Of a stretch of 64,000 nt of DNA, positions 1-64,000 are shown one piece after another. The stretch's first letter is position 1. The number at the start of each line of letters is the position of its first letter. The stretch lies in the NCBI RefSeq assembly GCF_012927085.1, contig NZ_JABBFX010000002.1, positions 496,001 through 560,000 on the forward strand, given 5' to 3'. Source of the stretch: Ramlibacter agri. Lineage in GTDB: Bacteria; Pseudomonadota; Gammaproteobacteria; Burkholderiales; Burkholderiaceae_C. The notes below the pieces were generated by a model. It was not told where the DNA came from. It did no database searches and saw only the letters and a program-made list of their open reading frames with translations. The translations under genes were made by a program, and so were the position numbers.

Positions 1-4
1 TGAA

Positions 5-38
5 AGCCCCACGCCTGGCCGGCGTGGGGCTTTTTTTT
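5..38 (+). terminator. Rho-independent terminator of an upstream gene outside the window
   Basis: A GC-rich stem (AGCCCCACGCC pairing with GGCGTGGGGCT) is followed by eight T residues on the + strand. It would end a rightward gene lying left of the window, which converges on the leftward hydrolase gene whose stop codon is at 42. Confidence 0.85.
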
Positions 39-41
39 GGC

Positions 42-1091
42 TCACGGCAAGCCGAGGAACTTGAAGGGCGGCGACGCCACGAAATCCTTGAGCGCATTGC
101 CTGCGAAAGTGTTGCGCTGCTCGGGCCCGAGGTCCAGCTTCTTGACCTGGGCGCCCGGGCTGAAATCCACCTGCTTCAGGTCGACCCAGAACACGTTGGG
201 CGTCAGCGCCGATTCGAAGAAATAGAGCTTGCGCTTGTGGTCGGCAAGGGTGCGCCAGCGCGTCGACGAGATGTTGGGCTGGCCGGGCGTGGTGATGCCG
301 AAGGGCACCGACGCGTTGCGGATCACGCTGAACATGCCGGCCACCGCAACCACGGGGTCCTCGCTCTTGGGAATGGCGTTCACGTAGAAGGAAGCGCGCG
401 CAAAGCGGTCGGCCGAGCGGTTGGTGCCGGGGAGCATCACCGTGCCGCCGATCTCCTTCCAGTAGGCATTCAGCGCGAGCTGGTCGTCGAACCTCGGCGA
501 ATTGGTCATCACCTGGTACTTGCGATCGTGGTGGATCACCTGCTTGCCGCCTATGTATTCGACGATCGCGCTGTCGCCGCTCGCGTCGGACATGGACAGG
601 TGCACCGTCGCCAGCCGGTCCTGCCCCGGCACCTTGTCGGTGACGAGGACGAAGGGCTCGCGGCGCAGCGCATCGACCGCCTCCTTCACCGTGGCGAAGT
701 TGTCGAGAACGTACTGCGCCCACAGCGAGATCGCGAGCCCGGGCTGTGAACCGTCGAACTTGGGATATTCCGACTCCACCAGCCAAAGAAGATTGGCCGC
801 AAGCCCGGCCTCGTTCATGCCGTCCGTCGTCGACACTTCGTAGCCGGAAGCGATCACGCTGCCGTAGCGGGACGTCCACTGCACCGAGCTCGGGCCCACC
901 TCGCCGTTGCGCGCCATGCCCCGGGGAAAGATCCAGAGATTGGTCTCGATGTCGGCGTTCCAGTCCATCGAACGCGCCGTGATCACGTCGTTGTCGTTGC
1001 CGAGGTAGACGATGCGCGTGCAGGCGTCCACCGCGCCGGACGCAAGCGCCCATGCGAGGGCGACGGCGATCGCCTTTCCCCACTTGGACAT
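42..1091 (-). CDS. Secreted linear amide C-N hydrolase (choloylglycine hydrolase / penicillin V acylase family)
   Basis: 349 residues. An N-terminal signal peptide of about 23 residues ends in AVDA just before Cys24. In this Ntn-hydrolase family the catalytic nucleophile is the first residue of the mature protein, and the sequence here runs CTRIVY, then RSMDW, as in periplasmic PVA-like acylases. The family cleaves non-peptide amide bonds such as bile-salt conjugates, penicillin V or N-acyl homoserine lactones; the substrate here cannot be read from sequence. The start is set by an AAGGAGG ribosome site directly upstream of the ATG at 1091 and by the signal peptide; the longer open frame upstream runs through a repeat pair. 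It stands alone, downstream of that repeat. Confidence 0.85.
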   Translation of the reverse strand: MSKWGKAIAVALAWALASGAVDACTRIVYLGNDNDVITARSMDWNADIETNLWIFPRGMARNGEVGPSSVQWTSRYGSVIASGYEVSTTDGMNEAGLAANLLWLVESEYPKFDGSQPGLAISLWAQYVLDNFATVKEAVDALRREPFVLVTDKVPGQDRLATVHLSMSDASGDSAIVEYIGGKQVIHHDRKYQVMTNSPRFDDQLALNAYWKEIGGTVMLPGTNRSADRFARASFYVNAIPKSEDPVVAVAGMFSVIRNASVPFGITTPGQPNISSTRWRTLADHKRKLYFFESALTPNVFWVDLKQVDFSPGAQVKKLDLGPEQRNTFAGNALKDFVASPPFKFLGLP

Positions 1092-1188
1092 GAGGGCCTC
1101 CTTGAAGTGCCGATCTGCCGTGCAATCTACAGGGATTCGGCGAACGCGGCGTGGCGCTGCGCGTAAAGGGCAATCGCTACTCGTGCTC

Positions 1189-1258
1189 GTAGCGTGCGCA
1201 CCTTGCTGCGCACCGCGTGAAACACCTCGTGCGGTGCGCAGCAAGCTGTGCACCCTAC
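1189..1258. repeat. REPIN-like pair of inverted palindromic repeats (copies 1189-1216 and 1231-1258)
   Basis: Two imperfect palindromes of about 28 bases, built on TGCGCA...TGCGCACC with an AGCTTGCT-type core, lie in opposite orientation about 14 bases apart. They match repeats at 22432, 26060, 51941 and 57741. The pair lies in the intergenic space upstream of the hydrolase gene, close to where its promoter should be. Confidence 0.8.
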
Positions 1259-1268
1259 ACGCCGCCCG

Positions 1269-1517
1269 TCAATCCTCCTCGCGACCGCCGGTGCGAACCA
1301 GCCGCGCCAGCGCGACCTTCTCGGCGCGCCGAAGCGCGCCGGCGCTGCGCACGTGGCGCCCCGCCGCGTTGGACGAGGCCCGCAATGCGGCGGCGCGAGC
1401 CACGTGGTTGCGGGGTTCGACAGCGAGACGAATCTGCAGGGTGATCGGCTGCTTCATGCGTTGCAGCTTCTTCACCTGCCCTTGCGCGAATCCGCGCGAC
1501 AAAACCTTGGCGGACAT
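1269..1517 (-). CDS. Small basic hypothetical protein
   Basis: 82 residues, rich in Arg, Ala and Lys, starting MSAKVLSRGF. The ATG at 1517 is preceded by a good GGAGGAT ribosome site, which favours it over the longer open frame. There is no signal peptide or membrane segment. The high density of Arg and Lys across most of its length would suit binding to nucleic acid, but that is only inference. I do not recognise a family. It could be monocistronic or follow the epimerase gene, although a hairpin terminator lies between the two. Confidence 0.5.
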   Translation of the reverse strand: MSAKVLSRGFAQGQVKKLQRMKQPITLQIRLAVEPRNHVARAAALRASSNAAGRHVRSAGALRRAEKVALARLVRTGGREED

Positions 1518-1818
1518 CAGGATCCTCCGCGCAGAGCGCTCCGGTATTCGCCCTTGGGGCGGCCCGGCGGGCTCATCTGCGCCCTCCATCAAGCAAAAGC
1601 CCCGGCTGAAATGGCATTCGGGCCGGGGCTGCGTTGCCGCGCGCCGGCTGGAGTGACGCACACATCCAGCCAGGGCGGCAGATGGGCGGTCTTTAGGTCA
1701 GGACAAGAAAGAGTGTCATGGCTTCACCGGCTCGGTTGGGGCCGCGCGGAATGCGCGGCGGCAAGCAGGAAGGATGCGGATTGTGGTGGGATTCGCAGGC
1801 GCTTGCAATTCGGGACGC
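1518..1818. other. Intergenic stretch of about 300 bases
   Basis: Holds the minus-strand terminator at 1591-1630 and presumably the promoter of the small basic gene. No further gene, repeat or convincing promoter was seen in 1640-1818. Confidence 0.6.
1591..1630 (-). terminator. Rho-independent terminator for the MarR-epimerase transcript
   Basis: Read on the minus strand, AGCCCCGGC (1630-1622) pairs with GCCGGGGCT (1606-1598) around a 15-base loop and runs into TTTTGCTT. It lies downstream of the AGE epimerase gene, so it would end that leftward transcript. Confidence 0.7.
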
Positions 1819-2928
1819 TCAGTCCTGTTGCATCCGCGCCGAAACTTCGTCGAAGCAGGTGACCAGGTGGTACGGCGTGCTGGCCGGCATGTCGGTGCGC
1901 AGCACCGTGCCGTCGTCCGCGATCACCTCGTACCAGCCCTTCGCGTGCAGGAAGCGCGCTTGCAGCGCTTGCGCCGCCGTGGCGAAGAGGACTTCATCCA
2001 TGTCCTCTTGCAAGGCCATTGCGCGCACCAGTTCCAGCTGCGTCCAGATGCGGTGCGAGCCGTCCAGCACTTCCCCTGCCGGCGACAGCTTCAGTGGCAG
2101 CACGCCACCATGGCGCGCGGCAACCTGCAACGCCTGCGCGAACGCGCTTTCGATCGCGGACACGAGCGGCGTGCCGGCGATCGCCGCGCCGGCCAGCGTG
2201 ACCAGGGTGAACCATTCGCACTGGTGGCCGGGCTCCTGCCAGTTGCCCTCGCTGCCCAAGGGCAGTTCCATCAGCGCGCCGCACTGCGCGTCGAAGAAGC
2301 GGCTGTGGATGGCGAGTGCCAGATCGCGCAGGATCCGCGCGTGCTTCTCCCGTTGCCCCACGGTCCACAGGTGCAGCACCGCTTCGAACAAGTGCATCTG
2401 CGGGTTCTGCGCGGGACCGGCGAGGCATTCGCCGAAGTCCTCCGAAGTCGCCGTCGCCAGGTTGCCGTCCGGCAGCGCGAAGCCGCGCAGGATCTCGTCC
2501 AGCACCTGGTCCGCCAAATCGAGCCAGCGCGTATCGCCGGAACGTGCATGGCCTTCCGCATAAGCAAGCACTGCAAAGGCGTTCGTGTACAGCTCCTTGG
2601 CCGGAGCGCCCGCGCGCTCGGTGGGCAGCCGCGAGTAAACGCCGCCGTGGCGCGGGTCGTGGAAAAGGCGCTGCAGCAGCTCCAGCTGTTCGCGCGCCAC
2701 GGTCCATAGGCCGGCATCGCCGTGCGCCGCCATGCGCGCGAAGAAGAAGGCCTGCCGCGCGGCGACGAGCGCGCGCTGCGGCTTGCCAGCCAGCGGCGCC
2801 CACGCCGCGTCCAACGCCTCGTTGAACAGGCCGTTCGCGGTGCGCGCCGTTGGCTGCGACCACATGCGCAGCAGCGGATCGTGCATCCACTGCCGCAAAT
2901 CCCTGGCGAATCCCTCCGCTGCCTTCAT
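1819..2928 (-). CDS. AGE family epimerase/isomerase (N-acylglucosamine 2-epimerase-like)
   Basis: 369 residues, the usual length for the AGE (alpha/alpha-six barrel) superfamily. Typical stretches are RQAFFFARMA near the N terminus, the YTNAF segment, a glutamate-rich active-site region including MHLFEAVLHLW, and QCEWFTL. Members isomerise mannose/fructose, N-acylglucosamine/N-acylmannosamine or related sugars; which one is not clear. The ATG at 2928 has an AGGAGGCGGGTG ribosome site that overlaps the stop codon of the upstream MarR gene, so the two are probably translated from one mRNA. Cytoplasmic; no signal peptide. Confidence 0.85.
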   Translation of the reverse strand: MKAAEGFARDLRQWMHDPLLRMWSQPTARTANGLFNEALDAAWAPLAGKPQRALVAARQAFFFARMAAHGDAGLWTVAREQLELLQRLFHDPRHGGVYSRLPTERAGAPAKELYTNAFAVLAYAEGHARSGDTRWLDLADQVLDEILRGFALPDGNLATATSEDFGECLAGPAQNPQMHLFEAVLHLWTVGQREKHARILRDLALAIHSRFFDAQCGALMELPLGSEGNWQEPGHQCEWFTLVTLAGAAIAGTPLVSAIESAFAQALQVAARHGGVLPLKLSPAGEVLDGSHRIWTQLELVRAMALQEDMDEVLFATAAQALQARFLHAKGWYEVIADDGTVLRTDMPASTPYHLVTCFDEVSARMQQD

Positions 2929-2938
2929 CACCCGCCTC

Positions 2939-3445
2939 CTAGGAAGACTCTCCCACCATCCGCAGCGCTTCCGCGCCCAGCACATCCAGCACTTTACAGA
3001 AGGTCTTGTAGTCGTCTGCGCTCAGCGTTGCGCGCAGGCGGTCCTCGCGGTCCAGCGACGCCGGCAGGCCGTTGCGCAAGGCATCGGAGCCGGCCACCGT
3101 CAGCGACAGCACCTGCTTGCGGCGGTCGGCCGCGTCGGCGCCCTGCTCCACCAGGCCCAGGTTCGCCAGCTCGAAGGCCACGCGGCTGACCTGGCTGTGG
3201 TCGAAGTGGGCCATGCGCGCCACCTCGCCCGAGGTGGACGGCCCGATGCGCGCCAGGATCACCAGCACGCGCCATTGCCGGCTGGTGAGGCCCAGCGCGT
3301 CGCGCACGGAAGTGTCCACCAGCCTGGACAGCAGCTGCGCGAGCACCTGCACGCGGAAGGTGATCAGGGCCTCCGGGCGGTGGCCCGCCAGCTCCGCCTG
3401 CGAGGCGCGCTTGCGCGGTTTACTTGTCTTAGCAATTGTTGCCAT
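2939..3445 (-). CDS. MarR family transcriptional regulator
   Basis: 168 residues with a winged helix-turn-helix core. SRQWRVLVILARIGPSTSGEVA leads into the recognition helix region HSQVSRVAFELANLGLVEQ, followed by the wing DAADRRKQVLSLT with the DRR signature of MarR proteins. The start MATIAKTSK at 3445 is chosen because the open frame upstream of it runs back into the divergent gene. The N terminus is short and basic. It is divergent from the TTT/CoA-transferase/lyase operon, with only 46 bases between starts, so it probably controls that operon and itself. It is followed by the AGE epimerase gene on the same transcript. Confidence 0.85.
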   Translation of the reverse strand: MATIAKTSKPRKRASQAELAGHRPEALITFRVQVLAQLLSRLVDTSVRDALGLTSRQWRVLVILARIGPSTSGEVARMAHFDHSQVSRVAFELANLGLVEQGADAADRRKQVLSLTVAGSDALRNGLPASLDREDRLRATLSADDYKTFCKVLDVLGAEALRMVGESS

Positions 3446-3491
3446 AGCACATATCTGATAGCATGAAGCCGCCCTTCGAGGAGACGAACCC
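3446..3491. promoter_or_regulatory. Divergent MarR/TTT control region
   Basis: The 46-base gap between the divergent starts contains the short palindrome TATCTGATA at about 3452-3460, a candidate MarR operator half or core. It also contains the ribosome site GAGGAG for the rightward gene. The assignment rests on position and symmetry only. Confidence 0.35.
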
Positions 3492-4469
3492 ATGCATTGT
3501 GCAACCCGCCGCGGCCTGCTCGCCGCGTCCCTGGCCCTCGCAGCCGGCGCCGCGCTGCCGGCCGGCGCCGCCGAGGCCTGGCCCGCGCGCCCCATCACGC
3601 TGGTCGTGCCGCAAGGCCCCGGCTCCGGCAGCGACATCTCCGCGCGCCTGATCGCCCAGTTCATGGCCACCGAGCTGGGCCAGCCTGTCGTGGTGGACAA
3701 CCGCGCCGGCGCCGGCGGCATCGTCGCCCACCAAGCCGTGATGCGCGCGCCGGCGGACGGCTACACGTTGCTGTTCACGTCCACCGCGCAGCTGCTGGTG
3801 GTGCCCGAGATCAACCCTTCTGCCCGCTACACGCTGGACGACTTCACGCCGGTGGCGCCGGTGCTGCGCGCGCCCTTCGCCATCCTGGTCGCCGCCACGC
3901 CAGGCAGCCCCCGCACGCTGAACGAGCTGGTGGAGCGCCTGCGCGCCACGCCCGCCGCCTTCGCTTCGGCGGGCGTCGGCACCATGACGCACCTGGCCTC
4001 GGAAATCTTCCTCAATCGCGCCGGCGTCAAGGCGACGCACGTTCCCTACAAGGGCAGCGGCGCGGCGCTGGCCGACCTCATGGGCGGGCAGGTGCTGTTC
4101 GCCGCCGACTCGCTGACCGCCTCCCTGCCCTTCGTGCGCTCGGGCAAGCTGCGCGCGCTGGCCGTCACCGGCGACCAGCGCGAAGGCTCGCTGCCGGAGG
4201 TGCCGACGTTGGCCGAAGCCGGCCTGCCCGGCGACCCGGTCGCCGTGATCGGCGGCCTGTTCGCGCCCAAGGGCATTCCCAAGGACGTCGCGGCGCGCAT
4301 CGGCCACGCGGCGGACGTCGCCCTGCGCAAGCCCGAAGTCGTGGCCAGGTTCGCGGCGATGGAAACCGGCATCCTGCACGTGTCCAACGACGCTTTCGTG
4401 GCGCAGCTGCGGCGCGAGGCGCCGGGCTGGCAGGCGCTGGTGCGCAAGATGGGGATCAAGGCAGAATGA
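3492..4469 (+). CDS. TTT-family (Bug) periplasmic solute-binding protein
   Basis: 325 residues with a signal peptide (twin Arg in CATRRGLLAAS, cleavage near ALPAGAAEA). Bug hallmarks follow: WPARPITLVVPQGPGSGSDISARL, VVDNRAGAGG near residue 75, DGYTLLF, and HVPYKGSGAALADLMGGQV. These proteins bind carboxylates for tripartite tricarboxylate transporters. No TctA or TctB membrane gene is in the window, so it is either an orphan receptor or served by a distant transporter. Its stop overlaps the start of the CoA-transferase gene (ATGA), which suggests it delivers the acid that the next two enzymes activate and cleave. Confidence 0.9.
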   Translation: MHCATRRGLLAASLALAAGAALPAGAAEAWPARPITLVVPQGPGSGSDISARLIAQFMATELGQPVVVDNRAGAGGIVAHQAVMRAPADGYTLLFTSTAQLLVVPEINPSARYTLDDFTPVAPVLRAPFAILVAATPGSPRTLNELVERLRATPAAFASAGVGTMTHLASEIFLNRAGVKATHVPYKGSGAALADLMGGQVLFAADSLTASLPFVRSGKLRALAVTGDQREGSLPEVPTLAEAGLPGDPVAVIGGLFAPKGIPKDVAARIGHAADVALRKPEVVARFAAMETGILHVSNDAFVAQLRREAPGWQALVRKMGIKAE

Positions 4470-5653
4470 GCACGCCCCTGCGCGGCGTGCGCGTCATCGA
4501 CCTGTCGCGGCTGGTCGCCGGCAACATGCTGACGATGCAGCTGGCCGACTTCGGCGCCGACGTCCTGAAGATCGAAGACCCGGAAGGCGGCGACACGCTG
4601 CGCCACTGGAAGGAGCCGCTGGACGGCGGCCGCAGCCTCGACGCCTGGTGGCAGGTCTATGGCCGCAACAAGCGCAGCGCCGCGCTGGACCTGCGCGACG
4701 CGCAGGCGCGCGAGCTGCTGAAGAAGCTGGTGGCCGGCGCCGACGTGCTGGTCGAAAGCTTCCGGCCCGGACGGCTGGAATCGCTGGGCCTGGGCCCCGC
4801 GGACCTGCATGCGGTGGCGCCGCGGCTGGTGATCGTGCGCATCTCCGGCTGGGGCCAGAGCGGTCCTTACAGCGAGCTGCCCGGCTTCGGCAGCCTGGTG
4901 GAAGGCTTCAGCGGCTTCGCCCACAAGCATTCCGAGAGCGGCGCCCCGCGCCTGCCCAACATGGCGCTGGCCGACATGGTGGCTGGCCTGTCCGGCGCGT
5001 TCGCGACGCTGGCCGCCGTGCGCGAAGTGGAAGTGAACGGCGGCCGCGGCCAGGTGGTGGACCTGTCGCTGCTCGAGCCCATGCTCTCCATCCTCGGGCC
5101 CGATGCCGCCATCCTCGCGGCCACGGGCCGCGCGCCCGATCCCACCATCAAGGTCGCGTCGCCGCGCGGCGTGTACCGTTGCCGCGACGGCGCCTGGGTC
5201 GCGCTCTCGGGCTCGACCGAAACGATGGCGCGCCGCGTGATGGAAGCCATCGGCCGCCCCGAGCTCTGCGCCGACCCGCGCTTTGCCAGCAATGCGGCGC
5301 GGCTGGCCAACGACGCGGAGCTCGATGGCTGCATCGCGGACTTCATCGCCGGCCTCGGCCTCGCCGAATGCCTGGCCCTCTTCCGCGAACGCGGCGTGAC
5401 GGTGGGACCGGTGCACGACACCGCTTCGCTGCTGGCGGACAGGCACGTGCAGCAGCGCGGCTGCTTCGTGCCCTTCGGGCCGCGGCACATGGTGATGCAC
5501 GCGGTGACGCCGCGCCTGGACGGCACGCCCGGCGCGCTGCGCAACGAGGCGCCGCTGCTCGGTGAACATACCGCGCAGGTGCTGCAGGAGTTGGGCGTAG
5601 CGGCGGGAGACATCCAGGCGCTGGCGGAAAGAGGAACCGTGCGGTGCGCGTGA
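4466..5653 (+). CDS. CaiB/BaiF (class III) CoA-transferase
   Basis: 395 residues, the normal length for family III CoA-transferases. It starts PLRGVRVIDLSRLVAG, followed by LADFGADVLKIEDPEGGD and YGRNKRSAALDL. The catalytic aspartate is expected at Asp170 in NMALADMVAG. These enzymes transfer CoA between carboxylic acids through an aspartyl-CoA thioester intermediate. The start overlaps the previous stop by ATGA, and the C terminus overlaps the next gene. With the binding protein before it and a CitE-like lyase after it, the likely role is activation of an imported organic acid to its CoA ester for aldol cleavage. The exact acid is unknown. Confidence 0.9.
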   Translation: MSTPLRGVRVIDLSRLVAGNMLTMQLADFGADVLKIEDPEGGDTLRHWKEPLDGGRSLDAWWQVYGRNKRSAALDLRDAQARELLKKLVAGADVLVESFRPGRLESLGLGPADLHAVAPRLVIVRISGWGQSGPYSELPGFGSLVEGFSGFAHKHSESGAPRLPNMALADMVAGLSGAFATLAAVREVEVNGGRGQVVDLSLLEPMLSILGPDAAILAATGRAPDPTIKVASPRGVYRCRDGAWVALSGSTETMARRVMEAIGRPELCADPRFASNAARLANDAELDGCIADFIAGLGLAECLALFRERGVTVGPVHDTASLLADRHVQQRGCFVPFGPRHMVMHAVTPRLDGTPGALRNEAPLLGEHTAQVLQELGVAAGDIQALAERGTVRCA

Positions 5654-6480
5654 AGGCTGCCCGTTCGCTGCTGTTCGTGCCGGCCATCGCGCCGCGCATG
5701 CTGGCCGGTGCCGCGCAACGCGGCGCCGATGCCGTGATCGTGGACCTGGAAGACAGCGTGCCGCCGGCCCACAAGGCGGATGCGCGCGTCGCCGCCGGGC
5801 CCGCGATCGAGGCGCTGGCCAGGGAAGTGCCGGTCCTCGCGCGGGTGAACGCCGGCGCCTGGCAGGAAGACATCGCCGCGTTGCCGCTGGCGGCGCTGGC
5901 GGCCGTGCTGTTGCCCAAGGTCGAATCGGCCGAAGAGGTGCAGGAGCTCGCGGCCGCCCTGGCGGCGCGCTGCGCCACGCCGCCACCGATCGCAGCGCTG
6001 ATCGAATCCGCGCTGGGCGTGCTGCGCGCGGAACGCATCGCGCTGGCGTCACCGGCTCTGTGCGCCCTGGGTTTCGGCGCCGAGGATTTCGCGGCGGAAA
6101 TGGGCGTCACGCCCCAGGCAGCCTCCCTGCTGATGCCGGCGCAACAGGTGACACTGGCGGCGCGTGCCCATGGCCTCGCCTGCTGGGGGCTCGCGGACAG
6201 CATCGCGGAGATCGAGGACATGCAGGACTTCGCGGCCTCTTGCGCGGAGGCACGGGCCATCGGCTTCACCGGCACGGTCTGCATCCATCCGCGTCAGGTG
6301 GCCGCGGCCAACACGGGCTTCGGGGCGACGGCGGAAGAACAGGCGTGGGCGCGCGACGTGCTCGCCGCCGCCGAGGCCGCGGGCCCGCAGGGCCAAGGCG
6401 CCTTCGAGTTCCGCGGTCGCATGGTCGACCGGCCCATCCTCGAACGCGCGCGCCGCTGGGCCGGCTCGGGAAGCCGGTGA
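5644..6480 (+). CDS. HpcH/HpaI aldolase / CitE-like lyase
   Basis: 278 residues of the CitE-like beta-subunit fold: ARSLLFVPAIAPRMLAGA, the metal-site stretch GADAVIVDLEDSVPP, LPKVESAEEV, IALIESALGV, FGAEDFAAEMG, and GFTGTVCIHPRQV. Members cleave citryl-, malyl- or citramalyl-CoA, releasing acetyl-CoA or a keto acid. The GTG at 5644 is chosen because AGAGGAA lies about seven bases upstream; a second in-frame GTG at 5650 overlaps the previous stop. Preceded by a CoA-transferase, it probably cleaves the CoA ester that enzyme makes. No hydratase of the itaconate type is present, so a malyl- or citramalyl-like substrate is an inference. Confidence 0.85.
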   Translation: MRVKAARSLLFVPAIAPRMLAGAAQRGADAVIVDLEDSVPPAHKADARVAAGPAIEALAREVPVLARVNAGAWQEDIAALPLAALAAVLLPKVESAEEVQELAAALAARCATPPPIAALIESALGVLRAERIALASPALCALGFGAEDFAAEMGVTPQAASLLMPAQQVTLAARAHGLACWGLADSIAEIEDMQDFAASCAEARAIGFTGTVCIHPRQVAAANTGFGATAEEQAWARDVLAAAEAAGPQGQGAFEFRGRMVDRPILERARRWAGSGSR

Positions 6481-6543
6481 GGGGCGCCATCAACGACGCC
6501 TTCGCCGAACCAGCCTCCCGCTTCGCCGCCTGAGGCCCATGCC

Positions 6544-7989
6544 TCAACCGCGTCCCTTCACGGCCAGCTCGGTGCGCGCCCTGCCCTCGCCCTGGCGCGG
6601 CGCAGCGTCCCAGCTGCCACCCAGCGCCTTCACCAGCACCACCGTCGCCTGGAACTCCGCGGACCGCACCTGTAGCGCCTCGCGGCGATTGCGCAGCTCG
6701 CTGCGGCGCGCGTCCAGCAGTTCCAGCTGGCTCACCAGGCCGTTGCGGTAGCGCGTGTCCGACAGCGTGGTGGCTCGACGAGCCGCATCGACGGCGCGGC
6801 CCTGCGCCAGCGACTGCTCGTGCAGCAGGCGCAGCGCCGACAGCTGGTCTTCCACTTCACGGAAAGCCACCAGCACCTGGCCGCGGTAGCTGGCCAGCGC
6901 GGCATCGAGCTGCGCCTGCGCGCTCTCGACACCGGCCTGCCTGCGACCGCCGTCGAAGATCGGCAAGGACAGCAGCGCCTCCACGCTCCACGCGCGGGCC
7001 GACCAGCGCAGCAGGTCGCCCAGCGCCGGTGATGCGAAGCCGCCTTCCGCGGTCAGCGACAGGCTGGGGAACCAGGCCGCCTGCGCCACGCCGACGCGCG
7101 CCTGCGCCGCCAGCAGCGAGGACTGGGCCGCGGCCACGTCCGGCCGCCGCGCCAGCACCGTCGCCGGCACGCCCGCGGGGATGACGGGCAAGGCCGTCGT
7201 CCAGTCTGCAACCGGCACCGTGAACTCCGACGCCGGTTCGCCGACCAGCACCGCCAGCGCATGTTCGACGGTGGCGCGCTGCCGGGCGATGGCCAGGCCA
7301 TCGGCCTCGGTGGCGGCAACTTCAGTCTGCGCGCGGACGACGTCGAGCTCGGCGACGTCACCGGCCTGGTAGCGGCGCTGCGTCAGGCGCAAGGTGCCGG
7401 CATAGGCGTCCACCGTCTCGCGCACCAGCGCCTGCTCCACGTCCAGCGCGCGCAGCACCAGGTAGGTTTGCGCCGTCTCGGCCTGCACGGCCAGGCGCGT
7501 GCTTTGCAGCAGCGCTTCGCGCGCCTGCGCATCCAGCGAGGCGACGTCGCGCCGGCCGGTGGCGCGGCCGAACAGGTCGGGCTCGTAGGCGAGCTGCACG
7601 CCGGCCTGGTAGAGCGCGAAAGGCGCGGGGCCGGCCACGCTGTTGGCGCCGGCCGCGCGGTCCACCGAAGCGCCCAAGCCGACCTGCGGCAGGCGGTCGG
7701 CATTGGCGGCGCGCACCAACGAACGCGCTTGTGCCAGCCGCGCGGCGGCCTCGGCGACGCTGGTGTTGGCTTCGCCGGCGCGCCGCACCAAGGCATCCAG
7801 CTGCGGGTCGGCGAAGGCTTTCCACCATTCACCCCGGTCCTGCGCTTCGGCCGGCGCCGCGGTGGTCCAGCGTGCGGCCTCCTTGAATTGCACGGGCGGC
7901 GCCGGCTGCGCGGGCAGCTCCGGCAAGGCGGTGGCGCAACCGGCGAGCAGCAGCGCGCCGACGAGGGGAAGAAGCGCGAAGGTCTTCAT
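6544..7989 (-). CDS. RND efflux outer-membrane lipoprotein (NodT / OprN-OpcM family)
   Basis: 481 residues. A lipoprotein signal (LLLAGC, lipidated Cys18) is followed by two tandem TolC-like halves; family stretches include WWKAFADPQLDALV, ANADRLPQVGLGASVDR, LAYEPDLFGR and QTYLVLRALD. It forms the outer-membrane channel for the RND pump encoded just upstream. The start at 7989 lies two bases after the pump's stop codon, with GGAGTCC upstream, so translation is coupled. It is the last gene of a LysR-controlled lipase-like/MexE/MexF/OprN operon. The order matches the ceoR-llpE-ceoAB-opcM and bpeEF-oprC loci of Burkholderia. Confidence 0.92.
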   Translation of the reverse strand: MKTFALLPLVGALLLAGCATALPELPAQPAPPVQFKEAARWTTAAPAEAQDRGEWWKAFADPQLDALVRRAGEANTSVAEAAARLAQARSLVRAANADRLPQVGLGASVDRAAGANSVAGPAPFALYQAGVQLAYEPDLFGRATGRRDVASLDAQAREALLQSTRLAVQAETAQTYLVLRALDVEQALVRETVDAYAGTLRLTQRRYQAGDVAELDVVRAQTEVAATEADGLAIARQRATVEHALAVLVGEPASEFTVPVADWTTALPVIPAGVPATVLARRPDVAAAQSSLLAAQARVGVAQAAWFPSLSLTAEGGFASPALGDLLRWSARAWSVEALLSLPIFDGGRRQAGVESAQAQLDAALASYRGQVLVAFREVEDQLSALRLLHEQSLAQGRAVDAARRATTLSDTRYRNGLVSQLELLDARRSELRNRREALQVRSAEFQATVVLVKALGGSWDAAPRQGEGRARTELAVKGRG

Positions 7990-7991
7990 GA

Positions 7992-10900
7992 TCAGGACTC
8001 CAGGGAATGCAGGGGCGCCGCGGGAACGGGGCGCACCGCGCCGCCACCACCGCCGGCGAAGCCCTCGAAGTGGGGCACCTGCCCGTGCTGGCGCAGCGGC
8101 CGGTTGCCCGCCAGCCGCCGCAGCACGACGTAGAACACGGGCGTGAGGAAGAGGCCGAAGGCCGTCACGCCGATCATTCCGCTGAACACGGCCACGCCCA
8201 TGGCGCGCCGCATCTCGGAGCCCGCGCCGGAAGACAGCACCAGCGGCACCACGCCCATCACGAAGGCCAGCGAGGTCATCAGGATCGGCCGCAGGCGCAG
8301 GCGTGCAGCCTCGATCGCCGCCTGCACCGGGGTCTTCCCCGCGAACTCCAGCTCGCGGGCGAACTCCACGATCAGGATCGCGTTCTTCGCCGACAGGCCC
8401 ACCAGCACCATCAGCCCGATCTGCGTGAACACGTTGTTCTCGCCGCCACCGAGCCACACGCCAGCCAGCGCCGCGAACACGCCCATGGGCACGATCAGCA
8501 GGATCGCCAGCGGCAGGGTCAGGCTTTCGTACTGCGCGGCCAGCACCAGGAACACCAGCAGGATGGCCAGCGGGAACACCACCACCGCGGAATTGCCGGC
8601 CAGGATCTCCTGGTAGGTCAGCTCGGTCCATTCGTAGGAGATGCCCGAGGGCAGCGTCTCCGCAGCGATGCGCTTGATCGCCTCCTGCGCCTGGCCGGAC
8701 GAGAAGCCCGGGGCCGGCCCGCCGTTGATGTCGGCTGTGAGGTAGCCGTTGTAGCGCATGGCCCGCTCCGGCCCGTAGCTGGAACGCACGTTCATCAGCG
8801 CCGACAGCGGCACCATCTCGCCGGACGAAGAGCGCACCTTCAGCGCGCCGATGTCCTCCGGCCGCGCGCGGTAGGCCGCGTCCGCCTGCACCCGCACGCT
8901 GTAGGTGCGGCCGAACTTGTTGAAGTCGTTGACGTACACGCTGCCCAGGTAGGTGGACATGGTGTCGAACACGTCGGTGACGGCCACGCCCAGCTGGCGC
9001 GCGCGGGTGCGGTCGATGTCGGCATAGAGCTGCGGCACGTTGACCTGCCAGCTGGTAAACATGCCCGCCAGCTCCGGCGTCTGCCAGGCCTTCGCCATGA
9101 AGGCCTTCACCGCGTTGTCCATCGCTTCGTAGCCCAACGAACCGCGGTCCTCCAGTTGCAGCTTGAAGCCGCCGGTGGTGCCCAGGCCCTGCACGGGCGG
9201 CGGCGGGAACATGACGATGAAGGCGTCCTGGATGCCGGCGAAGGCCTGGTTCAACTGGCCGGCCACCGCCTCGCCGCTCTGGTCCTTGCCCTTGCGCTCG
9301 TCGAAGGGCTTCAGCATCGCGAACACGATGCCCGCGTTGGAGCTGTTGGTGAAGCCGTTGATCGAGAGTCCCGGGAAAGCCAGCGTGCCCTCCACGTTGG
9401 GGTTCTTCTGCGCGATCTCGCCCATCTTGCGGATTACCGCGTCGGTGCGGTCCAGCGTGGCGCCGTCCGGCAGCTGCGCGAAGCCGATCAGGTACTGCTT
9501 GTCCTGCGCCGGCACGAAGCCCTTGGGCACCGCGTGGAACAGGCCGGCCGTGGCCACGGCCAGCACCGCGTACACGGCGATCATCGCGCCCTTGTGCGCC
9601 AGCACCGTGCGCACGCCACCGCCGTAAGCGTTCGAGCCGCGCAGGAACACCTTGTTGAAGCGGCGGAACAGCCAGCCGAAGGCGCGGTCCATGAAGCGCG
9701 TCAGCGCGTCCTTGGGCGCATCGTGGCCGCGCAGCAGCAGCGCCGCCAGCGCCGGCGACAGGGTCAGCGAGTTGAAGGCCGAGATCACCGTGGAGATCGC
9801 GATGGTCACCGCGAACTGGCGGTAGAACTGGCCCGTGAGCCCGCTGATGAAGGCCAGCGGCACGAACACCGCGACCAGCACCAGCGCGATGGCGATGATC
9901 GGCCCGGACACTTCGCGCATGGCGCGGTACGTGGCCTCGCGCGGACTCAGCCCCGCCTCGATGTTGCGCTCCACGTTCTCCACCACCACGATGGCGTCGT
10001 CCACCACGATGCCGATGGCCAGCACCAGCCCGAACAGGCTCAGCGCATTGATCGAGAAACCCAGCATGTGCAGCACCGCGAAGGTGCCAACCACCGACAC
10101 CGGCACGGCCAGCAGCGGGATGACCGAGGCCCGCCAGGTCTGCAGGAACAGGATCACCACCAGCACCACCAGCGCGATGGCTTCCAGCAGCGTGTGCACC
10201 ACCGATTCGATGGAGGCGCGCACGAACTGGGTGGGGTCGTAGGCGATGCGGTAGTCCACGCCTTCGGGCATGCCCTTGCGCAGTTCCTCCATCGTCGCGC
10301 GCACCTGCTCCGAGATCTGCAGCGCGTTGGAGCCCGGCGCCTGGAACACGCCGATGCCCACCGCGGAGTCGTTGTTCAGGAGCGAGCGCAGCGAGTAGTC
10401 GGCCGCGCCCAGCTCCAGCCGCGCCACGTCGCGCAGCCGCGTGACGGCGCCGTCGCTGCCGGTCTTGACGATGATGTCGCCGAACTCCTCCTCGTTCTGC
10501 AGCCGTCCCTGCGCGTTGATGGACAACTGGATGTCCACACCGGGCAGGCCGGGCGAGGCGCCCACCACGCCGGCGGCCGCCTGCACGTTCTGCTCGCGGA
10601 TGGCCTTGACGACGTCGCTGGCCGACAGGCCGCGCTGCGCCACCTTCTGCGGGTCGAGCCAGACGCGCATGGCGTACTCGCCACCGCCCCAGATGCCGAC
10701 GTCGCCGACACCGCCGATGCGCGCCAGCCGGTCGCGCACGTTCAGCACGGCGTAGTTGCGCAGGTAGTCCATGCCGTAGCGGCCGTTGGGCGACACGAGG
10801 TGGACCACCATCGTGATGTCGGGCGAGCTCTTGACCGTGGACAGCCCCAGGCGCCGCACGTCCTCAGGCAGCCGCGCCTCGGCCTGCGCCACGCGGTTCT

Positions 10901-11228
10901 GCACCAGCTGCTGCGCCTTGTCCGGGTCGGTGCCCAGGCGGAAGGTCACGCTGAGCGTCAGCAGGCCGTCGGTGGTCGCCTGGCTGCCCATGTAGAGCAT
11001 GCCTTCGACGCCGTTGATGGCCTCTTCCAGCGGCGTGGCCACCGTCTCGGCGATCACCTTCGGGTTGGCGCCGGGGTAGTTGGCGCGCACGACGATGGTG
11101 GGCGGCACGACCTCGGGGTATTCCGAGATCGGCAGCGAGCGCAGCGCGATGAGCCCCGCAAGGAAGATCAACAGCGACAGCACGCCGGCAAAGATCGGCC
11201 GGTCGATGAAAAAGCGCGAGATGTTCAT
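7992..11228 (-). CDS. mexF: RND (HAE1) multidrug efflux pump, MexF/CeoB type
   Basis: 1078 residues. The N terminus MNISRFFIDRPIFAGVL and LPISEYPEVVPPTIVVRANYPGAN are typical of AcrB-like pumps and especially close to MexF/OqxB-type proteins. The proton-relay segment ALSLFGLVLAIGIVVDDAIVVVENVERN in TM4 carries the Asp pair, and FVPAQDKQYL and FPGLSINGFTN follow in the second periplasmic loop. Two sixfold transmembrane bundles and two large periplasmic loops are evident. It exports drugs or aromatic compounds using proton motive force, together with the adjacent membrane-fusion and outer-membrane proteins. Its start overlaps the stop of the membrane-fusion gene. Confidence 0.95.
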   Translation of the reverse strand: MNISRFFIDRPIFAGVLSLLIFLAGLIALRSLPISEYPEVVPPTIVVRANYPGANPKVIAETVATPLEEAINGVEGMLYMGSQATTDGLLTLSVTFRLGTDPDKAQQLVQNRVAQAEARLPEDVRRLGLSTVKSSPDITMVVHLVSPNGRYGMDYLRNYAVLNVRDRLARIGGVGDVGIWGGGEYAMRVWLDPQKVAQRGLSASDVVKAIREQNVQAAAGVVGASPGLPGVDIQLSINAQGRLQNEEEFGDIIVKTGSDGAVTRLRDVARLELGAADYSLRSLLNNDSAVGIGVFQAPGSNALQISEQVRATMEELRKGMPEGVDYRIAYDPTQFVRASIESVVHTLLEAIALVVLVVILFLQTWRASVIPLLAVPVSVVGTFAVLHMLGFSINALSLFGLVLAIGIVVDDAIVVVENVERNIEAGLSPREATYRAMREVSGPIIAIALVLVAVFVPLAFISGLTGQFYRQFAVTIAISTVISAFNSLTLSPALAALLLRGHDAPKDALTRFMDRAFGWLFRRFNKVFLRGSNAYGGGVRTVLAHKGAMIAVYAVLAVATAGLFHAVPKGFVPAQDKQYLIGFAQLPDGATLDRTDAVIRKMGEIAQKNPNVEGTLAFPGLSINGFTNSSNAGIVFAMLKPFDERKGKDQSGEAVAGQLNQAFAGIQDAFIVMFPPPPVQGLGTTGGFKLQLEDRGSLGYEAMDNAVKAFMAKAWQTPELAGMFTSWQVNVPQLYADIDRTRARQLGVAVTDVFDTMSTYLGSVYVNDFNKFGRTYSVRVQADAAYRARPEDIGALKVRSSSGEMVPLSALMNVRSSYGPERAMRYNGYLTADINGGPAPGFSSGQAQEAIKRIAAETLPSGISYEWTELTYQEILAGNSAVVVFPLAILLVFLVLAAQYESLTLPLAILLIVPMGVFAALAGVWLGGGENNVFTQIGLMVLVGLSAKNAILIVEFARELEFAGKTPVQAAIEAARLRLRPILMTSLAFVMGVVPLVLSSGAGSEMRRAMGVAVFSGMIGVTAFGLFLTPVFYVVLRRLAGNRPLRQHGQVPHFEGFAGGGGGAVRPVPAAPLHSLES

Positions 11229-12418
11229 GCCTTCGCTTCCATGGTCACTTGCTGCGGCTGTACCACCGCGCCGGGGCGCACCCGCTGCAGGCCGTTGACG
11301 ACGATGCGCTCGCCCGGCTTCAGGCCGCTCTGCACCACGCGCAGCCCGTGGCTGCTGGCGCCCAGCGTCACTTCGCGGTATTCCGCCTTGTTGTCCGCGC
11401 CCACCACCAGCACGAACTTCTTTTCCTGGTCGGTGCCGACCGCGCGCTCGGTGACGAGCACTGCGCGCGTGCTGCGGGCCTGGCCCATGCGCACGCGGGC
11501 GAACTGGCCGGGAATGAGCGCGCCATCCTTGTTGTCGAAGGCGGCGCGCAGGCGGATGGTTCCGCTCTTCGCGTCCACCTGGTTGTCGACCAGCTGCAGG
11601 TGGCCCGCATAAGGCGTGTCGCTGCTGGTGCCGGTGCCCATTTGCACGGGGATGCGTTCGATCAGCTGGCGGGCGCTGGCGCCACCGGGCAGGTCCTTCA
11701 GCGCGCGGGCGATCACCTGTTCGTCGGCGTCGAAGCTGGCATAGATCGGGCTCACCGAAACCAGGTTGGTGAGCACCGGCGCGCCGGGGCCCGCGGCCAC
11801 CAGGTTGCCAGGCGTCACTTCCAGCTTGCCGATGCGGCCCGACACCGGCGCGCGCACCTGCGTGTAACCCAGGTTCAGGCGCGCGCCCTGCAGTTGCGCC
11901 TGCGCGGCGCGCAGGTTGGCGCCGGCTTCGCGTTCGGCGTTGGCGCGCTCTTCCAGCTCACGCTGCGCGATGGCACTCTCTTCCCACAGGCGCTGGGCGC
12001 GTGCGTGCTCGCTCTGCGCCTGCGCCTGGCGCGCCTGCGCGGCGGCCACCTGCGCCTCGGCGCGTTCCACTTCGGCCTGGTAAGGCGCGGGGTCGATCGT
12101 GATCAACAGCTCGCCCTGGCGCACCAGCGCGCCTTCGCGGAAATGCACGGCCTGCACGGCACCGGCGACGCGCGAACGTACCTCGACGCGTTCGACGGCT
12201 TCCAGCCGGCCGGAGAACTCGTCCCAGGCAGTGACATCGGCCTCGCTGACAGTTGCCACCGACACTTGCGGCGGCGGCGGTGCGGCATTGGCCGTGGCCT
12301 GCGCGGCCCCGCCCTGCAGGCTGATGACGGCGGTGGCGAGGGCGGACAGGCTGGCGACGGCGCCGGCCGCGGTCCACAGTCGCCAGTTGCGCTTCTTGTT
12401 GTTGGCAGCGTTTTCCAT
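11225..12418 (-). CDS. mexE: RND membrane-fusion (periplasmic adaptor) protein, MexE/CeoA type
   Basis: 397 residues. An N-terminal anchor segment (about residues 12-35) precedes the HlyD-like lipoyl half VRSRVAGAVQAVHFREGALVRQGELL. An alpha-hairpin follows (about residues 105-170, rich in Ala, Gln and Glu), then the second lipoyl half and the beta-barrel (SGRIGKLEVTPGNLV). It links the inner-membrane pump to the outer-membrane channel. The ATG at 12418 follows a weak AAAGG site; the upstream open frame is not needed. It is 87 bases downstream of the lipase-like gene and overlaps the pump gene, so it belongs to the same operon. Confidence 0.92.
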   Translation of the reverse strand: MENAANNKKRNWRLWTAAGAVASLSALATAVISLQGGAAQATANAAPPPPQVSVATVSEADVTAWDEFSGRLEAVERVEVRSRVAGAVQAVHFREGALVRQGELLITIDPAPYQAEVERAEAQVAAAQARQAQAQSEHARAQRLWEESAIAQRELEERANAEREAGANLRAAQAQLQGARLNLGYTQVRAPVSGRIGKLEVTPGNLVAAGPGAPVLTNLVSVSPIYASFDADEQVIARALKDLPGGASARQLIERIPVQMGTGTSSDTPYAGHLQLVDNQVDAKSGTIRLRAAFDNKDGALIPGQFARVRMGQARSTRAVLVTERAVGTDQEKKFVLVVGADNKAEYREVTLGASSHGLRVVQSGLKPGERIVVNGLQRVRPGAVVQPQQVTMEAKA

Positions 12419-12505
12419 GGTGATGCCTTTCTTTTGGGATGCGTTGGCCCAGCCCGGCCAACAGGCCGGGATGTGCAATGGGGGATGAAGGGGTGGCGCG
12501 GAGCG

Positions 12506-13321
12506 CTACGAGGGCTGCGGCACGGGCGCGGCAAGGAAGCGCGCGAACTCGCCCTGCACCACCGCGGCGCAGGGACAGGGCTCGGCCACGGTCTCCAGCG
12601 ACTCGGGCCAGCCGGTGGCCGGGACCAGCGCCGTGCGGACGGCAACGCCGGCCTGCTCCAGGCGGCGCGCGAAAGCGGTGGCTTCGTCGCGCATGGGATC
12701 GTCCTCGCCCGCCAGCACCAGCGTAGGCGGCAGGCCAGCCAGACGCTGCGCGTACGCTGGCACCGCATAAGGATGCTCGGCGTCGCGCGGGTTGGGCAGG
12801 TACTGGCCCCAGCCCTGGGCGAAGCGGCACTGCACCTCGGCGCCCTGGGCTTGCCGCTGCGAAGCGGAAGCCGTGCACGGGTCGAGCATCGGCGTTACCA
12901 GCACCAGGCCGGCCAGCGGCGGCGCGGCGCGGTCGCGCGCCACCAGCGCGATGGCAGCGGCCAGGTTGCCGCCCGCTTCTTCGCCGGCCAGGAACACCTG
13001 CGCCTTGGGCCCGGCAATACGCGCGCGCTGCTGGTGCAGCCAGGAAAGTGCCGCATAGCCCGCTTCCACCGCTTGCGGGAAGGGATGCTCGGGCGCCAGC
13101 GGATAGGCGATGGACAGCACCAGCGCGCCGCTCTCGGCCAGCAGTTGCGCCAGGCACTCGCCGCTGTCCAGGCCGCCGCCCGTGAAGGCGCCGCCATGCA
13201 GGTGCAGCACCAGGCGGCCGGCGGCGGCACGCTTGTCGCCGTGCAGGCGCAGGGCCATGGGCGCGTGGCCGGGCAGCTCCAGGAGGTCGGGCAAGGATCG
13301 CATGACAGCAAATATAGGCAT
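12506..13321 (-). CDS. LlpE-like alpha/beta-hydrolase homologue lacking catalytic Ser and His
   Basis: 271 residues from the first ATG (265 from the alternative ATG at 13303; neither has a clear ribosome site). The fold is that of the hormone-sensitive-lipase group: oxyanion HGGAF at 42-46, IAYPLAPEHPFP, and an acid motif DDPMRDE near 207-213. The nucleophile elbow, normally GDSAGGN, reads GEEAGGN at 113-119, so Glu115 replaces the serine. The usual His-Gly-Phe near the C terminus reads ATGWP (235-239). The protein is therefore probably not an esterase. Position matches llpE of the Burkholderia ceoR-llpE-ceoAB-opcM efflux locus. It may bind an effector or be an accessory protein; that is inference. 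Confidence 0.82.
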   Translation of the reverse strand: MPIFAVMRSLPDLLELPGHAPMALRLHGDKRAAAGRLVLHLHGGAFTGGGLDSGECLAQLLAESGALVLSIAYPLAPEHPFPQAVEAGYAALSWLHQQRARIAGPKAQVFLAGEEAGGNLAAAIALVARDRAAPPLAGLVLVTPMLDPCTASASQRQAQGAEVQCRFAQGWGQYLPNPRDAEHPYAVPAYAQRLAGLPPTLVLAGEDDPMRDEATAFARRLEQAGVAVRTALVPATGWPESLETVAEPCPCAAVVQGEFARFLAAPVPQPS

Positions 13322-13405
13322 TCGGATCGTGCGGATAAACGGGGCCGTGGCCAGTTGTCTGTTTCCAGGCCGTGAACAATGCGCACCGACGAGGAGTAGA
13401 AGTTC

Positions 13406-14341
13406 ATGGACCAGATCCAGGCAATGCGGGTGTTCGGGCGAGTGGTGGAAACCGGCAGCTTCACGCGGGCGGCCGAGTCCCTGGACATGCCCAAGGGCTC
13501 CGCCACCAAGCTGCTGCAGCAGCTGGAGACCCGGCTGAAGGTGAAGCTGTTGAACCGGACGACGCGACGCGTGACCGTCACGCCCGATGGCGCCGCCTAT
13601 TACGAGCGCGCTTCGCGGCTGTTGAACGATCTCGACGAGATGGAAGCGGCGATGACGCTGGCGCAGGGCAAGCCGGGCGGCCGGCTGCGCGTGGACGTGG
13701 GCTCATCGATCGCGTCGCAGATCATCATCCCGGCGCTGCCGGACTTCTACCGCCGCTACCCGGACATCCAGCTGGACCTGGGCGTGGGCGACCGGCCCGT
13801 GGACCTGATCAGCGACAACGTCGACTGCGTGATCCGCGGCGGCGAACTGACCGAGCAATCGCTGGTGGCACGGCGCATCGCCAACATGGGGCTGGTATCC
13901 GTCGCCACGCCGGCCTACCTGGCCGCCAACGGCACGCCCAGGCATCCGCTGGAGCTGGAGGACGGCCACACCGTCATCAACTTCTTCTCGCCGCGCACGG
14001 GACGCCTGTTTCCCAACGTGTTCGAGAAGGGCGAGGAGCGCATCGAGGTGGCCGGGCGGCACAAGCTGTCGGTGAACGAAGGCAATGCGTACCTCGCGGC
14101 GGCGCTCGCGGGGCTGGGCATCGCGCAAGTCGCCTGTTTCCAGGCGATGCCGCACATCGCGCGCGGGGAGCTGGTGGAGGTGCTGCCGGAGTGGAAGCAT
14201 CCGCTGATCCCGCTGCACGTGGTGTATCCGCCGAACCGGCACTTGAGCGCGCGGGTGCGCGCGTTCGTGGAGTGGGCGGCGGAGGTGTTCGCGAAGGCGG
14301 CGGAGCGGGAGCAGCCGCGGAAGGAAGCGCTGGTCGCCTGA
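13406..14341 (+). CDS. LysR-type regulator of the efflux operon (CeoR/BpeT-like position)
   Basis: 311 residues. The winged HTH at residues 5-62 (AMRVFGRVVETGSFTRAAESLDMPKGSATKLLQQLETRLKVKLLNRTTRRVTVT) is followed by a two-lobe effector domain to about residue 295. GAGGAG lies about nine bases before the ATG. It is divergent from the lipase-like/MexE/MexF/OprN operon with an 84-base shared control region, the standard arrangement for a LysR activator. In Burkholderia the equivalent regulators respond to salicylate or drugs; the inducer here is unknown. The effector domain is of the CrgA-like group common in Burkholderiales. Confidence 0.9.
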   Translation: MDQIQAMRVFGRVVETGSFTRAAESLDMPKGSATKLLQQLETRLKVKLLNRTTRRVTVTPDGAAYYERASRLLNDLDEMEAAMTLAQGKPGGRLRVDVGSSIASQIIIPALPDFYRRYPDIQLDLGVGDRPVDLISDNVDCVIRGGELTEQSLVARRIANMGLVSVATPAYLAANGTPRHPLELEDGHTVINFFSPRTGRLFPNVFEKGEERIEVAGRHKLSVNEGNAYLAAALAGLGIAQVACFQAMPHIARGELVEVLPEWKHPLIPLHVVYPPNRHLSARVRAFVEWAAEVFAKAAEREQPRKEALVA

Positions 14342-14355
14342 GACGTCGAGGCCGC

Positions 14356-15228
14356 CTACGTGCGGTAGCGCTTCTCCAGCGCATCCCACTCCGGCTTGCC
14401 AACGAGGCGCTGGCGCTCCGCGAAGGGCGCCACCAGCTGCGGGTCTTCGTCGACCCGCTTCGTGTCGCGCAGCACGGTGAGCACGCGGTTCATGCCGGCC
14501 AGCGCGCCCTGCAGGGCGGCGTTGGCGTACAGCACGAAGCCGTAGCCCAGCGCAGCGAGATCGTCCGCGCCGAAGATCGGCGTCTTGCCGCCGATCACCA
14601 TGTTCATCAGCTGGGGCGGGCCCAGGCGCTTGGGGAGCGCCCGCACTTCATCCGGCTGCGTGACGGCCTCGACGAACAGGATGTCGGCGCCGGCCTCGCT
14701 CATCTTCTGCGCGCGCTCGATCGCGGCCTCGAAGCCGTGCGTGGCGCAGGCATCGGTGCGCGCCATGATCATCAGGTCGGCGTCGCGGCGCGCGTCCACC
14801 GCCGCCTTGATCTTGCTGACCGCTTCCTCGGTGGAGATGACTTCCTTGCCGCTGAAGTGACCGCAGCGCTTGGGCGCCACCTGGTCTTCCAGCTGGATGC
14901 AGTCGGCGCCCGCGCGCTCCAGCGTGCGCACCGTGTGGTACACGTTCAGCGCGTTGCCGAAGCCGGTGTCGGCGTCCACCAGCAGCGGCAGGTCCACGGC
15001 GTCGCGGATGCGCGCCGTGTGGTCGGCGATTTCCGCCAGGCCCATGAAGGCCTGGTCGGGCATGCCGAACCACATGTTGGTGACGCCCGCGCCGGTGACG
15101 TAGATGGCCTCGAAGCCGGCGTCGGCGATCACGCGCGCCGACAGCGCATTGAAGGCGCCGGGCACGATCACGCCGCGGCGTGCTTCGGCCAGCGCGCGCA
15201 GCGCCTTGCGCGGGCTCACAGCAGTCAT
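14356..15228 (-). CDS. Isocitrate lyase / PEP mutase family enzyme (oxaloacetate decarboxylase or methylisocitrate lyase-like)
   Basis: 290 residues. The signature KRCGH (residues 121-125) and VDADTGFGN (Mg site) place it in the ICL/PEPM superfamily, and GAFNALSARVIADAGFEAIYVTGAG is typical of the carboxyvinyl-carboxyphosphonate mutase-like branch. Family members cleave C-C bonds of 2-hydroxy acids or decarboxylate oxaloacetate. The ATG at 15228 shares bases with the stop of the upstream TTT gene and has AAGGACGAG before it; an overlapping GTG one codon earlier is also possible. It probably acts on the acid bound by the upstream TTT protein. It converges on the LysR gene with 14 bases between. 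Confidence 0.85.
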   Translation of the reverse strand: MTAVSPRKALRALAEARRGVIVPGAFNALSARVIADAGFEAIYVTGAGVTNMWFGMPDQAFMGLAEIADHTARIRDAVDLPLLVDADTGFGNALNVYHTVRTLERAGADCIQLEDQVAPKRCGHFSGKEVISTEEAVSKIKAAVDARRDADLMIMARTDACATHGFEAAIERAQKMSEAGADILFVEAVTQPDEVRALPKRLGPPQLMNMVIGGKTPIFGADDLAALGYGFVLYANAALQGALAGMNRVLTVLRDTKRVDEDPQLVAPFAERQRLVGKPEWDALEKRYRT

Positions 15229-16187
15229 CACTCGTCCTTCATGCCGGTGGCCTTGACCACCTTGCCCAGGCGCACGCGCTCTTCGTCGACGAACTTGACG
15301 AAGGAGGCACGGGTGCCGCCGATCGGCTCGATGCCCATGCCGCGCAGCTTCTCGATGGTGGCCGGGTCCTTCATGGCCTTGTCGATGGCCGCGGCCAGCT
15401 TGTCCTGGATCTCCACCGGCGTGCCGGCGGGCGCGTGCACGCCGGCCCAGTGCGCGATCTGCACGTCCTTGAAGCCCTGCTCCATGGCCGTGGGCAGTTG
15501 CGGGTAGGCAGCGATGCGCTGCGTCCAGGTGGTGGCCAGCGCCTTCAGCTTGCCGGCCTTCAGGTAAGGGATCACGACGATGCTGGCTTCGGAGGTCGCA
15601 TCGATCTGCCCGCCCAGCACGGCGGCCACGGATTCGCCGCCGCTCTTGTAGGGCACCAGGTCCAGCTTGGCACCGTAGTCGGTGGTGAGCATGCCCTCGA
15701 CGAAGTGCGGCGTGCTGCCGACGCCGGCGGTGCCGAAGTGCAGGCCCTTGCCTTCCTTGGATTTCGCGACGAAGTCCTTCAGGTCCTGGTAGGGCGAGTT
15801 GGCGGGCACGATGATGACCGAGGGGGCCAGGCCGACCATCGCCACCGGCACGAGGTCGCTGTCCTTGTACGGGACCTTGCGGATCATGCTGTTGGAGATG
15901 ACGCCGGCGGCGCTGATCAGGAAGGTGTAGCCATCGGGCTGCGCCTTGGCGACGATGTCGGTGCCCAGCACCGCGCCGGCGCCCGGCTTGTTGTCGACGA
16001 TGACCGGCACGCCCAGCGCCTTGGAGGCGCCGTCGGCGGCCGCGCGGCCCAGCAGGTCATTGGCGCCGCCGGGGCCGAAGGGCACGACGAAGTGGATGGG
16101 GTGGCTGGGCCAGGGGTCGGCGGCGTGGGCGGCGACGGCGGTGACGGTGGCGGCGCACAGCACAGCCAGGCGGCGGAAAGTTTGCAT
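15228..16187 (-). CDS. TTT-family (Bug) periplasmic solute-binding protein
   Basis: 319 residues with a signal peptide (cleavage after AVAAHA). Bug features are WPSHPIHFVVPFGPGGANDLLGRAAADG, VIVDNKPGAGAVLG, DGYTFLI, LVPYKSGGESVAAVLGGQID and the C-terminal helix region. TGAAGGAGACAAC precedes the ATG at 16187, which is preferred over an upstream in-frame start. It shares an operon with the PEP-mutase-family lyase and is divergent from a GntR/UTRA regulator. No TctAB membrane components are nearby. Confidence 0.9.
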   Translation of the reverse strand: MQTFRRLAVLCAATVTAVAAHAADPWPSHPIHFVVPFGPGGANDLLGRAAADGASKALGVPVIVDNKPGAGAVLGTDIVAKAQPDGYTFLISAAGVISNSMIRKVPYKDSDLVPVAMVGLAPSVIIVPANSPYQDLKDFVAKSKEGKGLHFGTAGVGSTPHFVEGMLTTDYGAKLDLVPYKSGGESVAAVLGGQIDATSEASIVVIPYLKAGKLKALATTWTQRIAAYPQLPTAMEQGFKDVQIAHWAGVHAPAGTPVEIQDKLAAAIDKAMKDPATIEKLRGMGIEPIGGTRASFVKFVDEERVRLGKVVKATGMKDE

Positions 16188-16275
16188 GTTGTCTCCTTCA
16201 GGGGGCGGCAAGGGCCCGAGTCTGCAGCGAATCGCGCATTCTGGGTGCCCGGGGCTCTCCCTACAATGGAACCAC

Positions 16276-16295
16276 TGGTCCTATCCTTTAGACCA
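16276..16295. promoter_or_regulatory. Candidate GntR operator (inverted repeat)
   Basis: TGGTC and GACCA are separated by ten bases immediately upstream of the GntR gene and within the divergent control region shared with the TTT/lyase operon. The symmetry and position fit a GntR-family operator; the distance to the GntR start suggests autorepression. Confidence 0.5.
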
Positions 16296-16299
16296 CAAC

Positions 16300-17052
16300 A
16301 TGGCCCAAGCCTCCCCCGTCGCCCGCTACCACCGCATCGAGATGGCGCTCGCCGCGCGCATCCGCGCCGGCATGTACGACGGCACCGGGCTGCCGGGCGA
16401 GCGGGCGCTGGCCGCCGAATTCGGCGCGGCGCGCGTCACCATCCGCACCGCGCTGCAGCGCCTGCAGGACCAGGGGCTGGTGCTGCGTACCGAGCGGCGC
16501 GGCACCGTCGCCGCGGCCGAAGGCGCGCCCGCGCGCCCTCGCCTGCTGCGGGAACACGTCGACAAGTTCCTCGATCGCGGGCGGCCCGACGTGCGCAAGG
16601 TGTTGTCCTTCCGCTGGGTGCCGGCCTCGCCTTTCGTTGCGCAGCAGCTCGGGCTTGCCGCTGGCGAGAAGTTGCTGAGGGTCGTGCGCCTGCGCTCCAA
16701 CGAAGGCGGCACGCTCACCTACACGGAGGTGCACGTGCCGCGCCATGTGGCGCCGGCAGTCAGCCGCACGGCGCTGGAACGCAAGGCCTTCGTGCAGCTG
16801 CTGGAGGAGCATGGCATCCGCATCGGCGCGGCCGACCAGGTGGTGACCTGCGAGGCCGCGGGCTACGAGGTAGCGCAGGCGCTGGGCATCGCCATCGGCG
16901 CGCCGATCATGAAGCTCACGCGGGTGCTGTACGACGCCGACGGCGCGGCGATCCAGCTGTTCATGGCCTGGTACCGGGCGGACCGCTTCCAGCTGCGGAT
17001 GCGGATGTCGCGGCGCGAGGATGCGACGAAGGTGGAGGTGGAGGAGACCTGA
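16300..17052 (+). CDS. GntR/HutC-family transcriptional regulator (UTRA domain)
   Basis: 250 residues. The winged HTH occupies residues 8-72 (YHRIEMALAARIRAGMYDGTGLPGERALAAEFGAARVTIRTALQRLQDQGLV). The UTRA ligand-binding domain follows at about 90-240, with LRVVRLRSNEGGTLTYTEVHVP and the ALGIAIGAPIMKLTRVLYDADG stretch. The ATG at 16300 lies four bases past the inverted repeat; the longer open frame upstream overlaps the divergent TTT gene and is not coding. It probably represses the divergent TTT/lyase pair until a ligand binds. Its stop abuts the stop of the convergent acyltransferase gene. Confidence 0.88.
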   Translation: MAQASPVARYHRIEMALAARIRAGMYDGTGLPGERALAAEFGAARVTIRTALQRLQDQGLVLRTERRGTVAAAEGAPARPRLLREHVDKFLDRGRPDVRKVLSFRWVPASPFVAQQLGLAAGEKLLRVVRLRSNEGGTLTYTEVHVPRHVAPAVSRTALERKAFVQLLEEHGIRIGAADQVVTCEAAGYEVAQALGIAIGAPIMKLTRVLYDADGAAIQLFMAWYRADRFQLRMRMSRREDATKVEVEET

Positions 17053-17946
17053 TCAGGCGCGCGCCGCGGCGTGCAGCAGCTCGTCGACCTGCCGGTCCTT
17101 CTCCTCCCACAGCGCCGCCAGCCAGCGCTGGAAGCGCCGGCGGAAGGCCGGGTCGCTGGCGTAGTCGCTGGCGGCGAATCCTTCCGGGATGGGCAACTGC
17201 CGCAAGCGCACGACGATGCGCGGCGCGCGGCCGCACAGGAAGTCCCAGAAGCTCGGCACGCCCTGCGGGTAGACGATGGTCGCATCCAGCAGCGAGTTGA
17301 AGCGCTCGCCCATCGCGTTGAGCGTCAGCGCGAAGGCGCCGGCCTTGGGCTTGAGCAGGTGCTTGTAAGGCGAGGCCTGGGCGCCGTGCTTGCCCGGCGT
17401 GAAGCGCGTGCCTTCGACGAAGTTCATCACGCTGGTCGGCGCGCGAGAGAACTTGCGGCAGGCGCGCAGCGTCGCCTCCTGGTCCTGGGCCCGCAGTTCC
17501 GGCCGGCGGCGCAGCTCGCTCTTGCCGTGCCTGCGCATGAAGGGGAAATCCAGCGCCCACCAGGCCAGCCCGATCACCGGCACGTAAATCAGCTGCTGCT
17601 TGAGGAAGAACTTGAGCAGCGGGATGCGCCCGTGCAGCACGTGCTGCAGCGCGAAGATGTCGACCCAGGACTGGTGGTTGCAGTTCACCAGGTACCAGCC
17701 GGCGCGCTCCAGGCCATCCGCGCCTTCCGCGTCCCATTGCGTGGGCAGCAGCCACCGCATCCAGGCGCTGTTGCAGGCCACCCAGCCGCGGGCGAAGGCA
17801 TCGAGCAGCGGGTCGATCCGGCGCCGCGCCGCGTGGAACGGCAGCAACAGCTTGACCAGCGCGCCGGCGAAGACCAGCGAACTCCAGAAGAGCGTGTTCA
17901 GGGCGAGCAGCAGCGCGGACAGCGCTCCGCGCAGGAGGGAAGGCAT
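17053..17946 (-). CDS. 1-acyl-glycerol-3-phosphate acyltransferase family protein (YihG-like)
   Basis: 297 residues with an N-terminal membrane segment (about residues 8-35). The acyltransferase box NHQSWVD (HX4D motif) and FVEGTRFTPGKH (motif III) identify a PlsC-type lysophospholipid acyltransferase. Overall length and the later stretch YPQGVPSFWDFLCGRAPRIVVRLRQLPIP resemble YihG/LCLAT-type enzymes. It would acylate a lysophospholipid at the inner membrane. The ATG at 17946 is chosen because the membrane helix starts right after it; the ribosome site is weak. Confidence 0.88.
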   Translation of the reverse strand: MPSLLRGALSALLLALNTLFWSSLVFAGALVKLLLPFHAARRRIDPLLDAFARGWVACNSAWMRWLLPTQWDAEGADGLERAGWYLVNCNHQSWVDIFALQHVLHGRIPLLKFFLKQQLIYVPVIGLAWWALDFPFMRRHGKSELRRRPELRAQDQEATLRACRKFSRAPTSVMNFVEGTRFTPGKHGAQASPYKHLLKPKAGAFALTLNAMGERFNSLLDATIVYPQGVPSFWDFLCGRAPRIVVRLRQLPIPEGFAASDYASDPAFRRRFQRWLAALWEEKDRQVDELLHAAARA

Positions 17947-18102
17947 GCGGGAATGATCGCGCCCTTCGCCGGATGCGGTTTTGCGCGGGGTCAAGTTCGC
18001 TTGAGATGCGCTACCATGGAGCGGCGAGACACGCGCAAAGGGCTCCTGCAGAGCAATTGCCCATCTGACAGGCGAGCGCGGCCTGTCCCCAAGGAGACCA
18101 GC

Positions 18103-18240
18103 ATGCCGAAACCCAACTACGGATTCGAGAAACGCCAACGCGAACTCGAGAAGAAGCGCAAGAAGGAAGAAAAGGCGGCCCGCAAGTCGGCGCCGCAGCC
18201 GGCCCCGGCGACCACCAGCCCGAGCGAGGAGCCGAAGTAA
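18103..18240 (+). CDS. Small charged conserved protein (45 residues)
   Basis: A 45-residue protein starting MPKPNYGFEKRQRELEKKRKKEEK. It is strongly charged with a run of Lys/Glu likely to be helical, and has a Pro/Ala/Ser-rich tail. An AAGGAGACC ribosome site lies just before the ATG and a strong terminator follows the stop, so it is a complete one-gene unit. Short proteins with this N terminus appear to be common in Burkholderiales; no function is known to me. Confidence 0.75.
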   Translation: MPKPNYGFEKRQRELEKKRKKEEKAARKSAPQPAPATTSPSEEPK

Positions 18241-18244
18241 AAAG

Positions 18245-18271
18245 AAAAGCGCCGCATTTGCGGCGCTTTTT
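18245..18271. terminator. Bidirectional Rho-independent terminator
   Basis: AAAAGCGCCGC pairs with GCGGCGCTTTT around a short TTT loop, with A and T tracts on both sides. It separates the small charged gene from pmdC and can end both converging transcripts. Confidence 0.9.
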
Positions 18272-18290
18272 GCTTGGGGACCGGTGACGG

Positions 18291-20485
<2,195 letters not shown>

Positions 20486-21418
20486 CTATTTCTCCTCGGG
20501 CCAGTAGAGGCGGTTGGGGTTGTCGACCAGCAGCTTCTGCTGCAGTTCCTTGGTGGGCGCGATGTGCGGGATGAAGTCCACCAGCAGGCCGTCGTCGGGC
20601 ATGTGGCCCTTCAGGTTCGGGTGCGGCCAGTCGGTGCCCCACAGCACGCGATCGGGGAAGCTCTCGACCACCTTGCGCGCGAACGGCACGACGTCCTGGT
20701 AGGCATTGCGCTCGCCGTCCAGCGCCGGCGGGCCGGACACCGACAGGCGCTCGGGGCAGCTCACCTTGCTCCACACGTTGGTGTTCTCGCGCATGAACTT
20801 CAGGAACAGCTCGAACTCGGGGCCGTCGATCGGCTTGGTCACGTCCGGGCGGCCCATGTGGTCCACCACCACCGTGGTCGGCAGGCCGGTGAAGAAGTCC
20901 CACAGCTCGGGCAGGTCCACCGCCTCGAAATAGATGACGATGTGCCAGCCCAGCTTGGCGATGCGGCCGGCGATCTCCATCAGTTCGTCCTTGGGCGTGA
21001 AGTCCACGAGACGCTTGACGAAGTTGAAGCGCACGCCGCGCACGCCGGCGGCATGCAGCTCCTGCAGTTCGGCGTCGCTGATGCTGCGCTTGACGGTGGC
21101 GATGCCCTTGGCCTTGCCATTGGAGGCCTTCAGCGCGTCGACCATGGCGCGGTTGTCGGCGCCGTGGCAGGTGGCCTGCACCACCACGTTCTTCGTGAAG
21201 CCCAGGTGGTCGCGCAGCGCGAACAGCTGCGCCTTGCTGGCGTCGCAGGGCGTGTACTTGCGCTCGGGCGCATAGGGGAACTCCGCGCCGGGGCCGAACA
21301 CGTGGCAATGCGCGTCGACCGCGTTGGGCGGCAGCTTGAATTGGGGCTTGCTCGGGCCTGCGTACCAGTCGAGCCAGCCGGGCGTCTTCTCGAAACCGCC
21401 GGAAGTGGGTTTGCTCAT
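20486..21418 (-). CDS. pmdD: 2-pyrone-4,6-dicarboxylate hydrolase (LigI/PmdD)
   Basis: 310 residues of the amidohydrolase superfamily, with VDAHCHVFGPGAEFPY (HxH motif), the TIM-barrel stretch GVRGVRFNFVKRLVD, VVDHMGRPDV and WGTDWPHPNLKGHMPDDG. It hydrolyses 2-pyrone-4,6-dicarboxylate to 4-oxalomesaconate/4-carboxy-2-hydroxymuconate. The ATG at 21418 is used; a TTG four codons earlier, overlapping the previous stop, is possible but less likely. Confidence 0.93.
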   Translation of the reverse strand: MSKPTSGGFEKTPGWLDWYAGPSKPQFKLPPNAVDAHCHVFGPGAEFPYAPERKYTPCDASKAQLFALRDHLGFTKNVVVQATCHGADNRAMVDALKASNGKAKGIATVKRSISDAELQELHAAGVRGVRFNFVKRLVDFTPKDELMEIAGRIAKLGWHIVIYFEAVDLPELWDFFTGLPTTVVVDHMGRPDVTKPIDGPEFELFLKFMRENTNVWSKVSCPERLSVSGPPALDGERNAYQDVVPFARKVVESFPDRVLWGTDWPHPNLKGHMPDDGLLVDFIPHIAPTKELQQKLLVDNPNRLYWPEEK

Positions 21419-21426
21419 GTCTTCGT

Positions 21427-22407
21427 TCAATCCGCTTTGATGTTGGCATCCTTGACCAGCTTCGCGTAGCGCTGGATCTCGGAATGCAGCAGCTGCGCCA
21501 GTTGCTGGCGCGTGCCGGGGATGACTTCGCCGCCGACGGCCGTGACGCGTTCCTTCACCTCGGGCGAGGCCAGGGCCTTCTGCACTTCGGCATGCAGCTT
21601 GTCGACGATGGCCGCGGGCGTGTGGGCCGGCGCCATCAGCGCGTACCAGACGGAGGCCTCGAAGCCCTTGAAGCCGCTTTCGGCGATGGTGGGCACGTCG
21701 GGGAAGATGGGCGAACGCTGCGGGCTCAGCACGGCCAGCACCTTGAGCTTGCCGCTCTCGGCCATCGGCTTCACTTCCAGCGCGTTCATCGCCAGCAGGG
21801 GCACCTGGCCGCCGACCACGTCGGTGATGGCCTGGGCGCCGCCCTTGTAGGGCACGTGCATCAGGTCGATGCCGGCGGCGCGGGCGAACAGCTCCGCGGC
21901 CATGTGCGGCGTCGAGCCGTTGCCGGGCGAGGCGAAGGCCACCGAGTTCGGCTTCTTCTTGGCGGCTTCGATCAGCTGCTTGACGTTGCTGAAGGGCGCG
22001 CCCGGGTTGGCGGCCAGCACCACCGGCACGCGGCCGATCAGCGCCACCGGCACCAGGTCCTTCTCGGCGTCGAAGGGCTGCGGCTGGAACAGCGACATGT
22101 TCGCGGCCAGCGCGTTGGCGGCCATCAACAGCGTGTAGCCATCGGGCTTCGCGTTGATGACGTACTTGACGGCGATGTTGGTGCCCGCGCCCGGCTTGTT
22201 GTCGACCAGGAAGGTCTGGCCCATCTGCTTCTGCAGGGCCTGGCCCAGCGTGCGCGCCACCGCGTCCACGGCGCCACCGGCGGAGTAGCCGACGACGATG
22301 CTGACCGGGTGCTCAGGCCAGGCGCCCTGCGCTTGCGCTGCCAGCGGCGTGGCCGCAGCAGCAGCGATGGCGGTCAGGGCCTGGCGGCGGGAAATGGTGT
22401 CGCGCAT
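21427..22407 (-). CDS. TTT-family (Bug) solute-binding protein inside the pmd operon
   Basis: 326 residues with a signal peptide including twin Arg (RDTISRRQALTAIAAAAATPLAAQAQG). Typical Bug stretches are HPVSIVVGYSAGGAVDAVARTLG, FLVDNKPGAGTNIA, DGYTLLMAANAL and MHVPYKGGAQAITDVVGGQVPLLAMNA. The gene sits between pmdF and pmdD, and AAGGAG precedes the ATG. A periplasmic receptor for a carboxylic aromatic acid such as protocatechuate is the natural guess from context. The Comamonas pmd cluster instead carries an MFS transporter, PmdK. TctA/TctB partners are not in the window. Confidence 0.9.
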   Translation of the reverse strand: MRDTISRRQALTAIAAAAATPLAAQAQGAWPEHPVSIVVGYSAGGAVDAVARTLGQALQKQMGQTFLVDNKPGAGTNIAVKYVINAKPDGYTLLMAANALAANMSLFQPQPFDAEKDLVPVALIGRVPVVLAANPGAPFSNVKQLIEAAKKKPNSVAFASPGNGSTPHMAAELFARAAGIDLMHVPYKGGAQAITDVVGGQVPLLAMNALEVKPMAESGKLKVLAVLSPQRSPIFPDVPTIAESGFKGFEASVWYALMAPAHTPAAIVDKLHAEVQKALASPEVKERVTAVGGEVIPGTRQQLAQLLHSEIQRYAKLVKDANIKAD

Positions 22408-22431
22408 GAAATCTCCTTGCTCTTGTCGTCT

Positions 22432-22460
22432 GTAGGGTGCGCAGCTCCGCTGCGCACCAT
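22432..22460. repeat. REP-like palindrome, single copy
   Basis: GTAGGGTGCGCAG and CTGCGCACC flank an AGCTCCGCT-type core, identical in core to the pair at 26060-26134. It lies between pmdF and the TTT gene, inside the pmd operon, where it could affect mRNA stability. Confidence 0.8.
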
Positions 22461-22466
22461 CCACTA

Positions 22467-23150
22467 TCAGTCGATGTACTTGAGCCCGGCCTTTTCCAGC
22501 GGCTCGCGCATCTTGTACATGTCCAGGCCCAGCACGCCGCTGGCCAGCTTGGCGCGCTTCTCGCCTTCGTTGGCTTCGCGGGCGGTGGCGGCGTCCAGCG
22601 TCTTCTTCGCCATGGCGGCGGGCACGCAGACCACGCCGTCGTCGTCGGCCACGATCACGTCACCGGGGGTGACCAGCGCGCCGGCGCAGACCACCGGGAT
22701 GTTGACGGAGCCGAGCGTGGCCTTGATGGTGCCCTTGGAGCTGATGGCCTTGCTCCAGACCGGGAAGCCCATCTCCGTGAGCGTCTTCACGTCGCGGCAG
22801 CCGGCGTCGATGATCAGCGCGCGGGCGCCGCGGGCCTGGAAGGACGTGGCCAGCAGGTCGCCGAAGAAGCCGTCGGTGTTCTCGCTGGTGCAGGCCGCCA
22901 CGACGATGTCGCCGGGTTTGATCTGCTCGGCGACGACGTGCATCATCCAGTTGTCGCCCGGGTGCACCAGCACCGTCACGGCGGTGCCGGACACTTGCGC
23001 GCCGGCGTAGATGGGGCGCATGTAGGGCTTCAGCAGGCCGACGCGGCCCATGGCTTCGTGCACGGTGGCCGAGCCGAATTTCGCCAGCGCATCGGCAGTT
23101 TCGCGGTCGGTGCGCTTGATGTTGCGGTAGACGACGCCTAGTTCATACAT
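22467..23150 (-). CDS. pmdF: 4-carboxy-4-hydroxy-2-oxoadipate aldolase / oxaloacetate decarboxylase (LigK/PmdF, RraA-like)
   Basis: 227 residues with the RraA-like/class II pyruvate aldolase fold. Key stretches are [30 protein letters not shown], and [12 protein letters not shown], which carries the Arg and Asp of the active site. It cleaves 4-carboxy-4-hydroxy-2-oxoadipate to pyruvate and oxaloacetate, the final step of 4,5-cleavage. CCAGGAG precedes the ATG at 23150. The gene follows pmdE across a 133-base gap that carries a long hairpin. Confidence 0.93.
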
Positions 23151-23174
23151 GGTTTAGCTCCTGGATTCAAACTT

Positions 23175-23274
23175 CCGGACGCAAAGGGCGCAAAAGATTC
23201 GCGAAGGACGCAAAAGGACTCAATCAATTCTTCTTTTGCGTCCTTCGCGAATCCTTTGCGTCTTTTGCGTCCGG
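23175..23274. repeat. Long near-perfect inverted repeat (hairpin) between pmdE and pmdF
   Basis: Two 42-base arms (23175-23216 and 23233-23274) are complementary at 39 of 42 positions, with a 16-base loop between them. Each arm is itself made of short repeats of the form GACGCAAAG and TTCGCGAAG. In the pmd mRNA it would fold into a very stable stem. It is unrelated in sequence to the REP-like palindromes elsewhere in the window. Confidence 0.9.
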
Positions 23275-23283
23275 CAGTCCGTA

Positions 23284-24318
23284 TTACTTGCCGCGCTGCT
23301 TCAGCAGCGCATCGAGGCGCGGGAAGACGCGGCGCGAGTTCGCTTCGAAGATCGCGTGCTTGTCTTCGGCGGACAGGATAGGCGACGCGTCGATGTACTT
23401 CTTCGTGTCGTCGTAGTAGTTGCCGGTCTCGGGGTCGATGCCGCGCACGGCGCCGATCATCTCGGAGGCGAACAGCACGTTCTTCACCGGGATCACGGTG
23501 TTCAGCAGGTTGATGCCCGGCTGGTGGTACACGCAGGTGTCGAAGAACACGTTGTTCATCACGTGGTCCTTCAGCAGCGGGCGCTTCATTTCCTGCGCCA
23601 GCCCGCGGAAGCGGCCCCAGTGGTAAGGCACCGCGCCGCCGCCGTGCGGGACGATGAAGCGCAGCGTCGGGAAATCCTTGAACAGGTCACCCTGCACCAG
23701 TTGCATGAAGGCGGTGGTGTCCGCGTTCAGGTAGTGCGCGCCGGTGGTATGGAAGGCGGGGTTGCACGAAGTGGACACGTGGATCATGGCCGGCACGTCG
23801 TACTCCACCATCTTCTCGTAGATGGGGTACCACCACTTGTCCGTCAGCGGCGGCTCCTTCCAGTGGCCGCCCGAGGGATCCGGGTTCAGGTTGATGCCGA
23901 CGTTGCCGTACTGCTCGATGCACTTCACCATCTCGGGAATGCAGGTCTTCGGGTCCACGCCCGGCGACTGCGGCAGCATCGCCACCGGCGCGAAGTGGTC
24001 GGGGAACAGCTGGCTGACGCGGAAGCACAGCTCGTTGCAGATCGCGGCCCAGGTGCTGGACACCTCGAAGTCGCCGATGTGGTGCGCCATGAAGCTCGCG
24101 CGCGGCGAGAACAGCGTCATGTCGTTGCCGCGCTCCTTCATCAGGCGCAGCTGGTTGTTGATGATCGTCTCGCGCAGTTCGTCGTCGCTGATCTTCAGGT
24201 CGGCGACCTTGGGCTTCTGCGACGGGTCCTTGATGCCGGCGATCTGCTGGTTGCGCCATTGCTCCAGCTGCTTCGGGGCCGTCGTGTAGTGGCCGTGGCA
24301 ATCGATGATGATGCTCAT
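23284..24318 (-). CDS. pmdE: 4-oxalomesaconate hydratase (LigJ/PmdE)
   Basis: 344 residues of the amidohydrolase superfamily. It starts MSIIIDCHGHYTTAPKQLEQWRNQQ with the HxH metal motif, then carries NLNPDPSGGHWKEPPLTD, MIHVSTSCNP, FIVPHGGGAVPYHWGRFRG and FASEMIGAVRGIDPETG. It hydrates 4-oxalomesaconate to 4-carboxy-4-hydroxy-2-oxoadipate. GGAAGACCCGAG precedes the ATG at 24318. It lies upstream of pmdF and downstream of a PBP-like gene, both on the same strand. Confidence 0.93.
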   Translation of the reverse strand: MSIIIDCHGHYTTAPKQLEQWRNQQIAGIKDPSQKPKVADLKISDDELRETIINNQLRLMKERGNDMTLFSPRASFMAHHIGDFEVSSTWAAICNELCFRVSQLFPDHFAPVAMLPQSPGVDPKTCIPEMVKCIEQYGNVGINLNPDPSGGHWKEPPLTDKWWYPIYEKMVEYDVPAMIHVSTSCNPAFHTTGAHYLNADTTAFMQLVQGDLFKDFPTLRFIVPHGGGAVPYHWGRFRGLAQEMKRPLLKDHVMNNVFFDTCVYHQPGINLLNTVIPVKNVLFASEMIGAVRGIDPETGNYYDDTKKYIDASPILSAEDKHAIFEANSRRVFPRLDALLKQRGK

Positions 24319-24353
24319 CTCGGGTCTTCCTGTTGTTGGTTCCGGTGACGGTT

Positions 24354-25052
24354 TCAGGCGGCTTCCATGCCGTGGCGCCGTTTCGCTTCGGCGGTGGCGG
24401 GCGAAGCCATGAAGGCCAGCAGGCTGCGCACCGCTTCGGGCTGGGCCGAGGCGGCACAGATGCCGGCGGAGAAGATGGTGTTGATCTGCATGGCCGCGGG
24501 CAGCGGGCCGACGATGGTGATGCCTTCCAGCGGCAGCAGCTCGCTCAGTTGCTGGAAGCCCAGGGCGACGTCGCCGCGCGCCACCAGCGAGCCCACGGGC
24601 ACGCCGGGCGGGGCCTGCACCAGGCGGCCTTCCAGTTGCGCGGCGATGCCCCAGCGCTCGAACTGCTTGACCAGCGCCACGCCGCTCGGGCCGGTGGAGT
24701 AACCGACGGTGGGCGCGGCCAGCACGGCGCGCTTGAGCGCCTCTTCGCTGGAGATGTCGGGCTGCGGAGCGCCGGCCTTCACGGCCACTGCGACGCCGGA
24801 GTTCACGAGGTCGACACGGCTGCCATCGACGACGCGGCCCGCGACGATCAGCTTGTCGATCGCATCGGCGGCGAGCACCACGAAGTCGAAGTATTCGCCA
24901 GCCTGCACGCGCTTGGCGGCATCGACGCCGCCCACCGATTCGATGGCGACGGGGCTGGACGATTGCTGTTGGTAGGCCTGCGCGAGCTCGTTCAGCACGA
25001 GCCGGGTGGCCATTGAGGAAATACCCTGGATCACGGCACTCATGGCGCGCAT
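24354..25052 (-). CDS. ModA-like substrate-binding-fold protein without a signal peptide, first gene of the pmd operon
   Basis: 232 residues with a type 2 periplasmic-binding-protein fold similar to ModA: VNSGVAVAVKAGAPQPDISSEEALKRAVLAAPTVGYSTGPSG and LVARGDVALGFQQLSELLP. The ATG at 25052 follows GGAGGAGG by about 11 bases; a second ATG at 25043 is possible. Neither start gives a hydrophobic export signal, since the N terminus reads MRAMSAVIQGISSMATRLV, so the product is probably cytoplasmic. It lies between the LysR gene and pmdE and looks like the first pmd gene. It might sense or sequester a pathway intermediate; no established function is known to me. Confidence 0.75.
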   Translation of the reverse strand: MRAMSAVIQGISSMATRLVLNELAQAYQQQSSSPVAIESVGGVDAAKRVQAGEYFDFVVLAADAIDKLIVAGRVVDGSRVDLVNSGVAVAVKAGAPQPDISSEEALKRAVLAAPTVGYSTGPSGVALVKQFERWGIAAQLEGRLVQAPPGVPVGSLVARGDVALGFQQLSELLPLEGITIVGPLPAAMQINTIFSAGICAASAQPEAVRSLLAFMASPATAEAKRRHGMEAA

Positions 25053-25143
25053 TGTCAACGCGCCCTCCTCCAAACAAAAGCGGGGCCGTGGACTAGCAGG
25101 TATAGCGCTTCGGCATAATTCGTACAAAGCTATTCCTGTTCAG
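25053..25143. promoter_or_regulatory. Divergent LysR/pmd control region
   Basis: The gap between the divergent starts contains ATAGC (25102-25106) and GCTAT (25129-25133) as an inverted repeat with 22 bases between, enclosing an AT-richer stretch with TTCGGCATAATTCG. This is a plausible LysR binding region for control of the pmd operon and of the regulator gene itself. No footprint-grade motif is claimed. Confidence 0.4.
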
Positions 25144-26055
25144 ATGGACCTCAAGCAACTGGAGTATTTCGTGCGGGTGGCGGAGCTCGGGAGCTTCACC
25201 CGCGCCGCCATCGAGCTCGACGTCGCCCAACCGGCGCTGTCGCGCCAGGTGCGCCTGCTCGAGGTGGAGCTGCGCCAGACGCTCCTGGTCCGCAACGGCC
25301 GCGGCGCCGTCCCCACCGAGGCGGGCAAGCTGCTGCTGGACCACGGCCGGGGCATCCTGCACCAGGTGGAGCGGGCCAAGGAAGACCTGGGCCGGCTGCG
25401 CGGCGGCTTGTCCGGCCGGGTGGCCGTGGGCCTGCCGACCAGCGTGGCCCGGGTGCTGACCGTGCCGCTGAGCCGCTCCTTCCGCGAAACCCTGCCCGAG
25501 GCACACCTGTCCATCAGCGAGGGGCTGTCGGCCAGCCTGCAGGAAGGCCTGATCGGCGGCCGGCTGGACATCGTCGTCCTCTACAACGCCCAGCCCTCGC
25601 GCGAGCTGGACATCCTGCCCCTGCTGGAAGAAGACCTGCTGCTGGTGCGCCGCCGCCCGCCGGGGCTGCACGAGGACCCGCCGCCCGGGCCGGTGGACCT
25701 GGCCGAGGTCGCGCGGCTGCCGCTGGTGATCCCGACCCGGCCCAACGCCATCCGCATGCACGTGGAGGCGGAGATGGCGGATGCGGGCCTGCGGCCCAAC
25801 GTGGCGCTGGAGATCGACGGCGTGTCCGCGATCCTGGACCTGGTGCTGGATGGCGCCGGCTGCGCGATCCTCTCGCGCAACGCCTTGCTGAACACGCCGC
25901 GGCCCTCGGCCTACACGGCGCAGCCGATCGGCACGCCGCCGATGCGGATCCGGCTGTCGCTGGCGACCAGCCTGCAGCGGCCGGCGACGCCGGTGCAGAA
26001 GGCGGCGCTGGACCTGATCCGGAAGACGGCGCCGAGCGTGGTCGCGCACGCTTAG
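25144..26055 (+). CDS. LysR-type regulator, probable activator of the pmd operon (PmdR-like position)
   Basis: 303 residues. The HTH is at residues 1-60 (MDLKQLEYFVRVAELGSFTRAAIELDVAQPALSRQVRLLEVEL), typical of the CbbR/NAC-like aromatic regulators. The effector domain includes GLPTSVARVLTVPLSRSFRETLPEAHLSISEG. The ATG at 25144 fits the family start; the ORF upstream is an extension through the control region. It is divergent from the pmd operon, as pmdR is in Comamonas. The likely inducer is an intermediate such as 2-pyrone-4,6-dicarboxylate, by analogy. Confidence 0.85.
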   Translation: MDLKQLEYFVRVAELGSFTRAAIELDVAQPALSRQVRLLEVELRQTLLVRNGRGAVPTEAGKLLLDHGRGILHQVERAKEDLGRLRGGLSGRVAVGLPTSVARVLTVPLSRSFRETLPEAHLSISEGLSASLQEGLIGGRLDIVVLYNAQPSRELDILPLLEEDLLLVRRRPPGLHEDPPPGPVDLAEVARLPLVIPTRPNAIRMHVEAEMADAGLRPNVALEIDGVSAILDLVLDGAGCAILSRNALLNTPRPSAYTAQPIGTPPMRIRLSLATSLQRPATPVQKAALDLIRKTAPSVVAHA

Positions 26056-26059
26056 TCGC

Positions 26060-26134
26060 GCGGTGCGCAGCGGAGCTGCGCACCCTACGAGCTGCAACCC
26101 CGCATGTAGGGTGCGCAGCTCCGCTGCGCACCGC
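26060..26134. repeat. REPIN-like pair, perfect 29-base inverted repeat
   Basis: Copies at 26060-26088 and 26106-26134 are exact reverse complements over 29 bases with a 17-base spacer. Each arm is itself a palindrome (GTAGGGTGCGCAG / CTGCGCACC with AGCTCCGCT core). It lies between the 3' ends of the convergent LysR and AEC-carrier genes, where it could also serve as a terminator. Confidence 0.88.
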
Positions 26135-26142
26135 ACGTGCGA

Positions 26143-27090
26143 TCACGCCCAGAAGTGCTGCACCACCCACAGCAGCGCCGTCAGCGTGAAGAACGACGCC
26201 ACCGTCGTCCCCAGCTGCGCCGCCGCGGCATCCGTGTCGTGCCCGTACTTCTGCGCCAGGATGGGATAGATCCCCATCATCGGCACCGCCGCCATCACCA
26301 CCACGGCCAGTTGCAGCTGGCGCTCCATGGGCGGCAACAGCAGCACCAGGCACAGCACCGCCAGCGGGTGCACCAGCAGCTTGCCGATGGCCACCACGCC
26401 GGCGTCGCGCGCCACGGGCCCGTGGATGCGGATGCCCGCCAGCGAGCCGCCGATCACGAACAATGACAACGAGCCGCAAGCCGTGGCGAACAGGTTGACG
26501 GTGCGCGCCACCGGCTCCGGCAGCTCCCAGCGGAAGAAGGAAAACACGAAGCCGGCGACGATGCCCCAGATCATGGGATTGCGCGAGATGCTGCGCAGCG
26601 AGCGCCGCAAGGCCGCGTCCACCGAGCCCTCCCCGCCGCCGTCGCTGTCGGCGATGGCCAGCGCCAGCGGGATGGTGAAGAAGTTCTCCACCAGCAAGGC
26701 CATCGCCAGGCCGATGCCGGCCACCGTGGGGCCGAACACCTGCGCCACCACCGGAAAGCCGATGAAGCTGGAGTTCGGGCAGGCCATGCCCAGGCCCGCG
26801 ATCGCGGAGGCGGACACGCGCTTGCGCGCCACGCGCCGCGCCCACAGCAGGCCCAGCAGCAGGGACGCGAGCGAACCCAGGCCGTAGGCGGCGAGGAAAA
26901 CGGGTTGCAGCACTTCGCCGAAGCGCCGCTGCGCGATCGCGGTGAACAGCAGCGCCGGCAGCGCCAGGTTGACCACGTACTTGCCGAACACGCGCATGTC
27001 GGTGCGGTCGAACAGGCCGTAGCGCGTGCAGAGCCAGCCCACGGCCACGATCGCGTAGATCGGGCCCGTCAATGCCAGGATGGCGAGCAC
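26143..27090 (-). CDS. AEC (auxin efflux carrier) family transporter
   Basis: 315 residues with about ten hydrophobic segments. Typical AEC features are PALLFTAIA in the first half, the mid-protein GMACPNSSFIGFPVV motif, NPMIWGIVAG, and ATACGSLSLFVIGGSLAG. The family moves carboxylates and related anions. The frame begins at a GTG (27090) because no earlier ATG fits and the first membrane helix starts at once; the ribosome site is weak. It is the last gene after a TTT gene and the Liv operon on the same strand, so it may be co-transcribed and contribute to carboxylate transport. Confidence 0.85.
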   Translation of the reverse strand: MLAILALTGPIYAIVAVGWLCTRYGLFDRTDMRVFGKYVVNLALPALLFTAIAQRRFGEVLQPVFLAAYGLGSLASLLLGLLWARRVARKRVSASAIAGLGMACPNSSFIGFPVVAQVFGPTVAGIGLAMALLVENFFTIPLALAIADSDGGGEGSVDAALRRSLRSISRNPMIWGIVAGFVFSFFRWELPEPVARTVNLFATACGSLSLFVIGGSLAGIRIHGPVARDAGVVAIGKLLVHPLAVLCLVLLLPPMERQLQLAVVVMAAVPMMGIYPILAQKYGHDTDAAAAQLGTTVASFFTLTALLWVVQHFWA

Positions 27091-27147
27091 TGGGTGTCGT
27101 TCTTGCGCGGCGCAAGCGGGCCGATGGCCGCGCTTGCCCGGGAGCTC

Positions 27148-28125
27148 TTACTGGCGCGGGATCTTCGCCCGCGCGATCACGTCGCTCCAGCGCTTGATTT
27201 CGCTGGAAAGCAGGCCGGCCAGCTGCTCCGGCGTGCTGGAGCGGGCGTCGACGTTGATGTCGGCCAGCTTCTTCTTCATCTCGGGCTGCATCAGCAGCGC
27301 CTGCAGCTCGTGATTGAGCTTCGTGATGATTTCCTTGGGCGTGTGCGCCGGCGCCGCCAGCGCGTTCCAGGAGGCGACGTTGAAGCCCGCGAGCGCGCCG
27401 CCGCTTTCCGCCACCGTCGGCACGTCCTTCATGTCGGCCGGGCGCCTTTCGCCCAGCACGGCCAGCGGGCGCAGCGCCTTGCTCTGGATCTGGCCCTTCA
27501 GCGGCGCCAGGATCTCGATGGCGGCATCCACCTGGCCGCCGCGCAGCGCGGTGATGACCATCGGCGAGCCGTTGAACGGCACCACCTGCACGTCGATGCC
27601 GGCGGTGGTCTTGAACAGTTCGGCCGCCAGGTTCTGCGTGCTGCCCACCGCGATGGTCGCGATGTTCAGCTTGCCCGGGTTCGCCTTGGCCGCGGCCAGC
27701 AGCTCGCCGAGGTTCTTGAAGCGCGAGTTCTCGGGGACGATCACCGCCAGGTCGAAGGTGCCCAGCAGCGAGATCGGCGCGAAGTCCTTCTGCGGATCGA
27801 AGGGCAGCTTGCTGAACAGGCCGGCGCTGACCGCCGTGCCATTGCTCATGAGGAACAGCGTGTAGCCGTCCGGCGCGGCGCGCACCACGGCGTCGCCGCC
27901 CGTGATGCCGCCGGCGCCCGGCTTGTTGTCGATGATGACGGCCTGTCCCAGCTTGGCCCCCAGCGCCTCGCCGACGGCGCGCGCGGTCAGGTCGGCCACG
28001 CCGCCCGGGCCGAAAGGCACCACGATCTTGATCGGCTTGGTGGGCCAGTTGGCTTGCGCCAGGGCGAAGGGGGAAACGGCGCCGGCCGCGAAGGCTGCCA
28101 GCACCTGCCTGCGTTGGAATTTCAT
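27148..28125 (-). CDS. TTT-family (Bug) periplasmic solute-binding protein
   Basis: 325 residues. The signal peptide MKFQRRQVLAAFAAGAVSPFALAQA is followed by WPTKPIKIVVPFGPGGVADLTARAV, VIIDNKPGAGGITGGDAVV, DGYTLFLMSNG, VVPFNGSPMVITALRGGQVD and the C-terminal SSEIKRWSDVI helix. The ATG at 28125 overlaps closely with the livF stop (28130-28132), so it is probably the sixth gene of the Liv-type operon. This mixing of a TTT receptor with a complete ABC uptake operon is unusual. The substrate is unknown, though an aromatic acid fits the neighbourhood. Confidence 0.88.
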   Translation of the reverse strand: MKFQRRQVLAAFAAGAVSPFALAQANWPTKPIKIVVPFGPGGVADLTARAVGEALGAKLGQAVIIDNKPGAGGITGGDAVVRAAPDGYTLFLMSNGTAVSAGLFSKLPFDPQKDFAPISLLGTFDLAVIVPENSRFKNLGELLAAAKANPGKLNIATIAVGSTQNLAAELFKTTAGIDVQVVPFNGSPMVITALRGGQVDAAIEILAPLKGQIQSKALRPLAVLGERRPADMKDVPTVAESGGALAGFNVASWNALAAPAHTPKEIITKLNHELQALLMQPEMKKKLADINVDARSSTPEQLAGLLSSEIKRWSDVIARAKIPRQ

Positions 28126-28129
28126 GCGT

Positions 28130-28834
28130 CTATCGTGCCACACCCAGGAGGCGGTCGAGGAGCTCGGGGTTGGAGCGCAGCGCCTTGGCGCTGTCGCTGT
28201 GCACCACGGTGCCGTGGTCCAGCACGATCGCCGTGTCCGAGATGGCCAGGATGGCCTGCGGATGCTGTTCCACGATGATGGCCGACAGGCCCTCCTCGCG
28301 GGTGATGCGCGAGACAGCCTTCAGCAGCTCGGCGACGATGATCGGCGCCAGGCCTTCCAGCGGCTCGTCCAGCAGCAGCAGCTTGGGGTTGACGACCAGC
28401 GCGCGGCCCATGGCCAGCATCTGCTGCTCGCCGCCGGACAGCTGCGTGCCCAGATTGGTCTTGCGCTCCGCCAGGCGCGGGAACATCTCGTACACGCGCT
28501 CCGGCGTCCAGCGGCCCGGCCGCGCGACCGCGGTCAGGTTCTCGTGTACCGTCAGCGACTTGAAGATGTTGCGCTCCTGCGGCACCCAGCCGATGCCGGC
28601 CGCGGCGCGCTGGTGCGAAGGCAGCTTGTGCAGGGCGACGCTGCCCAGCGTGATGCTGCCCGCGTGCTGGCGCGTCGCGCCGGCCAGCGTGTTGATCAGC
28701 GTCGTCTTGCCGGTGCCGTTGCGTCCCAGCAGGGCCAGGGTCTGGCCTTCGGCGAGGCTGAAGGCCACGTCGTTCAGGACCACGGCCTCGCCATAGCCGG
28801 CGCGCAGCTTTTCGACTTTCAGCAGTTCAGCCAT
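28130..28834 (-). CDS. livF: Branched-chain-type ABC transporter ATP-binding protein (LivF)
   Basis: 234 residues, normal for LivF. Walker A is GRNGTGKTT, the signature LSGGEQQML, Walker B LLLLDEPLEGLAP, and the switch His lies in IIVEQH. It energises the LivHM permease from the cytoplasmic side. The start at 28834 overlaps the livG end by eight bases. Confidence 0.93.
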   Translation of the reverse strand: MAELLKVEKLRAGYGEAVVLNDVAFSLAEGQTLALLGRNGTGKTTLINTLAGATRQHAGSITLGSVALHKLPSHQRAAAGIGWVPQERNIFKSLTVHENLTAVARPGRWTPERVYEMFPRLAERKTNLGTQLSGGEQQMLAMGRALVVNPKLLLLDEPLEGLAPIIVAELLKAVSRITREEGLSAIIVEQHPQAILAISDTAIVLDHGTVVHSDSAKALRSNPELLDRLLGVAR

Positions 28835-29621
28835 GGTTGGGGGTCTCCAGGGGCACGGCTTCGTTCAGCTCGTCGCCGTGGCCGAGGTACACGGCCTTCA
28901 CCTCGGGGTTGGACTCGATCTCCTCCGGCGTGCCTTCGGTCAGCACGGTGCCGTTCACCAGCACGGTCATGCGGTCGGCGAAGCTGAAGACCAGGTCCAT
29001 GTCGTGTTCGATCAGCAGCACGGACACGTCGGCCGGCAAGGCCGCCACGGTCTGCAGCAGTTCCTCGCGTTCGCCCGCGGGCACGCCCGCCACCGGTTCG
29101 TCCAGCAGCAGCACGCGCGGCTCGCAGGCCAGCGCGATAGCGATCTCCAGCAGGCGGCGCTTGCCGTAGGCCAGGTGCTCGGTGCGCTGGTTGGCGACTT
29201 CGGCCAGGTGGAACTGTGCGAGCAGTTGCTCGGCGCGTTCGGCCACCGCGGCGTTGCGGCCCAGCGAGCGCCACCAGGTGGCGCCCAGGCCCTGGTGCTG
29301 CGACACGACCAGCGCCAGCGTCTCCAGCGGCGTCATCGAGTTGAACAGCTGGTTGATCTGGAAGGTGCGCACCATGCCGCGGCGCACGCGGCGGTGCGGC
29401 GCCAAGTTGCTGATGTCCTCGCCTTCCAGCGTGATGCGGCCCTCGGTGGGCTCCAGCACGCCGGTCAGCAGGTTGATCAGCGTCGTCTTGCCGGCGCCGT
29501 TGGGGCCGATCAGCGCGTGGCGGGCGCCGCGCTTCAGGTTCAGCGTGACGTTGTTGGTCGCGGTGATGCCGCCGAAGCGCTTCACCAGGCCTTCGCAGGA
29601 CAGCACGATGTCTGCGCTCAT
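28827..29621 (-). CDS. livG: Branched-chain-type ABC transporter ATP-binding protein (LivG)
   Basis: 264 residues. Walker A is GPNGAGKTT and Walker B VLLLDEPVAGVPAGE; the signature is degenerate and reads LAYGKRRLLEIA, as is usual for LivG. The ATG at 29621 overlaps the livM stop (ATGA) and has GGAGGAAAGC upstream. It forms the ATPase pair with LivF. Confidence 0.93.
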   Translation of the reverse strand: MSADIVLSCEGLVKRFGGITATNNVTLNLKRGARHALIGPNGAGKTTLINLLTGVLEPTEGRITLEGEDISNLAPHRRVRRGMVRTFQINQLFNSMTPLETLALVVSQHQGLGATWWRSLGRNAAVAERAEQLLAQFHLAEVANQRTEHLAYGKRRLLEIAIALACEPRVLLLDEPVAGVPAGEREELLQTVAALPADVSVLLIEHDMDLVFSFADRMTVLVNGTVLTEGTPEEIESNPEVKAVYLGHGDELNEAVPLETPNHG

Positions 29622-30574
29622 GCTTTCCTCCACCAGGTCCAGGGACGCAGCAAGCGGTCGCGCCCGACCAGGACCAGCACCACCAGGAACAGGCCGATCC
29701 AGAACATCCAGTATTGCGGCGTGATCTGCGACAGCACGTCCTGGATCACCTTGAAGATGATGGCGCCGAAGATGCCGCCATACAGCCAGCCCACGCCGCC
29801 GATCACCACCATCAGCATCACGTCGGCGGAGCGGTCGAAGGAGAACGCTTCCAGCGAGGTGTAGCCCGAGGTGTGCACGAAGGCCGCGCCGGCCGCGCCG
29901 GCGATGCCAGCGGCGAGAGCGTAGATCGAGATCAGCCGCGCATGCACCGGGATGCCGATGGCCATGGCGCGCAGGCGGTTGTCGCGGATGGCCTTGAGCG
30001 TCGCGCCGAAGGGCGAGTTGACGATCAGGCGGCAGAGCAGCACGAACAGCAGCAGCAGGCCCATCGAGTAATACGAGGCCACGCGGCCGTCGATGCCGAA
30101 CTCGAACTGGCCGAACACCGGGGCGATGGTCAAGCCCTGGATGCCGTCGGTGCCGCCGGTCAGCCAGTCCAGCTTGTTGGCCAGTTCCAGCAGGATGGCC
30201 GCGAGGCCCAGGGTCACCATCAGCCGCGTGAGGTCGGTGCCGCGCAGGATGGTCAGGCTGGCCAGCAGGCCCAGCGCCGCGCTCGCGCCAATGGCGACCA
30301 GCATGCCGATGTGCGGATCGGGGCTCACGTGCTTGGCGAACAGCGCCGCGATGTAGGCGCCGAAGCCGAAGAAAGCGGCCTGGCCCAGCGACACGACGCC
30401 GGCGTAACCCAGCACCAGGTCCAGCGACAGCGCGAACAGCGCCCAGATCGCGGTCTCGTTGATGATCGGCGCCTGCGACGGGAACGCCACGGGCGCGGCG
30501 AACAGCACGAGCCACAGCACGGGCTCCCACCACTTCATGCGCACCGGGCGCAGCAGACTCTGTTGTGCCGTCAT
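29618..30574 (-). CDS. livM: Branched-chain-type ABC transporter permease (LivM)
   Basis: 318 residues with about nine membrane helices. LivM hallmarks are LVLGYAGVVSLGQAAFFGFGAY, LGLAAILLELANKLDWLTGGTDGIQGL and the coupling stretch FGATLKAIRDNRLRAMAIGI. The start at 30574 overlaps the livH stop. It pairs with LivH in the inner membrane. Confidence 0.92.
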   Translation of the reverse strand: MTAQQSLLRPVRMKWWEPVLWLVLFAAPVAFPSQAPIINETAIWALFALSLDLVLGYAGVVSLGQAAFFGFGAYIAALFAKHVSPDPHIGMLVAIGASAALGLLASLTILRGTDLTRLMVTLGLAAILLELANKLDWLTGGTDGIQGLTIAPVFGQFEFGIDGRVASYYSMGLLLLFVLLCRLIVNSPFGATLKAIRDNRLRAMAIGIPVHARLISIYALAAGIAGAAGAAFVHTSGYTSLEAFSFDRSADVMLMVVIGGVGWLYGGIFGAIIFKVIQDVLSQITPQYWMFWIGLFLVVLVLVGRDRLLRPWTWWRKA

Positions 30575-31434
30575 GCCTTGCCCCCCTGGCGCACGAACAG
30601 CCCGTTCGGCTTCCAAAGCAGGATGACGATCATGAGCGTGTAGACGATGAATGCCCCCATCTTGGGGATGTAGTACTTGCCGGCGACGTCGGCGATGCCT
30701 AGCAGCAGCGCGGCGAGCAGCGGGCCGGTGATCGAGGACGTGCCGCCCACCGCCACCACGATCAGGAAATAGATCATGAACTTCAACGGAAAGCTCGGGT
30801 CCAGGCCCAGCACCTCGGCGCCCAGCGCCCCGCCCAGGCCGGCCAGACCGGAGCCGAAGGCGAAGGTGGAGAGGAACACCACGTTCACGTTGATGCCCAT
30901 GCCGGCGGCGACGCGCTGGTCGTCCACCGAGGCGCGCAGGCGGCTGCCGAAGCGCGTCTTCGCCAGGATGTACTGCAGGATGACGGTCAGCACCGCGCAG
31001 ACGGCGATGATGAACAGGCGATAGTGGCCCACGCCCAGCGACCCGATGTCGGTGCGGCCCTTGAGCCACTGCGGCAGCTGGATGATCTGCTGCGTCGAGC
31101 CGATGTAGTAGTCGACGGCCGCCACGGCCATGAACACGAGGCCGATGGAGAACAGCACCTGGTCCAGGTGCGGCTTGCGATACAGCGGGCGGTACAGCGT
31201 GCGTTCGAGCACCGCGCCCAGCAGCGCCGCGCCGACGAAGGCAAGCGGCAGAGACGCCAGGAAGGGCACGCCGAGGCGCTGCATCGCCAGCACGGTGATG
31301 TAGCCACCGACCATGGCGAACGCGCCGTGCGCCAGGTTGATGAAGTTCATCAAGCCCATGGTCACGGCCAGGCCGACCGCAAGCACGAAGAGCAGCATGC
31401 CGTAGGCGATGCCGTCGAAAAGGATGGTGAGCAT
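30571..31434 (-). CDS. livH: Branched-chain-type ABC transporter permease (LivH)
   Basis: 287 residues with about eight membrane helices. It opens LTILFDGIAYGMLLFVLAVGLAVTMGLMNFINLAHGAF, typical of LivH, and carries FGSRLRASVDDQRVAAGMGI as the ATPase-contact loop. It is separated from the upstream binding-protein gene by 33 bases that contain a hairpin. Confidence 0.92.
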   Translation of the reverse strand: MLTILFDGIAYGMLLFVLAVGLAVTMGLMNFINLAHGAFAMVGGYITVLAMQRLGVPFLASLPLAFVGAALLGAVLERTLYRPLYRKPHLDQVLFSIGLVFMAVAAVDYYIGSTQQIIQLPQWLKGRTDIGSLGVGHYRLFIIAVCAVLTVILQYILAKTRFGSRLRASVDDQRVAAGMGINVNVVFLSTFAFGSGLAGLGGALGAEVLGLDPSFPLKFMIYFLIVVAVGGTSSITGPLLAALLLGIADVAGKYYIPKMGAFIVYTLMIVILLWKPNGLFVRQGGKA

Positions 31435-31439
31435 GGTGA

Positions 31440-31460
31440 AAGGGGCCCGAAGGCCCCCTT
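31440..31460 (-). terminator. Intercistronic hairpin between the binding-protein gene and livH
   Basis: GGGGCC (31442-31447) and GGCCCC (31452-31457) form a compact stem with a CGAA loop in the 33-base gap. There is no strong U-run on the minus strand, so it may be a partial terminator or a 3' stabiliser that leaves the binding protein more abundant than the permease. Confidence 0.5.
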
Positions 31461-31467
31461 GGTTTTC

Positions 31468-32640
31468 TTACTTGGTCTTGCCGGGATCCTTGACGTCCTT
31501 GATGACGTCGAATTCCACGTTATACAACTGGCCGTTCTTCTTCTCCACCTTGCGCAGGTAGATGTTCTGGACGATGTCGCGGGTTTGCGCATCGATGAAC
31601 ACCGGGCCGCGCGGGCTTTCGAAGATCTGGCCCTTCATGGCGCCCAGCAGCGCTTCGCCGCCGCCCTTGCCGCCGGTCTTCTTCAGCGCTTCGTAGATGA
31701 TGCGCATGCCGTCGTAGCCACCCACGGCCATGAAGTTCGGGCGCAGGCCCTTGTTCGCCTTCTCGAAGGCTTCCACGAACTTCTTGTTCGCCGGCGAGTT
31801 GTGGTCGGCGGAGTAGTGATGCGAGGTGACCACGCCCAGGGCGACGTCGCCCATTTCCGGCAACAGGTCGTCGTCCGTCACGTCGCCGGTGCCGATCAGC
31901 TTGATGCCGGCCTTGTCCATGCCGCGCTCGGCGAACTGCTTCATCACCGCGGTGCCGGCGCCCGAGGGCACGAACACGAACACGGCGTCCGGCTTCAGGT
32001 CACGCACCTTCTGCAGGAAGGGGGCGAAGTCCGGGTTCATCAGCGGCACGCGCAGCTTGTCCATGACCTTGCCGCCGTTGAACAGGAAGCGCTCGGCGAA
32101 GAACTTCTCGGCGTCCAGGCCCGGGCCGTAGTCGGACACCAGGGTCACCACGGACTTGATGCCGTTCTTGGGCGCCCAGTCGGCCAGGGCCACGGAGGCC
32201 TGGGGCAGCGTGAAGCTGCTGCGCACGATGAAGGGCGAGGCCTCGGTGATGCTGGAGGTGGCGGCGGCCATCACCACCAGCGGCGTCTTCGACTGGGTGG
32301 CAATGGGCGCCACGGCCAGTGCGGAAGGCGTGATGCCCATGCCGGCCAGCACGTTGACCTTGTCGTTGACCACCAGTTCCTGGGCCAGGCGGCGGGTGTT
32401 GGCCGGCACGCTGGCGTCGTCCTTGACGATCAGTTGCACCTTCTTGCCAGCGACGGTGTCGCCGTTCTGCGCCATCCACAGCTTGGCGGCGGCCTCGATC
32501 TGGCGCCCGGTGGTGGCCTGCTGGCCGGTCATCGGCAGGATCAGGCCGATCTTGAACACGTCGTCCGCGGCGGTGGCGAGGCCGGCGGTGCCCGCCAGGG
32601 CCAGGGCCACGGCGGCCTGAAGCATCGTTCTCTTGTGCAT
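31468..32640 (-). CDS. Branched-chain-type ABC transporter substrate-binding protein (LivK family)
   Basis: 390 residues. The signal peptide MHKRTMLQAAVALALAGTAGLATA is followed by a type 1 PBP fold: FKIGLILPMTGQQATTGRQIEAAAKLW, KVNVLAGMGITPSALAVAPIA and VTLVSDYGPGLDAEKFF. CCAAGGAGACC precedes the ATG. First gene of a Liv operon placed between the pmd and van loci. Paralogues near aromatic catabolic genes commonly take up aromatic acids, so vanillate or protocatechuate is a reasonable but untested substrate. Confidence 0.9.
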   Translation of the reverse strand: MHKRTMLQAAVALALAGTAGLATAADDVFKIGLILPMTGQQATTGRQIEAAAKLWMAQNGDTVAGKKVQLIVKDDASVPANTRRLAQELVVNDKVNVLAGMGITPSALAVAPIATQSKTPLVVMAAATSSITEASPFIVRSSFTLPQASVALADWAPKNGIKSVVTLVSDYGPGLDAEKFFAERFLFNGGKVMDKLRVPLMNPDFAPFLQKVRDLKPDAVFVFVPSGAGTAVMKQFAERGMDKAGIKLIGTGDVTDDDLLPEMGDVALGVVTSHHYSADHNSPANKKFVEAFEKANKGLRPNFMAVGGYDGMRIIYEALKKTGGKGGGEALLGAMKGQIFESPRGPVFIDAQTRDIVQNIYLRKVEKKNGQLYNVEFDVIKDVKDPGKTK

Positions 32641-32822
32641 TTGGGGTCTCCTTGGTTGACCGGACAGGCGCGCAGGCGCCCCGCCCGTGGTGCGTCGGGC
32701 GGCATTGTGCGCGCGCCCGACTGGGCGGCAAGCCGGGGCATCCCTCTATCAGTTATGACGGTTTGCGATAGGAAGCGAGAGTTATTTCACAAACAAGCCC
32801 CGGTCGGGGGATTGCGGTTACG

Positions 32823-32850
32823 TTGTGACACATCTAGGATGAGGTAGATT
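32823..32850 (+). promoter_or_regulatory. Candidate sigma-70 promoter for the second ABC binding protein
   Basis: TTGTGA (32823-32828) and TAGATT (32845-32850) are spaced 16 bases apart in an AT-richer patch, about 27 bases upstream of the ATG at 32877. Only moderate similarity to consensus. Confidence 0.35.
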
Positions 32851-32876
32851 ACTTAAGCAATAAGAGGAAAGAACTC

Positions 32877-34013
32877 ATGAAGTCGACGCTGCTGCGCTGC
32901 GCGCGCATGCTTTCCATCGCCGCGGTCCTGGGTGCAGGCGCCGCGTGGGGGCAGGAAGTCACGATCGGCCAGGTCGGCCCGTTCACGAAGATCCCGGTGC
33001 CGGACGCCGTGGAGATCAACGAGGGCATCCAGGCCTATGTGCAGCAGGTCAACAAGAGCGGCGGCGTCCGCGGCCTGAAGCTGAACTTCTTCGACCTGGA
33101 CGACCGCTACTCCGGCGACGGTTTCGCCGAGCAGTTCGGCAAGGCCATGCAGAAGAAGCCAGTCGCCCTGCTCTCGCCGATCGGCTCGGAAGCGCTGCTG
33201 CGCATGTTCAAGGACAAGCTGCTCGACGAGAGCGACGTCCTGGTGATCAACGCCATCCCGGGCGCCGAGGTGCTGCGCAACCCGGGCCACCCGCACCTGT
33301 TCCACCTGCGCGCGGGCGACAAGCAGCAGATCGAGAAGATCGTGAACCACGCCCGCACCCTGGGCGTGAGCAAGATGGGCGTGCTGTACCAGGACCTGGC
33401 CATCGGCACCTCCGGCTTCGCCGTGGCACAGGACACCGCCAAGGCCGCCCCCGGCCTGGGCATCCAGGGCGTGAAGTCCGGCCCGGGCGCCCCGGAGATG
33501 GCGGCGGCCGCGCAGGAACTGAAGAAGCTGGAGCCGCAGACGGTGCTGGTGGTGGGCGCGCCCCGCTTCATGGCCGACGGCGTGGCGGCGCTGCGCAAGG
33601 CCGGCATGTCGCAGTCGATGTTCATCCTGTCGTACGTGCCGACGCCAATGCTGGTGAAACTGGCCGGGGTGGAAGGCGCGCGGGGTGTCGGCATCGCCCA
33701 GACCTACCCCAACCCGAACGGCATCGTGCTGCCGCTGCAGCGCGACTTCCAGGCGGCGATGAAAGCGGCCTACCCGCAGGTCACGACCTACACCTCCTTC
33801 CACTTAGAAGGCTACCTGTCGGCCCGCACGGTGGGCGAGGCCATCAAGCGCAGCAAGGACGCCGTCATCACGCCAGCCTCGATCGAGAAGGTGCTGCGCA
33901 CCACCGGCGAGATCGATTTCGGCGGCTACCGGGTCGACTTCTCCAAGGGCCAGATCGGCAGCAAGTGGGTGGACATCGCCGTCGTCGGAGCCGACGGCAA
34001 GTTGCACTATTGA
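32877..34013 (+). CDS. ABC transporter substrate-binding protein (type 1 PBP, Liv-like)
   Basis: 378 residues with a signal peptide ending near GAAWGQ. It is a Leu/Ile/Val-binding-protein-like receptor: VTIGQVGPFTKIPVPDAVEINEGIQAYVQQVNKSGGVRG, LLSPIGSEALLRMF, and MGVLYQDLAIGTSGFAVAQDTAKA. It is diverged from the other binding protein at 31468 and has no permease of its own nearby, so it may share the LivHMGF machinery. Its 3' end overlaps the convergent VanR-like gene by seven bases. An aromatic-acid receptor is plausible from its position. Confidence 0.88.
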   Translation: MKSTLLRCARMLSIAAVLGAGAAWGQEVTIGQVGPFTKIPVPDAVEINEGIQAYVQQVNKSGGVRGLKLNFFDLDDRYSGDGFAEQFGKAMQKKPVALLSPIGSEALLRMFKDKLLDESDVLVINAIPGAEVLRNPGHPHLFHLRAGDKQQIEKIVNHARTLGVSKMGVLYQDLAIGTSGFAVAQDTAKAAPGLGIQGVKSGPGAPEMAAAAQELKKLEPQTVLVVGAPRFMADGVAALRKAGMSQSMFILSYVPTPMLVKLAGVEGARGVGIAQTYPNPNGIVLPLQRDFQAAMKAAYPQVTTYTSFHLEGYLSARTVGEAIKRSKDAVITPASIEKVLRTTGEIDFGGYRVDFSKGQIGSKWVDIAVVGADGKLHY

Positions 34014-34777
34014 TTGCGTTGGCGGATCAGGCGCACGCCCGGCATCTGGTGCCGCTCCGGGCTGCGCACCGCCTCGCGCAGGTTGCGCTGGGCCAGGCGC
34101 GAATGCTCGCGCATGATGGCCTCGGCGCGCGAACCTTCCCGCCGCTCGATCGCGTCCAGCACCTGCCGGTGCTGGTCCTGCGCCACGATCAGCATGTCGC
34201 GCGATTGCGCCGACGTGGCCTGCACCACGACGAAACCCGAAGGTGAGGCGAAGGGCAGGCTCACCACCCGCTCCAGCTCGCGCGCGATCACGCTGCTGCC
34301 CGCCATCTCGGACAGCAGGTTGTGGAACTTCTGGTTCAGTTCGACGTACTGGCCGAAGCCTTCGTCGTCCAGCGCCGGCTCGCGCAGCAGCGCATCGACG
34401 CCATCGAGGCATTCGCGCGCTTCCGCCAGCACCACCGGCGCGGCGCCACGCTCGGCCGCCATCCGCGCGGCCAGCCCCTCCATCGTGCCGCGCAGCTCGA
34501 TGGCATCGGACACGTCACGCTCCGAAAAGGTCCGCACGGCGTAGCCGCCGTTCGGCAGCGCTTCCAGCAGGCCTTCCTGCTCCAGCCGCATCAGCGCGGC
34601 GCGAATCGGCGTGCGCGATACACCCAGCCGCTCCACCAGCGCCAGCTCCGCGATGCGGGCGCCGGGCGCCAGCTCGCCGGCCAGGATCATCTCGCGCAGC
34701 CGCAGCTGGGCCTTCACGGCCTGCGAGCCGCCGCTGGCTTCGGTGTCGGCGGGGGCGGTGTTGGTACGCGTTGTCAT
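34007..34777 (-). CDS. vanR: GntR/FadR-family (FCD) regulator, VanR-like
   Basis: 256 residues. The winged HTH at about 22-88 (QAVKAQLRLREMILAGELAPGARIAELALVERLGVSRTPIRAALMRLEQEGLLE) is followed by an FCD domain with the metal-site pattern of acidic residues and HNLLSEM. It is divergent from vanAB with a 140-base control region that contains two copies of TGTATACA. VanR proteins of this class repress vanAB until vanillate binds, and the arrangement here fits that. Confidence 0.85.
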   Translation of the reverse strand: MTTRTNTAPADTEASGGSQAVKAQLRLREMILAGELAPGARIAELALVERLGVSRTPIRAALMRLEQEGLLEALPNGGYAVRTFSERDVSDAIELRGTMEGLAARMAAERGAAPVVLAEARECLDGVDALLREPALDDEGFGQYVELNQKFHNLLSEMAGSSVIARELERVVSLPFASPSGFVVVQATSAQSRDMLIVAQDQHRQVLDAIERREGSRAEAIMREHSRLAQRNLREAVRSPERHQMPGVRLIRQRNQ

Positions 34778-34784
34778 GGCTTCA

Positions 34785-34855
34785 TGTATACAGAAGAGCC
34801 CTTGTTTCAGCCATTCTGGCGGATTCCAGATCGAAATGGCAAGCCATTGTATACA
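34785..34855. promoter_or_regulatory. Two TGTATACA palindromes, candidate VanR operators
   Basis: Perfect 8-base palindromes at 34785-34792 (eight bases before the vanR start) and at 34848-34855 (about 63 bases before vanA, overlapping the likely vanA promoter, with CATAAT at 34873-34878 as a possible -10). FCD-type GntR regulators bind short palindromes of this kind. The 63-base centre-to-centre spacing, about six helical turns, could allow looping. Confidence 0.6.
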
Positions 34856-34917
34856 GCACGTATTCTTTGGACCATAATCCGCCCATCCTCATTCAACCCA
34901 CCCTTTCGAGACTAGCC

Positions 34918-35964
34918 ATGTCTTTCCCGAAGAACGCCTGGTACGTTGCCTGCACGCCCGACGAGATCAACGCCAAGCCCCTGGGCCGCACCATCTGCAA
35001 CGAGCGCATCGCCTTCTATCGCCAGGCCAACGGCCAGGTTGCTGCGGTGGAGGACTTCTGCCCGCACCGTGGCGCGCAGCTGTCGCTCGGCTACGTCTGC
35101 GACAACAACCTGGTGTGCGGCTACCACGGCCTGGTCATGGGATGCGACGGCAAGACGGTGTCGATGCCGCTGCAGCGCACGGCCGGCTTCCCGAAGATCA
35201 AGGCCTACCCGGTCGTCGAGCGCTACGGCTTCATCTGGGTGTGGCCCGGCGAGGCAGAGAAGGCGGACCCGGCCAAGATCCACCACCTGGAGTGGGCCGA
35301 GAACCCGAACTGGGCCTACGGCGGCGGCCTGTACCACATCAAGTGCGATTACCGCCTGATGGTCGACAACCTGATGGACCTGACGCACGAGACCTACGTG
35401 CACTCGACGTCCATCGGCCAGAAGGAGATCGACGAGACCCCGGTGAACACGAAGACCGAGGGCGACCACGTCATCACCAACCGCTTCATGGACAACGTGA
35501 TGGCCCCGCCCTTCTGGCGCGCCAACCTGCGCGGCAACGGCCTGCCCGACGACCAGCCGGTGGACCGCTGGCAGGTGTGCCATTTCAGCCCACCCAGCCA
35601 CATCATGATCGAGGTGGGCGTGGCGCTGGCCGGCCGCGGCGGCTACCACGCCGATCCGAAAGACAAGGTCTATTCGATCGTGGTGGACTTCCTCACCCCC
35701 GAGACCGACGACACCATGTGGTACTTCTGGGGCATGGCACGCAACTTCAACGTGAAGGACACCAACCTCACCGCGCAGATCCGCGAAGGCCAGGGCAAGG
35801 TGTTCTCCGAGGACACCGCGGTGCTGGAAGCGCAGCAGAAGAACCTGCTGCTGCACCCCGAGCGCCGCCTGCTGATGCTGAACATCGACGCGGGGGGCGT
35901 GCAGAGCCGGCGTATCATCGACCGCCTGGTCGCGGCCGAACAGCCGCAGAAACTCGCCGCTTAA
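34918..35964 (+). CDS. vanA: Vanillate O-demethylase oxygenase subunit (VanA)
   Basis: 348 residues. Rieske [2Fe-2S] ligands are Cys48-x-His50 and Cys67-x2-His70 (CPHRG, CGYHG). The mononuclear iron site lies in DNLMDLTHETYVH. The ring-hydroxylating oxygenase fold and length match VanA. With VanB it demethylates vanillate to protocatechuate and formaldehyde. Protocatechuate then feeds the pmd operon in this window. The open frame extends upstream of the ATG but overlaps the vanR control region and gene, so the ATG at 34918 is used. Confidence 0.95.
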   Translation: MSFPKNAWYVACTPDEINAKPLGRTICNERIAFYRQANGQVAAVEDFCPHRGAQLSLGYVCDNNLVCGYHGLVMGCDGKTVSMPLQRTAGFPKIKAYPVVERYGFIWVWPGEAEKADPAKIHHLEWAENPNWAYGGGLYHIKCDYRLMVDNLMDLTHETYVHSTSIGQKEIDETPVNTKTEGDHVITNRFMDNVMAPPFWRANLRGNGLPDDQPVDRWQVCHFSPPSHIMIEVGVALAGRGGYHADPKDKVYSIVVDFLTPETDDTMWYFWGMARNFNVKDTNLTAQIREGQGKVFSEDTAVLEAQQKNLLLHPERRLLMLNIDAGGVQSRRIIDRLVAAEQPQKLAA

Positions 35965-35977
35965 CCACCCACCGCCC

Positions 35978-36928
35978 ATGATCACCGTCAAGGTCCTGCG
36001 CAAGACGCAGGAAGCCACCGGCATCTTCAGCTACGAACTCGCGCGCGCCGACGGCGCTGCCCTGCCCGCCTTCAGCGCCGGCTCGCACATCGACGTGACG
36101 GTGCCGGGCGGCCTGACGCGCCAGTATTCGCTGTGCAACGACGCGGCCGAACAGCACCGCTACCGCATCGCGGTGCTGCGCGACCCCGCCTCGCGCGGCG
36201 GCTCGGTGGCCATGCACGACCAGCTGAAGGAAGGCGACACCGTCCAGATCAGCGAGCCGCGCAACCACTTCCCGCTGGTGCACGCGCAGAAGACGCTGCT
36301 GTTCGCGGGCGGCATCGGCGTGACGCCGCTGCTGTGCATGGCGCAGCGCCTGTCGCACATCGGCGCCGACTTCACGATGCACTACTGCACGCGCTCGCCG
36401 GACCGCACCGCTTTCCGCGACGAGATCGCCGCCTCGCCCTTCGGCGCCAACGTGGCCTACCACCACGACGACGGCGACGCCGCGCAGAAGCTGGACCTGG
36501 CCCGCGTGATCGCCAAGCCGGACGCCGGCACGCACCTGTACGTGTGCGGCCCCGGCGGCTTCATCGACTGGGTGGTGAAGACGGCGCAGCAGCAAGGCTG
36601 GCCCACCGACCACGTGCACCTGGAATACTTCGGCGCCGCGCCGCAGGACACCACCGGCGACCAGGCCTTCCAGGTCAAGATCGCCAGCAGCGGCCAGGTC
36701 TACGAGATCCCGGCCGACAAGTCGGTCACCAGCGCACTGCTGGAGCACGGCGTCGAGATCCTCGTGTCCTGCGAACAGGGCGTGTGCGGCACCTGCATCA
36801 CGCGCGTGCTGGAAGGCGAATGCGACCACCGCGACCTGTACTTCACCGACGACGAGAAGGCGAAGAACGACCAGTTCACGCCGTGCTGCTCGCGCGCCAA
36901 GGGCAAGCTGCTGGTCCTCGATTTGTGA
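35978..36928 (+). CDS. vanB: Vanillate O-demethylase reductase subunit (VanB)
   Basis: 316 residues. An FMN/NAD(H) reductase module (SAGSHIDVTVPGGLTRQYSLCND near 30-55, GGIGVTPLLCMAQRL near 110) leads to a C-terminal plant-type [2Fe-2S] domain with CEQGVCGTC and the distal Cys near TPCCSRAKG. It carries electrons from NADH to VanA. It starts 13 bases after the vanA stop. Confidence 0.95.
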   Translation: MITVKVLRKTQEATGIFSYELARADGAALPAFSAGSHIDVTVPGGLTRQYSLCNDAAEQHRYRIAVLRDPASRGGSVAMHDQLKEGDTVQISEPRNHFPLVHAQKTLLFAGGIGVTPLLCMAQRLSHIGADFTMHYCTRSPDRTAFRDEIAASPFGANVAYHHDDGDAAQKLDLARVIAKPDAGTHLYVCGPGGFIDWVVKTAQQQGWPTDHVHLEYFGAAPQDTTGDQAFQVKIASSGQVYEIPADKSVTSALLEHGVEILVSCEQGVCGTCITRVLEGECDHRDLYFTDDEKAKNDQFTPCCSRAKGKLLVLDL

Positions 36929-36977
36929 CCCGTTAAACTCCGCCGTTTCCGCGCTTTATCCCGAGGACCCTTCGCCC

Positions 36978-38090
36978 ATGATGCAACTCCCTGCCCGCTA
37001 CGACCACGTCGGCAGCTTCCTGCGTCCCCAATACCTGCTCGAAGCCCGCGCCCAGAAGGCGAAGGGCGAGATCACGCCCGAACAGCTGCGCGCCGTGGAA
37101 GACAAGGCGATCGCCGAGATCGTCAAGTTCCAGGAAAGCATCGGCCTCAAGGCGATCACCGACGGCGAGTTCCGCCGCACCTACTTCCACATCGACTTCC
37201 TCGAGCAGCTCGGTGGCGTGAAGACGGACATCCCGGTCACGATCCGCAAGCCGGACGGCACCGAGGAACTGGCCCCGCCGGTGATCCGCGTCATCGACAA
37301 GGTGCGCCACGCCAAGGACATCCAGAAGGCCGACTTCGACTACCTGAAGTCGCAGGTCTCCGCCGGCCACACGCCCAAGGTCACGATCCCGTCGCCGACA
37401 ATGCTGCACTTCCGCGGCGGCCGCGCCGGCATCAGCAAGGAAGCCTACCCTGAGCTGGACCCCGCGTTCTACGACGACGTGGCCAAGGCCTACGGCGACG
37501 AGCTGCGCTCCCTGTACGAAGCGGGCTGCCGCTACGTGCAGATGGACGACACCAACCTCGCCTACCTGTGCGACGAGAAGATGCGCGAAGCCGCCCGCCA
37601 GCGCGGTGACGACCCCAACGAGCTGCCGCACCGCTACGCCAAGTTCATCAACAAGGTGGTGGCGCAGAAGCCGCAAGGCATGCTCCTGGGCATGCACCTG
37701 TGCCGCGGCAACTTCAAGAGCACGCACGCGGCGGCCGGCAACTACGAGCCGGTGGCCGAGGCGCTGCTGAAGGAAATGGACCTCGACGCCTTCTTCCTGG
37801 AATACGACGACGCCCGTTCCGGCGACTTCAAGCCGCTGCGCTTCCTGCCCAAGGGCAAGACCGTGGTGCTGGGCCTGGTGACCACCAAGTTCGGCCAGCT
37901 GGAAGACAAGGACGAACTGAAGCGCCGCATCGAAGCCGCCGCCCTGTACGCCCCGATGGAGCAGCTGGCGCTGTCGCCCCAGTGCGGCTTCTCCAGCACC
38001 GTCCACGGCAACAACATCGCCGTGGAAGACCAGCGCAAGAAGCTGCAACTGGTGGTGGACGTGGCCCGCGAGATGTGGAACGTGGACTGA
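36978..38090 (+). CDS. Single-domain cobalamin-independent methionine synthase-like protein (MetE C-terminal domain, YxjG-like)
   Basis: 370 residues, matching only the catalytic half of MetE (about 760). The zinc ligands are all present: His240 and Cys242 (MHLCRGN), Glu275 (FFLEYDD) and Cys336 (SPQCGFSS). The family transfers a methyl group to homocysteine or related thiols; standalone core-MetE proteins may use other donors than methyl-folate-polyglutamate. It lies 49 bases after vanB on the same strand and is followed by a terminator, so it may be the third gene of the van transcript. VanAB releases the methyl as formaldehyde, so a direct methyl relay is not expected; a link through C1 metabolism is inference. 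Confidence 0.85.
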   Translation: MMQLPARYDHVGSFLRPQYLLEARAQKAKGEITPEQLRAVEDKAIAEIVKFQESIGLKAITDGEFRRTYFHIDFLEQLGGVKTDIPVTIRKPDGTEELAPPVIRVIDKVRHAKDIQKADFDYLKSQVSAGHTPKVTIPSPTMLHFRGGRAGISKEAYPELDPAFYDDVAKAYGDELRSLYEAGCRYVQMDDTNLAYLCDEKMREAARQRGDDPNELPHRYAKFINKVVAQKPQGMLLGMHLCRGNFKSTHAAAGNYEPVAEALLKEMDLDAFFLEYDDARSGDFKPLRFLPKGKTVVLGLVTTKFGQLEDKDELKRRIEAAALYAPMEQLALSPQCGFSSTVHGNNIAVEDQRKKLQLVVDVAREMWNVD

Positions 38091-38117
38091 AACCCGCACC
38101 CATTTCGTTTCCATAGG

Positions 38118-38144
38118 AAAAGCGCCGCCCCGCGGCGCTTTTTT
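38118..38144 (+). terminator. Rho-independent terminator of the vanAB-MetE-like transcript
   Basis: AAAAGCGCCG pairs with CGGCGCTTTT around CCCC and continues into a T-run of six. It ends the rightward transcript and separates it from the response-regulator gene starting at 38164. Confidence 0.9.
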
Positions 38145-38163
38145 CTTTGCGAGAATCGATCGA

Positions 38164-39210
38164 ATGGCCAATGTGCTCATCATCGAAGACGACGACGCCC
38201 AGCGCTTCGTCGCCAGTTTTGCCCTGAAGAAGGCAGGGCATGCAGTGCGCGAGGCGCCGGACGGCCCCAAGGGCGTGGCGGCGGCCATGGCGGAACGGCC
38301 GGACGTGGTTGTCTGCGACGTGATGATGCCGGGCATGACCGGCTACGAGGTCGTCGCCCAGATGCGCAACGACCCGGGGTTGGCCAACGTGCCGGTGATC
38401 CTGCTCACTGCCATGTCCGACCGCAAGCACATGCGCCAGGGCATGACGGCCGGCGCCGACGACTACCTCACCAAGCCTTACCGCCCCGACGAGCTGGCCG
38501 AAGCCATCAATGCCGTGCTGGCCCGGCGCGAGGCGCAGCAGGCCGCCTTCATGAGCTCGGTGTCCAACGTCGTCGAGGACGCGCTGGAGCAGCAGAAGGA
38601 ATCCCTGGGCCGCCAGTACGAGGACCAGCTGGTGCGCGAGATCAACGCGCGCTGGACCCGCGCCAATGCGGCGGGCGACGTCTCCTTCGACCAGGCCTAC
38701 GTGCTGCTGGCGGACCTGCTGGGCCCGCCGACGCAGGGCGCGGCCGCCGAGCTTGCGGAACTCGTGAAGCAGGTGCAGCAGTCCGCGCGCGACACGCTTT
38801 ACCTGTTCGGCGCCAAGCACGTCCTGCCTTACGGCACCCGGCTGATGGCGGTGTTCGCGGCCGACGAAGCCACCCTCACCACGCCGGCGGAAACGCGCAT
38901 CATGCGCGCCGCCTCCGCGCTGCTGAAGCGCGCGCCCACCGGCCGGCCGGCCACCGTGGCCATCCACCGCGGCCCGGTGATGCTGGTGGCGGTGGACGAC
39001 GGCCTGCACGGCGACCAGGGCCATACCATGGTGCCCGGCGAGACGATCCTGGGCGTGGACGCGGTGCACGACGTCGCCGCTGCCCAAGGCTGGCGGCTGG
39101 CCGCCACCGCCGACGTGGCGCGCAAGCTCGCGGACCATGCGGCGCTGGGACGGCACGCGCCGACCGCGCGCGGCGACGAAGCCGTGGAACTGCTGCCGGC
39201 CAAGGCTTGA
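38164..39210 (+). CDS. Response regulator with a degenerate class III cyclase-like output domain
   Basis: 348 residues. An intact receiver domain at 1-120 has phosphoacceptor Asp52, acidic pocket Glu8-Asp9-Asp10, Thr82 and Lys104 (LTKPY). A coiled segment at 120-165 follows. The C-terminal region resembles a nucleotide cyclase homology domain: LLADLLG (181-187) matches the first metal-site strand, YGTRLMAVF (223-231) the GDGLMAVF strand, VAIHRGPVMLV (265-275) the IHxGPV strand, and HTMVPGETI the GDTVN region. The second metal Asp is replaced, so cyclase activity is unlikely. No kinase gene is adjacent. Confidence 0.78.
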   Translation: MANVLIIEDDDAQRFVASFALKKAGHAVREAPDGPKGVAAAMAERPDVVVCDVMMPGMTGYEVVAQMRNDPGLANVPVILLTAMSDRKHMRQGMTAGADDYLTKPYRPDELAEAINAVLARREAQQAAFMSSVSNVVEDALEQQKESLGRQYEDQLVREINARWTRANAAGDVSFDQAYVLLADLLGPPTQGAAAELAELVKQVQQSARDTLYLFGAKHVLPYGTRLMAVFAADEATLTTPAETRIMRAASALLKRAPTGRPATVAIHRGPVMLVAVDDGLHGDQGHTMVPGETILGVDAVHDVAAAQGWRLAATADVARKLADHAALGRHAPTARGDEAVELLPAKA

Positions 39211-39255
39211 CGCGCGCGCGGCGGCGCGGCACAACGCGCGTGGGAGGATCCCACC

Positions 39256-40221
39256 GTGCCCACCCGTCGCACCACCCTGGCCGCCCTCGCGGCCGCCACG
39301 TTGCCGCCGCTGGCCAGCGCCCAGGCCGGCCTGCAATCCTGGAAGCTCGCCACCCGCAGCCAGACCGGCATCCATGATGTCGCTCCCGCGCCCGATGGCG
39401 GCGTCTGGTTCACCGCGCAGGCCAGCGGCCACCTGGGCTGGTTCGACCCGGCCAGCGGCCGCGCCGAGCTCGTCGCGCTGGGCAGCGGCTCGGCGCCGCA
39501 CGGCGTCATTCAGGGGCCGGACCACGCGGCCTGGGTCACCGATGGCGGCCAGAACGCGATCGCCCGCGTCACCTGGCCGCAGCGCCAGGTGACGCTGTTC
39601 CGGCTGCCGGCGAACACCCCCTACGCCAACCTGAACACCTGCGCCTTCGACGCCGATGGCGACCTCTGGTTCACCGGCCAGGCCGGCTACGTCGGCAAGG
39701 TGGAAGTGAAGACCGGGCACGTCAGTGCAAAAGCGGCGCCGCGCGGGCGCGGGCCCTACGGCATCTGCGCCACGCCGACCGGCGACATTTGGCACTGCTC
39801 GCTCGCCAACTCCTTCATCGCGCGCATCGACCGCCGCACCGGCGACTCCACGCCCATTCCGCCGCCCGACCGCGATGGCGGCCCGCGCCGCATCTGGAGC
39901 GACAGCCGCGGGCGGCTGTGGGTCAGCGAGTGGAACAGCGGGAACCTGTCCATGCACGACCCGGCAGCTGGCAACTGGCGCAGCTGGAAGCTGCCCGGCG
40001 CGCGGCCGCAGGCCTACGCGGTGTACGTGGACGAGCGCGATCGGGCGTGGGTGAGCGACTGGGGTTCCAACACGATCTGGTCCTTCGACCCGGCCAGCGA
40101 GAAGTTCGAACCGCACAAGCTGCCACGCGAATCCGCCAACGTCCGCCAGATCCTGGGGCGCAAGGGCGAGGTGTGGCTGGGGGAGAGCGGGACGGAGTAC
40201 ATCTCCGTCATCCGCACCTGA
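39256..40221 (+). CDS. Secreted Vgb-like (streptogramin lyase family) beta-propeller protein
   Basis: 321 residues from a GTG start with GGAGG upstream. The signal peptide MPTRRTTLAALAAATLPPLASAQA has a twin Arg. The rest is a propeller of repeated blades with the pattern DGGVWFT...GHLGWFDPASG, DHAAWVTDGGQNAIARV, DGDLWFTGQAGYVGKV and RGRLWVSEWNSGNL. The family includes virginiamycin B lyase, but most members are of unknown function, and a secreted binding or lyase role is all that can be said. Its stop directly abuts the stop of the convergent gene. Confidence 0.78.
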   Translation: MPTRRTTLAALAAATLPPLASAQAGLQSWKLATRSQTGIHDVAPAPDGGVWFTAQASGHLGWFDPASGRAELVALGSGSAPHGVIQGPDHAAWVTDGGQNAIARVTWPQRQVTLFRLPANTPYANLNTCAFDADGDLWFTGQAGYVGKVEVKTGHVSAKAAPRGRGPYGICATPTGDIWHCSLANSFIARIDRRTGDSTPIPPPDRDGGPRRIWSDSRGRLWVSEWNSGNLSMHDPAAGNWRSWKLPGARPQAYAVYVDERDRAWVSDWGSNTIWSFDPASEKFEPHKLPRESANVRQILGRKGEVWLGESGTEYISVIRT

Positions 40222-41250
40222 CTACAGGAAGCGCTCCGCCTGCGCCAGCAGGTTCCCCTTCGGCGGCATCTCCGAGCGCGGGCACTGCACGAAAGCGACG
40301 ATCGCATCCACCTTGTCCCCCACCCGCAACTCCGCGAGCCGCAGCGTGTCGTGCCGGTCCTGCGAGTTCACGTCGACCTTCACGCTCATGCGGCTGACCG
40401 TCACGTCGCTCTGCGACAGGCTCACGTGCTGCGCCGGGTGCGAGAACACGTCGTCGATCAGCGCAATGTAGGAGTCCAGCGTGGCGACGCTGGACTTCGT
40501 CTCGATGAAGCCGCGCACCGCCTCGTCGCGCTGGCGCTCGGTGTCGCGGATCTGCGCATCGATCGTGCTCGGGTCGTCGACGATGCCCTGCATGCCGTCC
40601 TGCGCCAGCTTCAGCATCCGCAGCCGCGTGCCGAGATAGGCCTTGTGCCGCTCCAGCCCCAGCGCCTTCTCGTCCAGCGCCAGGATGCGCGCCAGCGTCA
40701 CCTGGGCCAGCCGGTTCATGATGCGCCTGCCCACCTCAAGCCGCGCCTGCGCCAGCGTGGCCGACGGGCACACCAGCCGGTGGCCGGTGAAGTTGACCGT
40801 GACCTGCGCCACGTCTTCCCGCATCACGCCGTCCTCGAACTTCGGGCCCAGCACGGTCTTCTCGTGCATGTGCACGCCCAGCAGCGCATAGGCTTCCTCG
40901 CAAGCCGCGTTCGCCGGCGCCTCGAAGAAGGCGCGCAGCTCGCGGTTGCGGCCCAGGAAGTCGGGGATGTCGTCGGCGCGGCCATAGAGCGCGTGCAGCA
41001 GCGGGTCTTCGTTCCAGCGCGCGCGCGCCAGCAGCACCGGCTCCAGCGGCGCGCGCCCGAGCTCGCGCAGGAAGGCCATCGTGGTCGTCACGCAGTCGTG
41101 CAGCTTCTGGCGGTAGCGCGAATGCGCACGCACCTTGGGCTCCACGGTGTCCACGATCATGTCGGTGAGTTCGGCGACGAGGCGCTGCTGCGCCTCGTCC
41201 TTCGCTTCGGCCTTGCCGAACAGGCGTTCCAGGAGGCTGCCGTCGAACAT
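40222..41250 (-). CDS. Conserved hypothetical protein, helical
   Basis: 342 residues starting MFDGSLLERLFGKAEAKDEAQQRLVAELTDMIVDTVEPKVRAHSRY. No signal peptide or membrane segment. It is largely helical, with predicted coils near 20-60 and 165-250. A C-terminal third contains SQSDVTVSRMSVKVDVNSQDRHDTLRLAELRVGDKVDAIVAFVQCPRSEMPPKGNLL. I do not recognise a family with known function. It lies nine bases after a small RRM protein gene on the same strand. Confidence 0.72.
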   Translation of the reverse strand: MFDGSLLERLFGKAEAKDEAQQRLVAELTDMIVDTVEPKVRAHSRYRQKLHDCVTTTMAFLRELGRAPLEPVLLARARWNEDPLLHALYGRADDIPDFLGRNRELRAFFEAPANAACEEAYALLGVHMHEKTVLGPKFEDGVMREDVAQVTVNFTGHRLVCPSATLAQARLEVGRRIMNRLAQVTLARILALDEKALGLERHKAYLGTRLRMLKLAQDGMQGIVDDPSTIDAQIRDTERQRDEAVRGFIETKSSVATLDSYIALIDDVFSHPAQHVSLSQSDVTVSRMSVKVDVNSQDRHDTLRLAELRVGDKVDAIVAFVQCPRSEMPPKGNLLAQAERFL

Positions 41251-41259
41251 GGCAGCCGC

Positions 41260-41496
41260 CTACCAGTCCATCGTCGGCACCCAGGCATTCAGCGGCTTGC
41301 CCTGGTAGAGCCGGCCGCGGATGCGGTTGGCCAGGTTCTCGGCGTGCGGGCGGGTGGTCTCCAGCTCGATGATCGCCGTCGGCGCGCCGCTCTCGTGCAC
41401 CAGCTTGATGGCTTCCACCGGCGCGAAGGGCGACAGGGCCTCCTGGATGCTTTCCTCCGTCACGTCGTCTGGCAGGTTTCCGATCACGATGCGCAT
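41260..41496 (-). CDS. Small RNA-recognition-motif (RRM) protein
   Basis: 78 residues. MRIVIGNLPDDVTEESIQEALSPFAPVEAIKLV matches the RNP2 strand and first helix of an RRM, and APTAIIELETTRPHAENLANRIRGRLYQGKPLNAWVP the second half. The RNP1-type aromatic residues are not conserved, so RNA binding may be weak or different. CCGGAGGAG precedes the ATG, which fixes the start. It is followed nine bases later by the hypothetical gene, a likely two-gene unit. Confidence 0.8.
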   Translation of the reverse strand: MRIVIGNLPDDVTEESIQEALSPFAPVEAIKLVHESGAPTAIIELETTRPHAENLANRIRGRLYQGKPLNAWVPTMDW

Positions 41497-41515
41497 GGTG
41501 GGTCTCCTCCGGCTC

Positions 41516-42292
41516 TCAGGCCATGATGTGCACGCCGCCGTCGACGTACACCGTACCGCCGCTGATGCGGCGGGCATAAGGCGTGGCCAGGTACGCACAG
41601 GCGAACCCCACGTCCATGATGTCGACCAGCTCGCCGAGCGGAGCCCTCTGCATCGCCTCGTTCAGCAGCAGGTCGAAGTCCTTCAGCCCCGAGGCCGCGC
41701 GCGTCTTCAGCGGCCCGGGCGAAACCGGGTGCACGCGGATGCCCTGGGGCCCCAGCTCGTACGCGAGGTAGCGGCACGAGGCTTCCAGGGCCGCCTTTAC
41801 CGGGCCCATCACGTTGTAGTTGGGCACCACCTTCTCGGCGCCGTGGTAGCTCATGGCCATCATCGTGCCGCCCTCCTTCATCAGCGGCGCGGCCAGGCGC
41901 GCCATGCGGATGAACGAGTGGCAGGAGACGTCGATGGCCTTGGCGAAGCCCTCGGCGCTGCAGGCCAGCAGCCCGCCCTGCAGGTCCTCCTTGGGCGCCC
42001 AGGCGACCGAGTGCACCAGGATGTCGAGCCGGCCCCACTGCTTGTCGACCTGGTCGAACACGGCTTCCAGCTGCCCGGGCTGCGACACGTCGCAGGGCAG
42101 GAAGATCGACGCCTCCAGCCGCTGCGCGATCGGCTCGACGTGCGGCTTCGCCTTCTCGTTCAGGTAGGTGATGGCCAGGTCCGCTTCCAGCTGCTTGAAC
42201 GCGGCGGCGCAGCCGTAGGCGATGGAGTTCTCGTTGGCGATGCCGACGACCAGCGCCTTCATGCCCTTCAGGGGTGGAGTTGCAACTTTCAT
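41516..42292 (-). CDS. fabI: Enoyl-ACP reductase FabI-like SDR
   Basis: 258 residues, as for FabI. The modified glycine motif is VVGIANENSIAYGCA. The active-site region MSYHGAEKVVPNYNVMGPVKAALE carries the FabI Tyr-x6-Lys dyad and the upstream Tyr. VSPGPLKTRAASGLKDFD follows, then the C-terminal YVDGGVHIMA. It reduces trans-2-enoyl thioesters with NAD(P)H. It is the last gene after PhaC-like/pta/ackA/GNAT and overlaps the GNAT stop. Because it is in that operon rather than with fatty-acid genes, it is probably an accessory FabI; a similar fabI follows pta-ackA in rhizobia. Confidence 0.9.
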   Translation of the reverse strand: MKVATPPLKGMKALVVGIANENSIAYGCAAAFKQLEADLAITYLNEKAKPHVEPIAQRLEASIFLPCDVSQPGQLEAVFDQVDKQWGRLDILVHSVAWAPKEDLQGGLLACSAEGFAKAIDVSCHSFIRMARLAAPLMKEGGTMMAMSYHGAEKVVPNYNVMGPVKAALEASCRYLAYELGPQGIRVHPVSPGPLKTRAASGLKDFDLLLNEAMQRAPLGELVDIMDVGFACAYLATPYARRISGGTVYVDGGVHIMA

Positions 42293-42795
42293 GTGAGGTC
42301 CAGGGTGACGTGCACCACGCCGGCTTCGTGGCGCGTCACGGTCTGCAGCCCCGACTTGCGGAACACCGCGAGCATGGGCGTGTTGTCGGGCAGCACTTCG
42401 GCAAACAGCTGCTGCAGGCCCTGCGCGCGGGCGATGCCCGCCAGGTGCTCCAGCAGGACGCGGCCGAGGCCGCGGCCCTGGCAGTCGTCGGCGACGGCGA
42501 AGGCCACCTCCGCCCGCCCCGGCTGCGTCGCGATGTAGCGGCAGCCGCCGGCGATGACGCCATCCAGTTCGGCCACCAGCGCGACCTGCTGTACGAAGTC
42601 GATGTCGAGGAAGAAGGACAGCTCGGTGTCGCTGAAGTAGCGCTTGGGCGCGAAGAAGCGCATCTGGATCGATTCGTCGTCCATGCGCCCCAGCGCCTGC
42701 TCCAGGCCGGCGCGGTCGTCCGGCCGCTGCGCCCGGACCAGGACGGCGCTGCCGTCGCGCAGCGTGGCCATGGCGGTGTAGTGGCGTGCGTCCAT
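42289..42795 (-). CDS. GNAT family N-acetyltransferase
   Basis: 168 residues. VRAQRPDDRAGLEQALGRMDDESIQMRFF opens a GNAT domain. The acetyl-CoA loop is DDCQGRGLGRVLLEHLAGIARAQG (Q/RxxGxG/A motif). Similar domains form the C-terminal part of PatZ-type protein acetyltransferases, where acetyl-CoA availability controls metabolic enzymes. Its place between ackA and fabI suggests protein or small-molecule acetylation linked to acetyl-phosphate/acetyl-CoA flux; the target is unknown. Confidence 0.85.
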   Translation of the reverse strand: MDARHYTAMATLRDGSAVLVRAQRPDDRAGLEQALGRMDDESIQMRFFAPKRYFSDTELSFFLDIDFVQQVALVAELDGVIAGGCRYIATQPGRAEVAFAVADDCQGRGLGRVLLEHLAGIARAQGLQQLFAEVLPDNTPMLAVFRKSGLQTVTRHEAGVVHVTLDLT

Positions 42796-42805
42796 GCTCT
42801 TGGCC

Positions 42806-43987
42806 TCAGCCCGCCAGCAGCGCGCGCGTGTGGCGGGCGATCATCAGTTCCTCGTTGGTCGGCACCACGTAGGCGGCAACGCGGCTGCCCTCGGCGCTGA
42901 TGCGGCGCGCGCCCTGCGCATTGGCGCCGGTGTCCAGCCGCAGGCCCAGCCACTCGGCGTCGCGGCAGACGCGCTCGCGGATCGGCGCCGCGTGCTCGCC
43001 GATGCCGGCGGTGAACACCAGCGCGTCCAGCCCGCCAAGCGCCGCCGCCAGCGAGCCGAGCTCGCGCCGGATGCGATAGCAGTACAGGTCGATGGCAACG
43101 GCGGCGCGCGGGTCGCTGCTGCCAAGCAGCGCGCGCATGTCGCTGGACACGCCGGACACGCCCAGCAGGCCCGACTCCTTGTAGACCATCTTCTCGATGG
43201 CGCGCACGTCCATCCCGCGCTGGTCCATCAGGTACAGGATCACGCCCGGGTCGACGCTGCCACAGCGCGTGCCCATGGGCAGGCCCTCGACCGCCGTGAA
43301 GCCCATGGTGCTGGCGACGCTGCGCCCGCCCTCCAGCGCGCACATGCTGGCGCCGTTGCCCAGGTGCATGACCACCGTGCGGCCGGCAGCGGCGCGCGCG
43401 TCGACCTGCGGCAAGGTGGAGGCGATGTACTCGTAGGACAGCCCGTGGAAGCCGTAGCGGCGCACGCCCTGGGTGTGCAGCGCATGGGGCAGCGCGAACA
43501 TCTGCGCCACCTCGGGATTGCTGCGGTGGAAGGACGTGTCGAAGCAGGCCACCTGCGGCAGGTCCGGCAGCTTCCCCAGGATGGCGGCGATGGGCGCCAG
43601 GTTGTGCGGCTGGTGCAGCGGAGCGAGCGGAACGAACTTCTGCAGCGCCTGTACCAGCCCGGCGTCCACGCGCACCGGCTTCGTGTATTCCATGCCGCCA
43701 TGCACGACGCGGTGGCCCACACCGGCCAGGTGGGCGCCCTGCAGGCTCTCGCGCAGGTGCGCCACCAGGTGGGCGACCGCGCCCGTGTGGCCCAGTTTCA
43801 ACCCGTGGCCCCAGCGCTTGTTTTCCAGCACCCGGCCCGCCGCATCCTTGGCGATGAAGTGCGGGTCGGTGTACAGGCTTTCCACCTGCCCGCGCTGGGC
43901 CGGCTCCAGCTCTTCGCCGCGCACGATGAACAGCGAGAACTTGAGGCTGGAGGAGCCCGCGTTGAGGACGGCGATGGCGTCGGCCAT
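42806..43987 (-). CDS. ackA: Acetate kinase
   Basis: 393 residues. The N terminus is AVLNAGSSSLKFSLF, then GHRVVHGG, CFDTSFHRSNP, RRYGFHGLSYEYI, HLGNGAS, DPGVILYLM and FTAGIGEH, all standard ASKHA acetate kinase motifs. It converts acetyl phosphate and ADP to acetate and ATP (or the reverse) in the cytoplasm. AGGAG precedes the ATG, and the gene lies nine bases after the pta stop. Confidence 0.95.
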   Translation of the reverse strand: MADAIAVLNAGSSSLKFSLFIVRGEELEPAQRGQVESLYTDPHFIAKDAAGRVLENKRWGHGLKLGHTGAVAHLVAHLRESLQGAHLAGVGHRVVHGGMEYTKPVRVDAGLVQALQKFVPLAPLHQPHNLAPIAAILGKLPDLPQVACFDTSFHRSNPEVAQMFALPHALHTQGVRRYGFHGLSYEYIASTLPQVDARAAAGRTVVMHLGNGASMCALEGGRSVASTMGFTAVEGLPMGTRCGSVDPGVILYLMDQRGMDVRAIEKMVYKESGLLGVSGVSSDMRALLGSSDPRAAVAIDLYCYRIRRELGSLAAALGGLDALVFTAGIGEHAAPIRERVCRDAEWLGLRLDTGANAQGARRISAEGSRVAAYVVPTNEELMIARHTRALLAG

Positions 43988-43996
43988 GGCGTGCTC

Positions 43997-44941
43997 CTAG
44001 CCCAGCGCCTTGGCCGGCTGCGCGCGGCGCGCATGCGCCACCAGCGAGGCGACCGCGCACGAAGCCAGGCGCGTGGTGACCGAATCGGCGCGGCTGGTCA
44101 GGATGATCGGCACCTTGGCGCCCAGCACGATGCCGGCCGCGGCGGCGCCCGCCAGGAAGCTCAGGCTCTTGGCCAGCATGTTGCCCGCCTCGAGGTCCGG
44201 CACGATCAGCACGTTGGCGCGGCCCGCCACCGGCGAGGCGATCTTCTTGATCGCGGCGGCCTGCAGGTCGATGGCGTTGTCCAGCGCCAGCGGGCCATCG
44301 AGGATGCCGCCGGTGATCTGGCCGCGATCGGCCATCTTGCAGAGGGCGGCGGCTTCCACCGTCGATGGGATCTTCGGGTTGACCGTCTCCATCGCCGACA
44401 GGATCGCCACCCGCGCTTCGGGCACGCCCAGGGCCTGGGCCAGGTCGATCGCGTTCTGCACGATGTGGACCTTGTCCTCCAGCGAGGGCGCGATGTTGAT
44501 CGCCGCGTCCGAGATGATGAGGGGCGTGGCGTGGTTCGGCACGTCCATCACGAAGCAGTGGCTGATGCGCCGGGCGGTGCGCAGGCCGCCCTCCCGCGAC
44601 ACCACTGCGCCCATCAATTCGTCGGTGTGCAGGCTGCCCTTCATCAGGCATTCGGCGCGGCCTTCGCGCACCAGCCGCACGGCCTCGTCCGCCGACGCAT
44701 GGCTGTGGGGCGTGTCGACGATCTCCAGGCCGGCGAGGTTCAGGCCGAACTGCTCCGCCACGCCGAGGATGCGGTCGCGCGGGCCGACCAGCAGCGGCGC
44801 GATGAGGCCCAGCGCCGCCGCTTCGATGGCGCCGGTGAGCGAGGGTTCGTCGCAGGGGTGCGCCACCGCCGTCGACACCGGCAGCAGCGAGCGGGCGCGC
44901 GCGATCAGGCGGTCGTAGTTCTCGTGGCGGGCGGCGCTCAT
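43997..44941 (-). CDS. pta: Phosphate acetyl/butyryltransferase
   Basis: 314 residues, the short Pta/Ptb form. Stretches include GLIAPLLVGPRDRI, CLMKGSLHTDELMGAVVSREGGLRT, NIAPSLEDKVHIVQNAIDLA, GILDGPLALDNAIDLQAA and NVLIVPDLEAGNMLAKSLSFLAGA. It interconverts acyl-CoA and acyl phosphate for the adjacent acetate kinase. Its ATG overlaps the stop of the DUF3141 gene. No MaoC-like hydratase domain is fused at the N terminus, unlike some relatives. Confidence 0.92.
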   Translation of the reverse strand: MSAARHENYDRLIARARSLLPVSTAVAHPCDEPSLTGAIEAAALGLIAPLLVGPRDRILGVAEQFGLNLAGLEIVDTPHSHASADEAVRLVREGRAECLMKGSLHTDELMGAVVSREGGLRTARRISHCFVMDVPNHATPLIISDAAINIAPSLEDKVHIVQNAIDLAQALGVPEARVAILSAMETVNPKIPSTVEAAALCKMADRGQITGGILDGPLALDNAIDLQAAAIKKIASPVAGRANVLIVPDLEAGNMLAKSLSFLAGAAAAGIVLGAKVPIILTSRADSVTTRLASCAVASLVAHARRAQPAKALG

Positions 44942-47298
44942 TGCATTCTCCTGGGAGCCGCGGTACGCGCGGGAGCGCGGCGGCGCGCGGGGGCCTTGGC
45001 CTTGGCGACGGCAGGCACGGTGGCCTTGGCGCCGACCAGCGTGCGGATGCGATCGAACATCGCCACCTGCTCCGGCAGCGGCTTCACGCCCTGCACGCGC
45101 TTGTCCTTCAGCAGCCGCTCCAGCAGGTTCAGGAAGCGGTCGCGGTCGGAGCGCTGCGGCAGCAGCGAAGGCAAGGTCGCGATGGCCTCGTCCGGCGCAT
45201 AGCGCACGATCAGCTCCTGCTCGCCGCGGATGCGCCGCGCCTCGTCGCGCGGCATGGCGGGCAGCAGGTCCTGGTAGTCGCCCATCAGCTCCTGCTTCAG
45301 CTCCAGCCGTGACAGCGGCAGCGGCTCGCCCTTGCGCGCCAGCAGGTAGGCGGCGCGCGCGGTCGCCTCCGCGTAGCCACCTTGGGCGATCGAGGCGAGC
45401 GCGTCCTTCACCACCGGCAGCTCGCGCGGGTCCTGCATCGGCTGCGCGGCCTGCGCCTCCTGCTTGTCCGCCAGCAGCACCGAGAACAGGTTGCCGTAGA
45501 CCTGGAAGAAGCTCGCCTCGCTGATCGCGTCCCGGATGGCGCGCTGGTAGTCCAGCGCCGCGCTGGTGATCTCCGCCATCGCCTTTTCCGAGCGGCGCAG
45601 CGGATGGTCCGCGCCCATCGCGCGGCGCTGGCTGCGCACGCCTTCGGCGGCTGCGGGCAGCCACCACAGGAAAGGATTCAGGTCGGAGATGGACCAGCGC
45701 TGGAAGCGTAGCGGATGGAAGTCGCGCTGCAGCTTGCCGCCCCAGTCCGTGGCCATCGCCTGCACCGTGGGCTGCGCGAACAGTTCGTAGGCGCGCTGGT
45801 TGAACTCGGACACCGCGTTCACCGCCTCGAAGGCCTTCTCGTCGCCGCGCCGGAAGCGGTTCAACTGCGGCACCAGTTCTTCCAGCTGCCGCTCGACGAA
45901 GCTCACCTCGTAGGCCGGCTGGCCATCGGCCCCGCGCTTCGTCGCGATCTTCATGCCGTACAGGCCGGGCGCCAGCGCCTCGATGGACTCCATCACCTCG
46001 ACGATCTGCGCGTGCTCCTTCTTCGCCACCTTGCCGGACACGAAGATGCCCAGGTGGCCGATGTCTTCATGCAGCAGGCCGACGATCACCTGCCCGTGGG
46101 CCTTGATCTCTTCGGTGCTGCCGTAGACGTCCGCGACCCAGTTGAAGGCCTGCTGCGGCGGCGTGATGTTGTCGCCCATGGACGCGAACAGGATGATGGG
46201 CACCTTCAGCGCCCGCAGGTCGAACACGCCGCCCTGCCCCGTCTGCACCGCGCCCTTCCAGAGCCTGTTGCCGACGAAGAGGTTCTGCGTGATCCACTCG
46301 ATCTCCTCGCGGTTCATCAGGTAGAAGCCGCCCCACCAGCGCTCGAAGTCCAGGAAGCGCGGCGGCTCGGTGTCCGCGTTGGCGTACACGTGGTAGTACT
46401 TGTCCCAGAAGGTGTTGGCCGGGTTCAGGTTCTCGAAGTTCTGCACCAGCCAGGCGCCGTCGAACTTGCCGTCCGCCAGGTCCGAGGTGAAGGACGAGAG
46501 CCACGTCCCTCCCAGCAGCCCGCCGGCGTAGCGCATCGGGTTGTCGCCCTCGCCTTCGGCCCAGGCGCCGCCCCAATAGGACATGGGCGCGCCGTTGATC
46601 ACGATCGGGCCGGTGTCGTCCGGGCTGGACGCCACCAGCATCATGGCGGCCCAGCCGCCCTGGCAGTTGCCGACGATGGCCGGCTTGGGCGCGCCCGGGT
46701 GCAGCGCGCGCACCTTGCGCACGAACTCCTGCTCCGCCGCGCACACGTCCAGCAGCGTCTGGCCCTCTTCCGGCTCGGGGAAGAAGATGACGAAGTAGAC
46801 CGGGTGGCCCTCGCGCAGCGCGGCCCCCACCTGCGAGTCGTCCTTGAAGCCGCCGATGCCGGGGCCGTGGCCGGCGCGCGGGTCGATGATCACGTAGGGC
46901 CGCAGCCTGTCATCGACCTGCAGGCCGTCGGGCGGCACGATGCGCACCAGCGCGTAGTTGACCTTGCGCGGCAGCGTGCGGCCGTCCAGCACCATCTCGT
47001 AGTCGAAGTGCAGCACCGGCGGCAGCCCGGCGCGAGAGCGCTCGATGAAGCCGTTGCCGCGCTGGCGCAGCGTGTCCCAGAAGAGGACGGAGCGCTGGGC
47101 CGAATCGATGGCGTACTGCCCGGTGGCGCTGAACAACTCCCAGGGATTCGGCGGCGCGACGGTGCCCTGGTCCTGGCTGGCCTGGCGCACCCTCTCGCTG
47201 AAATGCTCCTGCGCCACCTTGGCGCGTTTCTGGAACAGCAGCGCCGACTTGGTCGCGAGTTCGGCGCTGGCGGACAATTTTCTTGTCGGGTCGGACAT
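44938..47298 (-). CDS. DUF3141 (PHA-synthase-like alpha/beta-hydrolase) protein
   Basis: 786 residues. The middle part is an alpha/beta-hydrolase domain with a PHA-synthase-type lipase box, GNCQGG, in which Cys takes the nucleophile place. The oxyanion and acid region follows with SMGDNITPPQQAFNWV and a His in HEDIGHLGIF. The N-terminal helix region (1-90) resembles phasin-like or PhaC N-terminal segments, and the C terminus ends in a Lys/Ala/Arg-rich tail. The start MSDPTRK is inferred from family similarity. First gene of the operon with pta, ackA, GNAT and fabI; an equivalent PhaC-like gene leads the PhoB-controlled pta-ackA operon of Sinorhizobium meliloti. A role in storage-polymer or acyl-CoA flux is plausible. 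Confidence 0.85.
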   Translation of the reverse strand: MSDPTRKLSASAELATKSALLFQKRAKVAQEHFSERVRQASQDQGTVAPPNPWELFSATGQYAIDSAQRSVLFWDTLRQRGNGFIERSRAGLPPVLHFDYEMVLDGRTLPRKVNYALVRIVPPDGLQVDDRLRPYVIIDPRAGHGPGIGGFKDDSQVGAALREGHPVYFVIFFPEPEEGQTLLDVCAAEQEFVRKVRALHPGAPKPAIVGNCQGGWAAMMLVASSPDDTGPIVINGAPMSYWGGAWAEGEGDNPMRYAGGLLGGTWLSSFTSDLADGKFDGAWLVQNFENLNPANTFWDKYYHVYANADTEPPRFLDFERWWGGFYLMNREEIEWITQNLFVGNRLWKGAVQTGQGGVFDLRALKVPIILFASMGDNITPPQQAFNWVADVYGSTEEIKAHGQVIVGLLHEDIGHLGIFVSGKVAKKEHAQIVEVMESIEALAPGLYGMKIATKRGADGQPAYEVSFVERQLEELVPQLNRFRRGDEKAFEAVNAVSEFNQRAYELFAQPTVQAMATDWGGKLQRDFHPLRFQRWSISDLNPFLWWLPAAAEGVRSQRRAMGADHPLRRSEKAMAEITSAALDYQRAIRDAISEASFFQVYGNLFSVLLADKQEAQAAQPMQDPRELPVVKDALASIAQGGYAEATARAAYLLARKGEPLPLSRLELKQELMGDYQDLLPAMPRDEARRIRGEQELIVRYAPDEAIATLPSLLPQRSDRDRFLNLLERLLKDKRVQGVKPLPEQVAMFDRIRTLVGAKATVPAVAKAKAPARRRAPARTAAPRRMQ

Positions 47299-47382
47299 GG
47301 GGACGGCCTGGGTAAAAACCGCCTCATGTTCCAGCCCCTGACCCCGGCGGCCCAATCGGACGAAAGTCCAATGGCGCCTTTA

Positions 47383-47396
47383 TGCTGCAGTGCGCA
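47383..47396. promoter_or_regulatory. TGC-rich element upstream of the DUF3141-pta-ackA operon
   Basis: TGCTGCAGTGCGCA lies about 85 bases before the operon's first ATG. TGC-rich palindromic elements of this style are bound by PhaR in PHA-producing bacteria. No close match to a PhoB box was found in the same gap. The assignment is tentative. Confidence 0.25.
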
Positions 47397-47411
47397 AATT
47401 CAGGCGGCAGC

Positions 47412-48317
47412 CTATCCCCGCTGCGCCCGGTCCTTGGCGTTCTGCGCCTCGATGCGCTCGCGCGCCTCGCGCCAGTCCTGCTCGCTCCAGCTGCGCAGCT
47501 CGTAGAAGTTGCCCCCCGTCGCCAGCGCGTTGCCGCCGTCCATCATGATGCTCTGGCCCGTCAGCCAGTCGCACTGGGCGGGCGCCATCAGGAAGGCGGC
47601 CAGGTTCTGCAGCTCGCCCATGCGGCCGGGCCGCGCCATCGGGTTGCGCTCGCGGCTTCGGGCGCCGGGTTCCTCGCCCGGGTTGAGGCGCTTGCTCATG
47701 CCTTCGGTCGGGATCTCGCCGGGGCCTACCGCATTCAGCCGCACGCCGTAAGGCGCCCATTCGACGGCCAGCGACTTGGTCATGACGTCGATGCCGGCCT
47801 TGCTCATGGCCGAGGGCACCACGAAGGGGCTGCCGTTGTCGACCCAGGTCGTGATGATGCTCATCACGCTGCGCCAGGGCTGGTCGCGCGTCCAGTGGCC
47901 GGCGCGCGCCTGCGCCACCCAGCGCTTTCCGAGGGCCTGCGTCACGTAAAAGGTGCCGTGGAAGACGATGTTGGCGACGGCGTCGAAGCCGCGCGGCGAC
48001 AGGCTCTCGGTCGGCGCGATGAAGTTGCCGGCCGCATTGTTGACGAGGCCCGACAGGCCACCGTCCTCGAACAGCTCCGCCACCATTTCCTCCACCGCCG
48101 CCGCGACGCGGATGTCGACGCCGAAGGTGTCGATGCGGCGGTCCGGAAAGCGCGCGCGCCAGGCGTCGGCGGTCTCGTCGCACACGGCCTTGCGGCGGCC
48201 GCAGATGGCGACGTCGGCGCCGAGCTCCAGGAAGCGCTCGGCCATGGACTGGCCGAGGCCGGTGCCCCCGCCGGTGACCAGGATGCGCTGGCCTTGCATG
48301 AGATTGTTCGCGAACAT
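47412..48317 (-). CDS. 2,4-dienoyl-CoA reductase-like SDR
   Basis: 301 residues. The glycine motif ILVTGGGTGLGQSMAERFLELGADVAICGRR is typical of dienoyl- and peroxisomal enoyl-CoA reductases. NNAAGNFIAPTESLSPRGFDAV follows. At the active site the usual YxxxK is replaced by PSAMSKAGIDVMTKSLAVEW, as in 2,4-dienoyl-CoA reductases, where Lys is kept but Tyr lies elsewhere. It would reduce unsaturated acyl-CoA in beta-oxidation. GAGGAAAACC precedes the ATG at 48317; the open frame continues further upstream but is not needed. Confidence 0.85.
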   Translation of the reverse strand: MFANNLMQGQRILVTGGGTGLGQSMAERFLELGADVAICGRRKAVCDETADAWRARFPDRRIDTFGVDIRVAAAVEEMVAELFEDGGLSGLVNNAAGNFIAPTESLSPRGFDAVANIVFHGTFYVTQALGKRWVAQARAGHWTRDQPWRSVMSIITTWVDNGSPFVVPSAMSKAGIDVMTKSLAVEWAPYGVRLNAVGPGEIPTEGMSKRLNPGEEPGARSRERNPMARPGRMGELQNLAAFLMAPAQCDWLTGQSIMMDGGNALATGGNFYELRSWSEQDWREARERIEAQNAKDRAQRG

Positions 48318-48387
48318 GGTTTTCCTCTCGTGAATCACGGCTGGACGGCCCCGCTGGCCGCGCGCCTCGCATAGAATTTTTCGAGGA

Positions 48388-48430
48388 GCCGAGGACCGCG
48401 GCGGGCAGCGCCCGCCGCCCCTCGGCTTTT
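48388..48430 (+). terminator. Strong hairpin with T-run in the leader of the TolC-like gene
   Basis: GCCGAGG (48388-48394) pairs with CCTCGGC (48420-48426), enclosing a second stem GCGGCGGG/CCCGCCGC, and is followed by TTTTGCTTT. It looks like a terminator but no rightward gene precedes it, so it may attenuate the downstream gene or end a short leader RNA. Confidence 0.6.
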
Positions 48431-48471
48431 GCTTTCCGGCCCGGAATTTACTCCACGAAAGGACGTCTTCG

Positions 48472-49767
48472 ATGCAGGGATTGCCGCTTGGCGCCGGCGC
48501 GCTCACGCTGGCTGCGGCCGCTGCCTTCTGCTTGCCCGCGGCGCACGCGCAGGGCGTGCGCCTGCGCCTGGCGGGAAGCCTGTGCAACAGCATGACCAGC
48601 CAGGTGCTCACCACCCAGCAGGTGCCGCCGCTGTCCACGACGGCGAGCCCGGCGAACTCGGTCAATGGCGCGATGGCGCAGCGGCTGGAGCAGCAGCGCG
48701 ATGGCTATTTCGCCAAGCTCGACAACGCGGTTCCGTTCAATGGCCTCTACGTCACTGGCCTGGCGGACCAGACCGACAACTACGGCGGGCGCTACAGCGC
48801 CGGCCTCGAGTGGGAGCTGTTCAACGAAGGCCGCAGCGACGCGCGCCGCACGCTGGAGCGCCTGAAGCTGGAAAGCAAGACGCAGTACGTGCAGCTGCTG
48901 CGTGACATGGAGGAGCGCCAGTTGCAGGAGAACCTGCTGGCCGTGGAGCAGATGCGCAACAAGCTGCTGGCCACCATGTATGCGCGCGAGAGCACCGCGA
49001 TCCGGCCGGTGCTGGAGCGGCGCAAGGCCGAACTCGCCGCCGGCCGCGCCACCCGCGCCGACGTCGCCGACATCGAGTTCAAGGCCGAACGCGCCCAGCT
49101 GCGCAGCCAGCACTACGGCGGCCTGCGCGACGTGCTGGTCTACCCGGCCTCGCAGGAGCTGATCAACCACATCGAGGACGTGCAGCTGAAACCGGTGGAC
49201 GAACTGGTGCAGCGCGCGGCGGAACGCTCCCCGGACATCCAGCTGCAGGCGCTGGTGGCCGGCCGCGGCAGCTTCCTGCCCTCGTACAAGGACAACACCT
49301 CGGTGCGCTTCTACGTGGAGCGGAGCAAGGACCTGGACCGCGGCCCCTACAACGTGGCCGGCGTACGGGTGCGCATCCCGATCGGCAACGACCAGGTGCG
49401 CGACGCCGCGGCCGAAGCGACCGAGGGCATCGCGCGCGACCAGCAGGAGTCGATCCGCGCCGCGCTGGCGCAGAAGATCGAGCTGCTGGCCGAGCGGCTG
49501 CGCCTGAAGCAGAACGACATGCGGCTGCTGCAGGCCGAGAACAAGCTGGTGCGGCAGAAGACGGAGCTGGCCTGCTACCGGCTGGACCACCCGGTCACGG
49601 CGCTGCCGGACGCCGACCGCGACGTCGAGGAACTCACCTTGCGGCTGCACGAGATGCAGCGCGAGATCCTGAGCGCGCGGCTGGACGTGCTGGAGGTGCT
49701 GACGCAGCTGAGTGCGGTGGTCAAGCCGAAGGAGCCGGCGGAGTTGTATTCGCTGCAGGCGAACTAG
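48472..49767 (+). CDS. TolC-family-like outer-membrane/periplasmic protein
   Basis: 431 residues with a signal peptide (cleavage near PAAHAQG). It has long amphipathic helical stretches: ARRTLERLKLESKTQYVQLLRDMEERQLQENLLAVEQMRNKLL at about 122-165 and the repeat-half start VDELVQRAAERSPDIQLQALVAG. These resemble the two halves of TolC-type channels but are diverged. AAGGA lies before the ATG. It lies 2.2 kb from the Alg8/Alg44-like genes, with a chemoreceptor and a DUF1801 gene between, and could be the outer-membrane channel for that exporter; that is inference from proximity. Confidence 0.7.
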   Translation: MQGLPLGAGALTLAAAAAFCLPAAHAQGVRLRLAGSLCNSMTSQVLTTQQVPPLSTTASPANSVNGAMAQRLEQQRDGYFAKLDNAVPFNGLYVTGLADQTDNYGGRYSAGLEWELFNEGRSDARRTLERLKLESKTQYVQLLRDMEERQLQENLLAVEQMRNKLLATMYARESTAIRPVLERRKAELAAGRATRADVADIEFKAERAQLRSQHYGGLRDVLVYPASQELINHIEDVQLKPVDELVQRAAERSPDIQLQALVAGRGSFLPSYKDNTSVRFYVERSKDLDRGPYNVAGVRVRIPIGNDQVRDAAAEATEGIARDQQESIRAALAQKIELLAERLRLKQNDMRLLQAENKLVRQKTELACYRLDHPVTALPDADRDVEELTLRLHEMQREILSARLDVLEVLTQLSAVVKPKEPAELYSLQAN

Positions 49768-49784
49768 AACGGCGGCTCGCCGCC

Positions 49785-51413
49785 TCAGGCAGGCGCCGTG
49801 GCGCGGCGCAAACCGGCGCGTGTCGGCGCGGCCGGGCGTTGCCGCGCAGCGGGAGCCCCATGGGCTGCGCCCGCGAACACGCCGACCGCCAGCACCAGGT
49901 CGCCGGTCTGCAGGGCCAGTTGCGCCACCGCGCCCGCGACGTCCTGCACCATCTGGGCGTTCTGTTGCGTGGCCTGGTCCATCTGCACGACCGCGTCCCC
50001 GACCTGGGCCACGCCGGTGCTCTGCTCGGCGCAGGCCGCGCTGATCTCCTCCATCAGCCGGCTGACGCGGCGCACGCTCTCCACCACGTCCGCCGTCGTC
50101 CCGGCCGCGCCCTGCACCCGGTGCGCGCCCTGCTCCACCTGCTGGAGGCTGTGCGCGATGATGGACTTGATCTGCTTCGCGGCTTCCGCGCTGCGCCGCG
50201 CCAGCGCCCGCACTTCCGCCGAGACGACGGCGAAGCCCCGGCCCTGCTCGCCGGCGCGCGCGGCCTCCACCGCCGCATTGAGCGCGAGGATGTTGGTCTG
50301 GAAGGCGATGTCGTCGATCAGGCCGATGATGTTCGCGATCTGCCCGGCGCTGTCGCGGATGCCCTGCATGGTGTCGGCGACGGCGCCGACCGCCGCTCCG
50401 CCCTGCAGGGTGGTCTCGCTGGCCGAGCGCACCAGGTCCATCGCCCGCTGCGCGCGCTCGGCATTCTGCTTGACCGCCGCTGCCAGTTCCTCCATGGAGG
50501 CGGCCGATTCTTCCAGCGCGCTCGCCTGATGTTCGGTGCGCGCCGCCAGTTCCTGGCTGGCGCGGTGCAGGCCGGTGCCGCTGGCGTCGACCGCGTGCGA
50601 GCGCTTCACGACGTCCTTGACCAGCGAGCGCAGGTTCAGGTTGGCCTGCGTGGTCGCACGCGCCAGCATGCCGATCTCGTCGATCCGGTTCAGGTGCAGT
50701 TCGGCGCAAGCCTGGCCACGGGCGGACAGTTCGGCTTGCGCCAGGATGCGCTGCAGCGGCCGGGCGACCTGCGCCTCCAGCATCCAGCAATTGAGGAAAG
50801 CGCCCAGCAAGGCGAGCGCGCCGGCCTGCGCCACGGTGGCTGAAGGCAAACCGCCAGCGAGCATCGCGGCGACGGCCAGCGCCAGCCCGCCCAATGCGGC
50901 CAGCCGGATGCGCCATCGCAGCGGCATCACCTGGAGCCAGGACGTCCATGCCAGCAGGCCGGTGCGCACGGCCACGCCCTTGCGCAGGGCGGTGCCGCGC
51001 GCAGTCCCATTGCGCAGCCGCGCGTAGAGGGCTTCCGCCGCTTCGACCTCCTGCCGCGTCGGCGTCACCCGGACCGAGGTGTAGCCGGTGATGTGCCCGT
51101 CGCGCGTGATGGGCGTCGCGTTGGCGCGCACCCAGTAGTGGTCGCCGTTCTTGCGGCGGTTCTTGATCATGCCGGTCCACGACTCGTTGCCGCGGATGGT
51201 CGCCCACAGGTCGGCGAAGGCCTCGCGCGGCATGTCCGGATGGCGCACCAGGTTGTGGAATTCGCCGGTGAGCTCCTCCCGCTCGAAGCCGCTGGCCTGG
51301 ATGAAGTCGGGGTTCACGTAGACGATGCGGCTCTCCGTGTCCGTGATGGACATGATGATCGCGTCGTCGGCAAGCCGGTGTTCTTGCTGGGTGACGGGCT
51401 GGTTGTTTCGCAT
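49785..51413 (-). CDS. Aer-like methyl-accepting chemotaxis protein with N-terminal PAS domain
   Basis: 542 residues. The PAS domain at about 15-115 ([46 protein letters not shown]) is typical of aerotaxis and redox receptors. Two membrane segments lie at about 165-205, HAMP at about 207-265, then a signalling domain with the hairpin tip [40 protein letters not shown]. No periplasmic sensor loop of size, so it senses an internal redox or energy state, probably through FAD or haem on the PAS domain. GAGGAG precedes the ATG. An FNR-like box sits about 66 bases upstream. Confidence 0.92.
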
Positions 51414-51443
51414 CGGCGCAGGTCTCCTCTTCGGTCGGCACGA

Positions 51444-51486
51444 AGAATACTTTCCTCTACCATACGAATCCTTTGATCTGCGTCAA
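51444..51486 (-). promoter_or_regulatory. Class II FNR/Anr-type promoter of the Aer-like receptor gene
   Basis: TTGATCTGCGTCAA (51473-51486) matches the FNR/Anr consensus TTGAT-N4-ATCAA at nine of ten defined positions. On the minus strand a TATTCT -10 (51449-51444) is centred 33 bases downstream of the box centre, the spacing expected for an activator site near -41.5. This would place transcription start near 51438, 25 bases before the start codon. Confidence 0.7.
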
Positions 51487-51514
51487 AGCGGACTGTCGAC
51501 CTCACGCGGAGGCC

Positions 51515-51916
51515 CTAGCTTCCGGCGTGCACCCGGGCCTGCATGTCGCGGCAAGCCAACGAGATCAGGTGCATCAGCGCCTCGGAATCGACCTCGCGTC
51601 CGGGCCCGAGCTTCACGTGGCGCATGAACTTCCCGGTGCCCTCCAGCAGGCTCGCGGGATCGGGCAGCTGTGCACCGAGGAAGAAGCCCACGTCCACGTG
51701 GGCTTTGTAGACAGCGACGTAAGCAAATGCGGCGTCGGCGACACAGGCGGTGGCCTGGCCGTCGTGCATCAGCTCCCGGATGTCGTCGCCGCAGGCGCGC
51801 AGCGTTTCGAACCAGTGGCGTGCGATGGCGCCCAATTCGCCAGGCCGCTCGTGCAGCCAGGCGGAGACGGCAGGGTCCTGTTTGACAGCGGTGGCGAAGC
51901 GGAACAGCCGATCCAT
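51515..51916 (-). CDS. DUF1801 domain-containing protein
   Basis: 133 residues, cytoplasmic. The stretch FAYVAVYKAHVDVGFFLGAQLPDPASLLEGTGKFMRHVKLGPGREVDSEALMHLISLA is the DUF1801 (YdhG-like) core. The first 40 residues are a helical lead. Structure of relatives resembles frataxin-like or iron-chaperone folds, but function is not established. The ribosome site is weak. Confidence 0.82.
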   Translation of the reverse strand: MDRLFRFATAVKQDPAVSAWLHERPGELGAIARHWFETLRACGDDIRELMHDGQATACVADAAFAYVAVYKAHVDVGFFLGAQLPDPASLLEGTGKFMRHVKLGPGREVDSEALMHLISLACRDMQARVHAGS

Positions 51917-51940
51917 GACAAACCGATCATGGGCCCGTGA

Positions 51941-51967
51941 GCGGTGCGCAGCAAGCTGCGCACCCTA
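51941..51967. repeat. REP-like palindrome, single copy, overlapping the end of the glycosyltransferase gene
   Basis: GCGGTGCGCAG and CTGCGCACCC flank the AGCTTGCT-type core, seen in reverse orientation. Its last three bases (51965-51967) supply the stop codon of the leftward glycosyltransferase gene, so the repeat borders or has trimmed the coding end. Confidence 0.85.
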
Positions 51968-54649
51968 AGACGGCGCATGACCGGCCGGCTGGCCGTCCAC
52001 GGTGTTTCCGGGACCGTCCGGCGGCGCCCAATGCGCGTCGGGCGGCGTCAAGTAGACCGGGCCCCAATGGTGCTCGGGCGGGATGGAGAAGCGCATGCCC
52101 TCCACCTCGTTGTGATGCGCATAGCCGCCGTGGAAGTTGACGTCGACGTTGCTGGACACGTTGCGGATGCGGTTGAACGCGGAGCTCCATTGCAGCGCGA
52201 TGTGGCGGATGTTGCGCACCGTGCCACCTTCCACGAGTCCGCGGTAGCTGCGCGCGATGCGCAGGTAGCCGCTGCCCTGGTCGCCCTTGTTCCAGGCGCC
52301 ATCGAGCAGGATGTCGCGCACGCGGAAGCCGTAGCTCTGCTCGATCAACAGCGGATGCCGGCCGGCGTCGATGACGCCCACGCGCTCGATGTCGGCATCC
52401 TGCGTCCACAGCAGCGAGATGGCGTCGACCGCGAAGTCCGGCAGCACGTTCTCGTACACGTGTGACACGCTGGCGATGGCGCGACCATCGGCCAGCTGCT
52501 GGATGCTGAAGTCCGCCAGCTGCACGCCGCGCACCGGCAAGGCGCGCGCAACTTCGGTTGTACTGGCGTCGAAGGACACTCCCGAAGGTTCGGAAAGATG
52601 CACGCCCGCGGCATCCACGCTCTCCACGCGCAGCAGCGCCTGCCGCAGGTAGGGATACTTGCGATTCCAGCGCTGGCTGCCGATGGAGTGCAGGAAGGCG
52701 TCGTCGTTCGGCTCGCGCAGCCACAGCAGGTCCCCGGGCTGCACCTGCAGCCGGCCCGTGACCCGCACGAGCTTCTCGTCCGGCCCCAGCGCCTGCGCCA
52801 GGCGCGCCGTGCGCTTGCCTTCTTCGCCCAGGACCTGGATCACGGCCGGCGCCGGCGCCTGCAGGTGCGACACGATGCGGGTCCGCTCGCGCCCCGCGCC
52901 GACGATGCTGACGCCGTCGCGCCGGATCACCAGCGGCTGCTTGAAATCCAGCACGCCGGCCGGCAGCCGGATCGCCACCGGCCCCGGCGGCTGGCGGTCC
53001 AGCCAGGCCTGCAGCGGCGCCGCGTCGTCCTGGCCATCGTCGGCCCGCACCCCGGGCGGCACCGTGCCCGCGGGCTGCGGCGCGGTCGCGGCGTTGGCGG
53101 GCGTCACCAGCCATGCCGTGGACGAAGGGGCCAGCCAGCCCGCAGCCGGCAGCCGCAGCGCGCTGTGCGTCAGCAGGATCACCAGGCCGAAGGCCACATA
53201 GGCCGTGAGCATCGTCGCCGTCGGCGCGAGCCGCCGCAGCAGGCCGCCCTTGGCCGCCACCGCCTGCCGGCCCCTGCCCTTGCTCCAGCTCTGGTCCGAG
53301 AGGTGGTGCCAGGCGCGGATCTTGACGATGGCGCCGATCCAGTGCGTGTAGAGCATCAGCGGGATCGTGCGCCAGGTCACGCCGTGGCCGTTGGCCGCGA
53401 TCACCGCCACCTGCACGGTGCGCACGAGCGCCGCCCAGGCGATGTACAGCGGCAGGAAGATCGGCGACTTGGTGAGGGCCATGACGGTCGCGCCGGTGAT
53501 GCCGACCAGCGAGGTCCACATCGAGATGCGCTGGTCCAGCAGCACCAGCCAGATGAACCAGCCGGTGCGCCACGGCCCCAGGGCCAGCGCCCGCGGGTTG
53601 TTGCGCATGGTGTTGCCGAACCAGCGATACGGCAGCTCCACGCTGGCGCGCAGGAAGCTCGTTTCGCGGCTTTCCAGCGAGACCACGCGGACATCCGGCA
53701 GGTACAGCATCTTCCAACCGCTTTGCAGCACGTGGAACCACGAGCTCTTGTCGTCGCCCATCAGGAAGCGGAAGCGGCCGTGCAGCCAGTGGTCGATGGT
53801 GTCGTGCTCGATGCGCTGCAGGAAGTCTTCCTGCACCACGATGCCGGTGCGGAAGGCCGAGAAGCGGCCGGTCAAGGTGAGCACCTTGTGCGACAGGCTG
53901 TGCGACTGGAACAGCACGTGGCGCTGGCCGAACTTGAGCGCGAACCAGTCGCGGTACCAGGCATCGCGGCCCGGGATGAAGGCCGTCTCGTCGGTGGTCA
54001 GCGCGCCGAGGTCGCGGAAGGCGGCGAAGAAGGGCAGCACGCGCGCCAAGGTGTCGGGCGCGAGCCAGGTGTCGCCGTCCATCAGGATGGTCACGCTGTC
54101 CGGCTCATCGTCGTGGCGGCGCGCCACGGCGCGCAGCGCATGGCCCATCGCGATGCGCTTGCCCTGGCTCTGTCGCTGGAACACCAGTTCCACCTTGTCG
54201 CGCGCGGGGTGGGCGTTGACCGCGGCGGCGATGACCGCTTCGTCCTCGTCGCTGCCCACGGCCGCCACGATGGTCGCCTTGCACGGCAGCGCGGCGATGT
54301 TGGCCATCAGCGCCTGCGTCGCCTCGGTGCTGACCCAGGCTTCCTCCAGGTAGGAAGGCACGACGATGAAGATGCGCTCCGACGTGCGCCCGCTGTCGGC
54401 CACGCGCTCCGCCGCCGCGCGCAGGCGCGGATAGTGGATCAGCGCATACCAGGCCGCGCGCAGGTAGTGCACCACCTGCCAGCCATAGCGCCAGAAGGCC
54501 AGCACGCCGAAGGCAAGCAGCACCTTGACGTGCAAGGGGTGCAGGCCTGCGCGCGCCCAATAGAGGAAAGCGTAGCTGGAAGTGCCGTACAGCAGGATCG
54601 GCAATACCGCGGAGCGCAGCGCCTGCAGGCGGGCGGAGCGCGCGGTCAT
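51965..54649 (-). CDS. Alg8-like glycosyltransferase fused to a C-terminal right-handed beta-helix domain
   Basis: 894 residues against roughly 490 for Alg8. Part 1 (1-500): two N-terminal membrane helices (about 10-30, 40-60), then a cytoplasmic GT2 domain (90-345) with FIVVPSYLEE, the DGDT motif at 191-194, TTDETAF, and MGDDKSSWF at 297-305, which resembles the Alg8 motif. Further membrane helices lie at about 363-415 and 476-497. Part 2 (535-870): a pectate-lyase-like beta-helix with repeated strands such as GVSIVGAGRERTRIVSHL, VQLADFSIQQLADGRAIASVSHVYENV and NIRHIALQWSSAFNRIRNV. It probably polymerises an acidic sugar and acts on or holds the chain in the periplasm. It overlaps the alg44-like stop. 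Confidence 0.85.
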   Translation of the reverse strand: MTARSARLQALRSAVLPILLYGTSSYAFLYWARAGLHPLHVKVLLAFGVLAFWRYGWQVVHYLRAAWYALIHYPRLRAAAERVADSGRTSERIFIVVPSYLEEAWVSTEATQALMANIAALPCKATIVAAVGSDEDEAVIAAAVNAHPARDKVELVFQRQSQGKRIAMGHALRAVARRHDDEPDSVTILMDGDTWLAPDTLARVLPFFAAFRDLGALTTDETAFIPGRDAWYRDWFALKFGQRHVLFQSHSLSHKVLTLTGRFSAFRTGIVVQEDFLQRIEHDTIDHWLHGRFRFLMGDDKSSWFHVLQSGWKMLYLPDVRVVSLESRETSFLRASVELPYRWFGNTMRNNPRALALGPWRTGWFIWLVLLDQRISMWTSLVGITGATVMALTKSPIFLPLYIAWAALVRTVQVAVIAANGHGVTWRTIPLMLYTHWIGAIVKIRAWHHLSDQSWSKGRGRQAVAAKGGLLRRLAPTATMLTAYVAFGLVILLTHSALRLPAAGWLAPSSTAWLVTPANAATAPQPAGTVPPGVRADDGQDDAAPLQAWLDRQPPGPVAIRLPAGVLDFKQPLVIRRDGVSIVGAGRERTRIVSHLQAPAPAVIQVLGEEGKRTARLAQALGPDEKLVRVTGRLQVQPGDLLWLREPNDDAFLHSIGSQRWNRKYPYLRQALLRVESVDAAGVHLSEPSGVSFDASTTEVARALPVRGVQLADFSIQQLADGRAIASVSHVYENVLPDFAVDAISLLWTQDADIERVGVIDAGRHPLLIEQSYGFRVRDILLDGAWNKGDQGSGYLRIARSYRGLVEGGTVRNIRHIALQWSSAFNRIRNVSSNVDVNFHGGYAHHNEVEGMRFSIPPEHHWGPVYLTPPDAHWAPPDGPGNTVDGQPAGHAPS

Positions 54650-56040
54650 GACCAGGGCAGCGAGGGGTTCCGGATCCAGACGTTCACGCGCGCATTGGCC
54701 GGCAGCCGCACCTGGCGGTCGTCGAAGTCGACCTTCACCAGGGTCTGGTCGAGCCCGCCCTCCTGCGTGACGGCGGCCGCCGCCGAAGCCGCGGCCAGGC
54801 CGATGGCGGAGATCCGCGCCGGATACTGCCTGTTCTCGAAGGGCACCGCCACCGTGGCCGGCATGCCGGGCCGCAGCTTCACCGCGTCCTCGTTGGGCAG
54901 GCGCAGCAGCACGCTGGGCGTGACGTCGGCCTCCAGCAGCACCACCGGGTCGCGCGCGGCCACGAACTCGCCGTTCACGTGCTCCACGGTGAACACCTTG
55001 CCCTTCATCGGGGCGCGCACGATGCTGTCTTCGTCCTGGCGCGCCAGCAGTTCCTTCTTGGCCGCCAGCTCCAGCTGCAATCGGCTCAGGTTGTCGGAGG
55101 CGTTGATGCTCTGGCTGTGCGTGGCGCTGTCGGCCACCTGCCGCAGGTAGTCGTTGCGCATGGCTTGCGCCTGGTCGTTCACCACCAGCATGTCGCGCTG
55201 CGTGATGACGCCGGCTTCGTACAGCTTGCGCGCGTTCGCCAGTTCGCCCTGGCGGTCGGCCCAGTTGCGCCGCAGCGAATCCAGCAGGCCGGCATCGGCG
55301 CCGCGGCGCTCGCGTGCGAGGCGCGCCTGCTCGGCGACCAGCAGCGCGATGTGCTGCTCCAGCGCCCGCACCTCGGTGCGCAGCTGCGGGTTGTCGACCG
55401 TGAACAGCGCCGTGCCCGGCTCCACGCGCGAACCAGGCTGTACGAGCAGTCGTACAAGCTGGCCGTCGTGGTTGGCGGTGACGCGCGCAATGCTGCCGCT
55501 CGCGAAACCGGTGCCCTGCAACTGGTATGTCAAGTTGTACCAGACGATGCCCACCGCCGCGCCCACCACCGCCAGGCCCAGCAACACTGCGCCGGCCATG
55601 CGCGCGCGATTCGGGCGCGGCAGGCCTTCGCCGCCTTGCAGCAGCAGCGGCGCGTGCACCGGCGTGCCCGTGCCCGGCAGCGCGACCACCGCGACGATGT
55701 CGTCGACCTCGCCCAGCTTGCCGTCCAGCGACAGCTCGATGTAGTGGCGCAGGATGCGCCGGTTGCGCGGCGACAGCTCGTGGAACTCGAAGCCGTGCAC
55801 GCTGCCGTGGCGGCTGCGGTAGGCCAGCTGCACCGGGATCAGCAAGGTCGAGTCGCGCATCGGGAAGCTCAGCCTGGCATCGACGACCTCGCCGGGCTGC
55901 GGGACGGGCTCCAGGTCGGTGAGGCCCACGCCGGTGGTGGACCAGTCGTGCGCCGCATGCGTGCGGCCGGCGATCTCGACGTGCAGCGGGATCGCGACCC
56001 GCATCGCCTTGCGTGGCAGGTTCGCTTCGCGCGAAATCAT
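54646..56040 (-). CDS. Alg44-like c-di-GMP-binding (PilZ) membrane-fusion protein
   Basis: 464 residues. The N-terminal PilZ domain has an intact c-di-GMP motif set, R10-K-A-M-R14 and D32-W-S34-T-T-G37. A single membrane helix lies at about 148-170. A HlyD-like periplasmic part follows, with lipoyl half GSIARVTANHDGQLVRLLVQPGSRVEPGTALF, a long alpha-hairpin (about 225-335) and the returning half IVRAPMKGKVFTVEHVNGEFV. Same plan as alginate Alg44, which activates Alg8 on binding c-di-GMP. First gene of this two-gene operon; its stop overlaps the glycosyltransferase start. Confidence 0.9.
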   Translation of the reverse strand: MISREANLPRKAMRVAIPLHVEIAGRTHAAHDWSTTGVGLTDLEPVPQPGEVVDARLSFPMRDSTLLIPVQLAYRSRHGSVHGFEFHELSPRNRRILRHYIELSLDGKLGEVDDIVAVVALPGTGTPVHAPLLLQGGEGLPRPNRARMAGAVLLGLAVVGAAVGIVWYNLTYQLQGTGFASGSIARVTANHDGQLVRLLVQPGSRVEPGTALFTVDNPQLRTEVRALEQHIALLVAEQARLARERRGADAGLLDSLRRNWADRQGELANARKLYEAGVITQRDMLVVNDQAQAMRNDYLRQVADSATHSQSINASDNLSRLQLELAAKKELLARQDEDSIVRAPMKGKVFTVEHVNGEFVAARDPVVLLEADVTPSVLLRLPNEDAVKLRPGMPATVAVPFENRQYPARISAIGLAAASAAAAVTQEGGLDQTLVKVDFDDRQVRLPANARVNVWIRNPSLPWS

Positions 56041-56229
56041 GGCAGTGCTCCCTCTGGATTCGAGAGCGCATGGTCACAAGTGCAACAAATGCGGCGCCAC
56101 CGGAATTGACTCGACCAGTCGTAGGAGCCTGCCTACTCCGCAAACAGATGCGCAAGAGCCGACGCGCGCCCGGCCCGCGGCCTAGCCTGTGCGTTCGCCG
56201 CAGACGCATGCGGAGGGAGTACTGCAGCA
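56041..56229. promoter_or_regulatory. Divergent control region between the Alg44-like gene and ugd
   Basis: The 189-base gap holds the promoters of both directions. A small inverted repeat GTAGG (56121-56125) / CCTAC (56132-56136) lies near the middle. GGAGGGAG lies 10-17 bases before the ugd ATG. No clear sigma-54 or AlgU-type promoter was recognised. Confidence 0.4.
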
Positions 56230-57732
56230 ATGAACGTCACCATCATCGGGACCGGCTACGTGGGCCTGGTCACCGGCGCCTGCCTCGCCGAACTGGGGAA
56301 CAACGTGTTCTGCCTCGACGTCGACCAGGCCAAGATCCACCTGCTGAACGCGGGCGGCATGCCGATCCACGAGCCGGGGCTGGAGGAGATCATCGCGCGC
56401 AACGTGGAGGAAGGACGCCTCGTGTTCTCCTCCGACCCCGCCGCGGCCACCGCCTTCGCCGATGTGCAGTTCATCGCCGTCGGCACGCCGCCCGACGAGG
56501 ACGGGGCCGCGGACCTGCAGTACGTGCTGGCCGCCGCGCGCAGCATCGGCCGCCACATGCAGGGCTTCAAGGCCGTCGTCGACAAGTCCACGGTGCCCGT
56601 GGGGACGGCGGAAAAGGTGGCGGCCGCGATCCGCGAGGAGCTGGCCGCACGCGGCGCCGACATCGAATTCGCGGTGGCGAGCAACCCCGAGTTCCTGAAG
56701 GAAGGGGCGGCAGTGGAGGACTTCATGCGGCCGGACCGCATCGTGCTGGGCGTGGACGAGACGCCCGCCGGCGAGCGCGCGCTCGCTTTGCTGCGCGAGC
56801 TGTACCGCCCGTTCAACCGCAACCACGAGCGCACGCGCGTGATGGACGTGCGCAGCGCGGAGTTCACCAAGTACGCTGCCAACGCGATGCTGGCCACCCG
56901 CATCAGCTTCATGAACGAACTGGCCAACCTGGCCGACCGCGTCGGCGCCGACATCGAGCTGGTGCGCCAGGGCATAGGCTCCGACCCGCGCATCGGCTAC
57001 AGCTTCCTCTATGCCGGCACCGGTTATGGCGGCAGCTGCTTCCCCAAGGACGTCGACGCGCTGTGCCGCACCGCCAGCGAGAACGGCCATGGGCTGCAGA
57101 TCCTGGATGCAGTGCAGCGCGTGAACCAGGCGCAGAAGAAGGTGCTGCTGGAGAAGGTCTGGGCGCAGTTCGGCCGCCGGCTCGCGGGCCGCTCCTTCGC
57201 CGTGTGGGGGCTCGCCTTCAAGCCCGGCACCGACGACATGCGCGAGGCGCCCAGCCGCTCCATCATCGAGGCGCTGCTGCGCGCCGGCGCCACGGTGCGC
57301 GCGCACGACCCGGTGGCGCAGGAGCAGGCAGCGCGCGCGCTGGCCGGCGACCTGGCCGACCATCCCGAGCTGCTGCGCAACCTGACCTTCGTGCCCAAGC
57401 CGCTGGATGCCGCGCAAGGCGCGGATGCACTGATCGTGCTGACCGAGTGGAAGAGCTACAAGAGCCCGAACCTGCGGGCGCTGCGGGAGGCCTTGCGTTC
57501 ACCGCTGGTGCTGGATGGGCGGAACATCTATGACCTGCACGCGATGGCGGCGGCGGGGCTGACGTACCTGGGGATCGGGCGGAACAACCTGGCGTTGTTG
57601 AAGGAGCAGATGCAGGTCGCGCCGATCACGGTGGCGAACGAGGTCACCAGGGAGGAGCCGATCGAGGTGCTGGTGGAGCTCGCGGCGCAGGCGGCCGCGG
57701 AGACGAAGGCGCTCGGCGAGGAAGCATCCTGA
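56230..57732 (+). CDS. ugd: UDP-glucose 6-dehydrogenase (GDP-mannose dehydrogenase family)
   Basis: 500 residues. The NAD motif GTGYVG is at the N terminus, SNPEFLKEG and [20 protein letters not shown] follow, and the catalytic Cys lies in [33 protein letters not shown] leads the UDP-binding domain. It makes UDP-glucuronate (or GDP-mannuronate if AlgD-like); the family cannot be told apart with certainty by eye. It is divergent from the Alg44-like/glycosyltransferase operon, the natural consumer of an activated uronic acid. A C-terminal tail of about 45 residues (Ala/Glu-rich) goes past the usual length of roughly 450. Confidence 0.88.
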
Positions 57733-57740
57733 CGAACCCT

Positions 57741-57810
57741 GTAGGGTGCGCAGCTTGCTGCGCACCTCACGAGGAGCATCGCGCGGTGCGCAGCAAGCTG
57801 CGCACCCTAC
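57741..57810. repeat. REPIN-like pair of inverted palindromic repeats (57741-57768 and 57783-57810)
   Basis: Copies are reverse complements over 28 bases with one mismatch, spaced 14 bases, with the AGCTTGCT-type core. They lie between the ugd and spoVR 3' ends, next to a hairpin terminator. Confidence 0.88.
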
Positions 57811-57830
57811 ATTTCGAGACCCGGAATTGA

Positions 57831-57852
57831 GAAGCGGCCCGAGGGCCGCTTC
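57831..57852. terminator. Terminator-like hairpin after spoVR
   Basis: GAAGCGGCCC (57831-57840) and GGGCCGCTTC (57843-57852) form a ten-pair stem with a two-base gap, next to the spoVR stop at 57854. No long T-run on either side; it could end the convergent ugd and spoVR transcripts. Confidence 0.6.
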
Positions 57853-57853
57853 T

Positions 57854-59404
57854 TCAATGCACCGCCGCCGGCGGTGTCACTTCCCAGTGCTGCATCACGC
57901 GGTCGTGGCCGTCCACGCTTTCCAGCCGGACGCGGAAGCCCCACAGGCGGGCGACGTGCTTCACCACTTCCTCTGCGCTGTTGTCCAGCGGACGGTCGCT
58001 GTGGCGAATGTGGCGCAGGGTCAGCGAGCGGTCGCCGCGCGCATTGACGTTCCACACCTGGATGTTCGGCTCGCGCCAGCCCAGGTCGTGCTGCCGCGAC
58101 AGCGACTCGCGCAGGCGCCGGTAGCCGTTGTCGTCGTGGATGGCGGAGACCAGCAGCTCGGATTGCGCCGAGTCGTCCATGATGGCGAACAGGCGCAGGT
58201 CGCGCATCAGCTTGGGCGACAGGTACTGGCCGATGAAGCTCTCGTCCTTGAAGTGCCGCATCGCGTAGTCCAGCGACTTGATCCAGTCGCTGCCCGCCAG
58301 GTCCGGGAACCACTCGCGGTCCTCGTCGGTCGGGTTCTGGCAGATGCGCTTGATGTCCGTGAACATGGCGAAGCCCAGCGCATACGGGTTGATGCCGCTA
58401 TAGGCCGGATGCGTCACCGGCGGCTGGAACACCACGTTGGTGTGCGAGCTGAGGATCTCCATCATGTAGCCGTCCGAGAGCATGCCCTCGTCGTACATGG
58501 TGTTCAGCAGCGTGTAGTGCCAGAACGTGGCCCAGCCCTCGTTCATCACCTGCGTCTGCCGCTGCGGATAGAAGTACTGCGCGATCTTGCGCACGATGCG
58601 CACGATCTCACGCTGCCAGGGCTCCAGCAGCGGCGCGTTCTTCTCGATGAAGTACAGGATGTTTTCCTGCGGCTCCTCGGGGAAGCGGCGCGTCTTCTTC
58701 TCGGCCTGCTTGCCGGCCTTGGCGGGCAGCGTGCGCCACATGTCGTTGACCTGCTGCTGCAGGTAGTCCTCGCGGTCCTTGCGGCGCTGCTCCTCCTCCA
58801 CCATGGAGATCTTCTGCGGCCGGCGATAGCGGTCCACGCCGTAGTTCATCAGCGCATGGCAGGCGTCCAGCACCTGTTCCACCGCGTCGATGCCGTGGCG
58901 CTCCTCGCATTCGGTGACGAAGCTCTTGGCATAGACCAGGTAGTCGATGATCGAGCTGGCGTCCGTCCACATCCGGAACAGGTAGTTGCCCTTGAAGAAG
59001 GAGTTGTGCCCGAAGCAGGCGTGCGCCATCACCAGCGCCTGCATCGGCATCGTGTTCTCCTCCATGAGGTAGGCGATGCAGGGATCGGAGTTGATCACGA
59101 TCTCGTACGCCAGCCCCATGTGGCCGCGGCGGTAGCTCTTCTCGCTCTGGATGAAGTGCTTGCCGTAGGACCAGTGGCGGTAGTTCACCGGCATGCCCAC
59201 CGAGGCATAGGCGTCGAGCATCTGCTCGGACGAGATCAGTTCCAGCTGGCTCGGATAGGTGTCCAGGCCGAAGCGTTCCGCCGTGCGGCGGATCGCCTGG
59301 AAGTAGGTTTCGATCAGGTCGAAGTTCCAGTCGGACGGGCTCGGCAGGCGCCGGCTCTCGTCCTTCTTCGCGTCCGACGGGGTAAGGAGTTCGGCTTCCA
59401 TCAT
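57854..59404 (-). CDS. spoVR: SpoVR/YcgB family protein
   Basis: 516 residues, standard for YcgB. Characteristic stretches are WNFDLIETYFQAIRRTAERFGLDTYPSQLELISSEQMLDAY, YRHWSYGKHF, GHNSFFKGNYLF, VMNEGWATFWHYTLL and YSGINPYALGFAMF. It was named for Bacillus spore-coat assembly but in proteobacteria forms a conserved unit with prkA and yeaH of the general stress response. Biochemical function is unknown. The start overlaps the yeaH stop (ATGA). Confidence 0.93.
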   Translation of the reverse strand: MMEAELLTPSDAKKDESRRLPSPSDWNFDLIETYFQAIRRTAERFGLDTYPSQLELISSEQMLDAYASVGMPVNYRHWSYGKHFIQSEKSYRRGHMGLAYEIVINSDPCIAYLMEENTMPMQALVMAHACFGHNSFFKGNYLFRMWTDASSIIDYLVYAKSFVTECEERHGIDAVEQVLDACHALMNYGVDRYRRPQKISMVEEEQRRKDREDYLQQQVNDMWRTLPAKAGKQAEKKTRRFPEEPQENILYFIEKNAPLLEPWQREIVRIVRKIAQYFYPQRQTQVMNEGWATFWHYTLLNTMYDEGMLSDGYMMEILSSHTNVVFQPPVTHPAYSGINPYALGFAMFTDIKRICQNPTDEDREWFPDLAGSDWIKSLDYAMRHFKDESFIGQYLSPKLMRDLRLFAIMDDSAQSELLVSAIHDDNGYRRLRESLSRQHDLGWREPNIQVWNVNARGDRSLTLRHIRHSDRPLDNSAEEVVKHVARLWGFRVRLESVDGHDRVMQHWEVTPPAAVH

Positions 59405-60669
59405 GCGGCCTGCGGAGTCTTCTTGAACAGGTCCCGGAACACCGGGAAGATTTGCGAGGGCGTGCAGATCTTCTGCATGGCGAAGTGCGGGTTGGCGTCA
59501 CGCACGCGCGTGTACTCCTCCCACAGGTTCTGGTCCTCGTCGGCCACCTGCACGTAGGCGTAGTAGCGCACCAGCGGCAGGATCTTGTTGTCCAGGAGCT
59601 CGCGGCACTTGGACGAATCCTGCTGCCAGTTGTCGCCGTCCGAGGCCTGCGCGCCGTAGATGTTCCACTCGCTGCCCATGTAGCGCTCGCGGATGATGTC
59701 GTTCATCAGCGTGAGCGCGCTTGAGACGACCGTGCCGCCGGACTCCGTGGCGTGGAAGAACTCGTCTTCCGTCACCTCGGCCGCCTGCGTGTGGTGGCGG
59801 ATGAACACCACCTCGGTCTTCTCGTAGTGCTTGGACAGAAACAGGTACAGCAGGATGAAGAAGCGCTTGGCGAGGTCCTTGCGCGACTCGTCCATCGAGC
59901 CCGAGACGTCCATCAGGCAGAACATCACGGCCTTGCTGGTGGGCTTGGGCTCGCGGATGCGGTTGCGGTAGCGCAGGTCGAAGGGGTCCAGGAACGGCAC
60001 GCGCTTCAGCCGCGCGCGCAGTTCTTCCACCACTACGCGCTGCTTCTCGAGCTCGGCCTCGGTGCCGCTTGCCTCCAGCAAGGCCAGTTGCTGTTCGGCC
60101 TCCTTCAGCTCGCGGCGCGGGTCGCCGCCCATCGCGATGCGGCGGGCGAGGCCCACGCGCATCGAGCGCACCACGTGCAGGCTGGTCGGGTTGCCCTCGG
60201 AGATGAAGCCGGCGCGGCGCATCTTCCATTCGGGCACGTCGGCCAGCAGCTGGGTGCGCAGCATGCGCGGGAGCGCCAGGTCGTCGAAGAAGTAGTTCAT
60301 GAACTCTTCGCGCGAGATGCGGAAGACGAAATCGTCCTCGCCCTGGCCATCCGGCGAAGCGCCGCTGCCGTTGCCGCCCCCGCCGCCGCCCTGCGGCCGC
60401 TGGATGCGGTCGCCGCGCACGTACTCCTGGTTGCCCGGGTGCACCAGCTCGCGGCTGCCGCCCGGCGCGTGGCCGAACACCGGCTCGGTCACATCGCGGC
60501 GGGGCAGCGTGATGTCCGCGCCCCCCTCGATGTCCTTGATGCCGCGGTCACCGACCGCCTTGCGCACGGCTTCCTTGATCTGGTCCCGGTAGCGCCTGAG
60601 GAAGCGCTCCCGGTTGCCGATCGACTTGTTTTTCCCCGACAGGCGCCGGTCGATGACCTGGTGGAGCAT
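59401..60669 (-). CDS. yeaH: YeaH/DUF444 family protein (VWA-like)
   Basis: 422 residues. The start MLHQVIDRRLSGKNKSIGNRERFLRRYRDQIKEAVRKAV is typical; a GTG ten codons earlier is less likely. A Gly-rich linker lies near residues 95-100. The C-terminal von Willebrand A-like domain has the metal-site motif DVSGSMDES. It is probably the VWA partner of the PrkA ATPase/kinase, like a MoxR-VWA pair, in the stress operon. Confidence 0.92.
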   Translation of the reverse strand: MLHQVIDRRLSGKNKSIGNRERFLRRYRDQIKEAVRKAVGDRGIKDIEGGADITLPRRDVTEPVFGHAPGGSRELVHPGNQEYVRGDRIQRPQGGGGGGNGSGASPDGQGEDDFVFRISREEFMNYFFDDLALPRMLRTQLLADVPEWKMRRAGFISEGNPTSLHVVRSMRVGLARRIAMGGDPRRELKEAEQQLALLEASGTEAELEKQRVVVEELRARLKRVPFLDPFDLRYRNRIREPKPTSKAVMFCLMDVSGSMDESRKDLAKRFFILLYLFLSKHYEKTEVVFIRHHTQAAEVTEDEFFHATESGGTVVSSALTLMNDIIRERYMGSEWNIYGAQASDGDNWQQDSSKCRELLDNKILPLVRYYAYVQVADEDQNLWEEYTRVRDANPHFAMQKICTPSQIFPVFRDLFKKTPQAA

Positions 60670-60751
60670 GGTCCGCTCGCCAGGTATTCTGTTGGTCACT
60701 GGGCGGCCCTTCCTCTTAAAAGGTCTCGATGATGGTGGACAGCCTCGTTCG

Positions 60752-62674
60752 TCAGGAGCTCTTGCGCACGCGCAGGTACCACTCGCACAGCAGGCGCACC
60801 TGCCGCTTCGTGTAGCCCTTTTCCTCCATGCGCAGCACGAAGTCCTCGTGCTTCTTGGCCTCGTCGGCCGAGGCCTTGGCGTTGAAGCTGATGACGGGCA
60901 GCAGTTCCTCGGTGTTGGAGAACATCTTCTTCTCGATCACCGTGCGCAGCTTCTCATAGCTGGTCCACACCGGGTTCTTGCCGGCGTTGTTGGCCCGGGC
61001 GCGCAGCACGAAATTGACGATCTCGTTGCGGAAGTCCTTGGGGTTCGACAGGCCCGCGGGCTTTTCGATCTTCTCGAGTTCGGCATTGAGCGCCGCGCGG
61101 TCGAAGATCTCGCCGGTGTCGGTGTCGCGGAATTCCTGGTCCTGGATCCAGAAGTCCGCGTAGGTGACGTAGCGGTCGAAGATGTTCTGGCCGTACTCGG
61201 AATACGACTCGAGGTAGGCCGTCTGGATTTCCTTGCCGATGAACTCGGCATACCGGGCGGCCAGGTGCTCCTTGATGAAGGACAGGTACTTCTGCTCGGT
61301 CTCGGCCGGGAACTGCTCGCGCTCGATCTGCTGTTCGAGCACGTACATCAGGTGCACCGGGTTGGCCGCGACTTCTTCGGAGCCGAAGTTGAAGACCTTG
61401 GAGATGATCTTGAAGGCGAAGCGGGTGGAGATGCCCGTCATGCCTTCGTCGACGCCCGCGTAGTCGCGGTATTCCTGGTAGCTCTTGGCCTTCGGGTCGG
61501 TGTCCTTCAGGTTCTCGCCATCGTAGACCAGCATCTTGGAAAAGAGGCTGGAGTTCTCCGGCTCCTTCAGGCGCGTGAGCACCGAGAACTGCGCCATCAT
61601 CTTCAGCGTGCCGGGCGCGCAGGTGGCTTCGGCCAGCGAGGAGTTGTTGATCAGCTTCTCGTAGATCTTCACTTCCTCGGTGACGCGCAGGCAGTACGGC
61701 ACCTTCACCACGTAGATGCGGTCGAGGAAGGCTTCGTTGTTCTTGTTGTTCTTGAAGGCCTTCCACTCGCTCTCGTTGGAGTGGGCCATGACGATGCCGT
61801 CGAAGGGAATCGCGCCGAAGCCTTCGGTGCCCTTGAAGTTGCCTTCCTGCGTGGCCGTCAGCAGCGGGTGCAGCACCTTGATGGGCGCCTTGAACATTTC
61901 GACGAATTCCAGCAGGCCCTGGTTCGCGAGGCACAGGCCGCCGGAGTAGCTGTAGGCGTCCGGATCGTCCTGCGCAAAGCTTTCGAGCTTGCGGATGTCG
62001 ACCTTGCCGACCAGCGAGGAGATGTCCTGGTTGTTCTCGTCACCCGGCTCCGTCTTCGAGATGGCGATCTGCTTCAGGATGGACGGGTAGCGCTTGACGA
62101 CCTTGAACTTGCGGATGTCGCCGCCGAATTCGTCGAGGCGCTTCACGGCCCACGGCGACAGGATCTTTTGCGTGTAGCGGCGCGGGATGCCGTACTGCTG
62201 TTCGAGCAGCGGGCCGTCTTCGTCGTTGCTGAACAGGCCCAGCGGCGACTCGTTCATCGGCGAGCCCTTGAGCGCGTAGAACGGCACCTGCTCCATCAGC
62301 TGCTTCAGGCGCTCGGCGATCGACGACTTGCCGCCACCGACGGGGCCCAGGAGGTACAGGATCTGCTTCTTTTCTTCGAGGCCCTGCGCCGCGTGGCGGA
62401 AGTGCGAGACGACCTGCTCGATCGGCTCTTCGAGTCCGTAGAAGTCCTTGAAAGCGGGATAGATGCGAATGACTTTGTTGCCGAAGATGCGCGACAGGCG
62501 CTGGTCGTGCCGCGTGTCGATCATCTCGGGCTCGCCGATGGCGGCAAGCATGCGCTCGGCGGCCGTCGCGTACGTCAGCGGCTCCCGTTTGCACAGATCG
62601 AGATATTCCTCGATCGACATCTCTTCCTCGCGCGTCTTCTCGTAGCGCGTGAGGAAATTGCGGACGACGTCCAT
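60752..62674 (-). CDS. prkA: PrkA/YeaG serine protein kinase-like AAA+ protein
   Basis: 640 residues, standard for PrkA. The Walker A motif GPVGGGKSS is at 110-118, and the AAA domain continues to about 370 with GLLEFVEMFKAPIKVLHPLLTATQEGNFKGTEGF. The C-terminal PrkA domain includes FVLRARANNAGKNPVWTSYEKLRTVIEKKMFSNTEELLPVISFN. It is a cytoplasmic ATPase with reported kinase activity, involved in stress and nitrogen-starvation responses. AAGGAGG precedes the ATG. First gene of prkA-yeaH-spoVR. Confidence 0.95.
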   Translation of the reverse strand: MDVVRNFLTRYEKTREEEMSIEEYLDLCKREPLTYATAAERMLAAIGEPEMIDTRHDQRLSRIFGNKVIRIYPAFKDFYGLEEPIEQVVSHFRHAAQGLEEKKQILYLLGPVGGGKSSIAERLKQLMEQVPFYALKGSPMNESPLGLFSNDEDGPLLEQQYGIPRRYTQKILSPWAVKRLDEFGGDIRKFKVVKRYPSILKQIAISKTEPGDENNQDISSLVGKVDIRKLESFAQDDPDAYSYSGGLCLANQGLLEFVEMFKAPIKVLHPLLTATQEGNFKGTEGFGAIPFDGIVMAHSNESEWKAFKNNKNNEAFLDRIYVVKVPYCLRVTEEVKIYEKLINNSSLAEATCAPGTLKMMAQFSVLTRLKEPENSSLFSKMLVYDGENLKDTDPKAKSYQEYRDYAGVDEGMTGISTRFAFKIISKVFNFGSEEVAANPVHLMYVLEQQIEREQFPAETEQKYLSFIKEHLAARYAEFIGKEIQTAYLESYSEYGQNIFDRYVTYADFWIQDQEFRDTDTGEIFDRAALNAELEKIEKPAGLSNPKDFRNEIVNFVLRARANNAGKNPVWTSYEKLRTVIEKKMFSNTEELLPVISFNAKASADEAKKHEDFVLRMEEKGYTKRQVRLLCEWYLRVRKSS

Positions 62675-62781
62675 GAAGCCTCCTTCGTTTACGGTCTGCA
62701 GCGGCTGCGCAGTGGCGGTGTCACTGTACTCCCGCTCCGGCTTTCTGCCTCAACGTCTCGTGTAGGCGGAACGCCGACTTC

Positions 62782-62809
62782 ACTGTAGGTGAACGGTAGA
62801 TAAAAACAA
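62782..62809 (-). promoter_or_regulatory. Candidate promoter of the prkA operon
   Basis: On the minus strand TTGTTT (62809-62804) and TACAGT (62787-62782) are spaced 16 bases, about 108 bases upstream of prkA. The rest of the 278-base gap 62675-62952 holds no gene; a GGGCC/GGCCC hairpin at about 62925-62939 may end the SIS gene transcript. Confidence 0.35.
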
Positions 62810-62952
62810 GAGGGCCGAGTTCATTCGCGAACGCAGTTGTGCGTGCATGCGACAGCGCGAACATGCGAATGTGTAAATGCCCTTTTCGTCTCTGGCGATG
62901 CGCTGGACAATGCAAGGCTCGGGCCATCGTCGGCCCATGTTCGCGAAGGTGC

Positions 62953-63972
62953 TCAGCTGGTTCGCGTGACCTTCTTCAGGTGCGGCGGGCTGTCAGGGTT
63001 GTTGCCACGCGCGCGCGCCAGCGCTTCCACCATCGGATAGAAACTCTGGATCGCGCACACGGGGTCGACATCCGGCAGGCCGGCTTCGACCAGCGGCAGC
63101 ATCGCATCGGGTGTTCCCGCCGGAGCGGCAAGCAGCACGCATGCACCGCGATCGCGCATCGCGCGCGCCACTTCGAGCACGCCGGCCTGCGCGGGCCCGC
63201 GGGGCGCAAACACCAGCAAGGGATAACCCTGTTCGATCAATGCCATCGGCCCGTGCTGGATCTCCGCGGCCGAAAAAGCCTCGGCCTGGATGCCGCAGGT
63301 TTCCTTGAACTTCAGCGCCGCTTCCATCGCCACCGGCAGGCCGAGGCCGCGGCCGATGACGAACAGGCGATCGACGTCGCGCAGCGCAGCGACGGCGGGT
63401 GACCAGTCGGCCCGCACGGCCTGTTCCAGGGCCTGCGGCAAGGCTTGCAAGGCTTGTTGCAGCGCGGTGTCGTCCTGCCAGGCAGCGGCCAGGCGCGCGC
63501 CGGCCACCAGCTGCGCGATGAAGCTCTTGGTGGCCGCGACGCTGGTCTCGGGCCCCGCGTGCAGCGGGAACAACCATTCGGCCGCCTGCGCCAGCGGCGA
63601 TGCGGAATCGTTCACGAAAGCGCAGGTGACCGCGCCGCCATCGCGGAAGTAGCGCGTGGGCCCGACCACGTCGGGGCTCTGGCCCGATTGCGAAAAGGCG
63701 AAGGACGCGAGGCCCCGGCACTCGATCTTCGAGTGGTACAGGGTCACCAGCGACATGGGCATCGAGGTCACCAGCCGCCCCAGGCGCGCCATCACGAGGT
63801 ACGCTGCGTAGTGCGCCGCGTGGTCTGAACTGCCGCGGGCGATGGTGAGCAGCGAAGCTGGCGGCGCCTGGCGCAGGCGTGCGCCGAGCGCGCGGTAGCG
63901 CTCCGCGTCCTGCGCCAGTTGGCGGGCGACGACCTGCGGCGCTTCCTGCGCCTCAGCCAGCATGCGCGACAT
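62953..63972 (-). CDS. SIS-domain sugar-phosphate isomerase/deaminase (AgaS / NagB-II / GlmS C-terminal type)
   Basis: 339 residues with two SIS domains. The first (about 30-150) has LLTIARGSSDHAAHYAAYL and FAFSQSGQSPDVV, the sugar-phosphate loop. The second (about 195-320) has VIGRGLGLPVAMEAALKFKETCGIQAEAFSAAEIQHGPMALI. The protein lacks the glutaminase domain of GlmS, so it is a deaminase or isomerase such as NagB-II or AgaS rather than a synthase. GCAAGGAGAAG lies just before the ATG. The gene upstream of it lies outside the window. Confidence 0.88.
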   Translation of the reverse strand: MSRMLAEAQEAPQVVARQLAQDAERYRALGARLRQAPPASLLTIARGSSDHAAHYAAYLVMARLGRLVTSMPMSLVTLYHSKIECRGLASFAFSQSGQSPDVVGPTRYFRDGGAVTCAFVNDSASPLAQAAEWLFPLHAGPETSVAATKSFIAQLVAGARLAAAWQDDTALQQALQALPQALEQAVRADWSPAVAALRDVDRLFVIGRGLGLPVAMEAALKFKETCGIQAEAFSAAEIQHGPMALIEQGYPLLVFAPRGPAQAGVLEVARAMRDRGACVLLAAPAGTPDAMLPLVEAGLPDVDPVCAIQSFYPMVEALARARGNNPDSPPHLKKVTRTS

Positions 63973-64000
63973 CGATCGCTTCTCCTTGCACGAACACTTG

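Follow-up and report, generated by a model that had tools for sequence, protein, structure and literature searches.

The window, that is the whole 64,000-nucleotide stretch of Ramlibacter agri DNA analysed here, carries a small group of genes centred on one long reading frame. Its product joins an Alg8-family GT2 synthase to a C-terminal domain predicted to be a beta-helix. Next to it lies the gene of an Alg44-like adaptor, which stands back to back with a divergent gene for UDP-glucose dehydrogenase (UGD). On the other side, a gene for a putative outer-membrane protein of the OEP/TolC family is convergent with the fusion gene. All features are listed in Table 1.

Table 1. Features of the locus, in coordinates of the window
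Feature	Position	Strand	Basis
P0001, fusion, 894 aa: Alg8-family GT2 synthase and predicted C-terminal beta-helix	51965..54649	-	reading frame, homology, Pfam
Synthase part of P0001, residues 1-500	53150..54649	-	Pfam, alignment, hydropathy
Predicted beta-helix domain of P0001, residues about 533-882	52004..53053	-	AlphaFold, VIA-align, alignment
P0002, Alg44-like, 464 aa: PilZ, hydrophobic segment, HlyD-type adaptor	54646..56040	-	Pfam, alignment
PilZ domain of P0002: RxxxR (R10, R14), DxSxxG (D32, S34, G37)	55735..56013	-	Pfam, alignment
121-residue stretch separating the two lipoyl halves of P0002	55027..55389	-	alignment; helical state presumed
Inverted repeat GTAGG-N5-TCCTAC, conserved, between the Alg44-like and UGD start codons; candidate operator	56121..56136	.	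conservation
P0003, UGD, 500 aa, gene back to back with that of P0002	56230..57732	+	homology
P0004, putative OEP/TolC-family outer-membrane protein, 431 aa, convergent with the fusion	48472..49767	+	Pfam in orthologs, synteny
PAS-MCP gene, between fusion and OEP gene	49785..51413	-	Pfam
DUF1801 gene, between fusion and OEP gene	51515..51916	-	Pfam

The fusion of synthase and beta-helix in a single frame of 894 residues, described already in the initial annotation, is genuine. Its N-terminus is a hydrophobic stretch and GT2 Pfam models match residues 93-345. Three motifs, D191-G-D193, G298-D-D300 and R342-W343, are invariant in all five aligned rows; D191/D193, D299/D300 and R342/W343 correspond to the acidic residues and the RW motif that characterise processive GT2 enzymes. 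The synthase part is 35.5% identical over 428 residues to Pseudomonas Alg8 from a canonical alg operon. Profile matches with E < 1e-90 occur in 23 other genomes among 398 searched; the neighbourhoods of four of these Alg8 matches (G867, G1010, G1032, G966) were left out. The synthase profile was built without the window row. Hydrophobic segments lie near residues 375-399, 401-419 and 480-498. Behind the glycosyltransferase domain, the window's protein has two segments above the threshold (401-419 and 480-498), and the other three rows tested have three apiece; segment 375-399 is over the threshold in three orthologs and below it in the window row.

Within the genus, the fusion is carried by 13 of 60 genomes, in nine of them as one readable frame, and it occurs also in two genomes of another family (G1321 and G1209). 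R. cellulosilyticus USB13 and R. paludis XY19 are named isolates that have the locus. An assembly error joining two genes is ruled out, since single-frame versions recur in these nine and in both distant genomes, all sequenced separately. Conservation of the fusion across genomes is beyond chance. A fusion search of the one-contig, 4.1-Mb genome G453 gave no match. The existence of a distant second lineage had escaped the initial annotation, which had proposed looking for the same fusion across Burkholderiales. In a phylogenetic tree that contains the window row and has no distant outgroup, all 11 fusion synthases group together with support 100/100; the full-length sets exclude G434, G437, G438 and G457, whose fusions are truncated or broken in frame. 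Four pairs compared have dN/dS values under 1 for the synthase (0.30-0.46) as well as for the beta-helix (0.33-0.57), which is weak evidence at dS of about 0.5 in each pair and very high GC.

Several lines of evidence support a beta-helix in residues 508-894. Pfam model PF12708 matches the orthologs below its cut-off (E 3e-4 to 4e-3) and the homolog L091 just above it (27.1 bits against 27), and no beta-helix family exceeds the Pfam cut-off in the window's own domain. The AlphaFold model of these residues is weak (pLDDT 57, pTM 0.45); VIA-align with this model points to the beta-helix fold, as the initial annotation had predicted, and tailspikes head its weak structural list. A phage tailspike origin was nevertheless rejected, with no match at 1e-3 in 50,697 phage records. 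AlgG, with which a comparison had been suggested, was rejected as a source as well: searches with AlgG yielded no match to a fusion locus at E 1e-3, and searches with the beta-helix none to an algG locus at 1e-4. Sequence searches of the PDB with the fusion and its parts were not decisive; the best hits for the beta-helix were to an alpha-1,3-glucanase at E 0.016-0.019 and to mannuronan epimerases at 0.24-0.26, and they cover just its first 60-85 residues. Relatives of the domain are stand-alone, signal-peptide-bearing proteins in Thermus, Vibrio (in a uronate-degradation locus) and Agarilytica. A signal-peptide- or lipoprotein-like start is present in all five relatives looked at, and two relatives are located in Vibrio-type uronate loci. 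From hydropathy and these signal peptides, the beta-helix, C-terminal to the last membrane segment, would reside in the periplasm; its side would flip if residues 428-446 were counted as a membrane helix.

The PilZ motif residues of the adaptor (Table 1) are intact, in agreement with the initial annotation, and the motifs are present in all 12 aligned adaptors of fusion loci. From this alignment the adaptors of G457 (frame runs on to 1043 residues) and G430 (cut at the contig end) were dropped. No relative of P0002 was found in the plasmid set at 1e-10. The two lipoyl halves are separated by 121-124 residues in the 12 fusion-locus adaptors, whereas the Alg44 proteins of Pseudomonas and Rhizobium have 29 and 6 residues there. 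This stretch is presumably an adaptor-type hairpin, located where TolC-docking adaptors have theirs. All 12 fusion-locus adaptors, and none of four other adaptors, have an A-[RQ]-x-L segment with I-[ST] after it; its second position is R in ten of them and Q in two. TolC-docking adaptors have an RLS-type motif at the tip of the hairpin. The name of this motif appears in a figure legend of PMC8277102. Co-transcription of adaptor and fusion, previously stated as a fact, is likely because the adaptor gene overlaps the ATG of the fusion by four bases (ATGA).

Homology confirmed the UGD previously assigned to the gene facing the locus (1e-207 to UGD 2y0e versus 2.9e-57 to GDP-mannose dehydrogenase 1mfz). 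Of the 13 carriers, 12 have this gene beside the locus, and in the remaining carrier the contig ends there. UGD is widespread in the genus (39 of 60 genomes); in G1321, none turned up in the 20 kb of sequence inspected at the locus.

The initial annotation had overlooked the outer-membrane candidate. PF02321 matches six of ten orthologs at E up to 1, one of them over the cut-off (24.6 bits against 22), and the window's protein stays below the cut-off at E 0.046. OEP profiles found no match in the PDB. The AlphaFold model is weak (pLDDT 58, pTM 0.30), and VIA-align with it returned helical hairpins of many unrelated proteins, including HlyD, EmrA and MacA, with no TolC chain among the best 50 rows.

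The gene could be a bystander, for example part of an efflux system, with another outer-membrane protein exporting the polymer. It is encoded on the strand opposite to the fusion, and in the window 2.2 kb with the PAS-MCP and DUF1801 genes (49785..51916) split it from the fusion. In the 11 other carriers with a readable junction, these two genes were not seen at this place. Against the bystander reading, exactly those 13 of 60 genomes that carry the fusion also have the OEP gene, which convergently abuts the fusion in 11 of them. The order Alg44, GT-beta-helix and convergent OEP is kept in the distant family as well (L089, and L090 as far as its contig reaches). We therefore regard the bystander reading as improbable. 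A role for the beta-helix that is purely structural, binding the emerging chain or guiding it to the adaptor and the outer-membrane channel, is a more serious, if still minor, possibility. It would agree with the AlphaFold model, in which no active site is well resolved, and with the lack of any match of the window's domain to a characterised family over the Pfam cut-off. Against it, 19 residues are invariant across 18 homolog rows, among them N787, K788, Y795, R815, H816, N826, D836, N838, H840, N847 and H860; as 11 of the rows are close relatives, this set leans on the seven distant ones. The polar residues K788, Y795, R815, H816, D836, N838 and H840 recur unchanged in the stand-alone proteins related to the domain in Thermus, Vibrio, Streptomyces and Agarilytica, a pattern typical of an active site. 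The domain, whose processing of the polymer had been suggested before, would probably act on the polymer, and an enzymatic role in doing so is plausible. Between epimerase and lyase, the balance tips slightly towards a uronate lyase, since stand-alone relatives occur in uronate-degradation loci.

What the synthase polymerises is a separate question. Resemblance to alginate systems, noted at the outset, holds for the Alg8-family synthase and the PilZ adaptor and does not extend to the polymer: alginate is an unlikely product, because the flanking dehydrogenase is UGD and homology searches found no GDP-mannose dehydrogenase (GMD) in R. agri's own genome or in G1321 and G1209. That the synthase makes alginate from GDP-mannuronate supplied by an undetected dehydrogenase appears very improbable to us, despite its identity to Pseudomonas Alg8 and a GMD-type gene near 14 of 20 fetched Alg8 relatives. 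The conserved neighbour here is UGD, and tblastn with Pseudomonas AlgK, AlgE, AlgG and AlgI gave no match at E 1e-3 in the window, from which AlgK and AlgE had already been reported missing, and likewise none in 12 related loci, of which several are short. Another candidate is a hyaluronan-like or cepacian-like heteropolymer of glucuronic acid and a second sugar, made by a two-donor synthase or with the help of glycosyltransferases encoded elsewhere. Class I hyaluronan synthases do use two donors; Alg8 relatives, on the other hand, make a uronate homopolymer. The exopolysaccharide published for R. tataouinensis is described as repeating a decasaccharide that contains one glucuronic acid, though the chemical assay of the same paper detected no uronic acid (PMC9658432). 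This exopolysaccharide may differ from the product of the fusion locus. A search for family PF13641 revealed no second such glycosyltransferase on the contig of the locus, and we hold a heteropolymer to be rather unlikely, though less so than alginate.

We propose, with somewhat more confidence than doubt, that the locus encodes a c-di-GMP-gated exporter of a glucuronate-containing polymer, composed of synthase, adaptor and OEP protein and equipped with a tethered periplasmic lyase or epimerase. The compact c-di-GMP-activated exporter of an acidic polysaccharide envisaged in the initial annotation is supported, with gating predicted from the PilZ motif. Such a four-gene module would represent a compact form of synthase-dependent secretion. 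UGD, judged from its family, would supply UDP-glucuronate, which the Alg8-family domain may polymerise while threading the chain across the inner membrane. Binding of c-di-GMP to the PilZ domain of the adaptor would switch synthesis on. The long hairpin of the adaptor may dock on the dedicated OEP/TolC-family protein, to which it is linked genetically, so that synthase, adaptor and outer-membrane factor would form a conduit replacing AlgK and AlgE. In the periplasm, the nascent chain would meet the beta-helix and be cut or epimerised.

More speculatively, and in our opinion doubtful as yet, the locus might define a distinct export class, in which a processive synthase feeds a dedicated OEP/TolC-type tripartite conduit and an enzyme tethered to that synthase modifies each chain as it emerges. 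Polyglucuronate, trimmed by the domain or epimerised to contain L-iduronate, would then be the product, a bacterial analogue of alginate with UDP-glucuronate as its precursor. The fusion would show synthesis and modification of a polymer in one polypeptide and could offer a route to uronate polymers from UDP-glucuronate. Since all parts are genetically linked and co-inherited, synthase-to-TolC export is open here to simple deletion tests. Our literature searches for the fusion and for synthase-TolC export, covering titles and the beginnings of abstracts of open-licence PMC papers, found no description of this locus.

Among known systems, the Alg8-Alg44 alginate complex of Pseudomonas and Azotobacter shares a synthase of the same GT2 family, a PilZ-HlyD partner and an adjoining dehydrogenase. 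The present locus differs from it in having UGD instead of GMD, an OEP protein in place of AlgK/AlgE, a fused beta-helix which is not AlgG and a longer stretch between the lipoyl halves of the adaptor, with no AlgI relative in the loci checked. The UGD-linked Alg8 operons of family f60 (L064, L065, L073) all have UGD beside an Alg8-type synthase, and in L065 a PilZ-HlyD partner and lyases (PL14, PF05426) are annotated; they differ by separate lyase genes, a Sel1 protein with similarity to AlgK and an unfused synthase in another branch of the tree. Atypical alginate operons without algKE likewise miss the canonical outer-membrane genes, but the parts of PMC7112194 consulted describe neither a synthase-beta-helix fusion nor a TolC-type partner ("tolc" occurs 0 times in its main text). 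With beta-helix lyases and epimerases (RbmB, K1 lyase, AlgE4/AlgE6, pectate lyases) no membership was found at the sequence level, and here the domain is joined to a synthase. A parallel in export is the XcsA-XcsB-TolC model of cyanobacterial cellulose, in which a synthase, an HlyD-like adaptor and a TolC-type channel are proposed to form a tripartite system; PMC12430437 calls it unvalidated, one reason being that its genes do not form a single operon. In T. vulcanus these genes are dispersed and the synthase carries the PilZ domain (PMC12430437), whereas here the genes are linked, the adaptor carries PilZ and the predicted sugar is glucuronic acid.

The initial annotation described an Alg8-family synthase joined to a beta-helix in one protein, P0001, and this fusion is genuine: P0001 is matched in 13 of 60 Ramlibacter genomes, the window's own 7.2-Mb genome included (the window being G000:C2:496001-560000), and nine of these 13 carriers, the window among them, encode it as a single open frame. 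The fusion is interrupted at contig ends in G434, G437 and G438, and in G457 the frame changes between residues 699 and 702. GT2 Pfam models match P0001 at residues 93-345, and its gene overlaps the upstream Alg44-like gene by four bases (ATGA).

Coordinates of the features in the window
Feature	Position	Strand	Remarks
OEP-family P0004	48472-49767	+	signal-peptide-like start
Fusion P0001	54649-51965	-	open frame, 894 residues
Alg44-like adaptor gene	56040-54646	-	PilZ and HlyD/lipoyl domains
Inverted repeat GTAGG-N5-TCCTAC	56121-56136		within 189-bp region between adaptor and UGD start codons
UDP-glucose dehydrogenase (UGD) P0003	56230-57732	+	divergent from Alg44-like gene

A search for the same fusion across the order, proposed earlier as a check, returned the own genome as the sole match (1e-20, 399 sampled genomes). 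In the family (299 genomes, 1e-5) there were just two further, weak matches; in one of these (L029) the beta-helix is a protein by itself, and its start resembles a signal peptide. Among 274 genomes of the class, two members of a distant family, f230 (G1321 and G1209), encode this fusion in a frame of 882 residues, 55-56% identical to the window's in the synthase and 41-43% in the beta-helix. From its distribution at these four levels, the fusion is rare and patchy, yet old and kept.

Stand-alone relatives of the beta-helix lie beside lyase and porin genes in Vibrio-type uronate-degradation loci (L036:117-17079 and L091), which are a good starting point for learning the activity of the enzyme. 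Another, on a Thermus thermophilus plasmid (L032:9869-11011), is annotated as hypothetical, is 40% identical to the beta-helix and has a lipoprotein-like start; this thermophilic relative may suit structure work.

The initial annotation overlooked an OEP/TolC-family partner, P0004. A profile built from five P0004 orthologs finds 13 of the 60 genus genomes, identical to the 13 fusion carriers, and one of the 299 family genomes, the own one. In 11 of the 13 carriers the ortholog is convergent and ends against the fusion or its C-terminal piece; in G434 the two lie on different contigs. At a fusion locus of the distant family (L089), a protein 27% identical to P0004 (E 5e-40) occupies the same convergent place. 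The OEP family model matches six of ten P0004 orthologs; one of the six passes the curated cut-off, and two are each matched over two separate stretches. The window's P0004 by itself scores under the cut-off. Its predicted structure, too poor a model to establish a TolC fold, has two helices of 66-67 residues, with no TolC chain among the 50 structural matches listed. PAS-MCP and DUF1801 genes (49785-51916) separate fusion and OEP genes in the window; this pair is absent from that position in the 11 other carriers with a readable junction. Two Pseudomonas-type loci (L081 and L082) have a PAS-MCP gene, 34%-similar to the window's, beside algD.

Both PilZ patterns, RxxxR and [DN]xSxxG, are present in all 16 aligned adaptor rows. 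Between the lipoyl halves lie 121-124 residues in 11 Ramlibacter adaptors and 122 in f230, in contrast to 29 in two Pseudomonas-type rows, six in a Rhizobium Alg44 row and 86 in a row from family f60. The RLS motif is a feature of TolC-docking adaptors. A segment A-[RQ]-x-L, found between the lipoyl halves of 12/12 fusion-locus adaptors (R in ten, Q in two) and 0/4 others, resembles this motif (the name is given in a figure legend of PMC8277102), and the adaptor would fit a TolC-type channel.

Against solved structures, P0003 matches UDP-glucose dehydrogenases at 1e-207, compared with 2.9e-57 for GDP-mannose dehydrogenase (GMD). Searched at 1e-5, the own genome yields a single further relative, which shares 28% identity with P0003 and 26% with Pseudomonas AlgD; G1321 and G1209 each have a UGD 59% identical to P0003 plus a 28-29% relative. 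UGD adjoins the fusion locus in 12 of 13 carriers, a contig end intervening in the remaining one. Together these findings make UDP-glucuronate the likely donor sugar. The argument from linkage is weakened, since UGD is frequent in the genus (39/60 genomes at 1e-80) and a search of 20 kb around the fusion in G1321 found none.

Twenty neighbourhoods of other Alg8 relatives contain a GMD-type gene in 14 cases, UGD in three (all f60, 55-57% identical to P0003) and neither in three (L066, L070 and L078, 20 kb read around each synthase); the beta-helix has no match at 1e-4 in any of them. In L065:1989-12210, UGD adjoins an Alg8-like synthase, with PilZ-HlyD and Sel1 proteins and lyases of PL14 and PF05426, families in which some members act on glucuronan. 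With Pfam annotation covering L065, the f60 loci (L064, L065 and L073) probably represent a second UGD-linked Alg8 system with lyases as separate genes. In a synthase tree whose root is not fixed, and for which the program warned of possible false joining of some long branches, all 11 fusion synthases, the window's included, form one group (100/100) to which none of the 23 other Alg8 relatives belongs. The UGD-linked synthases of f60, three in all, make up a group of their own, so UGD use with Alg8-type synthases does not follow a single branch.

The inverted repeat is a candidate operator. It is kept in 6/6 aligned orthologous intergenic regions; 54 of 59 genus genomes contain it, and in most of these it outnumbers its reversed control. 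A consensus promoter scan of the 189-bp region found no sigma-70-type site. Further copies lie near response-regulator-like frames, near a WecB-like frame and, in G406, which has no fusion match, upstream of a UGD gene at a distance of 84 bases.

Open-access literature searched gave no description of this combination of parts, nor do the available passages of the papers on the EPS (PMC9658432) and the genome (PMC3164672) of R. tataouinensis mention the locus. Atypical alginate operons without algKE are reported in the portion seen of a PLoS Comput Biol survey (PMC7112194), and the nearest published idea, as far as the available text goes, is the XcsAB-TolC model (PMC12430437). The component families are all already known; what appears to be new is their combination, a variant of synthase-dependent secretion.
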